Source: an uncultured Thiothrix sp. (GTDB lineage: Bacteria; Pseudomonadota; Gammaproteobacteria; Poriferisulfidales; GCA-002705445). From it: DNA of 51,457 nucleotides. This document shows, piece by piece, positions 1 to 51,457 of this stretch. Numbering within the stretch: position 1 is the stretch's first letter; the number at the start of each line of letters is the position of its first letter. The notes under the pieces were generated by a model that saw nothing but the letters and a program-made list of their open reading frames with translations, had not been told where the DNA came from and ran no database searches. Both the position numbers and the translations under genes were made by a program. The stretch spans positions 201,675 through 253,131 of the forward strand of contig CACJPG010000002.1 in NCBI GenBank assembly GCA_902595225.1. Reading direction: 5' to 3'.

Positions 1-323
1 TCAACTATCGGTATCTCATCCAAAACTAAGAAACCATTACCATGCGTCCCAACTTTTATAGGATCGCCTTTATTTAATTTCTTTAATGATGTAGAGAGCG
101 GCCCATTTGGAACAGACACTGAGTATATTTCTAACAAAGACTCATCTGGGGAATTAACAAACGAATAAGGTCTTGCAACATCCTCGTTATCAATGTTCAA
201 AGATATTTTAGTGTATTGTCCTGCTGTAAACCTAACATTTGGAGCATCTATTTTTATTGAATATAGAGAGTCCGTCCAATGTTTTACACTAACTACTTCT
301 CCTTGTACCCATTTTTCTGTCAT
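1..323 (-). CDS. fpr: Ferredoxin--NADP+ reductase, 5' part only
   Basis: Partial gene running off the left edge; only the first 107 codons are present. The protein moves electrons between NADPH and ferredoxin or flavodoxin. The translation starts MTEKWVQGEVVSVKHWTDSL and follows the E. coli Fpr N-terminus closely, including the FTAGQYTK segment and the FAD-binding RPYSFVNSP motif at about residues 51-59. This is the FAD beta-barrel; the NADP-binding half lies outside. The ATG at 323 is the natural family start. It is divergent from the threonine deaminase gene, with an 89-bp AT-rich gap that must hold both promoters. I see no decisive promoter boxes there. Confidence 0.9.
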   Translation of the reverse strand, partial: MTEKWVQGEVVSVKHWTDSLYSIKIDAPNVRFTAGQYTKISLNIDNEDVARPYSFVNSPDESLLEIYSVSVPNGPLSTSLKKLNKGDPIKVGTHGNGFLVLDEIPIV

Positions 324-412
324 AATATGAATATATATAAATTAAAGTGGATATACTATACATAAATTCGTATAAGGCAATATAAATAATACTTGAAAAA
401 ATTAAATAAATT

Positions 413-1927
413 ATGGGAACCGACTATATTAAAGAAATTGAAAATAGTAATGTGTATGATGTTGCCAAGGTAACACCTATATCATTTCTTAACAAGATAT
501 CTTCAAAATATAAAAATAAAATTTACTTAAAAAGAGAGGATCTACAACCAATATTCTCTTTTAAGTGCCGTGGCGCATACAATAAGATCAGCAATCTCTC
601 AGATGACCAAAAATCTAGGGGCATCATTGCCGCATCTGCAGGAAATCACGCTCAAGGTGTTGCAATGTCAGCCAGTAAACTAAAAATAAGCGCGGTTATA
701 GTTATGCCGACAACAACACCATCAATTAAGATTGAATCCGTAAAAAAGTTTGGTGTAGAAGTCCTGCTCTTTGGGGATTCTTTTGACGAAGCATATGAAC
801 ATGCTTTAAAAATTTCAGAAGAGGAGAAAAGAATATTTATTCATCCCTTTAATGACCCATTAGTTATTGCGGGACAAGGTACAGTCGCAAAAGAAATAGT
901 CGAACAAGTAGAAAACGATCCAGATATCTTTTTTATACCTGTTGGTGGAGGAGGGTTAATATCTGGAATGTCATTATATTTAAAACAAAAGTATCCAAAC
1001 TCAAAAGTTTTTGGGGTTGAATCTGAGGATGCGCCGACTCTATACGCATCTATGAAAAACGGAAAACCAACATCCTTGGAGCAGGTAGGCCTTTTTGTAG
1101 ACGGGTGTGCGGTAAAAAGAATAGGGGATGAGACTTTTCGAATTTCTAATCAATATGTTGATGGGGTAATTCTTGTTTCTATCGACGAAACCTGTGCCGC
1201 CATTAAAGATATTTACGAGGATACAAGAATAATGTCAGAACCAGCAGGAGCTTTGTCAGTTGCTGGAATGAAGAAGTACATTTTAGAGAATAAGATTAAT
1301 GGCAAAAATGTATACGTTGTAAATTCTGGAGCAAATTTGAACTTTGATAGATTAAGACATGTTACAGAAAGAGCTGAAGTTGGAGAGGGAAAAGAATTAT
1401 TATTATCAGTCAATATACCTGAGGTGTCAGGAAGCTTTAGGTCGTTCTGTGAGGTGATTGGTAGGCGTAGTATTTCTGAATTTAATTACAGATATGCAAA
1501 TGAGAGCACCGCTAATGTTTTTGTAGGCATTAAAACAGATAATATATCTGAAGACTCAAGAAAAATTTTTGAGGATTTGAATGCCAAAAATTATACATAT
1601 ATCGATTTAACGATGGATGAGGTTGCAAAGTTACATTTAAGATATATGGTTGGAGGAAAGCCAAAATCAGATATTAATGAAAAATTATTTAGATTTGAGT
1701 TTCCAGAGAAGCCAGGAGCTCTATTAAATTTTCTTAATAAGATGCAAAAGGATTGGGATATAACTTTATTCCATTATAGAAATCATGGCTCTGCTTTCGG
1801 AAGAGTTCTTGTTGGCATAAACATAGGTAATTATGATAAAAGTGATCTTGATAATTTTCTTAAAGAGCTTGATTATAAGTATTCCGACGAAACCGAAAAT
1901 AAAGGATATTCTTCTTTTTTAAAATAA
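413..1927 (+). CDS. ilvA: Threonine deaminase (biosynthetic)
   Basis: Converts L-threonine to 2-oxobutyrate, the first committed step of isoleucine synthesis; cytoplasmic and PLP-dependent. At 504 aa it is close to E. coli IlvA (514). Visible motifs are the PLP lysine K51 in SFKCRGAY, the AGNHAQGVA loop near 76-84 and the phosphate-binding GGGG at 178-181. Residues from about 330 onward form the regulatory part with two ACT-like repeats (for example FRFEFPEKPGALLNFL), so feedback control by isoleucine is expected. The long C-terminal regulatory region argues against the short catabolic TdcB form. No strong Shine-Dalgarno is visible; the spacer before the ATG is A/T-rich. Confidence 0.95.
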   Translation: MGTDYIKEIENSNVYDVAKVTPISFLNKISSKYKNKIYLKREDLQPIFSFKCRGAYNKISNLSDDQKSRGIIAASAGNHAQGVAMSASKLKISAVIVMPTTTPSIKIESVKKFGVEVLLFGDSFDEAYEHALKISEEEKRIFIHPFNDPLVIAGQGTVAKEIVEQVENDPDIFFIPVGGGGLISGMSLYLKQKYPNSKVFGVESEDAPTLYASMKNGKPTSLEQVGLFVDGCAVKRIGDETFRISNQYVDGVILVSIDETCAAIKDIYEDTRIMSEPAGALSVAGMKKYILENKINGKNVYVVNSGANLNFDRLRHVTERAEVGEGKELLLSVNIPEVSGSFRSFCEVIGRRSISEFNYRYANESTANVFVGIKTDNISEDSRKIFEDLNAKNYTYIDLTMDEVAKLHLRYMVGGKPKSDINEKLFRFEFPEKPGALLNFLNKMQKDWDITLFHYRNHGSAFGRVLVGINIGNYDKSDLDNFLKELDYKYSDETENKGYSSFLK

Positions 1928-1942
1928 AATCACATGCAAAAA

Positions 1943-1964
1943 AAAGGCCTCTTTAGAGGCCTTT
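1943..1964. terminator. Bidirectional intrinsic terminator
   Basis: A perfect 9-bp stem (AAAGGCCTC / GAGGCCTTT) with a TTTA loop sits between two convergent genes. On the minus strand the stem is followed by an unbroken run of T, so it is a strong terminator for the histone-like gene. On the plus strand the T-run is short (TTT, then AATATT), so it is weaker for ilvA. Confidence 0.85.
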
Positions 1965-1984
1965 AATATTACTTAAAAACGAAA

Positions 1985-2347
1985 CTACCTTCTTTTCCTT
2001 TTAGTTGCTTTACGCTTCGTTTTTTTCTTAGCAACTTTTCGCTTTGCTGCCTTTTTCTTTACTTTCTTCTTAGCTACTTTTTTCTTCGCTACCTTTCTTT
2101 TAGCTACTTTTTTCTTCGCTTTTTTCTTAGCAACTTTTCTCTTAGCTGTTTTTTTCTTAGTTACCTTCCTTTTAGCAGCTTTTTTCTTAGTTACTTTCTT
2201 TTTTGCTTTCTTCTTGGTTTTTTTCTTAGCAACTTTTTTCTTAGCTGCTTTACGTTTTGTTACTTTTTTCTTAGCTGCTTTTCGTACTACCTTTTTCTTT
2301 GCAGCCTTCTTCCTTACTACCTTTTTCTTCTTACGTTTTATGGCCAT
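1985..2347 (-). CDS. Lysine/alanine-rich histone H1-like protein
   Basis: A 120-aa protein made almost wholly of K, A, R, V and T in degenerate repeats such as AAKKKV, AKRKV and TKKK, with no acidic residues. It resembles the basic tail of eukaryotic histone H1 and the AlgP/Hc-type proteins of some bacteria. It most likely binds DNA or RNA without sequence specificity and may compact the nucleoid. There is no globular domain or signal peptide. The start is supported by a strong GGAGG seven bases before the ATG. A good terminator follows, so it is probably monocistronic. It occupies the place downstream of 6S RNA where relatives usually carry the 5-formyl-THF cyclo-ligase gene. The repeats make its exact length prone to change. 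Confidence 0.75.
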   Translation of the reverse strand: MAIKRKKKKVVRKKAAKKKVVRKAAKKKVTKRKAAKKKVAKKKTKKKAKKKVTKKKAAKRKVTKKKTAKRKVAKKKAKKKVAKRKVAKKKVAKKKVKKKAAKRKVAKKKTKRKATKRKRR

Positions 2348-2772
2348 TTAAATCCTCCAAAACACTTAAAGTTGGTTTAAAGTTAGTTTACAAATAAAAG
2401 TTTAATGATCTAATTACAAAATACAATCTTTTTTTATAACAAATTTTACAGTTATTATTGTTAATTAAAAAAATATATTAAAAAATTTTTTTTTTAACGT
2501 TTTTTTCGTGAAAATTAAATTTTATTAACGTTTTTTTGCTTATTTTTAACTTTTTTTGGGTTTTTTTACGTAAAATTTTTTCTTTATTGTGTTTTTTCTA
2601 TCTTTTTCTATCTTTTTTTTTACAATTCTTTACTTTTTCTGAATTTTTTTCTTTTTTAATAACATGAATAATTATTTTTACATATTTTATAGAATACCAT
2701 TTAAATTTTTTATAACTTGGTATTTATTTATTTTTTTGTTGATTTTATTGTTAGAAATATTATGCGAATAAA
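2348..2772. other. Gene-free T-tract region, probably curved DNA
   Basis: No coding frame is supportable in these 425 bases. Between about 2486 and 2660 the plus strand carries many runs of 5-10 T separated by a few bases, often about 10 bp apart. Examples are TTAACGTTTTTTT at 2494 and again 31 bp later at 2525, and tandem TTTTTCTATC units near 2593. Helically phased A/T-tracts bend DNA. A short inverted repeat (AATACCA at 2693 / TGGTATT at 2718) lies near the end of the 6S RNA gene and might help terminate it. The promoter of the histone-like gene must also lie here. Confidence 0.5.
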
Positions 2773-2958
2773 ATTAAGAAATACCGATGTACCGTTATAA
2801 TTATTTTTCCTTGAACCCTTGAGTTCAAGTGGGCTCTAGATTAAAGCATTAGGCTTCCTAAATATTTAGGTATGCACACCTACTTTAAGATTCTCGATCC
2901 CTTAGTAAAAATTAGGAACAAAGATTTAATAACTATATCGTGTACATCAGTACTTATT
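2773..2958 (-). ncRNA. ssrS: 6S RNA (ssrS)
   Basis: Global regulator RNA that mimics an open promoter and sequesters sigma-70 RNA polymerase. On the minus strand the 3' half aligns by eye to E. coli 6S: GGTGTGCATACC, then GGAAGCCTAATGCTTT (E. coli GAGAAGCCTTAAAACTG), then CACTTGAACTCAAGGGTTC (E. coli CACCTTGAACCAAGGGTTC), then ACGGTACATCGGTATTTC near the 3' end. The closing stem forms: 5' TACTGATGTA (2952-2943) pairs along 10 bp with 3' TACATCGGTA. The length of about 186 nt matches the 184 nt of E. coli. It lies just downstream of zapA on the same strand, the conserved gammaproteobacterial position. Ends are approximate; a TATATT at 2966-2961 could be the -10 box. Confidence 0.88.
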
Positions 2959-3007
2959 TGAATATATCAAATAAAATTAAATATAACTAGTAGAATAAAA
3001 TGTGAGG

Positions 3008-3310
3008 TTACTCGGAAATTAAATTATCAAGCTTATGATTTAATTCGGATACCCTATTTTTTACAGATGAGTTTAGAGAATATGTTATATCTTTATAGCT
3101 TAAAGAATCTTTTGCAAAATTAAGAGCCGTGATAACTGCAATTCTGTCCAAACCAATTGTTTTACCCTCTGCTTTGGTCTTCATCATCTTATCATTTAAA
3201 AGTTCTGCAGATTTCATCAGCATTTCTCTTTCATTTTCATCGCAATACACGTCATAGTTTTGATTTAAAATCTTTACTGTTACAGGTATTTTCTTATTTT
3301 GATTTTCCAT
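3008..3310 (-). CDS. zapA: Cell division protein ZapA
   Basis: Small cytoplasmic protein (100 aa) that bundles FtsZ protofilaments at the division ring. The N-terminal half (VTVKILNQNYDVYCDENE) fits the ZapA fold, followed by helices with the family-typical AVITALNFAKDSL segment near residues 58-70 and a C-terminal coiled-coil helix. Its ATG overlaps the stop of the upstream coiled-coil gene by one base (TAATG), so the two are translationally coupled. 6S RNA follows about 50 bp downstream, as in other gammaproteobacteria. Confidence 0.88.
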   Translation of the reverse strand: MENQNKKIPVTVKILNQNYDVYCDENEREMLMKSAELLNDKMMKTKAEGKTIGLDRIAVITALNFAKDSLSYKDITYSLNSSVKNRVSELNHKLDNLISE

Positions 3311-3549
3311 TACTGATTGTACTCTAAAGATCTAAGCCTATTAATTATGCCTTCCACTTTACTTTGGACTTTCTGATTTTTTTCTTTTATTTTGAATTTT
3401 TCAGACACTTCTCTTTCTTGTCTTTCCTTAAGAAGCTCATTTTCTTTTTTTAAATCGTAATATTTCTTAGACAAATCTTCTATTCTTGATTCTAGATCGT
3501 CTAGTTCTTTATTTAGAGATGATATTATGTGATCATTATTCATATACAT
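3310..3549 (-). CDS. Coiled-coil protein of the TIGR02449 type upstream of zapA
   Basis: A 79-aa, almost entirely helical and highly charged protein with heptad-like spacing (for example LNKELDDLESRIEDLSKKYY), ending in RLRSLEYNQ. Small coiled-coil proteins of this type are regularly encoded next to zapA in gammaproteobacteria and are presumed to help in division, like ZapB. It is coupled to zapA by a one-base overlap. Two near starts exist (Met1 and Met3, at 3549 and 3543); neither has a clear ribosome site. The assignment rests on size, composition and position, and no function is demonstrated for the family to my knowledge. Confidence 0.7.
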   Translation of the reverse strand: MYMNNDHIISSLNKELDDLESRIEDLSKKYYDLKKENELLKERQEREVSEKFKIKEKNQKVQSKVEGIINRLRSLEYNQ

Positions 3550-3631
3550 ATATTATTCTTGGCGACTATATAGGTCAATAGGAAAATACAAAAATATAGA
3601 ATTTTTTATAGTTATTTTATGGTTTAAAGTT

Positions 3632-4936
3632 ATGGAATTATTATTAGATGAACTTAAAAGAAGAAGAATGGCATTGATAAACGAGATGCCTGATAATTCA
3701 ATTGCTATATTATCATCTGCTAATAAAAATTTCCGAACTAGGGATGTTGAAAATCCTTTTAGGCAAAATAGCGATTTCCTTTATATAACTGGTCTTAGTG
3801 AGCCAAACCTAATCAATGTAATTTTTAAAAATTCGAATAATCCACAAACAATTCTATTTAGAAATAATACCTCCGAAAAAGAAAGAATTTGGGATGGAAG
3901 TAGATTAGATAACCAAGATGTCCAAAAAAAGTATGGATTTGACAACATTTATAACTATGACAATTATTTAGATAAGCTAGTTGATCTATTGATTGATAAA
4001 GAAACCTTAGTTATAGAATCTGGTATTAACGATGAACTTGACAGCTTTATATCAAATAATATAGCTAATGCGTCAATTAATAATAGAGCTGGGGAATCTT
4101 TCCCCACAAAAATAGTAGCACTACACTCAATTACTCAAAAATTAAGAATGGTCAAATCTCAATTTGAAATAGATTTAGTTAAAAAAGCAGCCGAGGTTTC
4201 TATAGAAGGTCATATTTCTGCAATGAAAAAAGCAAAACCAGGCTTATATGAATATGAATTAGATGCAGAGATAAAATATGTTTTTAATAAAAATAATATG
4301 CCTAATGCATACATGTCTATTGTTGGGGGTGGTAACAATGCATGTACTCTTCATTATGTGAAAAATGATTCGAAGCTTAAAAAAAATGATTTAGTTTTAA
4401 TTGATTCTGCTGCGGAGTGTGACGGATACGCTTCAGATATTACTCGAACATTTCCAGTGGATGGTAAATTTACAAAAGAGCAGTCAGAAATTTATGATTT
4501 AGTTTTAAGCGCCCAAGAAAAAGCTATAAGTTTCATAAAACCCGGAATTACATGGGATGAACTTCATAATTTAACTGTTAAAATAATATCTGAAGGTTTA
4601 ATTGAGTTGGGCATTATTCAAGATAGTTTCGCAAATGTAATAAAAAATGAAATGTATAAGGATTTCTATATGCATAAAACTGGTCATTGGTTAGGTCTAG
4701 ATGTTCATGATGTTGGAGAATATGAAAATATTAAATTTTTACCAGGTATGGTGATTACTGTCGAACCAGGAATTTACATAGATCAGTCTAATATAAATGT
4801 TGAGAAAAAATGGAGAGGTATTGGTGTGAGAATAGAAGACGATGTCTTAGTAACAAATAATGGTAGCGAAGTATTAACAAAAAAACTTCCAAAAAATCGT
4901 AATGATGTAGAAAAAATTTGTAAAAATAATGGATAG
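3632..4936 (+). CDS. pepP: Xaa-Pro aminopeptidase (aminopeptidase P)
   Basis: Cytoplasmic di-metal peptidase that removes an N-terminal residue preceding proline. The 434-aa length is close to E. coli PepP (441). The N-terminal domain (1-170) has the FRQNSDFLYITG motif. The pita-bread catalytic domain shows all five expected metal ligands: D258 and D269 (LIDSAAECDGYASDITRTFP), H352 (HKTGHWLG), E378 (TVEPGIY) and E402 (VRIEDD). It is first in an operon with two ubiquinone hydroxylases, overlapping the next gene by 8 bp. The ygfB gene that often lies between zapA and pepP in relatives is absent. Confidence 0.93.
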   Translation: MELLLDELKRRRMALINEMPDNSIAILSSANKNFRTRDVENPFRQNSDFLYITGLSEPNLINVIFKNSNNPQTILFRNNTSEKERIWDGSRLDNQDVQKKYGFDNIYNYDNYLDKLVDLLIDKETLVIESGINDELDSFISNNIANASINNRAGESFPTKIVALHSITQKLRMVKSQFEIDLVKKAAEVSIEGHISAMKKAKPGLYEYELDAEIKYVFNKNNMPNAYMSIVGGGNNACTLHYVKNDSKLKKNDLVLIDSAAECDGYASDITRTFPVDGKFTKEQSEIYDLVLSAQEKAISFIKPGITWDELHNLTVKIISEGLIELGIIQDSFANVIKNEMYKDFYMHKTGHWLGLDVHDVGEYENIKFLPGMVITVEPGIYIDQSNINVEKKWRGIGVRIEDDVLVTNNGSEVLTKKLPKNRNDVEKICKNNG

Positions 4937-6146
4937 TAAAAGAAAAGAAGATATTTTGTTAGTCGGGGCAGGACTAACGGGCCTTACGTTTTGTAACTTT
5001 CTTAAAAACTCAAAATTAAAAATAACAATCTTAGACTCTAATCCTGATAAATTTTATAAAGAGGTAGATAATACAAGATATATTGTTTTATCAAATACAA
5101 GTAAAAAAATTCTATCGAAATTAGATTTGTGGCAAGATCTAGCAAAACATTGTTCAAAAATTGAAAATATACACATTTCTAAAAAGAATATTTTTGGTAA
5201 TACAATAGTTAAGGCAGAAGATGAAAACCTTGATAGCTTAGGCTACCAAATACCACTAAAAACCCTATTAAATAGCCTTTATAAAGGAATAAAAAAAAGT
5301 AAAAATATTAATTTTATAAATGAGGCAAAAGCAGTAGGATTAAATGGAGAGCGTGTGGCAAGCGTAAATTTTATACATAAAAACATTGAAAAAGAAATTT
5401 ACTCAAATTCTGTAATATTTTCAAGTGGCACTTTAGAGAAGATGTTTGAAAGCTATTTTGAAAAAAAAATTGAAAAAAATTATGAACAAAATGCAGTTGT
5501 CTGTGAAATATTGACAGACATATATGATTCAACAACAGCTTTCGAGAGATTCACCAACGACGGAATTCTTGGAGTTATTCCAAGAAAAAATAATTCTTGG
5601 ACACTAATCTACTCAACAAATAATCGAGAAACAAGTACTATCAAGTCATTAGATAAACAAAGCCTAAAAAGCTATTTCCAGAAACTTTTAAAATCCAAAT
5701 GCGGCAATATACTTCAGGTGAAAAATTTACAATTTTACCCTTTAAAACTTCAATATTATCCAAGTTTTTCAAATAAAAATATTTGCCTAATAGGAGACGC
5801 TGCGCATACTCTTCATCCAATCGCAGGGCAAAGTTTTAATCTCACTGTTCGCGATTGCCTAGAAATGTCAACTTTAATTGAAGAATCATTAACTAATGAT
5901 GATATTAATTTTATTGAGATTTTTTCAAAATTTGAAGCAAATAGGAAAAAAGAGGTACAAAGAATTGTAAGATTCACAGATTTTCTTGCATCTTTTGTTC
6001 ACGGAAAAAGTATAGTAAAAAATAAATTTATCACATTATCTTTACTATCTATTGATATGAATAGAAATTTAAGAACAAATATAATACGTTATTTACTAGG
6101 TGTTAATTTTTCTGATAAATTAATTACAAAAATGGAAAGTAAATGA
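4929..6146 (+). CDS. ubiH: Ubiquinone C6-hydroxylase (UbiH-type FAD monooxygenase)
   Basis: FAD-dependent monooxygenase of ubiquinone synthesis; in E. coli UbiH hydroxylates the ring at C6. Visible features are the N-terminal dinucleotide fold LLVGAGLTGLTF (about 10-21) and the C-terminal FAD motif GDAAHTLHPIAGQSFNL followed by RDC, typical of UbiH. The overlaps (8 bp with pepP, 4 bp with the next gene as ATGA) and the order pepP-ubiH-ubiI match E. coli. The middle region is divergent and Lys/Asn-rich, in keeping with the AT-rich genome. UbiH against another Ubi hydroxylase is decided mainly by gene order. Confidence 0.88.
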   Translation: MDSKRKEDILLVGAGLTGLTFCNFLKNSKLKITILDSNPDKFYKEVDNTRYIVLSNTSKKILSKLDLWQDLAKHCSKIENIHISKKNIFGNTIVKAEDENLDSLGYQIPLKTLLNSLYKGIKKSKNINFINEAKAVGLNGERVASVNFIHKNIEKEIYSNSVIFSSGTLEKMFESYFEKKIEKNYEQNAVVCEILTDIYDSTTAFERFTNDGILGVIPRKNNSWTLIYSTNNRETSTIKSLDKQSLKSYFQKLLKSKCGNILQVKNLQFYPLKLQYYPSFSNKNICLIGDAAHTLHPIAGQSFNLTVRDCLEMSTLIEESLTNDDINFIEIFSKFEANRKKEVQRIVRFTDFLASFVHGKSIVKNKFITLSLLSIDMNRNLRTNIIRYLLGVNFSDKLITKMESK

Positions 6147-7297
6147 AAAACGAGATAACAATAGTAGGTGCTGGCATAATTGGAATGAGTCTTGCTCTTG
6201 TTTTTTCTTCAAAGAACAAAAAAGTTACAATACTTGAAAGAAATTTAAAAAAAAGTCTATCGACAAATAGAATATATTCGATATCCACGAAATCGAAAAG
6301 TTTATTTGAAGAAATAAACGTATGGGGTAATTTAAAAGTATTAAATAAAATAAATAAAATGCATCTTTATTATAGAAAATTTAGCCAAGAAAAAAGCTTA
6401 TGTTTGCAATCGAATAAAAGAGAAATAGGTTATATATCTCAAAGCAATGATTTAATGAAAGCACTTTTAAAAGAAGTAAAGTGTGATGATAATATCGAAC
6501 TGATTGATAATTCAAATATAACTAATGTCTATGATGACGAAGATAAAATATTTCATTTAGAGGTTGATAATTCTAAACTTATAAAAACACATTATATATT
6601 TAGTTGTGAGGGAGCAAATTCACTGATAAAAAAACAATTAGATTCTAAATTTATAAAGAAAAATTATAATGCTAAAGCTTATGTATTTAATTTATCTCAT
6701 GAAATTTCAAACAAAAATATAGCCTATCAAATTTTCTTAGAAAGTGGGCCTATAGCTTTTTTACCAATTGGAGAAAAAGAATTTTCTATGGTAGTGAGTG
6801 TGAATAATAATAAAATTAATAAAAATATATTTGAAAAAGATAATATTGTTAATTTTATTAATAAAATAACAAATAAAAAGTTTGGGAAAATAAAATTAAC
6901 AAGTGATTTAATTTCTTTTGATTTATATGGCTTTAATTTAGAAAATTATAGATATGGGAATATTATATTTGTTGGAGATTCAGCACATTCAATTCACCCA
7001 CTTGCTGGGATGGGACTAAATTTAGGCATATCAGATATTATAGAAATCTCTAAATCTTTCGAAAAAACTATATCTTCTTTCGGTAATCTTAAATTTTTTG
7101 ATAATTATACGAGAAAGCAAAAAATAATTAATAGTCACGCGAGAGGTCAATTGGAAGCTATAGAAAAACTATATGCACTAGACAATAGCTTTATTGAAAA
7201 ACTAATTAACCTTGGTATGTCTAGTATAAATAATTCAGAATTCTTAAAAGATAATATAATAAGATATGCAAACCAAAACTTAAGTATATTTCGTTAA
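6143..7297 (+). CDS. ubiI: Ubiquinone C5-hydroxylase (UbiI/VisC-type FAD monooxygenase)
   Basis: Second FAD monooxygenase of ubiquinone synthesis, 384 aa; UbiI hydroxylates ring position C5 in E. coli. It has the ITIVGAGIIGMSLAL nucleotide-binding fold at residues 5-19 and the motif GDSAHSIHPLAGMGLNLG near 280, which is closer to UbiI/UbiF than to UbiH. It is coupled to ubiH by ATGA. Its TAA stop lies in a TTAA that also supplies the stop of the convergent ATPase gene, so no terminator separates them. Specificity for C5 rather than C6 or C1 is inferred from gene order. Confidence 0.85.
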   Translation: MKNEITIVGAGIIGMSLALVFSSKNKKVTILERNLKKSLSTNRIYSISTKSKSLFEEINVWGNLKVLNKINKMHLYYRKFSQEKSLCLQSNKREIGYISQSNDLMKALLKEVKCDDNIELIDNSNITNVYDDEDKIFHLEVDNSKLIKTHYIFSCEGANSLIKKQLDSKFIKKNYNAKAYVFNLSHEISNKNIAYQIFLESGPIAFLPIGEKEFSMVVSVNNNKINKNIFEKDNIVNFINKITNKKFGKIKLTSDLISFDLYGFNLENYRYGNIIFVGDSAHSIHPLAGMGLNLGISDIIEISKSFEKTISSFGNLKFFDNYTRKQKIINSHARGQLEAIEKLYALDNSFIEKLINLGMSSINNSEFLKDNIIRYANQNLSIFR

Positions 7298-7989
7298 CCG
7301 TAATTTACATAGTTTCTAATAATAGAATTTCCTTTTTCATTTATAAAGTCTTTAACCTTATCATGGAATATAATTTCGCCATCATCTAGAAAAATAATTT
7401 CTTTACCTATTCTATTAATTTGTGCAATATCATGTGATGTCATAAATATCTTTGTATTCTTCTCTGAAAGGCTTGTAATTATATTCTCAATTTCATTTTT
7501 ATAAACGGGATCTAATTGTGATGTTGGTTCGTCTAAAAAAATTATTTTTGGATTGCTAATAATGGACATGGCAATTGCAACCTTTTGCTTTTCTCCACCA
7601 GAAAGATATTTTGATTCTATATTGATTATACTTTCTAGATTCAATTGTTTTATGATTTTATCTACGCTTTCATTTGTTTCTATATTTTTTCTTTTTGCTA
7701 CATACACAATATTTTCGAAAGTTGTTCTATTTAGTAAAATTGGATTTTGAAAAACCATAGATTGCTTCTTTCTAACTTCATGAACTGGAATTTCTCCCCA
7801 ATTTATAGTCCCACTCGTGTGTTGAATTATTCCATGCAAAATTTTTAATAATGTTGATTTTCCTGAGCCGTTATTTCCAGCAATAATAGTTATCTTTTTT
7901 TCACTTGTAATTAGATTAATGTCTTTCAAAATTTTTTTATCCTTAGACATATAATTTAAATTTTTAATATTTAGTGGAAATATATTCAT
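7294..7989 (-). CDS. tupC: Tungstate-type ABC transporter ATP-binding protein
   Basis: ATPase subunit (231 aa) of an ABC importer. Walker A is GNNGSGKST near residue 38-46, the signature is LSGGEKQK, and Walker B is IIFLDEPTSQLDP with the switch histidine in MTSHD. The partner permease immediately upstream (4-bp ATGA overlap) looks like TupB, so the substrate is probably tungstate. Molybdate or another oxyanion is possible. It is last in a plsC-tupB-tupC operon. No periplasmic binding protein is encoded alongside. Confidence 0.8.
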   Translation of the reverse strand: MNIFPLNIKNLNYMSKDKKILKDINLITSEKKITIIAGNNGSGKSTLLKILHGIIQHTSGTINWGEIPVHEVRKKQSMVFQNPILLNRTTFENIVYVAKRKNIETNESVDKIIKQLNLESIINIESKYLSGGEKQKVAIAMSIISNPKIIFLDEPTSQLDPVYKNEIENIITSLSEKNTKIFMTSHDIAQINRIGKEIIFLDDGEIIFHDKVKDFINEKGNSIIRNYVNYG

Positions 7990-8669
7990 TTTAATCTTCT
8001 AAATGATCTAATTAGTAAGGTTATTAATAACGAGATAAATATCAATATTAATCCTAAAGCAACCGCAAGTTCAATGCTTCCTCTACTAGTTTCAAAGGCG
8101 ATTGCAGTTGTCATGACTCTAGTAAAGTGGTTTATATTTCCACCAACTATCATGACTGCTCCGACCTCTGCACTTGCTCGTCCAAAACCAGTTAAGGTCA
8201 CAGTCACGAGTGCAAATCTGCACTCATAAATTAATGTTTTTAGTTTGACAAAGTTACTAAGATTTAAAGAATCAAGCAATAGATTGATTTCTTTATTTTT
8301 CTTGTAAACTTCCTCATATGTTAAAGAAATTATAATTGGAGTAATAAGTAAGGTTTGTGCAAGAATCATTGCAGTAGGTGTATAAAGAATGTCTAAAAAT
8401 CCAAAAATCCCTTTTTTTGATACTAATGTATAAATAATTAATCCAAGCACCACAGGGGGCATGCCCATAAGTGTATTTGAAATTAAGATAATGGCAGATT
8501 GAAATTTATTCTTATAAAAAACAAGAAATGCTCCAAATGGTATACTAATAATTATAGAAATTACAAGTGCAGACATAGTAACTCTTAATGAAAGACTAAT
8601 GATTTCTAATAAGTCTTTATCGAGAGTAAAAATTAAATGAAATGCAGTTTCTATAATATTACTGAACAT
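7986..8669 (-). CDS. tupB: Tungstate-type ABC transporter permease
   Basis: Inner-membrane permease of 227 aa with about five to six hydrophobic segments. The segment around residues 163-200 (GRASAEVGAVMIVGGN, then TRVMTTAIAFETSRG) is strongly TupB-like and carries the EAA-type coupling loop. TupABC systems import tungstate. In a C1-utilising organism tungsten would serve formate or formylmethanofuran dehydrogenases; that link is inference. It lies 3 bp after the acyltransferase gene and overlaps the ATPase gene by 4 bp. The binding protein TupA is missing from this locus. Confidence 0.78.
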   Translation of the reverse strand: MFSNIIETAFHLIFTLDKDLLEIISLSLRVTMSALVISIIISIPFGAFLVFYKNKFQSAIILISNTLMGMPPVVLGLIIYTLVSKKGIFGFLDILYTPTAMILAQTLLITPIIISLTYEEVYKKNKEINLLLDSLNLSNFVKLKTLIYECRFALVTVTLTGFGRASAEVGAVMIVGGNINHFTRVMTTAIAFETSRGSIELAVALGLILIFISLLITLLIRSFRRLK

Positions 8670-8672
8670 GTT

Positions 8673-9404
8673 TTATATATTATTTTTTACAATCTCATAA
8701 CATTCACTTGAGATTTCTTTTCTATTTTTATCTTTTGTGTCAATAAGATCGACGATTTTAACCTCGACTACAATATCATCACGATATAAAACTTTTAAAA
8801 TATTGAAGAATAAGTTATTTCTTCTAATAAAAGGTACACTGGGGTGTATTTTTTGATCTTTATATGGATATTTTATTACCACACATTGAACTGGGCAGTT
8901 CGCTTCTATGCAACTAGCGAAAAGTCGTGGCTTAAATTTTAATAACTCTTCACCACCAGATGACGTACCCTCTGGGAAGATCGTTACATTTCTATTATTT
9001 TTCAGGTATTGAGATATTCCATTTACTGCAGTTGAAGCAGCATCTTTTGCTCCCCTATCAATGAATAACATATCTACTGCTGTCGTAATTTTCCCTAAAA
9101 TAGGCCATCTACTTATTTCTATTTTGGATAAGAATGTTGTTTTAAATGTGCTGCCAAGCACAACAATATCAAGCCAAGATGAATGGTTTGAGATTATTAA
9201 ATAGCTCCCTTCCCTTATTGTCCCTTCTATTTTTAATTCTACATCTACTATATCTAGAATTTTTTTAAACCATAACCTGATTTTCTCTGATTGCACGTCA
9301 TTAGCACAAATATCAAAGGCTCCTATATCTGATATTATTTTTTTTGTATTTGTTATATGAATAATAAATCTAAATAGTTTTTTTAAAAAATATAGTATTT
9401 TCAT
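8673..9404 (-). CDS. 1-acyl-glycerol-3-phosphate acyltransferase family protein (PlsC-like)
   Basis: Membrane-associated acyltransferase of 243 aa with a hydrophobic N-terminus (LYFLKKLFRFIIHI). The catalytic H-x4-D motif is NHSSWLD near residues 72-78 and the acceptor-binding motif is FPEGTSSGG near 143-151. It probably acylates lysophosphatidate or a related lysolipid such as lyso-ornithine lipid (OlsA-like); the sequence does not decide between them. It is first of three closely packed minus-strand genes, divergent from lgt by 126 bp. Confidence 0.78.
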   Translation of the reverse strand: MKILYFLKKLFRFIIHITNTKKIISDIGAFDICANDVQSEKIRLWFKKILDIVDVELKIEGTIREGSYLIISNHSSWLDIVVLGSTFKTTFLSKIEISRWPILGKITTAVDMLFIDRGAKDAASTAVNGISQYLKNNRNVTIFPEGTSSGGEELLKFKPRLFASCIEANCPVQCVVIKYPYKDQKIHPSVPFIRRNNLFFNILKVLYRDDIVVEVKIVDLIDTKDKNRKEISSECYEIVKNNI

Positions 9405-9507
9405 GAAATACTAACCCTAAAATTATGTTTTTTATATTATACTTCATTAGAACACAATTCTGATACAAATATTTACATAGTTAAAAATCATTGCTCCTCT
9501 GGTATCA

Positions 9508-9513
9508 TATAAT
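9508..9513 (+). promoter_or_regulatory. Candidate -10 box for lgt-thyA-folA
   Basis: A perfect TATAAT lies 18 bp before the lgt start codon in the divergent plsC/lgt spacer. This predicts transcription starting near 9520 and a leader of only about 10 nt. I see no good -35 box at the right distance. Confidence 0.4.
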
Positions 9514-9530
9514 CTTTAAGAATATTTTTT

Positions 9531-10298
9531 ATGATACATAGCATAGATCCAATTTTTATTTCCATTGGTAAATTTCATATATATTGGTATGGAATAATGT
9601 ACCTCATTGCTTTCATATCAGCTTGGCACATAGGTAATATTTACATTAAAAAAGATATAATTTGCATATCTAAGGATCAATTTTCCGATTTGATTTTCTA
9701 CTGTTTTTTAGGTGTCTTATTTGGTGGACGATTTGGATATTGCTTATTTTATAAATTACAAACAACCTTTGAAAACCCTTTATCCTTATTTTATATTTGG
9801 GAGGGAGGAATGAGTTTTCATGGTGGGTTTCTTGGAGTTATTATAAGCATCATTTATTTTTGCAGAAAATATTCGATTAATTTTTTTCAAATCTCTGACT
9901 TTATAACGGCCTTGACACCTATTGGATTATTTACTGGAAGGATTGGAAATTTTATCAATGCAGAGCTTTGGGGAAAGCCCTCAGAATTTTTTTGGAGTGT
10001 CATTTTTCCAAGAGTAGATAATTTGCCGAGACATCCAACTCAACTATATGAAGCTTTTCTTGAAGGATTAATTTTATTTGCAATTTTAAATATCTTGCTA
10101 ATTAAGAAAGCAAAGACTATAACAGTAACCTCATTTTTCCTTATATTTTATTCTATATTTCGTTTTTTGGTAGAGTTTTTTAGAGTTCCTGACGCACATA
10201 TTGGATATGTTGCTTTTAGTTGGGTTACAATGGGTCAAATATTATGTTTGCCAATGTTTTTTTTAGGTATATATTTTTTAATGATAAAAAGAAGGTAG
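9531..10298 (+). CDS. lgt: Prolipoprotein diacylglyceryl transferase
   Basis: Inner-membrane enzyme that transfers diacylglycerol from phosphatidylglycerol to the lipobox cysteine of prolipoproteins. The 255-aa sequence has seven or so membrane segments and the family motifs GGMSFHGGFLG (about 97-107), RIGNFINAELWG (about 142-153) and RHPTQLYEA. Two lipoprotein products are encoded in this window (RlpA and a small one near 31.2 kb). It is followed 6 bp later by thyA, the usual gammaproteobacterial order. Confidence 0.95.
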   Translation: MIHSIDPIFISIGKFHIYWYGIMYLIAFISAWHIGNIYIKKDIICISKDQFSDLIFYCFLGVLFGGRFGYCLFYKLQTTFENPLSLFYIWEGGMSFHGGFLGVIISIIYFCRKYSINFFQISDFITALTPIGLFTGRIGNFINAELWGKPSEFFWSVIFPRVDNLPRHPTQLYEAFLEGLILFAILNILLIKKAKTITVTSFFLIFYSIFRFLVEFFRVPDAHIGYVAFSWVTMGQILCLPMFFLGIYFLMIKRR

Positions 10299-10304
10299 AT
10301 TTTT

Positions 10305-11099
10305 ATGAGGCAATATCATGAATTGCTTAAATACGTATTAGAAAATGGTATTGAGAAGTCTGATAGAACAGGAGTTGGAACTCTTTCAACATTTGGTTAT
10401 CAGACAAGATTTAATTTAAATGATGGCTTTCCCCTAGTAACAACAAAAAAGTTACACTTAAAGTCTGTTATATATGAACTTTTGTGGTTCTTAAATGGCG
10501 ATAGTAATATTAAATTTTTAAATGAAAATGGAGTATCTATTTGGGATGAGTGGGCAGATGAAAATGGCGATCTAGGTCAAATATATGGGGTACAGTGGAG
10601 AAAATGGAAAAGAAAAGACGATGTTAATGTTGATCAAATAAAAAATTTAATAGAAAGTTTAAAAAATGATCCAGACTCTAGGCGACATATTGTTTCTGCT
10701 TGGAATGTCGGAGAGCTTAATGAAATGGCATTGCCTCCATGCCATTGTTTATTTCAATTTTATATAGAGAAAAATAAACTTTCTTGCCAGCTGTACCAAA
10801 GAAGCGCAGATTCTTTTTTGGGTGTGCCATTTAACATCGCGTCATACTCTCTTTTATTACACATGGTTTCACATGTATTGTCTTTAGAGTTAGGGGAATT
10901 TATTTATACAGTAGGTGATTTACATTTGTATAAAAATCACATTAAGCAGGCCAGAACGCAGCTTTCTAGAAAGCCATATCCACTGCCGAAATTAAATATA
11001 AAAAGAAATGTTGACGATATTTTCTCTTTTAGATTTGACGATTTTGAAATAGTTAATTACAAGGCACACCCACATATTAGCGGAGAAATTGCAGTTTAA
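10305..11099 (+). CDS. thyA: Thymidylate synthase
   Basis: Methylates dUMP to dTMP using 5,10-methylene-THF, producing dihydrofolate. The length of 264 aa is the same as E. coli ThyA. The catalytic cysteine is C146 in [10 protein letters not shown]. The dUMP-binding arginines are in [10 protein letters not shown] and the [21 protein letters not shown] region is intact. A GAAGG sequence inside the end of lgt serves as the ribosome site. It abuts folA, which regenerates the folate it oxidises. Confidence 0.97.
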
Positions 11100-11588
11100 A
11101 TGAATATTTCAATTATTGTAGCAATGTCAAAAAATAGAGTGATTGGAAAAAACAATACCATGCCTTGGCATTTGTCTGATGATCTTAAAAATTTCAAATC
11201 TGTTACCACGGGTAAAACTATTATCATGGGAAGGCTTACATATGAGTCAATTGGTAAACCACTGCCAAACAGAAAAAATATAGTTCTTTCTCGTAGTTTA
11301 AAAAATTCTGATGTTATTATTTTAGATAAATTAGAACATGCAATTGAGGAATCAAAAGAGGAGAATGAGATTTTTATTATTGGAGGACAAGATATATATA
11401 ATCAGACTATAGGAATGGCATCAAAAATTTACTTAACAACAATTAATGAAAATTTACAAGGTGATAAGTACTTCCCAGAAATAGATTTAACTAATTGGAT
11501 ATTAGTAAGCACAAAAAATTATCAAAAAAATGAAAATAATTCGCATGATTTTAGATCAGAAGTCTTTATAAAGAAAACTAACATTTAA
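11100..11588 (+). CDS. folA: Dihydrofolate reductase
   Basis: Reduces dihydrofolate to tetrahydrofolate with NADPH; 162 aa, the usual size. Motifs are SIIVAMSKNRVIGKNNTMPW at the N-terminus with the catalytic acid in LSDDLKNFK, then TTGKTIIMGRLTYESIG and the C-terminal FIIGGQDIY. The start codon follows the thyA stop with no spacer. Its last 11 bp overlap the end of the convergent apaH gene. Confidence 0.95.
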   Translation: MNISIIVAMSKNRVIGKNNTMPWHLSDDLKNFKSVTTGKTIIMGRLTYESIGKPLPNRKNIVLSRSLKNSDVIILDKLEHAIEESKEENEIFIIGGQDIYNQTIGMASKIYLTTINENLQGDKYFPEIDLTNWILVSTKNYQKNENNSHDFRSEVFIKKTNI

Positions 11589-12396
11589 TTTGATATTTTT
11601 TAATTTTTTTATCTTGTAAAAGTTCAATTGCAGTAAGCTCTCTTCCCCATGCACATCCAGTATCAATTGAAATTAAATTTTTATTTTCAAAATATCCTAA
11701 AGATGACCAGTGGCCAATAATAGTTTTATATTTTTCGGTATTTTTATTCTCAAAATTAAACCAAGGATAAATATTTTTATTTTTAATCTCGTTGGGATTT
11801 GATTTTTCATTAAAATTTAGAGATAAGTCGTTATTCAAATATCGCATTCTTGTAAAAACATTCGTTGCAAAAATTAATTTTTCCTTATCTGATAAATTTT
11901 TTTTCCATTTTTTTGGATTATTGCCCCAAAGGGTTTCAATAAATTTCTTACAATTTTCTCCTTGTAAATTATTTTCAATTTTTCTTGATAAAAATTCTAT
12001 ATCATTAATTTCCCAGCTAGGATGAATACCAGCATGAACTAATATAAAGCCAAGATCATGATCCATATGAACGATTTTCTGTTTTTTTAGCCAATATATA
12101 ATCTCTTTCCCATGGGGGTCATTTATTATCTCTTGAAAATTATTATTTTTATGTGGCCATGGATCTGCTTTAAAGTATGATGCCAATAGGTAAAAATCAT
12201 GGTTGCCTAAAACTGTAACAGCTTTAGAGTCCAGATCCATAATATATTTAATTACATCAAAGGAATTTGGTCCTCTATTTACTAGATCACCTGCAAGCCA
12301 TAACATATCATTTTTTTTATTGAAATTTATTTCTCTTAAGAGGTTTCGAAATTCTTTATAACATCCTTGTATATCACCTACAGCAAATATAGACAT
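11578..12396 (-). CDS. apaH: Diadenosine tetraphosphatase (symmetrical)
   Basis: Hydrolyses Ap4A to two ADP and can decap NpnN-capped RNA. This 272-aa metallophosphatase shows the three metal-binding blocks AVGDIQGCYKEF, LAGDLVNRGPNS and VLGNHDFYLL in the first 70 residues, plus HAGIHPSW and a C-terminal SIDTGCAWG. It is the last gene of lptD-surA-pdxA-ksgA-apaG-apaH, one base after apaG, and overlaps the 3' end of folA by 11 bp. Confidence 0.94.
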   Translation of the reverse strand: MSIFAVGDIQGCYKEFRNLLREINFNKKNDMLWLAGDLVNRGPNSFDVIKYIMDLDSKAVTVLGNHDFYLLASYFKADPWPHKNNNFQEIINDPHGKEIIYWLKKQKIVHMDHDLGFILVHAGIHPSWEINDIEFLSRKIENNLQGENCKKFIETLWGNNPKKWKKNLSDKEKLIFATNVFTRMRYLNNDLSLNFNEKSNPNEIKNKNIYPWFNFENKNTEKYKTIIGHWSSLGYFENKNLISIDTGCAWGRELTAIELLQDKKIKKYQIKC

Positions 12397-12397
12397 C

Positions 12398-12778
12398 TTA
12401 ATTAAGAACTTTCGGTATGTTTAAAGAAAACATAGGTATTTCAGCATCAAACTCATAACCATTATCTGCAACCATCTGGTATGTACCATACATTGTGCCA
12501 ACCGGTGTATTTATAATTGTACCACTTGTATATTCAAAAGATTCGTTTGTTTTAAGCCTGGGTTGTTCTCCAACGACACCTAAACCTCTAACTTCCTCTA
12601 TTCTTTCATTAGCGTCAGTTATCACCCAATGACGACTGATAAGTTTTGCAGGAATTTTACCAACATTTTTTATTGTCACTGTATAGGAAAAAAAATATTT
12701 ACCCTCCGAAGGCAAAGATTGATTTTCAAGATATTCAGTTCGAACTGAAACTTCCACTTTATATAAAACTTCCATCAT
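12398..12778 (-). CDS. apaG: ApaG / CorD protein
   Basis: Small 126-aa immunoglobulin-like beta-sandwich protein of the ApaG family, whose exact biochemical role is unsettled. Family motifs include FSYTVTIKNVG, LISRHWVITDANER, VRGLGVVGEQP and GTMYGTYQMV. Two adjacent ATGs (12778 and 12775) are possible starts; either lies inside the last 20 bp of ksgA. The gene order with ksgA and apaH is conserved in gammaproteobacteria. Confidence 0.92.
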   Translation of the reverse strand: MMEVLYKVEVSVRTEYLENQSLPSEGKYFFSYTVTIKNVGKIPAKLISRHWVITDANERIEEVRGLGVVGEQPRLKTNESFEYTSGTIINTPVGTMYGTYQMVADNGYEFDAEIPMFSLNIPKVLN

Positions 12779-13532
12779 TTTTTAATTCTCTGTATAAGTC
12801 AACCATATCAATGATAGACAATTGCTCTGCTCTTTTTTCAATATTAACATACATATTATGATTTTTTATTTCAATACAGTTTTTAATTTTTTTTCTACGG
12901 GTATTAAATATTTCTTTTACAAATTTTAAAAATCCCTCAATTTCATCATCTCTTAAAACAATTTTACTTTTCGGAACTAATGAAAAAAATGAAGACTCAA
13001 CTTTTGGCTTGGGATAAAAATCATCAGCAGGAATATCAATATACTTATTTACATTGAAAAATACTTGGCAATATACTGACAACCTCCCAAATATTTTACT
13101 ACCAAAGCTTGACTGAATCCTATCAACAAATTCCTTCTGCATCATAAAATGGGCAGAAATTATATTTTCTCTTTCTAAAATACATTTTGTAATTATTTGC
13201 GTAGATATATTATATGGTATATTTCCTACTAATCGAATATTTTTATCGAACAGCTTTGAAAAGTCACTATCCAAAACATCTTGATTTAAAATTTTTACTT
13301 CACTCTTATATTTTTTTAATAATTTTTCAGATAATTTTCTATCTTTCTCTATACCTATATAATTTTTTGTTTTACTTAAAATGTTATCAGTAATAGCACC
13401 TGTACCAGGACCAATCTCAATAACTTTATCATGTTCTTTAATATCAAGAATATCATCAATTAGATTAATAGTTATTTGATTCTTTAGAAAATTTTGACCA
13501 AGACTTTTTTTAGGGGTTACTTCTTCAATCAT
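12759..13532 (-). CDS. ksgA: 16S rRNA (adenine1518-N6/adenine1519-N6)-dimethyltransferase
   Basis: Dimethylates two adjacent adenines near the 3' end of 16S rRNA, a late 30S assembly checkpoint. The 257-aa protein has KKSLGQNFL at the N-terminus, the SAM-binding VIEIGPGTGAIT and the catalytic GNIPYNIST (the common form is NLPY; here Ile replaces Leu). It overlaps pdxA by 8 bp upstream and apaG by 20 bp downstream, so translation of the series is likely coupled. Confidence 0.95.
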   Translation of the reverse strand: MIEEVTPKKSLGQNFLKNQITINLIDDILDIKEHDKVIEIGPGTGAITDNILSKTKNYIGIEKDRKLSEKLLKKYKSEVKILNQDVLDSDFSKLFDKNIRLVGNIPYNISTQIITKCILERENIISAHFMMQKEFVDRIQSSFGSKIFGRLSVYCQVFFNVNKYIDIPADDFYPKPKVESSFFSLVPKSKIVLRDDEIEGFLKFVKEIFNTRRKKIKNCIEIKNHNMYVNIEKRAEQLSIIDMVDLYRELKNDGSFI

Positions 13533-14508
13533 TCTTTATTTTTACTATATCTATTGCAGCTTTAATAGCAGAAATTAGACTACTTGCATCAGCTTTATTT
13601 GTTCCAGCGATATCAAGAGCAGTACCATGGTCAACGGAGGTTCTTACAATAGGAATTCCTAACGTAGTATTCACTATACTTCCAAAGCCAATTGTTTTGA
13701 TTACTGGCAAAGCTTGATCATGGTACATAGCTAAGATGATATCAGTATTATTTTTAGTAAATATTGTATCTGCAGAGAAAGGCCCAAAAACATTGTAACC
13801 AGATTTTTTTAAACTACTTATTGCAGGCGATATTATTTCTTTTTCTTCTTTTCCTATATAACCGTCTTCACCTGAATGAGGATTAAGCCCACAGATATTA
13901 ATCCTTGGATTTTTAATACCAAATTTTTTATGTAAATCCTTGCTTATAATCTTCACATATTCTTTTATTCTTTCAATTTTGATAAGTTTTGGTACATTTT
14001 TTAATGGAACATGGGTTGTTAAAAGGGCAATTTTTATTTTTTTTGAATGAAGCATCATAATAGGTATTCCACCAGTTTTTGTTGCTATATATTCTGTATG
14101 CCCAGAAAATTTCTCACCATATTTTAACAAAATATGTTTCTGCACAGGCCCGGTTACCATAGCATCGGCACGTTTTTCCAAACATGAATTAATACACATA
14201 TTGAGTGATTCAATAATTAATGGGGCGTGTTTTATGCTTGGCTTTCCAATTTTAACTTTTTTATTACACTGTATATCATGAACGATAATTTCATTACTTT
14301 TTAATTTTGGAATATAGTTTTCATTAATATCGACTTTAACAAAATTTATTTTCTTTTTTAAAATTTTCGCTCTTTCTAAAAGTAAGTTATAACTTGTAAC
14401 TACGATAATATCGGAAGAAAATTTTTGGTTTATTAAATCAAATAAAATATCATAACCAATCCCTGATGGCTCTCCTGGAGATATGAGTATTTTTGGTTTT
14501 TTTTTCAT
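13525..14508 (-). CDS. pdxA: 4-hydroxythreonine-4-phosphate dehydrogenase
   Basis: Oxidises 4-phosphohydroxythreonine in the DXP-dependent pathway to pyridoxal phosphate. This 327-aa protein starts with ISPGEPSGIGYD and shows the divalent-metal histidines in FSGHTEYIA, AMYHDQALPVIK and TSVDHGTALD. It is placed between surA (4-bp overlap) and ksgA (8-bp overlap), as in E. coli. PLP made here serves ilvA, dat and sgaA in this window. Confidence 0.95.
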   Translation of the reverse strand: MKKKPKILISPGEPSGIGYDILFDLINQKFSSDIIVVTSYNLLLERAKILKKKINFVKVDINENYIPKLKSNEIIVHDIQCNKKVKIGKPSIKHAPLIIESLNMCINSCLEKRADAMVTGPVQKHILLKYGEKFSGHTEYIATKTGGIPIMMLHSKKIKIALLTTHVPLKNVPKLIKIERIKEYVKIISKDLHKKFGIKNPRINICGLNPHSGEDGYIGKEEKEIISPAISSLKKSGYNVFGPFSADTIFTKNNTDIILAMYHDQALPVIKTIGFGSIVNTTLGIPIVRTSVDHGTALDIAGTNKADASSLISAIKAAIDIVKIKND

Positions 14509-15848
14509 TCAGAGAAAGGATCCCATCGTTGTTGTGGCGATTTCTTATTATTTGAGATGAAGCTTTTTTTATTACTTTCAGTGACATATTTAATAAAATT
14601 TTTTTCTTTTAGTTCTATGATCCATGAATCTATAACTTCTCTAGATCTACCTGAAATTAAATACTGTCTGGCCAAATTTCTTTTTATAATTTCCGTATTG
14701 TCTTGTTTCCTTTTTTCTAGAACTTCAAGTATATGCCAACCAAATTGGGTTAAAAATGGCTCACTTATTTCTTTAAGTGGAAGAAGGTCTATCTTATCTT
14801 CAAACTGTGGGACAAATGTCCCAGGTGGGGACCACTCCAGCTCCCCTCCATTAGCTGCTGACATTGTATCCTCTGAGTAAGCTTTAGCAAGATCACTAAA
14901 GGATTCACCACTATTGATCCTAGATTTAAGCTCTTTCAGTTTATTCTCTGCAATTTCATTAGTTACGATTGCATTTGTTTTTATTAAAATATGCCTTACT
15001 TTTCTTTCTTCTATTTCTACATTCTCCATTTCTTTTTTATCCTCTAAAAAGAAAACATAAAAACCATTTAAGGTTTCAATAATTTCACTAATTTCTCCCT
15101 TATCCATATTTTCTAAAGAACTTAAAAAAATTTCTGGAACTTCACTAATTTTTCTCCATCCTAAATCACCACCATCTAACGCATTTCCACTATCAGAATA
15201 CATTCTAGCCAATGATGCAAAGTTCTCTCCAGATAAAAACTTTTCTTTCACCATCTTGATTTTACTTTTTGCTGCATTTTTTTCATTAATAGACGGTGTT
15301 TCTTTAACGGAAACAAGTACAAGCGATATTTTATACTCATTATTTTCTTTAAATACATGTGATTGATGCTCAATAAATTCATCTATTTCTTTTTCGCTAA
15401 TTTTTATTCTTTGTGAAATCACTCTTCTTTGAATTTCTCGTATTATAAGATCTTCTTTAAGATTTTCCCTATATACATAATAATCAACACCACTTTCAAT
15501 AATTTTTTCTCTAAAATCAATAAGTGATAGATTCGCTCTCTTTGCCATATTTTCCATTGATTTGTCAATCATCCACTCCTTTATCTCAAGTCCAGCTTTT
15601 CTTGCAAATTGAATCTGCAATCTTTTTTGAATCATATTCTCAAGCACCTGCTTGTAAAATGCTTCCATATCTTGTGGTGGTTGACTTCCTGTTAATTGAT
15701 ATTGATTTAAGATAAATCTTAGTTTTCTTTGGTATTCAGTTTGCGTGATTACATCATTTTCAATTATCACTATTGCTTGATCCAAAATTTTTGAAAAAGC
15801 AACAGTATTAAATAATAAAAAAAATATTATTAATAATTTAAATTTCAT
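14505..15848 (-). CDS. surA: Periplasmic chaperone and prolyl isomerase SurA
   Basis: Delivers unfolded outer-membrane proteins to the Bam machinery. The 447-aa precursor has a clear signal peptide (KFKLLIIFFLLFNTVAFS). After an N-terminal SurA domain there are two parvulin-type PPIase domains at about 172-270 (with DSGNALDGGDLGW) and 284-385 (VRHILIKTNAIV, SAANGGELEW). It is directly downstream of lptD, a main SurA client, with 5 bp between. The C-terminus ends in a charged tail, slightly longer than E. coli SurA (428 aa). Confidence 0.94.
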   Translation of the reverse strand: MKFKLLIIFFLLFNTVAFSKILDQAIVIIENDVITQTEYQRKLRFILNQYQLTGSQPPQDMEAFYKQVLENMIQKRLQIQFARKAGLEIKEWMIDKSMENMAKRANLSLIDFREKIIESGVDYYVYRENLKEDLIIREIQRRVISQRIKISEKEIDEFIEHQSHVFKENNEYKISLVLVSVKETPSINEKNAAKSKIKMVKEKFLSGENFASLARMYSDSGNALDGGDLGWRKISEVPEIFLSSLENMDKGEISEIIETLNGFYVFFLEDKKEMENVEIEERKVRHILIKTNAIVTNEIAENKLKELKSRINSGESFSDLAKAYSEDTMSAANGGELEWSPPGTFVPQFEDKIDLLPLKEISEPFLTQFGWHILEVLEKRKQDNTEIIKRNLARQYLISGRSREVIDSWIIELKEKNFIKYVTESNKKSFISNNKKSPQQRWDPFSE

Positions 15849-15853
15849 ACTTC

Positions 15854-18136
15854 TTAATAATCTCTATCGACATAGCCTCTAATGCTATCAGAAATTACAT
15901 TTCCTAAAGGTGTACCAACATCAGTAAAACCTTTCAACATAATTTGGAACTGAATATTTTTCTCATACGAGTCATCATTTATTTTAAATCTTCTATGAAC
16001 TAATCTTGCTTTCCAACAACAACTTTCGTATTCTAATCCAGCAAGTGTTTCTATATCCCCAGCGTCTTTAGCATTTATGTTATTTTTAAAGTCGTAATTC
16101 CATCTTCCAAGAATATTTAATCTGTCATTTAATCCCCAAGCAAAACTTAGGTCACCTTGTTCAATATCATTTTTTCTATATCTGTAACTAGCATTAATTA
16201 CATTATTTCCCTTTCCCCTATATTGAAATGTATGGATATTTTTTTGTGTTTTTTGGTTTATGGCATTTCCATCATACATAAATGTTGATTTAAACATTGT
16301 ATTTGAAAACGGCTTGTATTGAAGTTCTGCAACAACATTTGAATTAGCTCTTTTGTTTACTGAACCGCTATCAATCGAAACGTTTCTATCTTCAAAGTAA
16401 AAAATTTGACCTATACTTGCAGAGAATAGCTCCCTGGATTCATCTAGACTATAAAAGCCTGAGGATAAAGAGAGTGTAAGCTGATTTGTATCGTTGTTTC
16501 TATCATAACCTGAAAAGCTATTATCTCTAAATAATTGAGAGTAAGTAAATTCGTTTTCTCCTGAATCAAATATTGGAATATCATTTTGATTTTCTTCTCC
16601 AGAGTAAAGATAAAATAATCTAGGTTTAACTTGGTGTACCAAATTCGAGTTTTTTAGTTGCTTTGACAAAGTTATTTCGTTATCCAAAGAAAAGATAGGT
16701 ATTGTTTTACTCGGAGTTGAGGTGTAACCAGAAATTTGTTTATCTAAATCATATGAAGTGTGTTGTAATTTTAATCTTGGTTTCACTGATAGACCTTTAG
16801 CATAGAATGTTCTATCAATACCAATTTGAATATCTGCTCTAGTTCCATCGACTTTTGATACATGATCCCACTGGGCAACATTAAGATTTAAATCATAGTT
16901 AAAAAGGTTACTATCAACTCTTTTATGAATATTAACTTCCGGTAAAATATCATAGGGCTGAGAATCGGCACTCAAAGTTTTATCAAATGTTTGGTATCCC
17001 TTAAATTTTGATCGAATAGACCAGCCATTATAGTCATATTCAAGTTTTGCATGCCTTGTTCTATAAGTTGTACTGCTATCAGAAATACTTGAGCCAAAAT
17101 CATCAAAATAATCCTTATCAGAAAACTTATCATAAAGTAAATCAATCTTTAAATTATTCGAGAATGTATGCTGGTGTTTAAAGTAAAAATTATATCTATC
17201 ACTGCTATCTCTGGTATTTTTCCCTGAACCTTTATACTCAGAATCATCGTCTAAATATGAAAAGTATAATGTACCTAACGAATTTTTATTAAGATATCTA
17301 TATGTTGTTTCAAGCAAGCTCCCTCTTTCTTGAATATATCCAGGGTTTATTAACATATCCATGTTTTCAGCGATATTCCAATAAAAAGGGGCAATTATAT
17401 CGGGCCCCTTGACCCAGCTTCCTGAAAAGTCAGGAACAAGAAAACCCGTTTTTCTTTGATCATCAAGAGAAAACTGCATATACGGACTGTAAAAAACAGG
17501 AACACCTTTGATTGTTACAAAAACATTTTTACTTTTGCCTACGCCTTTTTCAAAATCTAGTTCAGTTGTGCCACCAATTAGATTCCAGTCAGGGTTTAGA
17601 ATATCACAGGTTGTATATGTTGAATTTTTTAGAAACATTTTTTTATTTTTTAGCCTTACCCCATATAGAGCTTTACCAGATATTTCTAATTTGGGATATT
17701 TATATTCTGGCGACAAGAAATCCGTTCTAGAGCTTTTTGTATTATACTCAGCATAAGGAGATAGTACCTCTAACCCATCGTTTTCATACCTAACATTTCC
17801 ACTCATTCGCGCTCTATCTTCGAGTTGAAGAACATTTGTTAGCTCGCTTTGGATAGTTTCCGAACCTCTAACAATTTTCGTGTCACCTTGTAAGATGGTT
17901 ACTTGTTTACTTTCATCCCTAAAGGTTTCGTCTGCTTCAATATTAATGATATCTCTGGATGGCTCAGATGCATCAAAATTCTCATCAGAACCTTTGTATT
18001 GCTTTATGTCGGTAGAAGTTTTGTATATATCACTAACAGAGCAACAAAAAAAATCGCTTTCAGAGATGTCTTCAGAAAATGCTTTTCCTGAAAAAAGTGT
18101 AAAAATACATATTGTTACATTAATTATTTTCTTCAT
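15854..18136 (-). CDS. lptD: LPS assembly outer-membrane protein LptD
   Basis: Outer-membrane beta-barrel that inserts lipopolysaccharide with LptE. The ATG at 18136 is chosen because it opens a good signal peptide (MKKIINVTICIFTLFSGKAFS); a longer frame from a TTG at 18157 would put hydrophilic residues ahead of it. The protein is then 760 aa. An OstA-type jellyroll domain is followed by a Tyr/Asp-rich barrel ending in RGYVDRDY. Cysteines likely to form the non-consecutive disulfides are present: C31/C32 near the mature N-terminus, one in TTCDILNPDW and the pair in ESCCWKARL. It heads the surA-pdxA-ksgA-apaG-apaH operon. Confidence 0.93.
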   Translation of the reverse strand: MKKIINVTICIFTLFSGKAFSEDISESDFFCCSVSDIYKTSTDIKQYKGSDENFDASEPSRDIINIEADETFRDESKQVTILQGDTKIVRGSETIQSELTNVLQLEDRARMSGNVRYENDGLEVLSPYAEYNTKSSRTDFLSPEYKYPKLEISGKALYGVRLKNKKMFLKNSTYTTCDILNPDWNLIGGTTELDFEKGVGKSKNVFVTIKGVPVFYSPYMQFSLDDQRKTGFLVPDFSGSWVKGPDIIAPFYWNIAENMDMLINPGYIQERGSLLETTYRYLNKNSLGTLYFSYLDDDSEYKGSGKNTRDSSDRYNFYFKHQHTFSNNLKIDLLYDKFSDKDYFDDFGSSISDSSTTYRTRHAKLEYDYNGWSIRSKFKGYQTFDKTLSADSQPYDILPEVNIHKRVDSNLFNYDLNLNVAQWDHVSKVDGTRADIQIGIDRTFYAKGLSVKPRLKLQHTSYDLDKQISGYTSTPSKTIPIFSLDNEITLSKQLKNSNLVHQVKPRLFYLYSGEENQNDIPIFDSGENEFTYSQLFRDNSFSGYDRNNDTNQLTLSLSSGFYSLDESRELFSASIGQIFYFEDRNVSIDSGSVNKRANSNVVAELQYKPFSNTMFKSTFMYDGNAINQKTQKNIHTFQYRGKGNNVINASYRYRKNDIEQGDLSFAWGLNDRLNILGRWNYDFKNNINAKDAGDIETLAGLEYESCCWKARLVHRRFKINDDSYEKNIQFQIMLKGFTDVGTPLGNVISDSIRGYVDRDY

Positions 18137-18202
18137 ATAGGATATATTATATATCAAAAATTTGAGATAATACTTTATAAATCCTTTATAAATGAGGTTA
18201 TT

Positions 18203-19264
18203 TTGAAAAAATTAGGAAAAATGGATATTTTAAAGAATCAGCGAAAACTTAGTCTTTTGGTTCTCCTATTCTTTTTTACTATATCAATTTTGCTGTTTGT
18301 GGTTCAACCAGAACCAGAAGCTAATATAAATACACCCGTTCCAGTTGTAGTTGATACAATGGAACTTAAGAAGAAAAATATTTCCCCAATTGTTGAATAT
18401 ACAGGCAGACTTGAGCCCTCGAGAAAAGCAGATTTAAAATTTGAAATTAATGGACGTTTGTCAAAAAAGCTAGTTCAACCAGGAGAATCTGTAAAATCTG
18501 GAGATCTCATATTAATTCTTGAGGAATATTATATTTATAAAAAACTTTACGAGCTGGCTAAACAAAATTTTGAAATTCAAGCTCGAGAAGTAAAGAGAAT
18601 GAAAGAGCTTGATAAAAAGTCTCTTCTATCTAAATCTCAATATGACAAAACTATCCAAAAGCAAATTGAATTAGAGTCTTTAATGTATAGAAGCAAACAA
18701 GATTTCAATAAAACGTTCATAAAAGCAAGGTTTTCTGGAATCGTAAATGAAATCAATATTGATACTGGAGATACAGTGAGCCCAAATATTGTTATTGCTA
18801 GCCTCATAGACGCTTCTACTCTTGATTTATATGTTGAAGTTAGGAGTGATGTTATTGAGGGTTTGAAATTAAATATGGAAATAGAAGTATCCTCAAACGG
18901 TATATTATCAAAAGGTAAATTAATTTCTTTTCAAACAAGCCCAAATCTTGAAACTTATACTCATTTGTTAAGGATAAGAATTAGTGACGATAGGTTAAGG
19001 TCTGGAATGATTGCTTCAGCTACATTCATATTACCTCAAATTAATGAAAGCTTTGGTGTTCCAGTATCTTCTGTTCTAAACGATGATGGAAAAAAATATA
19101 TATTTTTAGTTAAAAATAAAAAATTGATCAAAAAAGAAATCAATGTTGTTACAAGATTTAAGGAAATTTATGTTATTAATGGAGACATTAGTTCTAAAGA
19201 AATAATTGTCACAAAAGATGTAGCATCTCTTGCAGAGGGCCAAGATATCCTTATATCAAAGTAG
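18203..19264 (+). CDS. RND efflux periplasmic adaptor (membrane fusion protein)
   Basis: HlyD/AcrA-like adaptor of 353 aa linking an RND pump to an outer-membrane channel. The TTG start at 18203 is preceded by GAGG at 18194-18197; an ATG at 18221 is an alternative. A single N-terminal membrane anchor (LSLLVLLFFFTISILLFVV) precedes a split biotinyl-lipoyl domain (RLEPSRKADLKFEINGRL; FSGIVNEINIDTGDTV) around a short coiled-coil hairpin, then a beta-barrel. It is followed 16 bp later by its pump. The substrate cannot be read from sequence. It is divergent from lptD. Confidence 0.85.
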   Translation: MKKLGKMDILKNQRKLSLLVLLFFFTISILLFVVQPEPEANINTPVPVVVDTMELKKKNISPIVEYTGRLEPSRKADLKFEINGRLSKKLVQPGESVKSGDLILILEEYYIYKKLYELAKQNFEIQAREVKRMKELDKKSLLSKSQYDKTIQKQIELESLMYRSKQDFNKTFIKARFSGIVNEINIDTGDTVSPNIVIASLIDASTLDLYVEVRSDVIEGLKLNMEIEVSSNGILSKGKLISFQTSPNLETYTHLLRIRISDDRLRSGMIASATFILPQINESFGVPVSSVLNDDGKKYIFLVKNKKLIKKEINVVTRFKEIYVINGDISSKEIIVTKDVASLAEGQDILISK

Positions 19265-19280
19265 TAACATAAAAAGAATT

Positions 19281-22200
19281 ATGATTGATTATTCAATAAA
19301 AAATCCATTAGTTGTAAATTTATTTTTATTTCTAGTTGTCGTTATTGGAATTGTTTCATGGCAGTCTATGCCAGAAGAAATGTTTCCTGTGGTAGAAAAA
19401 GACGCTATAAAAATTATTACTGAATATGATGGAGCCTCTCCAGAAGAAGTTGAAAAGCAAGTCACTATTCCGATAGAAGATACCTTAGATAATATAGAAG
19501 ATATTGATTTTTATTATTCTACCAGTTCTGAAGGCGCATCATCAGTTACTCTGAGACTAAAGCCAGAAGCAGATGTTGATGAGCTTTTAAGAACAACACG
19601 TGATTTGGTTGATGCGATTGATGGATTTCCAGAAGAGGCTGAGGAGCCTGAAATTTCAAAAGATAAGACAAGATTTCCTGTAATCAGTGTCAGTATATTT
19701 GGAGAAACAAGGCAAAGTTTACTTTTCTCAAACGCAAAAAAAATTAAGCAGAAAATAATGCAATTAGATGGAGTTGCTGGGGTAGGTATAGCGGGAAATA
19801 GAGATGATGAAATTTGGGTGATAATTGACCCATCAATTATTTCTGCAAAAAAGATATCTACAAATGAAATTATAACGGCATTAAGAAGTAACATTAGGGA
19901 CTTGCCTGGGGGGTCAGTAAAGGCAATCGAAGGCGATATTCTTTTAAGAGGCTTAGGTTCATCATCTATAAAGTCTATTGAAAATATAACGCTTAAAAAT
20001 AATGAGATCGGTGGACAGCTTTTACTTAAAGAAGTTGCTTCAATTGAGCAAAGATTAGAGGATGAAAACTCAGTTGGAAGATTTAATGGGAAAAAAGCAG
20101 TTAATATGTCAATTACAAAAACTGCTGATGCTTCAGTCTTTGATGTGTCTAAAGGTGTTCGAGAAATAATTCAAAACTTCTCTCTGCCATCTGGTCTAGA
20201 GGTCTCTGTATTTGGGGACTTTTCAAAAAATGTGAAAACCAGATTAGATACTGTTAAATCATCTGGCATAATTGGATTAACTTTATTATTACTTTCTCTT
20301 TATATTTTTTTAAACTCTAGAGTTGCTTTTATTACAGCTTTTGGAATTCCAGTTTCATTTTTAGTTGCGGCATTTGGAATGTATGTTTTTGGCTTTACTA
20401 TAAATATGGTTTCATTATTTGCATTCTTGGTGGCATTAGGAATGATAGTTGACGATGCAATAATTGTTACTGAGAATACATATCGGCATATTGAGAGTGG
20501 GATGGACCCTATAGCTGCCTCAAAAAAAGGGGCAAAAGAGGTTTTTTGGCCAATAGTTGCCTCCACATTCACAACAATTGCTGCTTTTTTACCAATGCTA
20601 AGTATATCTGGAACTCTTGGTAAATTTATTGAGGTAATTCCTTTAGTCGTTACTGTTGCTCTGCTTGGCTCATTAATGGAAGCTTTTGTAGTTTTACCAT
20701 CACACTGCGCAAGCTTTTTAAAAAAATCAAAAGAAGTTAATAAAAAAGAGAGATGGAAACATGCTTTATCAGTTTATGAAAAATTTCTGAAGAAAAGTAT
20801 TAATAATAGATATTTAGTATCAAGTATAACTGTTGGAGTATTGTGTGTGGTTATTGCATTTGCGATTACGCGAATACCTTATTATCAGTTTGGCAAAGTT
20901 GATAGTGGACAATTTTTTATTAATGCTGAAGCATCTATAACAAGTAGTTTGAAAGATACAGAGAAACTTGCCATAAAGATGGAAGAATCAATATTAGCTG
21001 AATTATCTGATGACGAATTAGATTCATTACATACAAATGTAGGAGTTACCTTCAAAGACCTAAATAGTTATGAACTTGGAAGTCATTACATACAAATTAT
21101 TGTAAGTTTAAAAAAAATGAGCCCCCAAGGCTTTGTTGACTATATTGTTACGCCTCTATTTAATATGTCTTTTGATAGTTATGGTGTAAGAGACAGAAGC
21201 GAGAAGATTATAATCAATAAATTAAGGAAAAATCTGTCTTCAATTTCAGGATTGCAGAAGCTAGCCGTTAAAAAAGTTGAGGGAGGGCCAGGAGGCTACG
21301 ATATAGTTATAGGAGTAGTAGGTCAGGACCAGAAGCAATTAACAAAATATGCAAAGGATATAGAAAATTTTCTTTCGCAAATTGATGGAGTAAAAGATGT
21401 GAATCAGGATCAAGACCCTGGGAAAGTTGAGTTTAAATATAAAATCAATAACAGGGGAAAAGAACTTGGATTAACACAAGCTGAAATAGCAGAATCTGTT
21501 AGAACAGGATATTTAGGCCTTGAAACAGCATATTTTAATTTGGACGGTGAGAGAGTTCCTGTAAGATTGATATACTCAGAAAAATATAGAAATGATAGTA
21601 GTAAGCTTGAGCAGCTTCCAATTGTTTTAGAATCTGGAAAAACAATTTATCTAGCAGAAGTTGCAGATACAGAATTATCAAGAGGAATGAATACTGTAAA
21701 GAGGAGAGACGGGCAACGTTTAGCAACTATTAGGGCAGATGTTGAGCCAACTATTATTACACCATTAGAAGTTACAGCAATTTTTGATAAAAAATATAAA
21801 AGTATCTTTGAAAGAGATAAATCTTACGATTATATGTATCTTGGTGAGAAAAAAAGAAGTAGAGAAAACTTTGCAGACATGAAAAAAACCGCATTTATCT
21901 CTTTAGCAATAATATTTTTTATTTTAGCTATGCTATTTAAAACTATCGTTGACCCCTTAGTTGTATTATTTTCAATACCTTTTGCTGTTGTAGGTGTTAT
22001 TTTAGGACACATTATTTTTAATTATAATTTACAGTTTCTTTCTGTTATTGGTTTATTAGCTTTAATAGGAATTGTAGTTAATGATTCTCTAATTCTAATA
22101 GATTTTTTAAAAAAGCTTCGCAGCGATGGTAAAAATAAAATTGAAGCAACTATAGAGGCATGCAATGTACGAGCTAGACCAATAGTTTTAACTTCCGTAA

Positions 22201-22394
22201 CTACATTCTTGGGTATATCACCATTAATTTTCTTTGCTACTGGGCAAACTAAGTTCCTATCTCCAATGGCAGTTAGTTTAGGTTTTGGCTTATTATTTGC
22301 TACTATATTAATACTTATAGTTTTACCATGTTTTTATTTAATTATGGATGATTTAAGAGAAACAATTTTGAATAAAATTGAAAAAAAATTATAA
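19281..22394 (+). CDS. RND efflux permease (AcrB/MdtB-like superfamily)
   Basis: Proton-driven inner-membrane pump. The ATG at 19281 is preferred over the upstream in-frame TTG at 19230 because RND pumps begin shortly before the first helix (here MIDYSIKNPLVVNLFLFLVV), giving 1037 aa. Two repeats of a large periplasmic loop plus membrane bundle are present. The TM4 proton-relay aspartates are in IVDDAIIVTENTYRH, and the second repeat has GIVVNDSLILIDF and the TSVTTFLGISPL segment. It forms a two-gene operon with the adaptor; no outer-membrane channel gene is nearby. Confidence 0.88.
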   Translation: MIDYSIKNPLVVNLFLFLVVVIGIVSWQSMPEEMFPVVEKDAIKIITEYDGASPEEVEKQVTIPIEDTLDNIEDIDFYYSTSSEGASSVTLRLKPEADVDELLRTTRDLVDAIDGFPEEAEEPEISKDKTRFPVISVSIFGETRQSLLFSNAKKIKQKIMQLDGVAGVGIAGNRDDEIWVIIDPSIISAKKISTNEIITALRSNIRDLPGGSVKAIEGDILLRGLGSSSIKSIENITLKNNEIGGQLLLKEVASIEQRLEDENSVGRFNGKKAVNMSITKTADASVFDVSKGVREIIQNFSLPSGLEVSVFGDFSKNVKTRLDTVKSSGIIGLTLLLLSLYIFLNSRVAFITAFGIPVSFLVAAFGMYVFGFTINMVSLFAFLVALGMIVDDAIIVTENTYRHIESGMDPIAASKKGAKEVFWPIVASTFTTIAAFLPMLSISGTLGKFIEVIPLVVTVALLGSLMEAFVVLPSHCASFLKKSKEVNKKERWKHALSVYEKFLKKSINNRYLVSSITVGVLCVVIAFAITRIPYYQFGKVDSGQFFINAEASITSSLKDTEKLAIKMEESILAELSDDELDSLHTNVGVTFKDLNSYELGSHYIQIIVSLKKMSPQGFVDYIVTPLFNMSFDSYGVRDRSEKIIINKLRKNLSSISGLQKLAVKKVEGGPGGYDIVIGVVGQDQKQLTKYAKDIENFLSQIDGVKDVNQDQDPGKVEFKYKINNRGKELGLTQAEIAESVRTGYLGLETAYFNLDGERVPVRLIYSEKYRNDSSKLEQLPIVLESGKTIYLAEVADTELSRGMNTVKRRDGQRLATIRADVEPTIITPLEVTAIFDKKYKSIFERDKSYDYMYLGEKKRSRENFADMKKTAFISLAIIFFILAMLFKTIVDPLVVLFSIPFAVVGVILGHIIFNYNLQFLSVIGLLALIGIVVNDSLILIDFLKKLRSDGKNKIEATIEACNVRARPIVLTSVTTFLGISPLIFFATGQTKFLSPMAVSLGFGLLFATILILIVLPCFYLIMDDLRETILNKIEKKL

Positions 22395-22415
22395 TTTTTT
22401 GATTAGGAGGTTAAT

Positions 22416-24260
22416 TTGAGAAAATCTTTTTTGGAGTTTAGTAGAATAAATACTGAAAAGCTATTTCAAAATAGATTTAATATTCTAATTGTTTTACTTA
22501 TAATTTTATCTTCACTTTTAATTGCTAGGTTATATTTTCTCCAAGTCGTAAGCTTTAATCACTTTGATACCCTTTCAAAAACAAATAGGATTAAATTTAT
22601 TTCCACTCCTCCAAGGAGAGGAATAATCTATGATAGAAACAATACGGTACTTGCTGACAATGCATCTTTATACTCAATAGAAATTAACATTGAGAAGAAA
22701 AGAGACCTGCAAAAAATAATTGATGCTATTAAAAAAGAGATAGGTCTATCAAAGGAAGAAATAGAAAATTTTTACGAGAAAAAATATAAATATTCTCATT
22801 ACAATTCCATAGTTTTGAAAAGTAATTTGAACGAAGAAGAAGTAGCCAAAATTCTCTCAATTAGGTATAAATATGATGGTTTGGACGTAACTGCGTCATT
22901 ATTAAGAAAATACCCCTATAAAGAAATAACTCATCACGTGCTTGGTCATGTTGGGTATATTGATAAAAAAGATCTAGCAAGTTTAGATAAAAAAAAATAT
23001 AGAAACATGCAGTATATTGGAAAGACTGGAGTCGAAAAATTTTACGAAAATGAACTTTATGGAAATCCCGGGTATAAACATGTTGAAATAAATGCAAGAG
23101 GAAGACAAATTAGAGATTTGGATATTGGCTACGCAGAACCGGGAGAAGACATACATCTAACAATTGATATTGAGCTTCAGAAATTTATGTTTGATGCTTT
23201 ATCAAAATACTCAGGATCCTCTATTGCTCTAAATCCGAATACAGGTGAAATCCTTGGCATGGTAAGCTTACCTTCAATAGATCCAAATGATAGGTTATGG
23301 AAATATGGATTTGAACAAGAGGAGTTAAAAAAACTCAAAAGCCCACTATTTAATAGATCAATAAATGGTCTTTACTCACCAGGTTCAACAATAAAACCGT
23401 TGGTTGCGCTAAGTAGTATCCAAAATAAAATAATAAATCCTGAGGAAGAAATTTTCGCTGGCCCTTATTTTCAATTACCAAATAGTCCCAGAAGATTTCG
23501 AGACTGGAAACCAGAGGGACATGGAATGGTAGATCTTAATAGGGCAATAGTGCAATCATGTGATGTTTATTTTTATAAACTTGCAGACAGACTTGGAATT
23601 GAAAAATTATCTAATTTTTTCGAACAATTCTCTTTTGGAAAAAAAACAGGCATTGATATGCCATATGAGTCAAAAGGCGTATTACCCTCTAATGAATGGA
23701 AGCAAAAAAACATAGGGTATAAATGGACCGATGGCGATACTGTCATAACAGGAATAGGGCAAGGCTTCTTTTTGGCCACTCCACTTCAATTAGCACATGC
23801 AACAAGTATTTTAGCAAACAAAGGTGTTATATCTATTCCAAAACTAAACAAAAAATCAGTACCAAAAAAAAGTAAAGATATTTTAAACAGGGAAGAGTTT
23901 TTTAAAAAAAACATAACAGATATGGATTGGGATATTATAACCAACGCAATGTTTGACGTAGTAAATAAAGAAAATGGTACTGCATATTGGAGTATAAGAG
24001 ATAGAAAAAATAATATCGCTGGAAAGACTGGTACTGTTCAAGTTTATTCTTTATCGCAAGAAACTGATGAAAGGGATGAAGAAAATATTCCAGAACATCT
24101 TAAGGACCATTCTCTCTATGTTGCTTTTGCGCCAAAAGAAGATCCAAAAATTGTTATTGCAACAGTTATAGAAAATGTCGGAAGTGGAAGTAAATTTGCT
24201 GCGCCAATTAGTAATAGGATAATAAACTTTTATTTAGATAACAAACTGGAAAAGTATTGA
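22416..24260 (+). CDS. mrdA: Penicillin-binding protein 2 (elongasome transpeptidase)
   Basis: Class B PBP that cross-links peptidoglycan during rod elongation, anchored by one N-terminal membrane helix (ILIVLLIILSSLLIARLYF). The 614-aa length fits PBP2 (633 in E. coli). The transpeptidase domain shows SxxK as S-T-I-K in YSPGSTIKPL, SCD at the SxN position and KTGT in AGKTGTVQ. The TTG start is supported by a strong AGGAGG at 22405-22410. It overlaps mrdB by 4 bp (TTGA). Confidence 0.95.
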   Translation: MRKSFLEFSRINTEKLFQNRFNILIVLLIILSSLLIARLYFLQVVSFNHFDTLSKTNRIKFISTPPRRGIIYDRNNTVLADNASLYSIEINIEKKRDLQKIIDAIKKEIGLSKEEIENFYEKKYKYSHYNSIVLKSNLNEEEVAKILSIRYKYDGLDVTASLLRKYPYKEITHHVLGHVGYIDKKDLASLDKKKYRNMQYIGKTGVEKFYENELYGNPGYKHVEINARGRQIRDLDIGYAEPGEDIHLTIDIELQKFMFDALSKYSGSSIALNPNTGEILGMVSLPSIDPNDRLWKYGFEQEELKKLKSPLFNRSINGLYSPGSTIKPLVALSSIQNKIINPEEEIFAGPYFQLPNSPRRFRDWKPEGHGMVDLNRAIVQSCDVYFYKLADRLGIEKLSNFFEQFSFGKKTGIDMPYESKGVLPSNEWKQKNIGYKWTDGDTVITGIGQGFFLATPLQLAHATSILANKGVISIPKLNKKSVPKKSKDILNREEFFKKNITDMDWDIITNAMFDVVNKENGTAYWSIRDRKNNIAGKTGTVQVYSLSQETDERDEENIPEHLKDHSLYVAFAPKEDPKIVIATVIENVGSGSKFAAPISNRIINFYLDNKLEKY

Positions 24261-25333
24261 CTTTAGATAAAAATACAATAATAAATGACTCTTTATTATT
24301 CTCGATAATAATAATAATTTCAATTCTTGGTTTAACAATACTATACAGTGCAACAAACGAGAATATTGATATAGTAATAAGACAGGGAACTCGATTAATT
24401 TTTTGCTTCTTCTTAATGATTTTAGTTAGTTCAATTGACATTAACAGAATTAGGTTTATTTCTCCTTATATTTACGCTTTTTCAATATTTTTATTAGTTG
24501 TAACTTTATTTTGGGGTCATGATTCAAAAGGTGCAACAAGATGGGTAATGATTTTTGGCTTCTCGCTTCAAGTATCAGAAATTCTAAAAATTATTTTACC
24601 TATGACTCTAGCATGGTTTTTATCTCTTTCAGAGGATAAAGACTTTGATATTAAAAAACTAATTGCGTCATTCATAATTATATTTTTACCAATAGCTTTT
24701 GTTATTAAGCAGCCAGATTTGGGAACATCTCTAATTATTTTGTTATGTGGAATTATTAGTATTTTTTTAGCAGGGATAAAGAGATCACATATTGCTTATT
24801 TATTTGGATTATTTCTAGTAATAGCACCTCTTATGTGGAAATTTTTATTACTTCCCTATCAGAAAAAGAGAATATTAACATTAATTGATCCTTCAAGTGA
24901 CCCCTTAGGGTCTGGATATCATATTATTCAGTCAAAGATAGCTGTAGGTTCTGGAGGTTTTTTCGGTAAAGGATTTCTTAATGGTACTCAATCACAACTT
25001 GAGTTTTTACCTGAGAGAGGAACAGATTTTATCTTTGCAGTTTTTGCTGAAGAGTTTGGATTCATTGGTGTAATGATTTTATTTCTTTTATATCTTTTAA
25101 TTATTATTAGATTCATCCATATAACACAAAAAGCAAAAAGCTATTTTTCGAAAATTCTTGCAGGAAGCATAACATGCATATTTGTTCTTTTAATAATAAC
25201 CAATGTATCTATGGCAGTTGGTTTATTACCAGTTGTTGGTGTAACGCTTCCTCTACTTAGTTTAGGAGGAAGCTCATTACTATCAATATTTTTTGCCTTT
25301 GGAATAATGTTTTCAATCAATAGGAGGGCTTAG
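24257..25333 (+). CDS. mrdB: Peptidoglycan glycosyltransferase RodA (MrdB)
   Basis: SEDS-family glycosyltransferase of 358 aa that polymerises lipid II with PBP2. It has about ten membrane segments. The family motifs are KQPDLGTSLIIL near 154-165 (with the catalytic Asp), the GSGGFFGKGFLNGTQSQLEFLPERGTDFIFAV loop read in parts, and the C-terminal GVTLPLLSLGGSSLL. The start is a TTG that overlaps the mrdA TGA. An AGGAGG for the next gene lies inside its end. Confidence 0.94.
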   Translation: MTLDKNTIINDSLLFSIIIIISILGLTILYSATNENIDIVIRQGTRLIFCFFLMILVSSIDINRIRFISPYIYAFSIFLLVVTLFWGHDSKGATRWVMIFGFSLQVSEILKIILPMTLAWFLSLSEDKDFDIKKLIASFIIIFLPIAFVIKQPDLGTSLIILLCGIISIFLAGIKRSHIAYLFGLFLVIAPLMWKFLLLPYQKKRILTLIDPSSDPLGSGYHIIQSKIAVGSGGFFGKGFLNGTQSQLEFLPERGTDFIFAVFAEEFGFIGVMILFLLYLLIIIRFIHITQKAKSYFSKILAGSITCIFVLLIITNVSMAVGLLPVVGVTLPLLSLGGSSLLSIFFAFGIMFSINRRA

Positions 25334-26325
25334 TGAAAAGAAGTATATTCAAAATAATATTTTTCTTATCTATTTTTTTTATAACCTTAAAATCATTTGC
25401 ATCGGATTTTTCGGGTGAATTAAGCGAATATGATGAGCAATTAAGAAAAATAGAAATGGAGTTACTCACAAAATATAAAGTTGATAAAGATTTTTCAAGA
25501 AAAGCTTTAAATTCTATTAAATTTCAAAATAAAATTTTAGATATTATGTCAAATGCACCCGAAAGAAAAGATACGTGGAGCCAATATAAAAAAAGATATT
25601 TAACAAAAGATAGAATTAATAATGGCATATTGTATTATAAGAATAACATTGGCCTATTAAAAAAAGTTGAATCTGTTTATGGCGTACCACCAGAGATATT
25701 AGTAGCTTTTTTAGGGGTTGAAACAAACTATGGTAGCTACACTGGAAAAATTAAAGTAATAGATTCCTTAGGCACATTAGCTCTTAAGCATCCAAGTAGG
25801 AATAAATTTTTTAGAGAACAATTGATAAACTTAATAGTTCTATCCTTCAGAAATAATTTAGACTATTTGCAGCTTAAAGGCTCATATGCTGGGGCAATGG
25901 GATTACCACAATTTATGCCAGATAATTACAGGAAGCTGGCAATTGATTTTGATCAGGATGGAAAAATAGATTTATGGAGCAGCAAATTAGATATTTATGC
26001 AAGCATTTCAAATTTTCTTAATAAAAAAGGTTGGAAGAAAGGAGAAAAGATATATTTGAGTATTAAAGTTGAAAAAAAATATATTCAAGAGATTTTTAAA
26101 AATGGAGATGTTAAAACAGTCCCTATTTCAAACAAAAAATTAAAAATTTATTCTGGTTATAAAAATTTAGATCAACAACAAAGGTATTTGATTCTTTTAG
26201 ATAAGAAAGAAGCGCAATATAAAATGGGTTTTAAAAACTTTAAAGTGATTATGAGGTATAATCCAAGTACCTTTTATGCGATGGTTGTTGCATTGCTTAG
26301 CGAGGAGATCAAAAAAGGCATATGA
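25333..26325 (+). CDS. mltB: Membrane-bound lytic murein transglycosylase B
   Basis: Cleaves glycan strands, leaving 1,6-anhydro-MurNAc ends. This 330-aa protein has a signal peptide (IFKIIFFLSIFFITLKSFAS) without a lipobox cysteine, so it is probably soluble periplasmic. The catalytic glutamate is in LGVETNYGSY, and the family segments GAMGLPQFMPDNYRKLAIDF and DLWSSKLDIYASISNFL are intact. The GTG start overlaps the mrdB TAG (TAGTG) and has a strong AGGAGG 6 bases upstream. Confidence 0.92.
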   Translation: MKRSIFKIIFFLSIFFITLKSFASDFSGELSEYDEQLRKIEMELLTKYKVDKDFSRKALNSIKFQNKILDIMSNAPERKDTWSQYKKRYLTKDRINNGILYYKNNIGLLKKVESVYGVPPEILVAFLGVETNYGSYTGKIKVIDSLGTLALKHPSRNKFFREQLINLIVLSFRNNLDYLQLKGSYAGAMGLPQFMPDNYRKLAIDFDQDGKIDLWSSKLDIYASISNFLNKKGWKKGEKIYLSIKVEKKYIQEIFKNGDVKTVPISNKKLKIYSGYKNLDQQQRYLILLDKKEAQYKMGFKNFKVIMRYNPSTFYAMVVALLSEEIKKGI

Positions 26326-26828
26326 AACTAAAAAAAAGCTCTCTTTTTGTAATTTTACTTTTATCAAGCTGTACTGTTATTAAAAAAGATTATGGAAATT
26401 ACTCTGATATAGATGGCTTAAAGAAAGTAGTTCCTAAAGTGGAAAGCTATAGTAAATATGGAAATCCAAAAACTTATAAAGTTTTCGGTGTCCAATACAA
26501 AACACTTGATACACATATTGGCTACTCTGAAGAGGGTATAGCATCATGGTATGGAAAAAAATTTCATGGAAGACTTACATCAACTAGAGAAAAATACGAT
26601 ATGTATAAATTGACTGCTGCACATAAAACATTACCAATACCATGTTATGCAAGAGTTACAAATTTAAAAAACAAAAAGTCAATTATTGTTCGAATTAATG
26701 ATAGAGGTCCCTTTAAAAAAGGAAGAATTATTGATCTTTCTTATGCAGCAGCAGTCAAACTTGGTATAGTAAAAAGTGGAACACAAAAAGTTTTTGTCGA
26801 AGCTATAAACGCATCACAATCTAAATAA
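26322..26828 (+). CDS. rlpA: RlpA-like lipoprotein, double-psi beta-barrel, no SPOR domain
   Basis: Predicted outer-membrane lipoprotein of 168 aa: a signal peptide ending in the lipobox LSSC at about residues 14-17, then a DPBB domain with GIASWYGKKFHGRLTS and RINDRGPFKKGRIIDLSYAAA. Pseudomonas RlpA is a transglycosylase acting on denuded glycan. The usual C-terminal SPOR domain is absent, so septal targeting by SPOR is not expected. It is coupled to mltB through ATGA. The DPBB aspartate in RINDRGP is retained; enzymatic activity is inference. Confidence 0.88.
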   Translation: MKLKKSSLFVILLLSSCTVIKKDYGNYSDIDGLKKVVPKVESYSKYGNPKTYKVFGVQYKTLDTHIGYSEEGIASWYGKKFHGRLTSTREKYDMYKLTAAHKTLPIPCYARVTNLKNKKSIIVRINDRGPFKKGRIIDLSYAAAVKLGIVKSGTQKVFVEAINASQSK

Positions 26829-26856
26829 TTTTTGCTTTCAATAATCTAGACTCAAA

Positions 26857-26865
26857 TGATACAAT
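26857..26865 (+). promoter_or_regulatory. Candidate extended -10 promoter for dacA
   Basis: TGATACAAT matches the extended -10 pattern TGnTATAAT with one mismatch. It lies in the 65-bp rlpA-dacA spacer, about 28 bp before the dacA start, with a GGGG ribosome site at 26885-26888. No good -35 element is seen, which fits an extended -10 promoter. Confidence 0.4.
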
Positions 26866-26893
26866 ACAAAAAATAATCTTTTCTGGGGACCAT

Positions 26894-28039
26894 ATGTCAA
26901 AGTTTAAAATACTTTTTTTAATCTCATTAATATTTTTTTCTCTCAGCATTAAAGCAGAAAAAAATTATCCATTCTCAATACCAAACATCGGGGCATCAAG
27001 CTTTGCCCTTATGGATGTTAAAACCGGCTCTATTATTGCTGGTAAAAATATTGACAAAAGAGTAGAGCCAGCAAGCATTACTAAGATCGCGACATTATAT
27101 TTGGTATTTAAGGCATTAAGCTCTAAGTATATTAGCGAAAACGATTATGCTGTTGTTAGTAAAAAAGCTTGGAGAATGCCCGGCTCTAGAATGTTTGTTG
27201 AAGTTGGAAAAAGAGTTTTGGTCAGAGATCTTATAACAGGGGTCATAGTGCAATCTGGTAACGACGCAAGTATCGTTCTTGCAGAGCATATCGCTGGCGG
27301 CGAGGAGTTTTTTGTGACAATGCTAAATAAATTAGCCATCGATTTAGGGCTAACAAATACAAACTTTACTAATGTGACTGGAATGCCCAATGATAATCAT
27401 TATACAAGTGCTCGCGATGTTGTAGTTTTATCACAGAGACTAATTGAAGATTTTCCAGAACAATATAAAAAATTTTCTCAAAAAGACTTTAGATATAATA
27501 ATATTTCTCAAAGAAATAGAAATCGTTTGTTAACGACATACGACTATGCTGATGGTATTAAGACAGGACATACAAAATCAGCTGGATATTGCTTAGCAGC
27601 ATCAGCTAAATTCGATAATACACGTTTTGTTTCAGCAATATTCGGTGCAGACAGCTCAAGAGAAAGATTTAAATATACAAAGACATTATTTAAATTTGGA
27701 TTTAGAAATTTCATAACAAAAAAATATTTTAATAAAAATCAAATTATTGCTAGAGAAAGAATGTGGAATGGTGTGGATAAATATATAGATATTGGATTTA
27801 ACAAAGATATTTATTTAACTCTTTTAAAATATGATGATAGCGAAGTAACTCCAAAAGTAAATTTAATATCTAAAATAGTTGCCCCTATCAAAAAGAACCA
27901 AAACTTAGGCACTGTTGATTTTTATAAAGCTGGAGAGATTATATCTAGTGAAAAAATTTATTCGCTTAAAGATGTAAATGAAGGAGGTTTTTTTAGAAAG
28001 ACTTATGATTTTGTAGCAGAATTTTTCACAGAAGAGTAA
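26894..28039 (+). CDS. dacA: D-alanyl-D-alanine carboxypeptidase (PBP5/6 type)
   Basis: Trims the terminal D-Ala from peptidoglycan pentapeptides. This 381-aa precursor has a signal peptide (FKILFLISLIFFSLSIKA) and all three active-site motifs: SxxK in PASITKIATLY, SGN in VQSGNDASIV and KTG in GIKTGHTKSAGYC. A C-terminal beta domain ends in an amphipathic helix (FFRKTYDFVAEFF) that should anchor it to the membrane. It is followed 3 bp later by the D-amino-acid transaminase-like gene. Confidence 0.94.
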   Translation: MSKFKILFLISLIFFSLSIKAEKNYPFSIPNIGASSFALMDVKTGSIIAGKNIDKRVEPASITKIATLYLVFKALSSKYISENDYAVVSKKAWRMPGSRMFVEVGKRVLVRDLITGVIVQSGNDASIVLAEHIAGGEEFFVTMLNKLAIDLGLTNTNFTNVTGMPNDNHYTSARDVVVLSQRLIEDFPEQYKKFSQKDFRYNNISQRNRNRLLTTYDYADGIKTGHTKSAGYCLAASAKFDNTRFVSAIFGADSSRERFKYTKTLFKFGFRNFITKKYFNKNQIIARERMWNGVDKYIDIGFNKDIYLTLLKYDDSEVTPKVNLISKIVAPIKKNQNLGTVDFYKAGEIISSEKIYSLKDVNEGGFFRKTYDFVAEFFTEE

Positions 28040-28042
28040 ATT

Positions 28043-28903
28043 TTGAGTAATAAAATTTTTTTAAACGATAACCTAGTCGATATAGAAGAAGCAAAAATTT
28101 CTGTCTTTGATAGAGGATACCTATTTTCTGATGGTATCTACGAACTAATACCATTCTTTAAAGGAAAGCCTTTTTTATTGGAGGATCATTATAAAAGACT
28201 TGAGAGAAGCCTTGATATGGTTGATATTTCAAATCCTTACTCAAAAGCCGAATGGAAAGATAAAATAGATAGATTCACTAAAGAAAATGATTACAAGAAT
28301 TTCTCACTATATATTCAAATAACAAGGGGTGTACCGTCTGATTTTTCTGATGGTATTTTTAGGGAGCATGCTGCGACAAAAAAATATACTTCATCTGTAA
28401 CTATGTTTACCTCAGAGATAAAAGGATTTCCAAGCTTTGCGCCGAAGAGGGAAAAAGCAATTATTTTAGATGATAAAAGATGGCTTCAATGTGATATTAA
28501 ATCAATATCATTAATTTATAATGCTTATGCTAAAACATTGGCAAGTAGAAGTGAAGCTTATGAGGCAATCTTAGTAAGAAATAATAATATTACAGAGGGC
28601 TGCTCAAGTAACGTTTTTATAGTAAAAGATAATGTAATAAAAACTTGTCCAAAAACAAATCTAATTCTTCCAGGTATAACAAGATCATTTATCATAAATC
28701 AAATAATTAAAAAAAATAATTATAAATTCAAAGAAGAGAATTTTTCATTAAATGAATTAAAGTCTGCTGACGAAATTTTTGTTACAAACTCTACACAGGG
28801 AGTTATAGAAATTAACAAATTAGATGATAAAGAAATTGGCAATGGAGAATTTGGGCCTATTAGCAAAAAAATATACGAGAATTTTGTAGAGAGTGTCAAC
28901 TAG
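28043..28903 (+). CDS. dat: Class IV aminotransferase, probably D-amino acid aminotransferase
   Basis: Fold-type IV PLP enzyme of 286 aa. The N-terminal ISVFDRGYLFSDGIYELIP and the PLP lysine in CDIKSISLIYN are characteristic, as are NNITEGCSSNVFIV and the ADEIFVTNSTQGV stretch. Dat makes D-Ala and D-Glu from 2-oxo acids. Branched-chain aminotransferase and aminodeoxychorismate lyase are relatives. Placement after dacA, seen in many gammaproteobacteria, favours Dat. The start is TTG; the usual following ybeD-lipB-lipA genes are missing. Confidence 0.82.
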   Translation: MSNKIFLNDNLVDIEEAKISVFDRGYLFSDGIYELIPFFKGKPFLLEDHYKRLERSLDMVDISNPYSKAEWKDKIDRFTKENDYKNFSLYIQITRGVPSDFSDGIFREHAATKKYTSSVTMFTSEIKGFPSFAPKREKAIILDDKRWLQCDIKSISLIYNAYAKTLASRSEAYEAILVRNNNITEGCSSNVFIVKDNVIKTCPKTNLILPGITRSFIINQIIKKNNYKFKEENFSLNELKSADEIFVTNSTQGVIEINKLDDKEIGNGEFGPISKKIYENFVESVN

Positions 28904-28905
28904 AT

Positions 28906-29511
28906 GTGGATAAGATTTTAAATCATCAAGAAAATCTTTTAAAATGCAACAATTGCTCAGATATGGTTGGCTCTCCAATTGTTGGTAATCCTATTAAATC
29001 AAAAATAATCTTAATTGGGCAGGCCCCTGGGGTTAGAGAAGGCGAACTGCAAAGACCATTTGCATGGACTGCTGGGAAAAATTTATTTAAATGGTTTTCT
29101 TCGATAGGCGTCGGTGAGGAAAAGTTTAGAAAAAATGTATACATGTCAGCTGTGTGTAGATGTTACCCAGGAAAAAATATATCTGGTTCAGGAGATAGAG
29201 TACCATCGGATTTAGAGATTAAAAAATGCTCAAAATGGCTAAATTACGAATTAAAAACTTTAAATCCAAATTTAATCATCCCTGTTGGTAAGCTTGCAAT
29301 TTCACAATTTATCAATTTTGAAAAATTAAACGATGTTGTTGGAAAAAAAATTAAATATAAAAAAAAATTCTTAGATTCCGATTTAGTTTGTTTACCACAT
29401 CCTTCAGGTTTATCCACATGGTATAAAAAAGAGCCCGGAAAGTCTCTTCTTACAAAAGCTCTATGTTTAATAAAAAAAAATAAAAATTGGAAATCAATTA
29501 TTAGGAAATAA
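28906..29511 (+). CDS. Iron-sulfur uracil-DNA glycosylase family protein
   Basis: Probable family 4/5-type uracil-DNA glycosylase (201 aa). Motif 1 is GQAPGVREGELQRPFAW at about 38-54 and motif 2 is LPHPSGLSTWY at about 163-173. Cysteines C14 and C17, one of C84/C86, and C108 are spaced as the [4Fe-4S] ligands of this family. It uses a GTG start 2 bp after the dat stop and overlaps the convergent murU gene by 18 bp. The presence of dcd and thyA in the window is consistent with attention to dUTP, but no direct link is shown. Family 4 against family 5 is not resolved. Confidence 0.8.
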   Translation: MDKILNHQENLLKCNNCSDMVGSPIVGNPIKSKIILIGQAPGVREGELQRPFAWTAGKNLFKWFSSIGVGEEKFRKNVYMSAVCRCYPGKNISGSGDRVPSDLEIKKCSKWLNYELKTLNPNLIIPVGKLAISQFINFEKLNDVVGKKIKYKKKFLDSDLVCLPHPSGLSTWYKKEPGKSLLTKALCLIKKNKNWKSIIRK

Positions 29512-30159
29512 TTTTTCCACGAGTTTCAATCTTTCAGCATTACCTATGTCATGCCAAATACCTTTATGCTGAAAACCTGAGATTTTATCGGACTTTATTT
29601 TTTCTAGAAGAACATCAACTAGCTTAAATCTAAGTGAAGTATAATTTTTAAAAATCTCGTGATGAAGAATTGCAATACCACTATATGTAAGATTTTTTTC
29701 TTTATCTAATCGCACTCGACCATTTTTTAAAGAAAAATCACCTTCTTTGTTATGATCAGGATTTTTCACCATTACTATTGAAGCTAGGTCACCCTCTTTT
29801 AACTGTAAACTAGATAAATCAAAATCTGTGTAGATATCAGAATTTACAGTTAAAAATGGCTGATCACCAAGAAGTTTTAAGGCATTTTTTATGCCACCTC
29901 CAGTTTCCAAGGGCTCTGGCTCCTCTATAGAGTATTGGATACTAATACCATATTTTTTTCCATCACCAAGATAATTTATGATTTTATCTTTTAAATGACA
30001 AACGTTAATAACAATGTCGGTATAGCCATATTTTTTTAACAAAAATATATTATGTTCGATTAGACAGAACTTCCCAAATTTTATTAAAGGCTTAGGAATA
30101 CTTTTTGTTATCTCGCCAAAACGTTTCCCTTTACCTGCCGCAAGAATTATTGCTTTCAT
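29494..30159 (-). CDS. murU: N-acetylmuramate alpha-1-phosphate uridylyltransferase
   Basis: Nucleotidyltransferase of the peptidoglycan recycling shunt that makes UDP-MurNAc from MurNAc-1-phosphate, bypassing MurA. The 221-aa protein has the signature KAIILAAGKGKRFGEITK with SIPKPLIKFG, then LETGGGIKNALKLL and FLTVNSDIYTDFD. It follows amgK with a 29-bp overlap, the conserved partner order, which decides MurU over other sugar nucleotidyltransferases. Confidence 0.88.
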   Translation of the reverse strand: MKAIILAAGKGKRFGEITKSIPKPLIKFGKFCLIEHNIFLLKKYGYTDIVINVCHLKDKIINYLGDGKKYGISIQYSIEEPEPLETGGGIKNALKLLGDQPFLTVNSDIYTDFDLSSLQLKEGDLASIVMVKNPDHNKEGDFSLKNGRVRLDKEKNLTYSGIAILHHEIFKNYTSLRFKLVDVLLEKIKSDKISGFQHKGIWHDIGNAERLKLVEKLFPNN

Positions 30160-31117
30160 TTAAATTATAAATAGCCTCTTTTGCAAAAAAATTTATTGTC
30201 CTAAGATTATCATAATTAGAAGATGCGGTAATAATATAATTAAAAGTCCTTTTGAGATACTTTAAGTAGTCATTACGATTATTCTTTTTACTAAGCCGAC
30301 AAAATATTCCAGAAGCTTTCATATGCCTTTGTACAGAGAGCAGATAAAAATTATGCATTAATTCATCTTTCGAGAGATTATTTTTTGAAAAATTATTAAA
30401 ATTATCTCTGAAAAAGTTCAATAGTTTTTTTCTATTATTATCATTTATGTCCTTATAGCAATCATTCAATAAAGATACTAAATCGTAAAGTGGGGAACCG
30501 TACAATGCATCTTGATAATCAATTATTATAATCTCTTTATTCTTGTAAAAAATATTTTTTGAATGATAGTCTCTATGAACAAGAAACTTTCTTTTTAAAC
30601 TCAAATTATCAATTAATTTTATAATTTCTTTTTTAATTTTATTTTTTTCTTTATTTTTAATATCAAAACTAAAAAATATTTCAAGAACCCATTCGATAAA
30701 TAAAGAACTTTCTTTAAAATACTTTTCGTCCGAATAAAAAGAAATTTTTTTATTTCTCACTTTTTGTATTTTGATTATATTTTTTATAGATTTTTCATAG
30801 ATTTCAAAAAAATTCTTGGAATTACTTCTTTTAATTATCAGATTATCCCCAAAATCTTCAAGTGCTAGAATATTATTATCTAAATCTTTTTTAATTATTT
30901 TAGGAATTTTAATATTATTACTAGATAAAATATTTGAAAATTTTAAAAAATTTATAAAATTTCTTCTTTCTCTCGAACTATCCATAATTATTAGGCTTTC
31001 CCCACCCGCTGAAGCTCTATAATATTTTCTTTTACTTGCATCACCTTTAATATTTTCAATAATAAAGTTTTCCTCAAACAATTTTTTTGAAAATTTTTTA
31101 ATTATATTTGAAGTCAT
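30131..31117 (-). CDS. amgK: Anomeric MurNAc/GlcNAc kinase
   Basis: Aminoglycoside-phosphotransferase-fold kinase (328 aa) that phosphorylates MurNAc at C1 for recycling. The glycine-rich N-terminal lobe contains KGDASKRKYYR and LIIMDSS. The catalytic HxDxxxxN block is VHRDYHSKNIFY and the metal Asp lies in IIIIDYQDALYGSPLYDL. It is very Lys/Asn-rich. It overlaps murU by 29 bp downstream and the small lipoprotein upstream by ATGA, so all three are one transcript. Confidence 0.87.
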   Translation of the reverse strand: MTSNIIKKFSKKLFEENFIIENIKGDASKRKYYRASAGGESLIIMDSSRERRNFINFLKFSNILSSNNIKIPKIIKKDLDNNILALEDFGDNLIIKRSNSKNFFEIYEKSIKNIIKIQKVRNKKISFYSDEKYFKESSLFIEWVLEIFFSFDIKNKEKNKIKKEIIKLIDNLSLKRKFLVHRDYHSKNIFYKNKEIIIIDYQDALYGSPLYDLVSLLNDCYKDINDNNRKKLLNFFRDNFNNFSKNNLSKDELMHNFYLLSVQRHMKASGIFCRLSKKNNRNDYLKYLKRTFNYIITASSNYDNLRTINFFAKEAIYNLNESNNSCGR

Positions 31118-31239
31118 TGCAGTGATTCTGGTTTTGTTTCCTTAATAATTCTTTTGCCAACATTTTGGTCACATGCTGATACAAAAAGAATGATAATGAT
31201 TGAAAGCATGGTTATATTTTTTTTACTTATATTATTCAT
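31114..31239 (-). CDS. Small predicted lipoprotein (41 aa) upstream of amgK
   Basis: A short frame starting MNNISKKNITMLSIIIILFV and continuing SACDQN. Two lysines precede a hydrophobic core, then a lipobox V-S-A-C with the lipidated cysteine at residue 23, leaving a mature peptide of only 19 residues (CDQNVGKRIIKETKPESLQ). Asp at +2 is the inner-membrane retention signal in E. coli. The TGA stop overlaps the amgK start as ATGA, which supports real coupled translation. A TATAAT on the minus strand at 31251-31246 ends only 6 bp before the ATG, so the mRNA could be leaderless. I do not recognise the family. It could assist LPS or peptidoglycan-recycling proteins, but that is a guess. Confidence 0.6.
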   Translation of the reverse strand: MNNISKKNITMLSIIIILFVSACDQNVGKRIIKETKPESLQ

Positions 31240-31282
31240 ATATCTATTATACTATATATTAAATCTTATATTATGGACGTAT

Positions 31283-32950
31283 ATGAAGACCTCAGATTTA
31301 TTTATAAAATGTCTTGAAAATGAAGGAATAGAGTATATTTTCGGTGTGCCAGGCGAAGAGAATGCGGACTTTTTAATGTCCTTGCACAAGTCCAAAAAAA
31401 TTAACTTCATACTGACAAGACATGAGCAAGGCGCAGCATTTATGGCTGAATCGTATGGTAAATTAACAGGAAAACTCTCATGCTGTTTGAGTACTTTGGG
31501 TCCTGGTGCAACAAACTTATTAACTGGAGTTGCTGATGCGAATATGGATCATTCGCCAATTTTAGTAATTACGGGTCAAGGCTCTTCAGATAGATTACAC
31601 AAAGAGTCACACCAAATAATGGACGTATGCAATATGTTTAAATCGGTTACAAAGTGGACAACTTCTGTAAGAAACCCTTCGACTATTCCAGAGATTATTC
31701 GCAAAGCAGTTAGACTAGCAACATTAGAAAAACCTGGAGCCGTTCATATTGAGTTACCAGAGGACATTGCTAAACTTGAGATTGACGCTAAACCGTTAGA
31801 ATCATTTCCTTATAGAAGGTCAATTGCAGAAGACACTATTGTTTATAAAGCATACGAGTTAATAAAGAAATCAAAATCTCCAATACTTATAGCCGGCAAT
31901 GGAGCAATTAGAAAGAGAGCATCTCGACAGCTTAGGGAGTTCTGCGAAAGAACGGGTATACCAGTTGTAACAACTTTTATGGGCAAGGGTGCAGTTGACT
32001 GTGATTCAGAGTATTTTCTTTCAACTGTTGGGCTTGGTGCAATTGATTTTGGAGATATCGCAATAAAAAATTCGGATTTGGTGATAACTCTTGGTTATGA
32101 CATGGTAGAGTACCATCCTAAACTTTGGAGAAGTAACGCAAACTCAAATCTAATTCACATTGACTTTGAAGCAGCTGAAATCGATGAATATTATATACCT
32201 GAAGTTGAAGTTGTTGGTGACTTAGCACATTCACTCACGATGTTAAATAATTTTATTGACAAGGAAAAAGTCCCCATTTTTGAACTAAATTATCTTAAAA
32301 AAATAAAAGCTAGTATAAAAGAAGATGGAGAAAAATATATAAACGATAAACAAATTGGCTCTATAAAGCCCCAAAAATTTCTTCACGAACTACGACAATT
32401 CATGGGAAAGGATGATTTATTAATTTCTGATGTTGGCGCTCACAAAATGTGGATAGCAAGAGACTTTAAATGTCATGAACCAAATACATGTATCATACCT
32501 AATGGTTTTTGTTCTATGGGGTATGCGTTACCTGCATCAATTTCTGCATCAATGATCAACAATGATAAAAAAGTTTTTGCAATTTCTGGAGATGCTGGAT
32601 TTCTAATGAATGTTCAAGAAATGGAAACTGCAAGAAGATTACATTCAAATATTGTCATTATTATATGGGAGGATAATTCATATGGACTCATTAAGTGGAA
32701 ACAGCAAGTTCAATTTGGAGAATCTACTGATCTTGATTTTGATAATCCTGATTGGGAGAATCTAGCAAAATCATTTGGGTGGAATTATATTTTCGAGGAT
32801 AAAAGTACTAAAATTAATGAAAAATTAAAGTTAACAGAAAAGATGAAAGGCCCAACCTTATTTGTAATACCTATAGACTACTCAGAAAACGAAAAGCTTA
32901 CTAATTTTTTAAGTTCTTTGGAGGACGACTATGGCCAGAAAGATAATTAA
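31283..32950 (+). CDS. Thiamine-diphosphate enzyme, acetolactate synthase large subunit-like
   Basis: Pyruvate-oxidase-family ThDP enzyme of 555 aa from the ATG at 31283. An in-frame extension of 43 residues back to 31154 contains a hydrophobic stretch that no relative has, so I reject it. The catalytic Glu is in TRHEQGAAFMA, LSTLGPGATNLLTG matches the PYR domain, LVITLGYDMVEYHPKLW strongly recalls catabolic AlsS, and the cofactor-binding GDAGFLM...WEDNSYG is present. No regulatory small subunit is adjacent, which also fits AlsS. Its last 20 bp overlap an aldehyde dehydrogenase gene, so the real substrate may differ from plain pyruvate. Confidence 0.75.
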   Translation: MKTSDLFIKCLENEGIEYIFGVPGEENADFLMSLHKSKKINFILTRHEQGAAFMAESYGKLTGKLSCCLSTLGPGATNLLTGVADANMDHSPILVITGQGSSDRLHKESHQIMDVCNMFKSVTKWTTSVRNPSTIPEIIRKAVRLATLEKPGAVHIELPEDIAKLEIDAKPLESFPYRRSIAEDTIVYKAYELIKKSKSPILIAGNGAIRKRASRQLREFCERTGIPVVTTFMGKGAVDCDSEYFLSTVGLGAIDFGDIAIKNSDLVITLGYDMVEYHPKLWRSNANSNLIHIDFEAAEIDEYYIPEVEVVGDLAHSLTMLNNFIDKEKVPIFELNYLKKIKASIKEDGEKYINDKQIGSIKPQKFLHELRQFMGKDDLLISDVGAHKMWIARDFKCHEPNTCIIPNGFCSMGYALPASISASMINNDKKVFAISGDAGFLMNVQEMETARRLHSNIVIIIWEDNSYGLIKWKQQVQFGESTDLDFDNPDWENLAKSFGWNYIFEDKSTKINEKLKLTEKMKGPTLFVIPIDYSENEKLTNFLSSLEDDYGQKDN

Positions 32951-34379
32951 AAATATATCTCCTCTTGAAATAAAAAATCCAAAACAAATTGATTTATTAT
33001 CGCCTTGGAACCAAAAAAAAATATCCAAAGTAGAATGTATAAGAAAAAGTGATGCAAAGAAAATTTTAAAAATTGCAAACGACTTTTTTGTCAATAAAAA
33101 CTTACATATAAGCAAAAAGAAAAGAATTGATATTTTAAAAAAAGCAATAAAACTTCTCACCAAAAATTCTAAAAAATTCTCAGATTTAATTGCCTTAGAA
33201 GGAGGTAAGCCTCTTAAAGATTCAAAAGTTGAAGTCGCGCGAGCCATTAATGGGTTGGAACTTTGTATCGATGCTTTAAAAAAATGTCATGGAACAGAGA
33301 TACCAATGTCTTTGAACGAAGCATCATCAGATAAAATGGCCTTTACAAGGAAATATCCTGTCGGACCAGTCTTTGCTATTAGTGCTTTTAATCATCCTTT
33401 AAACTTGATTGTTCATCAAGTTGGGCCAGCAATTGCTTCTGGATGCCCAATAATTATTAAGCCTGCTTTAGATACTCCTGCAACGTGTTATGAGTTTATA
33501 AATTTGCTTATAGAATCGGGATTGCCAACTGGCTTTTGTCAGATGATAAATACTGATGATCATTCTATAACAGAAATATTCATAAAAGATGATGTTATTG
33601 CATTCTTTTCTTTCATTGGAAGTTCAAAAGTCGGATGGAAATTAAAATCTAAACTATCTGCTGGAACTAAGTGTGCGCTAGAACATGGTGGAATCGCATC
33701 AGTAATTATTGATAAAGACACTAATATAAAAGAAGTTATGCCATCTATCATAAGGGGTGCGTTTTATCATGCTGGACAGGTTTGTGTTTCTATCCAGAAA
33801 GTTATTGTTCACGAAGAAATAGTTGATGAATTCTTAAGTTTAATGAGTCAATCAATTAAAAAGCTAAAAGTTGGAGACCCCTCAAAAAACACAACAGATG
33901 TTGGGCCCTTAATTAGACCAGGTGAATTAGAAAGGATCCATAAACTTATTCAAAAGTCTATAAAAAATGGGGCTGAACTAGTTTGTGGAGGAAAAGCAAA
34001 ATCCAAAACAACATATGAATGCACTGTTATAAAAAACCCAAAACCTAATGATGAAATAAATAAAGTAGAGATTTTTGGCCCAGTCTTATGTGTCTATGAG
34101 TACAAGGGTTTAGAAGACGCGATTGAAAAAGCAAACCATGATCTTTATGCTTTTCAAGCATCAATATTTACCAATAACCTCGACTCTGCCATGCAAAGCT
34201 TTGAAAAACTTCAAGCAAAAAGCGTTTTTATAAACGAGCAGACAGCTTTTAGAGTTGATTGGATGCCATTTGGAGGTATAAAGCATTCCGGAGAAGGGGT
34301 TGGAGGCATTGATTATACTTTTTCTGACCTAATGTATGATAAACTGTTAATTATTAATTCAAAAAAAATAACAAATTAA
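32931..34379 (+). CDS. NAD(P)-dependent aldehyde dehydrogenase family protein
   Basis: 482-aa ALDH superfamily enzyme. Key residues are visible: the active-site Asn in ISAFNHPLNL, the general-base Glu in ALEHGGIASV, and the nucleophilic Cys in YHAGQVCVSIQKV, plus IFGPVLCVYEY and MPFGGIKHSGEG near the C-terminus. The start has GGAGG five bases upstream and lies inside the end of the ThDP-enzyme gene, so the two probably act in one route. The aldehyde could be a product of the ThDP enzyme; the substrate is not deducible here. Confidence 0.82.
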   Translation: MARKIIKNISPLEIKNPKQIDLLSPWNQKKISKVECIRKSDAKKILKIANDFFVNKNLHISKKKRIDILKKAIKLLTKNSKKFSDLIALEGGKPLKDSKVEVARAINGLELCIDALKKCHGTEIPMSLNEASSDKMAFTRKYPVGPVFAISAFNHPLNLIVHQVGPAIASGCPIIIKPALDTPATCYEFINLLIESGLPTGFCQMINTDDHSITEIFIKDDVIAFFSFIGSSKVGWKLKSKLSAGTKCALEHGGIASVIIDKDTNIKEVMPSIIRGAFYHAGQVCVSIQKVIVHEEIVDEFLSLMSQSIKKLKVGDPSKNTTDVGPLIRPGELERIHKLIQKSIKNGAELVCGGKAKSKTTYECTVIKNPKPNDEINKVEIFGPVLCVYEYKGLEDAIEKANHDLYAFQASIFTNNLDSAMQSFEKLQAKSVFINEQTAFRVDWMPFGGIKHSGEGVGGIDYTFSDLMYDKLLIINSKKITN

Positions 34380-34384
34380 AACGA

Positions 34385-35047
34385 ATGAGATATTTTTTAT
34401 TATTTATTTTACTCTCTTTAAACTCTTACGCAGGTAATGATGAGCCGCACCCAATAATTGATTCCGACTATGTATCAAAGTATTTATATAATACCAAAGA
34501 TTTATCAACTTCAAACTTAATAGAAATAAAAGAGCTTTTAAAGAAAAACTTACAGAGAAATGGAAATTCTAAAATTAAGACCCAAGAGGAAATGGATAAG
34601 GAGCTATTAAACGCTCTGTTAAAATATGATGACATTAGAATAAAAATAACGTATGTAATCGATGAATTAATTGAGGAGTATAAAGTAAGTAAGGAAATAA
34701 AAGAGACATTATTAAGCTTTAAAGATACTTTCAAAGAAATAATAGATGATAATAGACCCTTAGTAAAAAATTTAAGAGATTACAAGGCATACGATTTTCG
34801 CTTGGGCTCAGCATATTTAGCAATGATGACAGCTTTTCATTCAAGAGAGGATACAAAAAAATTCTATTTTCAATTAGTGAAAGATAAGAAAAACAAAAAT
34901 ACTAGTATTGGAAAATATAATTTTGATCTTGTTAGTGAACAAGAAAAAATAATAAAAGTGAAGTTAAATATTGAAAAGCAGATTGAAGCAAACGATCTAA
35001 TTGTTAAACTTCAAGAGGTAGAGAATGAAATCTCCTCTAGGAATTAG
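34385..35047 (+). CDS. Secreted protein of unknown function
   Basis: 220 aa with a cleavable signal peptide (MRYFLLFILLSLNSYAG). The mature part is mainly charged and helical, with a long central stretch of K/E/D/I/L and a YDFRLGSAYLAMMTAFHS segment near residues 136-153 that could be a short hydrophobic helix. There is no lipobox and I recognise no domain. It starts 5 bp after the aldehyde dehydrogenase gene and is probably co-transcribed with it. It ends 17 bp from the convergent hydroxypyruvate reductase gene. Confidence 0.6.
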   Translation: MRYFLLFILLSLNSYAGNDEPHPIIDSDYVSKYLYNTKDLSTSNLIEIKELLKKNLQRNGNSKIKTQEEMDKELLNALLKYDDIRIKITYVIDELIEEYKVSKEIKETLLSFKDTFKEIIDDNRPLVKNLRDYKAYDFRLGSAYLAMMTAFHSREDTKKFYFQLVKDKKNKNTSIGKYNFDLVSEQEKIIKVKLNIEKQIEANDLIVKLQEVENEISSRN

Positions 35048-35064
35048 ATAATATCGAATTTTAT

Positions 35065-36036
35065 TTATACCACTCTATCTCTTGGTTCTTTATCGCTGTA
35101 ATAAGCTTCCATATTTTCTAAAACACGCATTCCCATAGCAATTCTTGTTTCAATTGATGCACTTCCTAAATGAGGAAGAAGAACAGCATTCTCACATTCA
35201 AGAAATCCTGGGTTTAATTTAGGTTCACCTTCGAATACATCTAGTCCCGCTCCAGCAATTTTATTATTTTTTAGAGCATCAATTAGAGCATCGTTATCTA
35301 TGACATCTCCTCTTGCAGAATTAATCAAATATGCACCTTTTTTCATTAATCCAATTCTTTCTTTATTCATTAAATGGTATGTGCTTTCACCACCTGGACA
35401 ATGAATAGAAACAAAGTCAGCTTTTTCTAAAACTTCTTCAACGCTTTTACATGGAGTAGCGTTATATTTTTTAATCACTTCGTCAGAGGGCATATATGGA
35501 TCAGAGAATATAATTTTCATTCCAAATCCGAAATGTGCTCGATCAGCAGTAGCTTGAGCAATTCTACCAAAACCAATACACCCAAGAGTTTTTCCAGTAA
35601 CTTGAGTACCACGAAGGTGTGTAGGTCTCCATCCGGCCCAATTACCGGCTCTTAATTCTCTCTCGCCCTCACCAGTTCTTCTTGCTACGCTTAAAAGTAA
35701 GGTCATTGCAATATCTGCGGTACAGTCAGTTAAAACCTCTGGAGTATTTGTCACAACAAGGTTTTCTTTTTTTGCGGCATCAAGGTCAATGTGATTAAAT
35801 CCAACACCAAAACTTGCAATAATTTTTGCTTTTTTATTTGGTACAGATAGCACCTCTTCATTTATTGGGTCAGTAACAGTTGGGCAAACACAATCGTAAT
35901 TTTGAAATGCTTCTTGAAGCTCAGGAATTGTAAGAGCAACATCATTCTCATTAAGTGTTACATCATACTTTTCTTTTAATTCTGCTTCTACTTCTGCTGG
36001 CCACTTTCTTGTAACTAATACTTTTGGTTTACTCAT
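35065..36036 (-). CDS. hprA: Hydroxypyruvate/glyoxylate reductase (D-2-hydroxyacid dehydrogenase)
   Basis: In the serine cycle hydroxypyruvate reductase turns hydroxypyruvate, made by serine-glyoxylate aminotransferase, into D-glycerate. The 323-aa sequence has the nucleotide-binding LGCIGFGRIAQA (about 151-162) and the catalytic triad R242 (NSARGDVID), E271 (DVFEGEP) and H289 (LLPHLGSAS). The ATG is preceded by GGAG. It is last in the cluster sgaA-mcl-mtkA-mtkB-hprA. The specific role is inferred from that context; the fold alone also fits GhrB or GyaR. Confidence 0.88.
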   Translation of the reverse strand: MSKPKVLVTRKWPAEVEAELKEKYDVTLNENDVALTIPELQEAFQNYDCVCPTVTDPINEEVLSVPNKKAKIIASFGVGFNHIDLDAAKKENLVVTNTPEVLTDCTADIAMTLLLSVARRTGEGERELRAGNWAGWRPTHLRGTQVTGKTLGCIGFGRIAQATADRAHFGFGMKIIFSDPYMPSDEVIKKYNATPCKSVEEVLEKADFVSIHCPGGESTYHLMNKERIGLMKKGAYLINSARGDVIDNDALIDALKNNKIAGAGLDVFEGEPKLNPGFLECENAVLLPHLGSASIETRIAMGMRVLENMEAYYSDKEPRDRVV

Positions 36037-36053
36037 TATTTACTCCAATTAAT

Positions 36054-36944
36054 TTATAAATGTTTTTCAATTACTTCTTTCATTTTGCTACCCATTTCAG
36101 ATGGGTTAGGAATTATATGTATACCTGCCTCTTTCAACAATTCAACTTTTTCTGCAGCGCTTTCACCTTTTCCAGATACTATTGCTCCAGCATGCCCCAT
36201 TCTTCTTCCTTTGGGTGCTGTAAGACCTGCAATATATGCAACAACTGGTTTTTTCATATACTTCTTAACGTATTCAGCTGCTTCAGCCTCCTGAGGCCCA
36301 CCTATTTCCCCAATCAACATAACCGCTTTAGTTTTGTCATCTTCATTGAATAATTCAAGAATATCTTTATGAGAGCTTCCATTTATTGGATCTCCACCGA
36401 TACCAACACTTGTTGAGATTCCAATTCCTTCCGCTTTCATTTGCGAAGCAGCTTCATAGCCTAAGGTTCCAGATCTTCCAATAACTCCGACATCGCCCGA
36501 AGTATAAATATGTCCTGGCATTATTCCAATCATAGCTTCTCCAGGTGTAATCGTTCCCGCACAGTTTGGACCAGTTAGAATCATCTTATCCTCTTTTTTA
36601 TATCTAAGCATGTATCTTTTAACTCTCATCATGTCATGAGCTGGGATTCCATCTGTGATAGATACAGCGTATTTGATTCCAGCATCTGCAGCCTCCATTA
36701 TTCCGTCTGCTGCAGCCACTGCCGGCACGAAAACAATTGTAGCTTCAGCACCCGTAGCATCTACTGCTTCTTTAACTGTATTAAAAACTGGTCTATCAAG
36801 GTGCTTTGTTCCACCTTTGCCAGGAGTAACTCCAGCAACAACATTTGTTCCGTAAGCAATCATCTCTTCTGCATGAAAGTTTCCAATACGACCTGTAATG
36901 CCCTGAACTAAAACTTTCGTATCTTTATTTAATAAAACCGACAT
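36054..36944 (-). CDS. mtkB: Malate--CoA ligase (malate thiokinase) alpha subunit
   Basis: With MtkA, makes malyl-CoA from malate, ATP and CoA, the step before malyl-CoA lyase in the serine cycle. The 296 aa follow Methylobacterium MtkB throughout: ILVQGITG-like start, NVVAGVTPGKGG, AVSITDGIPAHDMMRVKRYM, SVGIGGDPINGSS, and the phosphorylated histidine H251 in GRRMGHAGAI. The paralogue SucD is excluded by the neighbours and by the PAHDMM segment. Its ribosome site lies in a spacer whose first half duplicates the mcl-mtkA spacer. Confidence 0.93.
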   Translation of the reverse strand: MSVLLNKDTKVLVQGITGRIGNFHAEEMIAYGTNVVAGVTPGKGGTKHLDRPVFNTVKEAVDATGAEATIVFVPAVAAADGIMEAADAGIKYAVSITDGIPAHDMMRVKRYMLRYKKEDKMILTGPNCAGTITPGEAMIGIMPGHIYTSGDVGVIGRSGTLGYEAASQMKAEGIGISTSVGIGGDPINGSSHKDILELFNEDDKTKAVMLIGEIGGPQEAEAAEYVKKYMKKPVVAYIAGLTAPKGRRMGHAGAIVSGKGESAAEKVELLKEAGIHIIPNPSEMGSKMKEVIEKHL

Positions 36945-36953
36945 ATTTTATAT

Positions 36954-36973
36954 CCCCTATATTATTTTTTTGC
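36954..36973 (-). repeat. Intercistronic repeat, copy 1 (mtkA-mtkB junction)
   Basis: A 20-nt sequence on the minus strand, GCAAAAAAATAATATAGGGG, covers the last codons and TAA of mtkA and the GGGG ribosome site of mtkB. The same 20 bases recur at 38133-38152. The A7 run codes for Ala-Lys-Lys and is a possible slippery site. Confidence 0.7.
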
Positions 36974-38125
36974 AGCATCAACTGCTTTTTGTGCAGCATC
37001 TTTTAATGTATCTGCCAATATGATTGGAAGACCACTCTCTTTTATTATTTTTAATCCTTCTTCAACATTTGTCCCTGACAATCTAACTATTAATGGAATC
37101 TTCAAATCAACTGTTGGAATTATTTTAACTAAACCTTCAGCAATCCAATCACATCTATTAATACCAGCATAAACATTTACAAGCATTGCTTTTACATTAT
37201 CGTCCGCAAGCACAAGCTCGAATGCTTTTCCAACACGTTCTGGTGAAGCTCCACCACCAATATCAAGAAAGTTCGCTGGCTCACCACCACAATATTTAAT
37301 CATATCCATTGTGGCCATTGCTAAACCTGCACCATTAATCATACAACCAATATCTCCGTCTAAACCAACATAACTAAGATCATGTTCAGATGCTGCCACC
37401 TCTCTTTTATCTTTTTGACTATTGTCGTTAAGCTCATTAATCTCGGGATGTCTGAATAATGCATTATCGTCAAAGCTCATTTTCGCATCCAATGCAACAA
37501 GATTTTGGTCTTTCGTAAGAACAAGCGGATTTATCTCTAACATATTCATGTCAAGATCAACCATTGCTTTATAACAACCCATAAATAACTGAACAGCCCT
37601 TCCTAAAACTTCTTTAGGAAAATCGAGCGCAAAGCTTAATTCTCTTGCTTGAAAGCCAGTTAAACCAACAGCTGGATCAATTTCAACTTTTTTTATTGCT
37701 TCGGGCTTCTCTGCAGCAAGTTCCTCTATGGACATCCCTCCCTCAGCAGAAGCTACAATTACAATTCTTTGTTTAGCTCTATCCATTACGTATGCTAAAT
37801 AAATTTCTCTGTCAATATCACAACCTGACTCGATATATAACTTTTCAATTAACTTTCCGTGTTCGCCTGTCTGAATTGTTTTTAAATATGTTCCAAAAAG
37901 CTTTTCAGAAGCATTTCTTACTTCTTCGTCATTTTTGCAAACTATAATTCCTCCAGCTTTTCCTCTTGCGCCTGAATGAACTTGAGCTTTTACAACACAT
38001 ACATCAGTATCTAGTTCGTTATATGCTGCTACCGCCTCAGAAGTTTTTAATGCTAGTCTCCCATCAAGAGTTTGCACATTAAAGTTCGATAAAATTTCCT
38101 TCGCTTGATATTCGTGTATATCCAA
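36962..38125 (-). CDS. mtkA: Malate--CoA ligase (malate thiokinase) beta subunit
   Basis: ATP-grasp subunit of malate thiokinase, 387 aa. It follows Methylobacterium MtkA closely: MDIHEYQAKEIL start, VKAQVHSGARGKAGGI, MLEINPLVLTKDQ, LDAKMSFDDNALFR, GCMINGAGLAMATMDMIKY and NVYAGINRCDWIAEG. It starts with TTG; the GGGG 7 bases upstream and the conserved N-terminus support this codon. Housekeeping SucC is a close relative, but the malyl-CoA lyase and MtkB neighbours identify it. Confidence 0.93.
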   Translation of the reverse strand: MDIHEYQAKEILSNFNVQTLDGRLALKTSEAVAAYNELDTDVCVVKAQVHSGARGKAGGIIVCKNDEEVRNASEKLFGTYLKTIQTGEHGKLIEKLYIESGCDIDREIYLAYVMDRAKQRIVIVASAEGGMSIEELAAEKPEAIKKVEIDPAVGLTGFQARELSFALDFPKEVLGRAVQLFMGCYKAMVDLDMNMLEINPLVLTKDQNLVALDAKMSFDDNALFRHPEINELNDNSQKDKREVAASEHDLSYVGLDGDIGCMINGAGLAMATMDMIKYCGGEPANFLDIGGGASPERVGKAFELVLADDNVKAMLVNVYAGINRCDWIAEGLVKIIPTVDLKIPLIVRLSGTNVEEGLKIIKESGLPIILADTLKDAAQKAVDAAKK

Positions 38126-38132
38126 AACAGTT

Positions 38133-38152
38133 CCCCTATATTATTTTTTTGC
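38133..38152 (-). repeat. Intercistronic repeat, copy 2 (mcl-mtkA junction)
   Basis: Identical 20-nt copy of the junction sequence at 36954-36973, here covering the end of mcl (Ala-Lys-Lys-stop) and the GGGG ribosome site of mtkA. Confidence 0.7.
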
Positions 38153-39088
38153 GTTAATTGCTTTATCAGTTTCAACAATATTCTCTGCCATTTTTGCTGA
38201 TGCAGCGTCAATCAGTCTTCCGTCCAATGATGCTGCTCCTTGACCTGCTTTTGCAGCTTCATCTAAAGCTATTAAAATTCTTTTTGCTTTATCAACTTCT
38301 GCGGGTGGAGGCGTAAATACTGCGTTTGCTAATTCAATTTGAGAAGGGTGAATAGCCCACTTTCCTTCATAACCTAAAGCTGCAGCTCTTTTTGCAGCCA
38401 AAGTATAACTTTCAGGATCTTTAAAATCCCCAAATGGCCCATCTATTGCTCTTAAGCCATATGCTCTACATGCAACAAGCATTTGCGATAAATCAGCATG
38501 CCACTGATCTCCTGGGTAGTCTGGGTTTAAACCACCAATGACTGTTGTACGTGCTCTGCAGCTTGCGGCATAATCAGCAACTCCAAAATGCATTGCCTCA
38601 AGTCTTTCTTCTCTGCCAGATTTAGCAATGTCCATTACATTGGCCATGCCTAGAGTAGTTTCAATTAAAATTTCAATACCAATACGTTTTTTTAGGCCAG
38701 TTGAAGTTTCAATTTGGTTAAGTAATGCAGAAAGCATATAAACGTCAGAAGCTGTTCCAGCTTTTGGGAGCAAAATAGTGTCAAGATGTTCACCTGCTTG
38801 TTCTACTACTTCAATTACGTCACGATACATATAATGCGTGTCAATGCTATTAATTCGTACAGAAACAGTTTTTCCATTTCCTTGCCAATCAAGATCCTGA
38901 AGAGCTTGAATTACATTTTTTCGAGCTGTAACTTTGTCGTCTGGTGCTACGGCGTCCTCTAGATCTAAAAAAACAAAATCAACATCACTATTCAAAGCTT
39001 TTTCAAACATTTTTGGGTTAGAACCTGGAACAGCAAGCTCACTCCTTTGAACTCTTCTAGAAGTTTGTTCGTAAATTTTATGACTCAT
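38141..39088 (-). CDS. mcl: Malyl-CoA lyase
   Basis: Splits malyl-CoA to acetyl-CoA and glyoxylate, the carbon-releasing step of the serine cycle. This 315-aa CitE-superfamily protein matches Methylobacterium Mcl over its length: RRVQRSELAVPGSNPKMFEK, the metal and CoA region VFLDLEDAVAPDDK, IDTHYMYRDVIEVVE, HFGVADYAASCRART, VACRAYGLRAIDGPFGDF and KWAIHPSQIELAN. AAGGA before the ATG is the ribosome site. It lies 32 bp after sgaA and 15 bp before mtkA. Confidence 0.94.
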   Translation of the reverse strand: MSHKIYEQTSRRVQRSELAVPGSNPKMFEKALNSDVDFVFLDLEDAVAPDDKVTARKNVIQALQDLDWQGNGKTVSVRINSIDTHYMYRDVIEVVEQAGEHLDTILLPKAGTASDVYMLSALLNQIETSTGLKKRIGIEILIETTLGMANVMDIAKSGREERLEAMHFGVADYAASCRARTTVIGGLNPDYPGDQWHADLSQMLVACRAYGLRAIDGPFGDFKDPESYTLAAKRAAALGYEGKWAIHPSQIELANAVFTPPPAEVDKAKRILIALDEAAKAGQGAASLDGRLIDAASAKMAENIVETDKAINAKK

Positions 39089-39120
39089 TTTTTTATCCTT
39101 TTTGTTTTTTATTTATTTTT

Positions 39121-40359
39121 TTATTTCTTTTTCTTCTTTTTTTTGGTTTTATCAGGATTACTTGTCCAATATTTTGCTGCGGCGCCTGTCCCACTTCCGG
39201 GTGTGAACTTAATTCCAGCATCTATCATAGCCATTTCTACTCCTCCGAGCGCAGCCATCATTCTTGCTTCATTATTATCACCAAGATGCCCAATTCTAAA
39301 AACTTTACCAGCAACTTGAGTAAGACCAGCGCCGAGAGAAATGTTATATCTATGGTATGCGATATTAATAACTTCTATTGCTTTTTTTCCATCTGGGTTA
39401 TTTTTTGAACCTGGCTCAAGCCAAATTGCACTTACAGTATCAGACTGCCATTTTGGAGATGATGCAGCTAACCTCAATCCCCAAGCCTTAATTGCAGCTC
39501 TAACACCACTCGCTAATCTATTGTGCCTATAAAATACATTTTCCATGCCTTCTTCAAGCAAAAGATCTATTGCTACTCTTAATCCTCTAAGTAAGTTAAC
39601 TGGAGGCGTGTATGGAAAAAAACCATCTTTATTTGTATTTAGATGGTCTTGAATATCAAGAAAGCATCTTTTACATTTTGCCGTTTTTCTCATTGCAAGA
39701 GCTTTTTTGCTAAAACAAAGAATTGCTAAGCCAGCCGGAAGCATAAAACCTTTCTGAGAGCCACTTACAGCAATATCTATTTTCCATTTATCAAATCGAA
39801 ACGGCACACTTGCTATTGAACTTACTCCATCGACCATTAAAAGTGCCGGATGCTTAACCTGATCCATTGCTTTCCTAAGGCCTTCAATATCGCTTGTCAC
39901 ACCAGTAGCGGTTTCATTATGGCAAACTACAACTGCTTTAATTTTTTTATCCTTATCTTTTGCTAAAGCTTTTTTGAATTTTTCGATTTCGATACCATTC
40001 CCCCATTTCGTATCAATCAGTTCCACGTCAAGTCCGATACGTTTAGCAAGGTCATACCAAAGATGACTAAATTGTCCAAATCTTGAGGTAAGTATTTTAT
40101 CGCCTGGCGACAAAGTATTTGCGAGCGCAACTTCCCAACCAGCAGTTCCAGTCGCAGGAAATATAAATGGTGTACCTGTTTTTGTTAAAAATACTTTTTT
40201 TAAATCTCTAAGAATTGGCTTTACAAGTTCTGGAAAATCTGGCGCTCTATGATCTTCCATAGGAACATTCATTGCATTTTGAACTACAGTTGGTATGTGA
40301 GTTGGTCCTGGAGCAAATAGGTAATTTCTTCCAGGATATGATAGTTTTTGACCAGGCAT
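39121..40359 (-). CDS. sgaA: Serine--glyoxylate aminotransferase
   Basis: PLP enzyme that converts serine and glyoxylate to hydroxypyruvate and glycine, a diagnostic serine-cycle step. 412 aa. The N-terminal FAPGPTHIPTVVQNAMN and MEDHRAPDFPEL, the VDGVSSIAS segment and the PLP lysine K203 in VSGSQKGFMLPAG are typical. The C-terminus ends in an unusual run of seven lysines after DKT, encoded by A-rich DNA. AAGGAAG precedes the ATG. It heads the sgaA-mcl-mtkA-mtkB-hprA series, 135 bp downstream of folD. Confidence 0.94.
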   Translation of the reverse strand: MPGQKLSYPGRNYLFAPGPTHIPTVVQNAMNVPMEDHRAPDFPELVKPILRDLKKVFLTKTGTPFIFPATGTAGWEVALANTLSPGDKILTSRFGQFSHLWYDLAKRIGLDVELIDTKWGNGIEIEKFKKALAKDKDKKIKAVVVCHNETATGVTSDIEGLRKAMDQVKHPALLMVDGVSSIASVPFRFDKWKIDIAVSGSQKGFMLPAGLAILCFSKKALAMRKTAKCKRCFLDIQDHLNTNKDGFFPYTPPVNLLRGLRVAIDLLLEEGMENVFYRHNRLASGVRAAIKAWGLRLAASSPKWQSDTVSAIWLEPGSKNNPDGKKAIEVINIAYHRYNISLGAGLTQVAGKVFRIGHLGDNNEARMMAALGGVEMAMIDAGIKFTPGSGTGAAAKYWTSNPDKTKKKKKKK

Positions 40360-40438
40360 AATTTTTTCTTCCTTTAAGTTGTTTAATTTAAATAATTCTT
40401 CCGAAATCTATGTTTTTATTCAATATAATAAGGCGTAA

Positions 40439-40467
40439 ATAATGCCATAGCATCATGTGAGGCTCAA
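40439..40467 (-). promoter_or_regulatory. Candidate sigma-70 promoter for sgaA operon
   Basis: In the 124-bp gap between folD and sgaA, the minus strand has TTGAGC at 40467-40462 and CATTAT at 40444-40439 with a 17-bp spacer. This would start transcription near 40432 and give a leader of about 70 nt. Two mismatches in each box make this tentative. I found no recognisable riboswitch in the leader. Confidence 0.35.
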
Positions 40468-40494
40468 CCCTTAATTATTGGTAACCTAATAGAT

Positions 40495-41370
40495 TTACTT
40501 GTCTTTTGGGATTATACCCTGAAGTTCTGCAGCTTTCATGGTATTTTCAAGCAAACACGCTACTGTCATTGGTCCTGTTCCACCTGGCATAGGTGTAACA
40601 GCAGCTGCAATCCCATCAACATCGTTAAAATCAACATCTCCTTGAATGCCCTTTCCATCACTGCTAATTCCAACATCTAAAAGAATCGCTCCTTTTTTGA
40701 CATTTTTTGAATTAATAATGTTTGGGACCCCTATTGCAGGTACAACAATTTCTGATTCTTTTATCAGATCATCTAGATTTTTCGTTCTCGAATGTGCAAG
40801 GGTTACAGTACAATCGATTCCCTTTGAGCCAAGCATAAGAACTTGTGGCATGCCAACTAATCTCGATCGACCAATGACAAGGGCTTTTTTCCCACTCGTT
40901 TCAATATTGTAATGTTCTAATAGCTTCATGACGCCTAGTGGAGTGCATGGATTTAAAATATTATTTCCTACGATAAGCTTACCAAGGTTTTTTTCCTTCA
41001 AACCATCGACATCTTTGTTTGCTGGAATAGTTTCAATCACATCTTTTTCATTTAATCCCTTAGGTAAAGGCATTTGAATCAATATCCCATTCACAGAAGA
41101 ATTGTCACCAAGCTCCTTAATTTTGCTTTCTAAGTCTGACTGAGAAATATCTCCTGGTAAATTTACTTGTAAAGATTTTATTGATGATGAAACTGCTTGT
41201 TTATGCTTATTATTAACATAAAGTTGGCTAGGTTTATCATCCCCAACCAAAACTGTCACCAACGTGATTTCTAAATTTGATTCATCGATTCTATTCTTAA
41301 TATTATTTTGAATATCCTTTGCGACAGCCTTACCGTCTAATATTAAAGTTCCTTTTTCAGTATAGTTCAT
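40495..41370 (-). CDS. folD: Bifunctional methylene-THF dehydrogenase / methenyl-THF cyclohydrolase
   Basis: Interconverts 5,10-methylene-, 5,10-methenyl- and 10-formyl-THF. The ATG at 41370 gives 291 aa with a standard N-terminus (GTLILDGKAVAKDI). A longer open frame to 41454 would overlap the upstream gene and has no family counterpart. Visible are Y51 and the catalytic K55 (YVNNKHKQ), IQMPLPKGL at 98-106, DVDGL at 120-124, GRSRLVGMP at 167-175 and TPMPGGTGPMT near the end. It follows the Ftr-like gene by 25 bp and precedes the serine-cycle genes, so it should supply methylene-THF for serine formation. Confidence 0.94.
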   Translation of the reverse strand: MNYTEKGTLILDGKAVAKDIQNNIKNRIDESNLEITLVTVLVGDDKPSQLYVNNKHKQAVSSSIKSLQVNLPGDISQSDLESKIKELGDNSSVNGILIQMPLPKGLNEKDVIETIPANKDVDGLKEKNLGKLIVGNNILNPCTPLGVMKLLEHYNIETSGKKALVIGRSRLVGMPQVLMLGSKGIDCTVTLAHSRTKNLDDLIKESEIVVPAIGVPNIINSKNVKKGAILLDVGISSDGKGIQGDVDFNDVDGIAAAVTPMPGGTGPMTVACLLENTMKAAELQGIIPKDK

Positions 41371-41395
41371 TTTATTTTGTTTATTTTTATTAAGT

Positions 41396-42319
41396 TTAAG
41401 TCTTAGGTTGTTTTTCAGGATGAAGATAAATAAAGCTTTTTCCGAGTTTCCCATTGTAATTTCCAGCAGATATCATTAGAAGATCAGTAGTATCTTTTGA
41501 AGCAGATATTGCAGCTTGTGTAGCATTTATAATTGAACCCATATCTTTGCCATTCATAATAATTTCCATAACTGAGTTTACTCCTTCTGGCAATCCAGCC
41601 TCTATATCTGGATTATTTTGGAGCATTGGACAAAATTTCTCATATGTACTCGCTATTGTAAAATCATAATCACTTCCAGCTTTAGAGCCACTTCCTGCAA
41701 TACCCCCGGGGAATGTAGTGATCACATTTGGCATTGGCAAAATTGCCTCAACACCTTTTTCTGCAGCTTCAAGTGCTGACTCAACCGTCTTGCCAAAAAA
41801 CCAAAGATTTCCGCCCATTAGCCCGTCGGCAAATCCAAATCTTCTATCAAGGATAAATTCTCCACCAAGTATCGGTATCCACCACATTTTTCTTCCATAT
41901 CTCTCGATTCTTTTTTGGTATTTGTTTCCAAAGAAGGCAACTTTTTTACCAAGTTTAAAATACAATTCATCATCATCAATACAATTAAAACAAGATGCAG
42001 TAGGACAAGTCAGAATGTTCTGACTAATTCGAACAAGGGCAGCCTTTTCAAGTTTTTTCGGGTCTTTCCAAAATTTCGGTATATGTAATTGTATTATCGC
42101 ACCCGGTCTTCCATCAGGGGTTTTTACGCTTTCGTCAAATCCTGGCCCGACATATCTATCAAGACCAGCTTCGCAATCACACAAAATACTACTTGACGCA
42201 TTTCCTGTTGCAGCATTAACTGCATGTTCTAGCCATTTTTTATTTATTGCTGTGATTAAAATTTCTGAATATATACTTTTAAACGCTTCTGCGTATGTAT
42301 CATCAATTATCGCTGACAT
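41396..42319 (-). CDS. Formyltransferase homologous to Ftr/FhcD (formylmethanofuran:H4MPT type)
   Basis: 307 aa, the size of archaeal Ftr and methylotroph FhcD. Family blocks in order: DDTYAEAFKS (6-15), CDCEAGLDRYV (47-57), TPDGRPGAI (67-75), LTCPTAS (103-109), ILGGEFILDRRFGF (150-163), FPGGIAGSGSKAGSDYDF (203-220), NSVMEIIMNG (248-257) and MISAGNYNGKLG (282-293). Canonical Ftr transfers formyl from formylmethanofuran to N5 of tetrahydromethanopterin. No FhcABC, Mch, MtdB or Fae gene is in the window. It is instead sandwiched 3 bp after the 5-formyl-THF cyclo-ligase gene and 25 bp before folD, so a folate-linked role is possible. TAGGAG precedes the ATG. Homology is clear; substrates are not. 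Confidence 0.87.
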   Translation of the reverse strand: MSAIIDDTYAEAFKSIYSEILITAINKKWLEHAVNAATGNASSSILCDCEAGLDRYVGPGFDESVKTPDGRPGAIIQLHIPKFWKDPKKLEKAALVRISQNILTCPTASCFNCIDDDELYFKLGKKVAFFGNKYQKRIERYGRKMWWIPILGGEFILDRRFGFADGLMGGNLWFFGKTVESALEAAEKGVEAILPMPNVITTFPGGIAGSGSKAGSDYDFTIASTYEKFCPMLQNNPDIEAGLPEGVNSVMEIIMNGKDMGSIINATQAAISASKDTTDLLMISAGNYNGKLGKSFIYLHPEKQPKT

Positions 42320-42322
42320 AAC

Positions 42323-42955
42323 TTAACTCCTACCTTTTCCTATATAAACATCAAGTTCAGTAACAACTTTATCCATATAAACATCATGGGGAGCGACTAG
42401 TATTTCATCAAATAATTGAGATTCATAACAAAGAGCAATTAATGAGCATTCGGGTCTAACTTGCTCCATTGTTCTATCATAGTATCCTTGGCCGTTTCCC
42501 ATTCTTCCGCCAGATCTATCAAAACCTGTTCCAGGAACCATAATCATGTCTAATTCCTGAGGAGTTACTTCTTTCTCTGGATTACCCCACAGTTCTTTTG
42601 GAGGCTCCAAAATATTCCATTTTCCAACTACCATTTCCTCAAGGGACGTCATGTGCCAGAGACCAAGTTTGTTTTCACCATTTTCGTCTTCTGTGCAATA
42701 CGGCACAATAATTTTTTTCTCTCCTTTTTCAACCTCGCTTATTAAATGAGGTTTTGTTCTTGTTTCAGATCTACAATCGATATACCACATTATAACATTT
42801 GCACTCTCGTACTCTGGAAGAGCCATAAATCTCTCGCATGCTTTTGCGCTTACTTCGTCTTTATTTTCTTGAGCTGCTCTTCTATCGTATGCTTCTCTTC
42901 GCATACCAGCTTTTTTTTCCATTATTTTTTCAAGCTCTTCTTTGGATATCGTCAT
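42323..42955 (-). CDS. ygfA: 5-formyltetrahydrofolate cyclo-ligase
   Basis: ATP-dependent conversion of N5-formyl-THF to 5,10-methenyl-THF. 210 aa. The ATP/folate loop PGTGFDRSGGRMGNGQGYYD spans 141-160, preceded by IIVPYCTED, and the N-terminal KAGMRREAYDRR supplies basic residues. An AAGGAG precedes the ATG. It is first in the series with the Ftr-like gene and folD. In related gammaproteobacteria this gene normally follows zapA and 6S RNA; here it is absent from that site and sits in the C1 cluster. Whether a second copy exists elsewhere cannot be seen. Confidence 0.92.
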   Translation of the reverse strand: MTISKEELEKIMEKKAGMRREAYDRRAAQENKDEVSAKACERFMALPEYESANVIMWYIDCRSETRTKPHLISEVEKGEKKIIVPYCTEDENGENKLGLWHMTSLEEMVVGKWNILEPPKELWGNPEKEVTPQELDMIMVPGTGFDRSGGRMGNGQGYYDRTMEQVRPECSLIALCYESQLFDEILVAPHDVYMDKVVTELDVYIGKGRS

Positions 42956-43218
42956 TATAATTCTCCTTATATAAAATCTTTCACAGAAACATTTATTATT
43001 CTATAGTTTTATGAAAACAGCTATATTTTTTTTTATGAAGCATATAAAAATATGAAAAATCCTAATAAATTCATGAATTACTGCAAAAAAAACACCTACT
43101 TTGCAATATATCTTTTATCGCTGCTTAATGTAAAAATTTAAATTATTTTGCATAATTATAAATAATAGAATTTAATTAAATAATATCATTATAAAAGATG
43201 TAACTAGTGGGGGAGAAA
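42956..43218. other. Divergent intergenic region between the C1 cluster and cysG
   Basis: 263 bases with no supportable gene. They must contain the promoter of the cyclo-ligase/Ftr/FolD series (minus) and of siroheme synthase (plus). The sequence is very AT-rich with several weak -10-like hexamers and no clear pair of boxes. The GGGGGAG at 43208-43214 is the cysG ribosome site. Confidence 0.5.
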
Positions 43219-44634
43219 ATGAGCTATTTACCTTTATTTATAGAAACAACAGGTAAAAAATGCTTAATAGTAGGCGGTGGGAAAGTCGCCAGCAGAAAAT
43301 TAATACCGATTTTAAAAGCAAAAATGAAGGTTACTTTAATTTCACCAGAGGTTATTGAAGAAATTGAACTAAATTTTCAGAAAAATAAAAATTTAAAAAT
43401 TATAAAGCGTAAATTTGAGCCAGAAGATATAGAAGGCCAATTTTTGATTATCGCTGCAACAAACGAAAAAACAACAAATCAGAAAATAGCAAAGCTATCC
43501 AAAGATAATAATATTCTTGTGAACATGGCAGAAGATTCTTTATCTGGCAACACATTAATTCCTTCCGTTGTAGATAGAGATCCAATAAAGATCGCTGTTT
43601 CTTCTGGGGCTGCTTCTCCTATTCTCACAAGACTAGTAAAGACAAAGCTTGAAACAGTCATTCCTTATTCTTTTAGTAAGCTTGCCGATATCATGATGGA
43701 ATATAGAGATATTGTTAAAAAAAATTTTTTAAAGATTTCAGATAGGAGAAGATTTTGGGAGGTTTTTTTAGATGGGCCCGTTTCAGAAATGGTTCTATCA
43801 GGACATATTGATAAAGCAAAAAAAGCGTTAGATGAATCTCTAAAAGAAAATAAATTTTTAGAAAAAACTGGAGAGGTTTATTTAGTTGGAGCAGGACCTG
43901 GCGATCCCGAATTATTAAGTTTTAAAGCTTTGAGGTTAATGCAAAAAGCAGACATAGTCATTTATGATCGGCTTGTTTCAAGACCAATAATGAATTTAAT
44001 AAGACAAGATGCAGAAAAAATTTACGTTGGAAAACAAAGAGCAGATCATGCTATGCCACAAGAAAATATAAATCAGTTATTGGCAAGATTGGCATTAGAA
44101 GGAAAGAAAGTACTAAGACTTAAAGGTGGGGATCCATTTATTTTTGGAAGAGGCGGCGAAGAAATTGAAAGTTTAATTAAAGATGATATTCCTTTTCAAA
44201 TAGTTCCTGGCATAACAGCTGCTTCTGGATGCGCAAGTTATGCTGGTATACCACTGACCCATAGAGATTATTCACAAGCATGCATATTTGTCACTGGTCA
44301 TTTAAGAGATGGCACTGTTAATTTGAATTGGGAAATGCTGGCTCATGAAAAACAAACGCTAATATTTTATATGGGAATGCATGGTTCAAAAATTATTTGC
44401 GAAGAGCTTATAAAGCATGGTTTGAGCGATGAGACCCCTGCAGCACTAATTGTAAAAGGAACTACTGAAGATCAAGAAGTTATTATTGGAAATTTGAAGA
44501 ACATGCCTGAGATAATTATGGATAGAAAGATAGTGCCACCAACTTTGTTAATTATAGGAGATGTAGTAAAGCTACATAATAAATTGAAATGGTTTAATCC
44601 ATTTCATCTTGGAAATAAAAATCTTCACATATAA
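43219..44634 (+). CDS. cysG: Siroheme synthase (trifunctional CysG)
   Basis: Methylates uroporphyrinogen III, oxidises precorrin-2 and inserts iron to give siroheme for sulfite or nitrite reductase. The ATG at 43219 is chosen because GGGGGAG lies 4 bases upstream and MSYLPLFIE matches the family start; a GTG at 43207 would use up the ribosome site. 471 aa: an NAD-binding SirC part (CLIVGGGKVASRK) through about 200, with VAVSSGAASPILTRLVKTKLE-like core, then the methyltransferase part with VYLVGAGPGDPELLS, VLRLKGGDPFIFGRGGEE and GIPLTHRDYSQ. Confidence 0.95.
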   Translation: MSYLPLFIETTGKKCLIVGGGKVASRKLIPILKAKMKVTLISPEVIEEIELNFQKNKNLKIIKRKFEPEDIEGQFLIIAATNEKTTNQKIAKLSKDNNILVNMAEDSLSGNTLIPSVVDRDPIKIAVSSGAASPILTRLVKTKLETVIPYSFSKLADIMMEYRDIVKKNFLKISDRRRFWEVFLDGPVSEMVLSGHIDKAKKALDESLKENKFLEKTGEVYLVGAGPGDPELLSFKALRLMQKADIVIYDRLVSRPIMNLIRQDAEKIYVGKQRADHAMPQENINQLLARLALEGKKVLRLKGGDPFIFGRGGEEIESLIKDDIPFQIVPGITAASGCASYAGIPLTHRDYSQACIFVTGHLRDGTVNLNWEMLAHEKQTLIFYMGMHGSKIICEELIKHGLSDETPAALIVKGTTEDQEVIIGNLKNMPEIIMDRKIVPPTLLIIGDVVKLHNKLKWFNPFHLGNKNLHI

Positions 44635-44635
44635 C

Positions 44636-44959
44636 TTAAGATTTTAAAATCTTATTTAATTGGTTTGTAATATTTTCTTTTTGAAACTTCTCTAAATTTT
44701 TTTTTCTAATTTTTCTTCTTTGAAAGTTAAATTTAATCTTCTCTTTTATTTCGTCTTTATTTTGATTAATTTTTATAATTTCAATACAGTCTGTCGGACA
44801 CTTGCTTACGCATATTTTACACCCAGGGCATTCTAGTTGATTTACTCTGTGAGAGAAATTCTGAGCACCTATGATTGCGTCAAATGGACACGAGTCTATA
44901 CATATTGTGCAGCCTATACAATTTTTTTCATCAATATTTGCTACCAGTCTTTCATTCAT
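44636..44959 (-). CDS. RnfB-like 2[4Fe-4S] ferredoxin
   Basis: 107-aa iron-sulfur protein. Two complete cluster motifs, [15 protein letters not shown] and [15 protein letters not shown], closely resemble the ferredoxin half of RnfB. The N-terminal membrane helix and the extra cluster domain of full RnfB are missing, and a basic helical tail follows (Lys/Arg-rich, about 70-107). It overlaps metG by 4 bp, a neighbour seen in other gammaproteobacteria. It probably carries low-potential electrons in the cytoplasm; no other Rnf gene is present. The start at 44959 sits in the metG stop. Confidence 0.82.
44637..44654. terminator. AT-rich palindrome between convergent cysG and ferredoxin genes
   Basis: An 18-nt perfect palindrome (TAAGATTTTAAAATCTTA) overlaps the last codons of the ferredoxin gene, 3 bp after the cysG stop. 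It can fold as a short hairpin in both transcripts and is followed on the plus strand by TTTAATT. It is weak as a terminator because the stem has few G-C pairs. Confidence 0.3.
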
Positions 44960-46950
44960 TTTACTTTTGAACCATTTTTTATCTTTTCATTAGCATTAAT
45001 TATTATAATATCACCATCAGAATCAGCAGCAAGTATCATCCCAGAAGAGGTACCAAATTTCATTTTTTTTGGCTTCAGGTTACAAACAACAATTGTTTTT
45101 AAACCTAAAAGGTCCTCTGCTTTGTAAAATTTTTTTACTCCAGCGAAAATTTCTTTTGTACCTAGATCACCTAGATCAACATTTACTTTTAAAAGTTTGT
45201 CAGCGCCATCCACTTCCTCAGCTTTAACAATTTCACCAATCCGAAGATCGATACTTGAGAAGTTTTCATAATCAATTTCATTATTCATTTTTTTACCTTC
45301 TAATTTAGTTTCTATATTATTAATTTCTAATAGCATATTTTGTAACTTATCAATATCTTCCCTTTCAATCCTCTTTTTCATTGAAACATATTTGTTAATT
45401 TTCGTTCCTAATTTCGGATTATAACAATCACTCCATTTCAAATTCTTTTCTTTAAAAATTTTTTCTGTTTGCCTTAATAGATCTGGCATTACTGGTGATA
45501 ATAAGATAATAAGCGTTCTAAAATAATTTAATCCTTGAGTAGCAATTTTTTGAATTTCGTCATCGTTTTTTAATGACCAAGGTTTTTTTTCGTTTATGTA
45601 TTGATTTGCTTTATCAGTCAAAAGCATAATTTTACCTATAGCATTACTATATTTTCTTTTATAATAAAACTTTTCCACATCTTCAACATTTTTTAAGAAA
45701 TCTTTAAATAATTTCTCATTTTCTAAGTCTTTTGATAAAAAGAATTTAGATTTCTTCTCTATGAAAGTAGCACACCTACTTGCCAAATTAACTAGTTTTC
45801 CTACAAGATCACTATTTATTTTTTGTAAAAAGTCATCAAAATTTAAATCTATATCTTCAATACCATCATTTAATTTACTAGCAAAATAATATCTTAAAAA
45901 CTCTGGGTCCAAATACTTTAAATAATCTTTTGCTTCGATAAAAGTTCCTCGAGACTTAGACATTTTTTTTCCATTGACCGTCAAAAATCCATGACAAAAG
46001 ATTCCGTTAGGAGTTCTTCTTTCTGAACCTTTTAAAATAGATGGCCAGAACAAAGCGTGAAAATATGCTATATCTTTTCCAATGAAATGATAAATTTTGC
46101 CAATATTTTCATCCTGCCAAATTCCTGAAAAAGAATCATCTTTTTTAGAGTATTCTTCAAAAGCAGCAATATAACCAATAGGTGCATCCATCCAGACATA
46201 AAAATATTTATCTTTTTCATTGGGAATTTTAAATCCAAAATATGGTTCGTCTCTTGTTATATCCCAGTCATTTAGATCATCATTTAACCATTCATCAAGC
46301 TTATTCTTTATCGCAGGTTGTAAACTATTATCTTTTGTCCACTTTATTAAATATTCTTTAAAGTTTTTTAATTTAAAAAAATAATGATTGGTTTTTTTTG
46401 TTATTGGTTTAGATTCTGACAGTATAGACACAGGATTAATAAGTTCGGTTGGACTGTAAGTAGCACCACAAGCTTCGCATGAGTCACCATATTGGTCCTC
46501 GCTTTTACATTTAGGACATGTTCCTTTTATATATCTATCAGGCAAAAATATTTTCTCCTTGTCGTCATAGAATTGAGAGATTTCACGCTGATCTATATGC
46601 CCATTATTATTTAAAGTCATAAAAATATTTTCACACAGTTTTTGATTACTAATAGAATTTGTAGAGGAATAATGATCAAAATTGATATAAAAACTTTCAA
46701 AATCTTTTTTATGCTCAATCTGTACATTATTTATTAGTTCTTCTGGTGAAATCGAAAGTTCTTTTGCTTTTAGCATAATAGGAGTTCCGTGAGCGTCGTC
46801 AGCACATAAATATATAACCGAATTCCCTCTCAGCTTATTGAATCTTACCCATATATCTGTTTGGATATATTCAACTAAATGTCCTATGTGAATAGGGCCA
46901 TTTGCATAGGGCAGAGCACTCGTTACTAGCATTTTTTTATTTGATTCCAT
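44956..46950 (-). CDS. metG: Methionyl-tRNA synthetase
   Basis: Charges tRNA-Met; 664 aa, the long bacterial form. It has the class I HIGH motif in [12 protein letters not shown] near residues 16-27, a zinc knuckle with four cysteines ([18 protein letters not shown]), and KMSKS in [11 protein letters not shown] near 334-344. A C-terminal EMAP/Trbp111 tRNA-binding domain (about 560-664, [20 protein letters not shown]) is present. It is divergent from mrp by 80 bp and overlaps the RnfB-like ferredoxin gene by 4 bp. Confidence 0.97.
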
Positions 46951-47030
46951 TTTTTCTCCAAAAATTCATAACTAGTATATAATATTGTTAATTACTGTGT
47001 TGGAAGTATTTAAAAGAAAAGGAGAAAATA

Positions 47031-48116
47031 ATGTCATTGACAGAGGAAATGGTCGTTGAATCACTCAAGGGAATGATTGACCCAAATACTGGAAAAAATC
47101 TTATAGAGACTAAGTGTATTAAATCAATCAAAATTGAAGATGAAAAACCAAATATAAAAATTCTATTAGGGTATCCTGCAAAAAATTTTGCAGCAGACCT
47201 AAATGAAATGATTGTTGAAAAATTGTCATCTAGCAATATTACATGCGGTGAAGTTGAAATTGATTGGAAAATCGAGAGCCACTCAGTTCAAAAAAGCTTA
47301 CAACCAATGCAAAACATAAAAAATGTTATTGCTGTTGCATCAGGAAAAGGCGGGGTTGGCAAATCTACTACAGCTGTAAATTTGGCATTAGCATTATCAA
47401 AAGAAGGGTCAACGGTTGGAATTCTTGATGCAGATATTTACGGACCCAGTCAACCAAGAATGTTAGGTTTAGAAGGTCAACCTGAATCACAAGATGGAAA
47501 GTCTCTTGAACCCATGGAGAACTATAATATCCAAGCAATGTCCATCGGCTTTTTAATTGACGAGGAGACTCCAATGATTTGGAGGGGTCCAATGGTAACT
47601 CAGGCATTAGAACAGCTTTTATCAGACACACAATGGAAAAACCTTGATTATTTGATAATTGATTTACCACCTGGCACTGGAGATGTTCAATTAACTTTAG
47701 CTCAAAAGATTCCAGTCAGTGGTGCAATTATAGTTACAACTCCTCAAGATATAGCCTTACTCGATGCAAGGAAGGGTTTAAAAATGTTTGAGAAAGTCGA
47801 AGTACCTGTTCTTGGAATTGTTGAAAATATGAGTTTACATATTTGCAGTAAATGTGGAAACGAAGAATCGATCTTCGGCGAGGGTGGAGGCGCTTCTCTA
47901 GCAAATGAGAGCAAGGTTGATTTATTGGGCAAATTACCGTTAGATATCTCTATCAGGGAACAAACAGACACTGGTAAGCCAAGTGTGATAAATGAGCCAG
48001 ACGGAAGAATAGCAGAAATCTATAGTGAAATTGCGAGAAAAGCTGTTGGAAAGCTTGCCGCTCAATCAAAAGATTATAGCTCCAAGTTTCCAAAAATTGT
48101 AATTGATAATAATTAG
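47031..48116 (+). CDS. mrp: Iron-sulfur cluster carrier ATPase Mrp/ApbC
   Basis: P-loop NTPase that binds and transfers Fe-S clusters. 361 aa: an N-terminal MIP18/DUF59-like domain (1-80), then Walker A in [15 protein letters not shown] near 104-118, [32 protein letters not shown] and the CxxC cluster ligands in HICSKCGN. It is divergent from metG, a common gammaproteobacterial pairing, and leads into dcd. Fe-S clients in this window include the ferredoxin and the glycosylase. AAGGAGA precedes the ATG. Confidence 0.95.
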
Positions 48117-48130
48117 TTTTTAAAAAATAT

Positions 48131-48694
48131 ATGGCAATAAAATCTGACCATTGGATAAAAGAAATGGCAAAAAAAGAAAACATGATTTCTCCTTTTGAGC
48201 CAAATCAAATTAAGGAATTATCTGGTAATAAAGTAATTTCTTATGGTACTTCTAGTTATGGATATGATGTTAGATGCTCAAGTCGATTTAAAGTTTTTAC
48301 AAATATAAACTCAGCTGTTGTGGATCCAAAAAACTTTGATAAAGACAGCTTTTTTGATTTTGAAGGCGAGACATGTATTATTCCACCAAATTCATTTGCG
48401 CTTGCATCTACAATTGAATATTTTAAGATTCCTAGATCTGTTTTAACAATTTGTTTAGGTAAATCAACATATGCAAGGTGTGGAATCATTGTAAATGTCA
48501 CTCCACTAGAACCAGAATGGGAGGGGCACGTAACATTAGAATTTTCCAATACTACCCCATTGCCAGCCAAGATATATGCTAATGAGGGAGTCGCGCAAAT
48601 GATTTTTTTTGAATCAGACTCAATTTGTGAAGTTTCTTACAAAGATAGAGGTGGAAAATATCAAAAACAAACAGGAGTCACGCTTCCAAAATAG
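48131..48694 (+). CDS. dcd: dCTP deaminase
   Basis: Deaminates dCTP to dUTP, feeding dUMP to ThyA. 187 aa (193 in E. coli). Family features are [17 protein letters not shown], the nucleotide-binding [12 protein letters not shown] (usual form GRSSLAR) and the catalytic glutamate in [15 protein letters not shown]. It starts 14 bp after mrp, the conserved order, and is followed 6 bp later by a small membrane protein. Confidence 0.95.
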
Positions 48695-48700
48695 AACCAT

Positions 48701-48943
48701 ATGTCCCCAGAAGTTTTATATAAACAAATAAGAAGATTGGCAATTTTTTTAATCGGTATCTCGATTGTGCTAATTGGATGCATTTTATTCTTTACTCCTG
48801 GTCCCGCAATTATAGTCATACCTGCAGGGTTAGCTTTACTAGCAACAGAATTTATTTGGGCGAAAAAACTATTAAATAAATTTAAAGAAGCAACAAGCTC
48901 AATATCTAAATCTGCAAAGAAGGTTATAAAAAAGAAATTTTAA
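48701..48943 (+). CDS. Small membrane protein with PGP motif (PGPGW-type)
   Basis: 80 aa with two hydrophobic stretches, about 13-31 and 33-48, joined by FFTPGPAIIVIPAGLALLA, which resembles the PGPGW family of small transmembrane proteins. A basic helical tail (SKSAKKVIKKKF) follows. Function is unknown. It is probably co-transcribed with dcd and ends one base before the convergent mgtE stop. Confidence 0.65.
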   Translation: MSPEVLYKQIRRLAIFLIGISIVLIGCILFFTPGPAIIVIPAGLALLATEFIWAKKLLNKFKEATSSISKSAKKVIKKKF

Positions 48944-48944
48944 T

Positions 48945-50291
48945 TTATAGTAGGAAAATTGTACCTAATGCTAAAAATGAAGAAAAACCAATAACATCGG
49001 TAATAGTTGTAAGAATTACACCACCACCTAGAGCCGGATCTACACCAATTCTTTTAAGCATTATTGGAATGAGGACTCCAGATAAAGCCGCAAAACCTAA
49101 ATTTGCAATCATTGCGATTCCAATAACCACACCAATTAAGTAATTATTAAACCAATAAGATGATAAAACTCCTATGACACATGCCCAAAGTAGACTATTT
49201 AGTAAACCTATAGAAATTTCTTTTACTAATAGAGATTTAGAATTTGTAGAACTTATATTTCCAAGAGCAATACCTCTTATAACAAGAGTAAGAGTTTGAG
49301 AACCTGCGATGCCTCCCATGCTTGCAACTATAGGCATTAAAACAGCAAGAGCCACTACTTGTTCAATTGTTTCTTGAAATAAGCTAATAACTCCTGATGC
49401 AATTAGAGCTGTTAGCAAATTTATTCCTAGCCATATTGCTCTTCTTCGAGTTGAGGGAAGTACAGGAGCAAATATATCCTCTTCGTCAGTTAGTCCAGCC
49501 ATATTAAGTACAGTGTGTTCACTTTCTTCTCTAATAACATCCACGACATCGTCAATTGTAATTCTTCCAAGCAGTATATTATTTTTATCAACAACTGGAG
49601 CTGAAACTAAATCTCTATCTTCAAAAATATTTGTAACTTCATTTGCTAAAGTATCTGCGTTTATGGAGATGTAATCATTATCCATAGATTCAGACACAGT
49701 TTTTTCTGGGTCAGCACACAATAACGCTGTGACAGATAGTGTTCCTAAATAATGATTATATCTATCAACAACAATAATATTATCTGTATTTTGTGGCATT
49801 TCTTTTCTAAGACGTAAATATTTTAAAACAACATCCAATGTAACATCTGGTCTGATAGTAATTGTATCGGTATTCATAAGCCCGCCAGCAGTATCTTCAT
49901 CATAATTCATAACGCCTTCAAGCCTTGTCCTATATTGATAATCCATGCCTTTTAGTGCTTGCTTGACAACTGTTTCGGGTAATTCATCAAGCAGGTCAGC
50001 AAGATCATCAACATCAAGACCCTTAGTAGCGGCTAGCAAAGATTCATCATCCATTGATTCCATAAGATTATTTCTTACTTCCTCTCCAACCTCTAACAAA
50101 ACCTCACCATCATTTTTATGGTCTAACATTTCCCAAATTAGTCTTCTTTGTCTCGAAGGGGAGCTTTCCAGAAGACGCGCAATTTCAGCTGGGTGAAGAC
50201 CATTTAATATTAACTTTGCTTTTAACATCGCTCCAGAATTTAACGATTCAGAAATTGCATCTAGTTTTATAATTTGACTTTCAGTTGGCAT
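48945..50291 (-). CDS. mgtE: Magnesium transporter MgtE
   Basis: Mg2+ channel of 448 aa. In order: an N-terminal helical MgtE-N domain (1-125, with LHPAEIARLLES), two CBS domains (about 130-250; TAGGLMNTDTITIRP, LLGRITIDDVVDVI), and five membrane helices (about 280-448) containing the pore segments ASMGGIAGSQTLTL and DPALGGGVILTTITDVIGF. The cytosolic domains gate by binding Mg2+ in known members. It lies next to rpoN as in several gammaproteobacteria. No Mg riboswitch is seen in the 58-bp leader. Confidence 0.95.
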   Translation of the reverse strand: MPTESQIIKLDAISESLNSGAMLKAKLILNGLHPAEIARLLESSPSRQRRLIWEMLDHKNDGEVLLEVGEEVRNNLMESMDDESLLAATKGLDVDDLADLLDELPETVVKQALKGMDYQYRTRLEGVMNYDEDTAGGLMNTDTITIRPDVTLDVVLKYLRLRKEMPQNTDNIIVVDRYNHYLGTLSVTALLCADPEKTVSESMDNDYISINADTLANEVTNIFEDRDLVSAPVVDKNNILLGRITIDDVVDVIREESEHTVLNMAGLTDEEDIFAPVLPSTRRRAIWLGINLLTALIASGVISLFQETIEQVVALAVLMPIVASMGGIAGSQTLTLVIRGIALGNISSTNSKSLLVKEISIGLLNSLLWACVIGVLSSYWFNNYLIGVVIGIAMIANLGFAALSGVLIPIMLKRIGVDPALGGGVILTTITDVIGFSSFLALGTIFLL

Positions 50292-50349
50292 AAAAAATCT
50301 CTTAACAATTAGGTAATTATAATCAGTTTATCAAGATTTTTAAAAAAAA

Positions 50350-51457
50350 CTATTTTGTTTTTCTTTTAGATGAAGAAGAGTAATTTAACGCTACTCGATA
50401 TTTTGAAACAGTCCGTCTTGCAATATTTATATTTTGTTCTTCAAGCAATTTTACAATTTTATCATCTGAATATGGTTTTGATTTATTTTCAGACTTAATA
50501 ATCTTTTTTATCTTTTCTTTGATTAAATTTGAAGATATATCTTCTCCAAATTCATTCGTTATAAATCTTGAGAAAAAGTATTTTAGCTCAAAAACACCAT
50601 AAGGGGTTTCCACATACTTTCCATTTGTTAGCCTTGACACAGTAGATTCATGTACACCAATTTCTTCAGCAACATCTCTTAAACTTAAAGGCTCTAATTT
50701 CTCTGCTCCACTTTGAAAAAATCTTATTTGTTTATTAAAAATACATTGAGAAATATTTAATAGTGTATCGTTTCTATAATTTATATTTTTTATAAAAGTT
50801 TTTGCCTCTCTTAAGTTTTCTTTAAGATAATTTTTATCTTTATCAGTAATGTTAGCTTGAATAAGCTCTACATAGTTTTCATTAATAGATATGTTTGGTG
50901 ATATTAAATTATTAGCTTTTATTTCCCAATTTGCTTCGTTTTTGTAAATTTTTATATCAGGAATTATATAGTCAATTTTCTTTTGTGAGGTAATTTTCGA
51001 ACCCGGTCTAGCGCTTTGACTCCTAATTAATTTTTTGATATTTAATATCTGATTCTCGCTTAAATCTATATTTTTTTTAATAACTGAAAAATTATCTTCA
51101 ATATATTCATCGAAAAATTCTCTTATGACAAGTTGAGATTTCTCAATAGTTTCAGAAATAGGCTCAATATTTTGTAATTGAATGAGAAGAGATTCTTGAA
51201 TTCCTATACAGCATGTTCCAACTGGATCTAGATTTTGCATTAAATGCTGTATTGCTATCACTTCATCAATTGTCACCTCTGAATTTAAATAAACATCATC
51301 AAAGATGCTATGAATAGTTTTTATAAGGAAACCGTCGTCATTTATATAATCAACAATAGTCTCTGCTATTTTTTTATCTTTTTCAGAAATATTTAGTAGA
51401 TGAATTTGCCACATCAAATGTTGTTTTATATCTTCGTCTTGTGAGGAAGTTTTTTCA
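50350..51457 (-). CDS. rpoN: RNA polymerase sigma-54 factor, partial
   Basis: The 3' part of rpoN, about 368 codons; the frame stays open through the right edge, so the N-terminal activator-interacting region is missing. It contains the core-binding domain (LMWQIHLLNISEKDKKIAE, FDPVG-equivalent LDPVGTCCIGIQESL), the HTH region (LRDVAEEIGVHESTVSRLTNGKYV), GVFELKYFFS, and the RpoN box ARRTVSKYRVAL that reads the -24 element. Its presence implies enhancer-dependent promoters, often for nitrogen use. No -24/-12 promoter was recognised in the window. Confidence 0.95.
   Translation of the reverse strand, partial: EKTSSQDEDIKQHLMWQIHLLNISEKDKKIAETIVDYINDDGFLIKTIHSIFDDVYLNSEVTIDEVIAIQHLMQNLDPVGTCCIGIQESLLIQLQNIEPISETIEKSQLVIREFFDEYIEDNFSVIKKNIDLSENQILNIKKLIRSQSARPGSKITSQKKIDYIIPDIKIYKNEANWEIKANNLISPNISINENYVELIQANITDKDKNYLKENLREAKTFIKNINYRNDTLLNISQCIFNKQIRFFQSGAEKLEPLSLRDVAEEIGVHESTVSRLTNGKYVETPYGVFELKYFFSRFITNEFGEDISSNLIKEKIKKIIKSENKSKPYSDDKIVKLLEEQNINIARRTVSKYRVALNYSSSSKRKTK

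Follow-up and report, generated by a model that had tools for sequence, protein, structure and literature searches.

A conserved gene for a putative 41-residue lipoprotein directly before amgK-murU in one family of small-genome gammaproteobacteria

Entericidins (PF08085) are small lipoproteins with a short mature peptide. Another very small lipoprotein, LptM (YifL; PF13627), carries a short N-terminal motif after its lipobox. According to the excerpted text of PMC10567701, LptM has Gly at position +2 and goes to the outer membrane, its N-terminal motif is kept in other Proteobacteria while the C-terminal region is poorly conserved outside Enterobacteriaceae, and the lipidated N-terminus lies near the hinge of LptD in a predicted model that exchange data support. 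The amgK and murU genes of the MurNAc salvage route are neighbors in Caulobacter (CCNA_03649 and CCNA_03650; excerpts of PMC13046382), and amgK-murU pairs elsewhere consist of the same neighboring genes, without a lipoprotein frame directly before amgK in the 24 loci examined. Here we describe such a frame in a stretch of 51,457 nucleotides (the window) from an uncultured Thiothrix sp.

The frame occupies positions 31114..31239 of the minus strand, from ATG to TGA, and translates as MNNISKKNITMLSIIIILFVSACDQNVGKRIIKETKPESLQ followed by the stop: 41 residues with a VSAC lipobox, Cys23, 19 mature residues and Asp at +2. Residues 1-22, ending in V-S-A before Cys23, form the predicted signal peptide (31174..31239); they are followed by the eight codons of CDQNVGKR (31150..31173), referred to below as the core, and by a C-terminal tail of residues 31-41 (31117..31149), all on the minus strand. 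The TGA overlaps the amgK start codon (ATG at 31117) as ATGA (31114..31117, minus strand). The signal peptide with its lipobox, the length of the mature part, Asp at +2 and the overlap had been proposed by the first-pass annotation of this DNA, and all of them are present in the sequence. The usual lipoprotein features (a charged n-region, a hydrophobic stretch and a lipobox ending in Cys) were found in 11 of 11 family sequences with a PS51257-type pattern, applied in what we take to be its form, and a stricter lipobox pattern, [LVI][ASTVI][GAS]C, fits 9 of the 11. At one locus (L007) the pattern match halted at an earlier cysteine (19) and gave a wrong mature length; the cysteine of CDQN also follows a lipobox there, as judged by eye. 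The likelihood of such a frame by chance was gauged by shuffling: when the dinucleotides of the 166-base intergenic stretch were shuffled 20,000 times, 3,176 shuffles gave some frame of 30-60 aa and none gave a lipobox frame of that size, by a filter that is strict (it passes over an RlpA-like frame of the window itself, at 26322) and was chosen after the frame had been seen. The filter being post hoc, conservation is therefore the real test of the frame.

The 31114-31239 frame is a real gene. A lipoprotein frame of 38-47 residues stands directly before amgK in 10 of the 10 genus genomes that have an amgK start (of 11 sampled for the genus, including the window's own), and the single genome sampled from a sister genus (G011) has a diverged frame of 31 residues, MIRIFFICIIYIAVVQTSLTACSQNVEVEKK, in the same place. 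One genus member, G003 (L012), was left out of all orthologue counts, because it has only a fragment of amgK, from residue 125 on, joined to another gene. All 11 family sequences have the lipobox cysteine, and the 10 genus members all share Asp2-Gln3 in the mature peptide; G011 has Ser2-Gln3. Loss of the frame in close relatives and a variable lipobox cysteine, named at the outset as grounds for abandoning the gene, were both absent, the former in all 10 testable loci of the genus. Used as the sole query, the window protein recovers all nine loci of the other genus members (E values from 2.6e-10 to 6.4e-4) and misses the G011 frame, its one match in that genome (E 0.263) lying elsewhere; a profile match to the G011 frame at E 1.6e-9 is not independent, as the alignment contains the G011 sequence. 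A scan of further contigs returned three loci, whose contigs match those of G001, G005 and G006 in length and which are hence not independent. As to G003, a shortened dehydrogenase-like frame lies head to head with the amgK fragment in that genome (L113, 3848-5225, C19), which points to an inversion or an assembly misjoin.

Selection on the peptide is uneven along its length. Over the 10 genus sequences (G011, L013, left out), the whole frame has a pN/pS of 0.56 (0.41-0.74 in 200 bootstraps); by part, the signal peptide has 0.61, the core 0.08 and the tail 0.89. When the core is translated in the two alternative frames, the ratio is 1.40 and 2.34, and each of these frames is broken by stops at all 10 loci; differences within the core at codon positions 1, 2 and 3 amount to 0.114, 0.050 and 0.325. 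The ratio of synonymous to nonsynonymous change, which the first-pass annotation had suggested as a check on the 41 residues, thus marks the core as constrained and the signal peptide and tail as loose, and these figures indicate that constraint acts on the protein, above all on its first eight mature residues.

The layout proposed for the peptide, with a lipid anchor, a short fixed N-terminus and a free tail, is shared with LptM, but the motif CDQNVGKR is unlike that of LptM, and the peptide is unlike the entericidins by motif, too. Neither PF13627 nor PF08085 matches any of the 11 family members. Elsewhere in the 12 family genomes, PF13627 has matches at E up to 1 in 11 and over the cut-off in one, and the window's genome holds a separate LptM-like lipoprotein frame of 46 aa (L147, 256-396, G000:C2) with SCGQTGDLYLPE at the lipobox. 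Weak PF08085 matches occur elsewhere in 9 of the 12 genomes, none over the cut-off, and the two that were read look entericidin-like by eye; separate entericidin-like frames below that cut-off are found in the window's own genome (L145, 186-341, G000:C7; GCNTFDGIGRDISAAAEWVSGA) and in G009 (L146, 149-283, G009:C4). A weak match to the NF038215 family lipoprotein of Acinetobacter (E 0.028; 14.2 bits against a cut-off of 33) covers residues 6-25, i.e., signal peptide and lipobox, with no match past residue 25. No convincing match came from Pfam or NCBIfam when the window protein and the 11 family members were scanned, and low E-values, such as those of TIGR04313 in 5 of the 11 members (best 4.3e-05), are taken to be signal-peptide matches. 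The initial impression that the peptide fits no known family agrees with this, since no Pfam or NCBIfam model fits it.

Outside the family, 38 genomes have an amgK match. In the 24 of these loci that were examined, a lipobox-type frame occurs once within 450 nt upstream and never directly before amgK; the single case (L021, G046) is an unrelated GTG-start frame about 200-320 nt upstream of the amgK match, ending in CWKPHNSKTRQ, and may be due to chance. Profile searches for relatives covered the order (20 genomes) and the class (369 genomes). In the latter, 45 of 369 genomes gave matches at E up to 0.05, three of which belong to the window's genus; 11 loci of the other 42 genomes were inspected (L077-L085, L098, and L099), and a lipobox-like segment was seen in nine. 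Two of them are reminiscent of the core: L080 (E 4.4e-4) reads SCDQN and then KKSDEK (SCDQNKKSDEK) in an open frame of 1012 residues, and L082 (E 0.0017) reads ACSQSVED (ACSQSVEDNS), like the sister genus, in a frame of 273 residues. Neither is counted as a relative, because both are N-termini of much larger open frames, and descent of the small frame from the N-terminus of a longer lipoprotein of this kind is possible. A scan of viral sequences confirmed no relative. Within the searches made, the frame is a predicted small lipoprotein gene restricted to one family of small-genome gammaproteobacteria.

The genes that follow it encode an amgK-like sugar kinase with an APH domain (30131..31117, minus strand; NCBIfam NF045759, E 2.1e-40) and a murU-like uridylyltransferase (29494..30159, minus strand; NF045761, E 2.1e-72). 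Each model is the best NCBIfam match of its protein, and both scores miss the equivalog cut-offs (138.8 vs 550 bits for amgK, 243.6 vs 250 bits for murU). An amgK-like protein is present in 50 of 55 relatives searched. AmpG-type permease genes and genes of glycoside hydrolase family 3, the family of NagZ, were found in 12 of 12 family genomes, the latter being a broad family also found in 10 of 14 control genomes; AnmK was found in 8 of the 12, and two of the four genomes without it are more than 90% complete. A MurNAc salvage route in the family is credible, even with the amgK-like and murU-like scores under those cut-offs. In all 10 genus loci, the distance from the lipoprotein stop to the nearest amgK ATG is between -14 and +6 nt; one locus (L009) is ambiguous, with several in-frame starts. 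So tight a junction is consistent with translational coupling. The earlier proposal of a real lipoprotein gene coupled to amgK-murU is upheld by the frame's position directly before amgK (10/10) and by selection on its core.

Usual spacing from a -10 box would put the transcript start of the frame at its start codon. A -10 box, TATAAT (31246..31251, minus strand), lies six bases 5' of the ATG, and the arrangement TATAGTATAAT-N6-ATG is kept in 10 of 10 genus loci, with no room for a ribosome site between the box and the frame. Because this TATAAT-N6-ATG spacing is kept in all ten, a leaderless mRNA is predicted for the lipoprotein frame. In G011 the spacing is N16: the same 11-mer as TATAGTATAAT is followed by 16 bases with AAGGGAG and then by ATG, and AAGGGAG, as a putative ribosome site, supports translation of the frame independently. 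The geometry as such is about as frequent as in the control (31 vs 25 matches of TATAAT-N6-ATG genome-wide; 1 match vs 2.08 expected in the window), and therefore only the conservation of the -10 box counts. A consensus promoter scan, which also demands a -35 hexamer, did not return the frame's -10 box. Ribosome sites were assigned to 14 of 41 starts, one of which, at 31284, is misplaced by one base (the ATG is 31283-31285).

This last start belongs to a divergent gene (31283..32950, plus strand), which we take to be acetolactate-synthase-like; it begins 43 bp from the lipoprotein start, and the same neighbor is found in G011. The 43 bp between the two divergent starts (31240-31282) contain the -10 box of the lipoprotein gene, so that two promoters share a very short stretch. 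The window also contains a 6S RNA (2777-2956, minus strand, 87.5 bits) and, at 35065-42955, a run of minus-strand genes resembling what we presume to be one-carbon and serine-cycle enzymes.

Inner-membrane retention of the lipoprotein is plausible. The retention rule of E. coli (Asp at +2, in most cases followed by Asp, Glu or Gln) holds for the window protein and for 10 of 10 genus members and does not hold for G011. Asp2-Gln3 fits the Lol-avoidance signal of E. coli, and the excerpted text of PMC6469965 treats the +2 rule as not general outside Enterobacteriaceae and questions it, Asp2 occurring in only 3 of 17 inner-membrane lipoproteins of P. aeruginosa. Ser at +2 in the sister genus means that inner-membrane retention may not be general, and the proposed location is therefore, in view of this and of the doubts raised in PMC6469965, a reasonable guess. 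A LolB-like gene was found in 10 of 12 family genomes (over the cut-off in 5 of 12); the two without a match are the window's own genome, which is 84% complete, and G001, at 97%.

Our preferred reading, to which we would give about an even chance, is that the 41-codon frame opens a lipoprotein-amgK-murU operon and that its product is a lipidated inner-membrane peptide docking on an envelope protein, most likely in the setting of peptidoglycan turnover or recycling. Translation of the lipoprotein would start on a leaderless mRNA, with that of amgK coupled to it; Sec, Lgt and LspA, the general lipoprotein pathway, would yield a lipidated peptide of about 19 residues, which Asp2-Gln3 would hold on the periplasmic side of the inner membrane. 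Because only the lipidated Cys and DQNVGKR are under strong selection, this short N-terminus would be the docking part, as in LptM on LptD, and the peptide would not be an enzyme. We infer the tie to MurNAc recycling from the position of the gene: AmgK and MurU being enzymes of the cytosol, a lipopeptide that faces the periplasm can have no direct contact with them, and co-transcription alone suggests the link. A more specific version makes the lipopeptide a dedicated inner-membrane subunit of muropeptide recycling: docked on an AmpG-type permease, or else on a lytic transglycosylase, it would adjust the uptake of muropeptides to the AmgK-MurU branch encoded on the same mRNA. It strikes us as improbable; no accessory lipoprotein of muropeptide recycling appears among the literature matches listed or in the excerpts of PMC13046382, and the matches listed for small leaderless lipoproteins and peptidoglycan recycling contain nothing on this family.

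The placement of the lipopeptide and of AmgK-MurU on opposite sides of the inner membrane would also suit a lipoprotein with work apart from peptidoglycan recycling, for example in membrane or envelope-stress homeostasis in either membrane, that merely shares a strong promoter with amgK-murU. Ser at +2 in the sister genus points the same way, as does amgK without such a frame in most relatives outside the family (1/24, unrelated); against this, the frame immediately precedes amgK at each of the 10 genus loci that can be judged and does so in the sister genus as well, and we regard such unrelated work as unlikely, though a rival to be taken seriously. The frame might also serve mainly as a translation leader, a short leaderless frame that brings ribosomes to amgK and whose peptide is of little weight. 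The lack of room for a ribosome site before it, the tight or overlapping amgK junction in 10 of 10 loci and the loose tail are what one would expect of a leader, but selection acts on its core at the protein level, all 11 sequences retain the lipobox pattern, and the sister genus frame has a ribosome site of its own; we think this role improbable.

Similar size and layout, together with the short N-terminal motif described for LptM in the excerpts of PMC10567701, could be read as signs of a diverged LptM or entericidin. Membership in either family was rejected on the absent motifs, with no PF13627 or PF08085 match in 11 members, and on the separate genes fitting those families in the same genome, and we consider it very improbable. 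A chance frame over a conserved promoter region would be in keeping with the partial conservation of the upstream stretch as DNA (14 of 52 columns invariant) and with how common the leaderless geometry is; the selection pattern, i.e., the core ratio set against the other frames, refutes it, and the codon-position pattern, the stops that interrupt both alternative frames at all 10 loci, the invariant cysteine and the 0 of 20,000 shuffles leave it a practically negligible likelihood.

The gene is one that family libraries miss: it fits no Pfam or NCBIfam model, yet across the sampled genus eight of its residues are conserved and the others drift. If the peptide does act by docking, it would be a further example, beside LptM, of a lipid anchor and a few residues serving as a protein part. 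It would be, to our knowledge and among the literature matches listed, the first lipoprotein linked to the salvage branch of AmgK and MurU.
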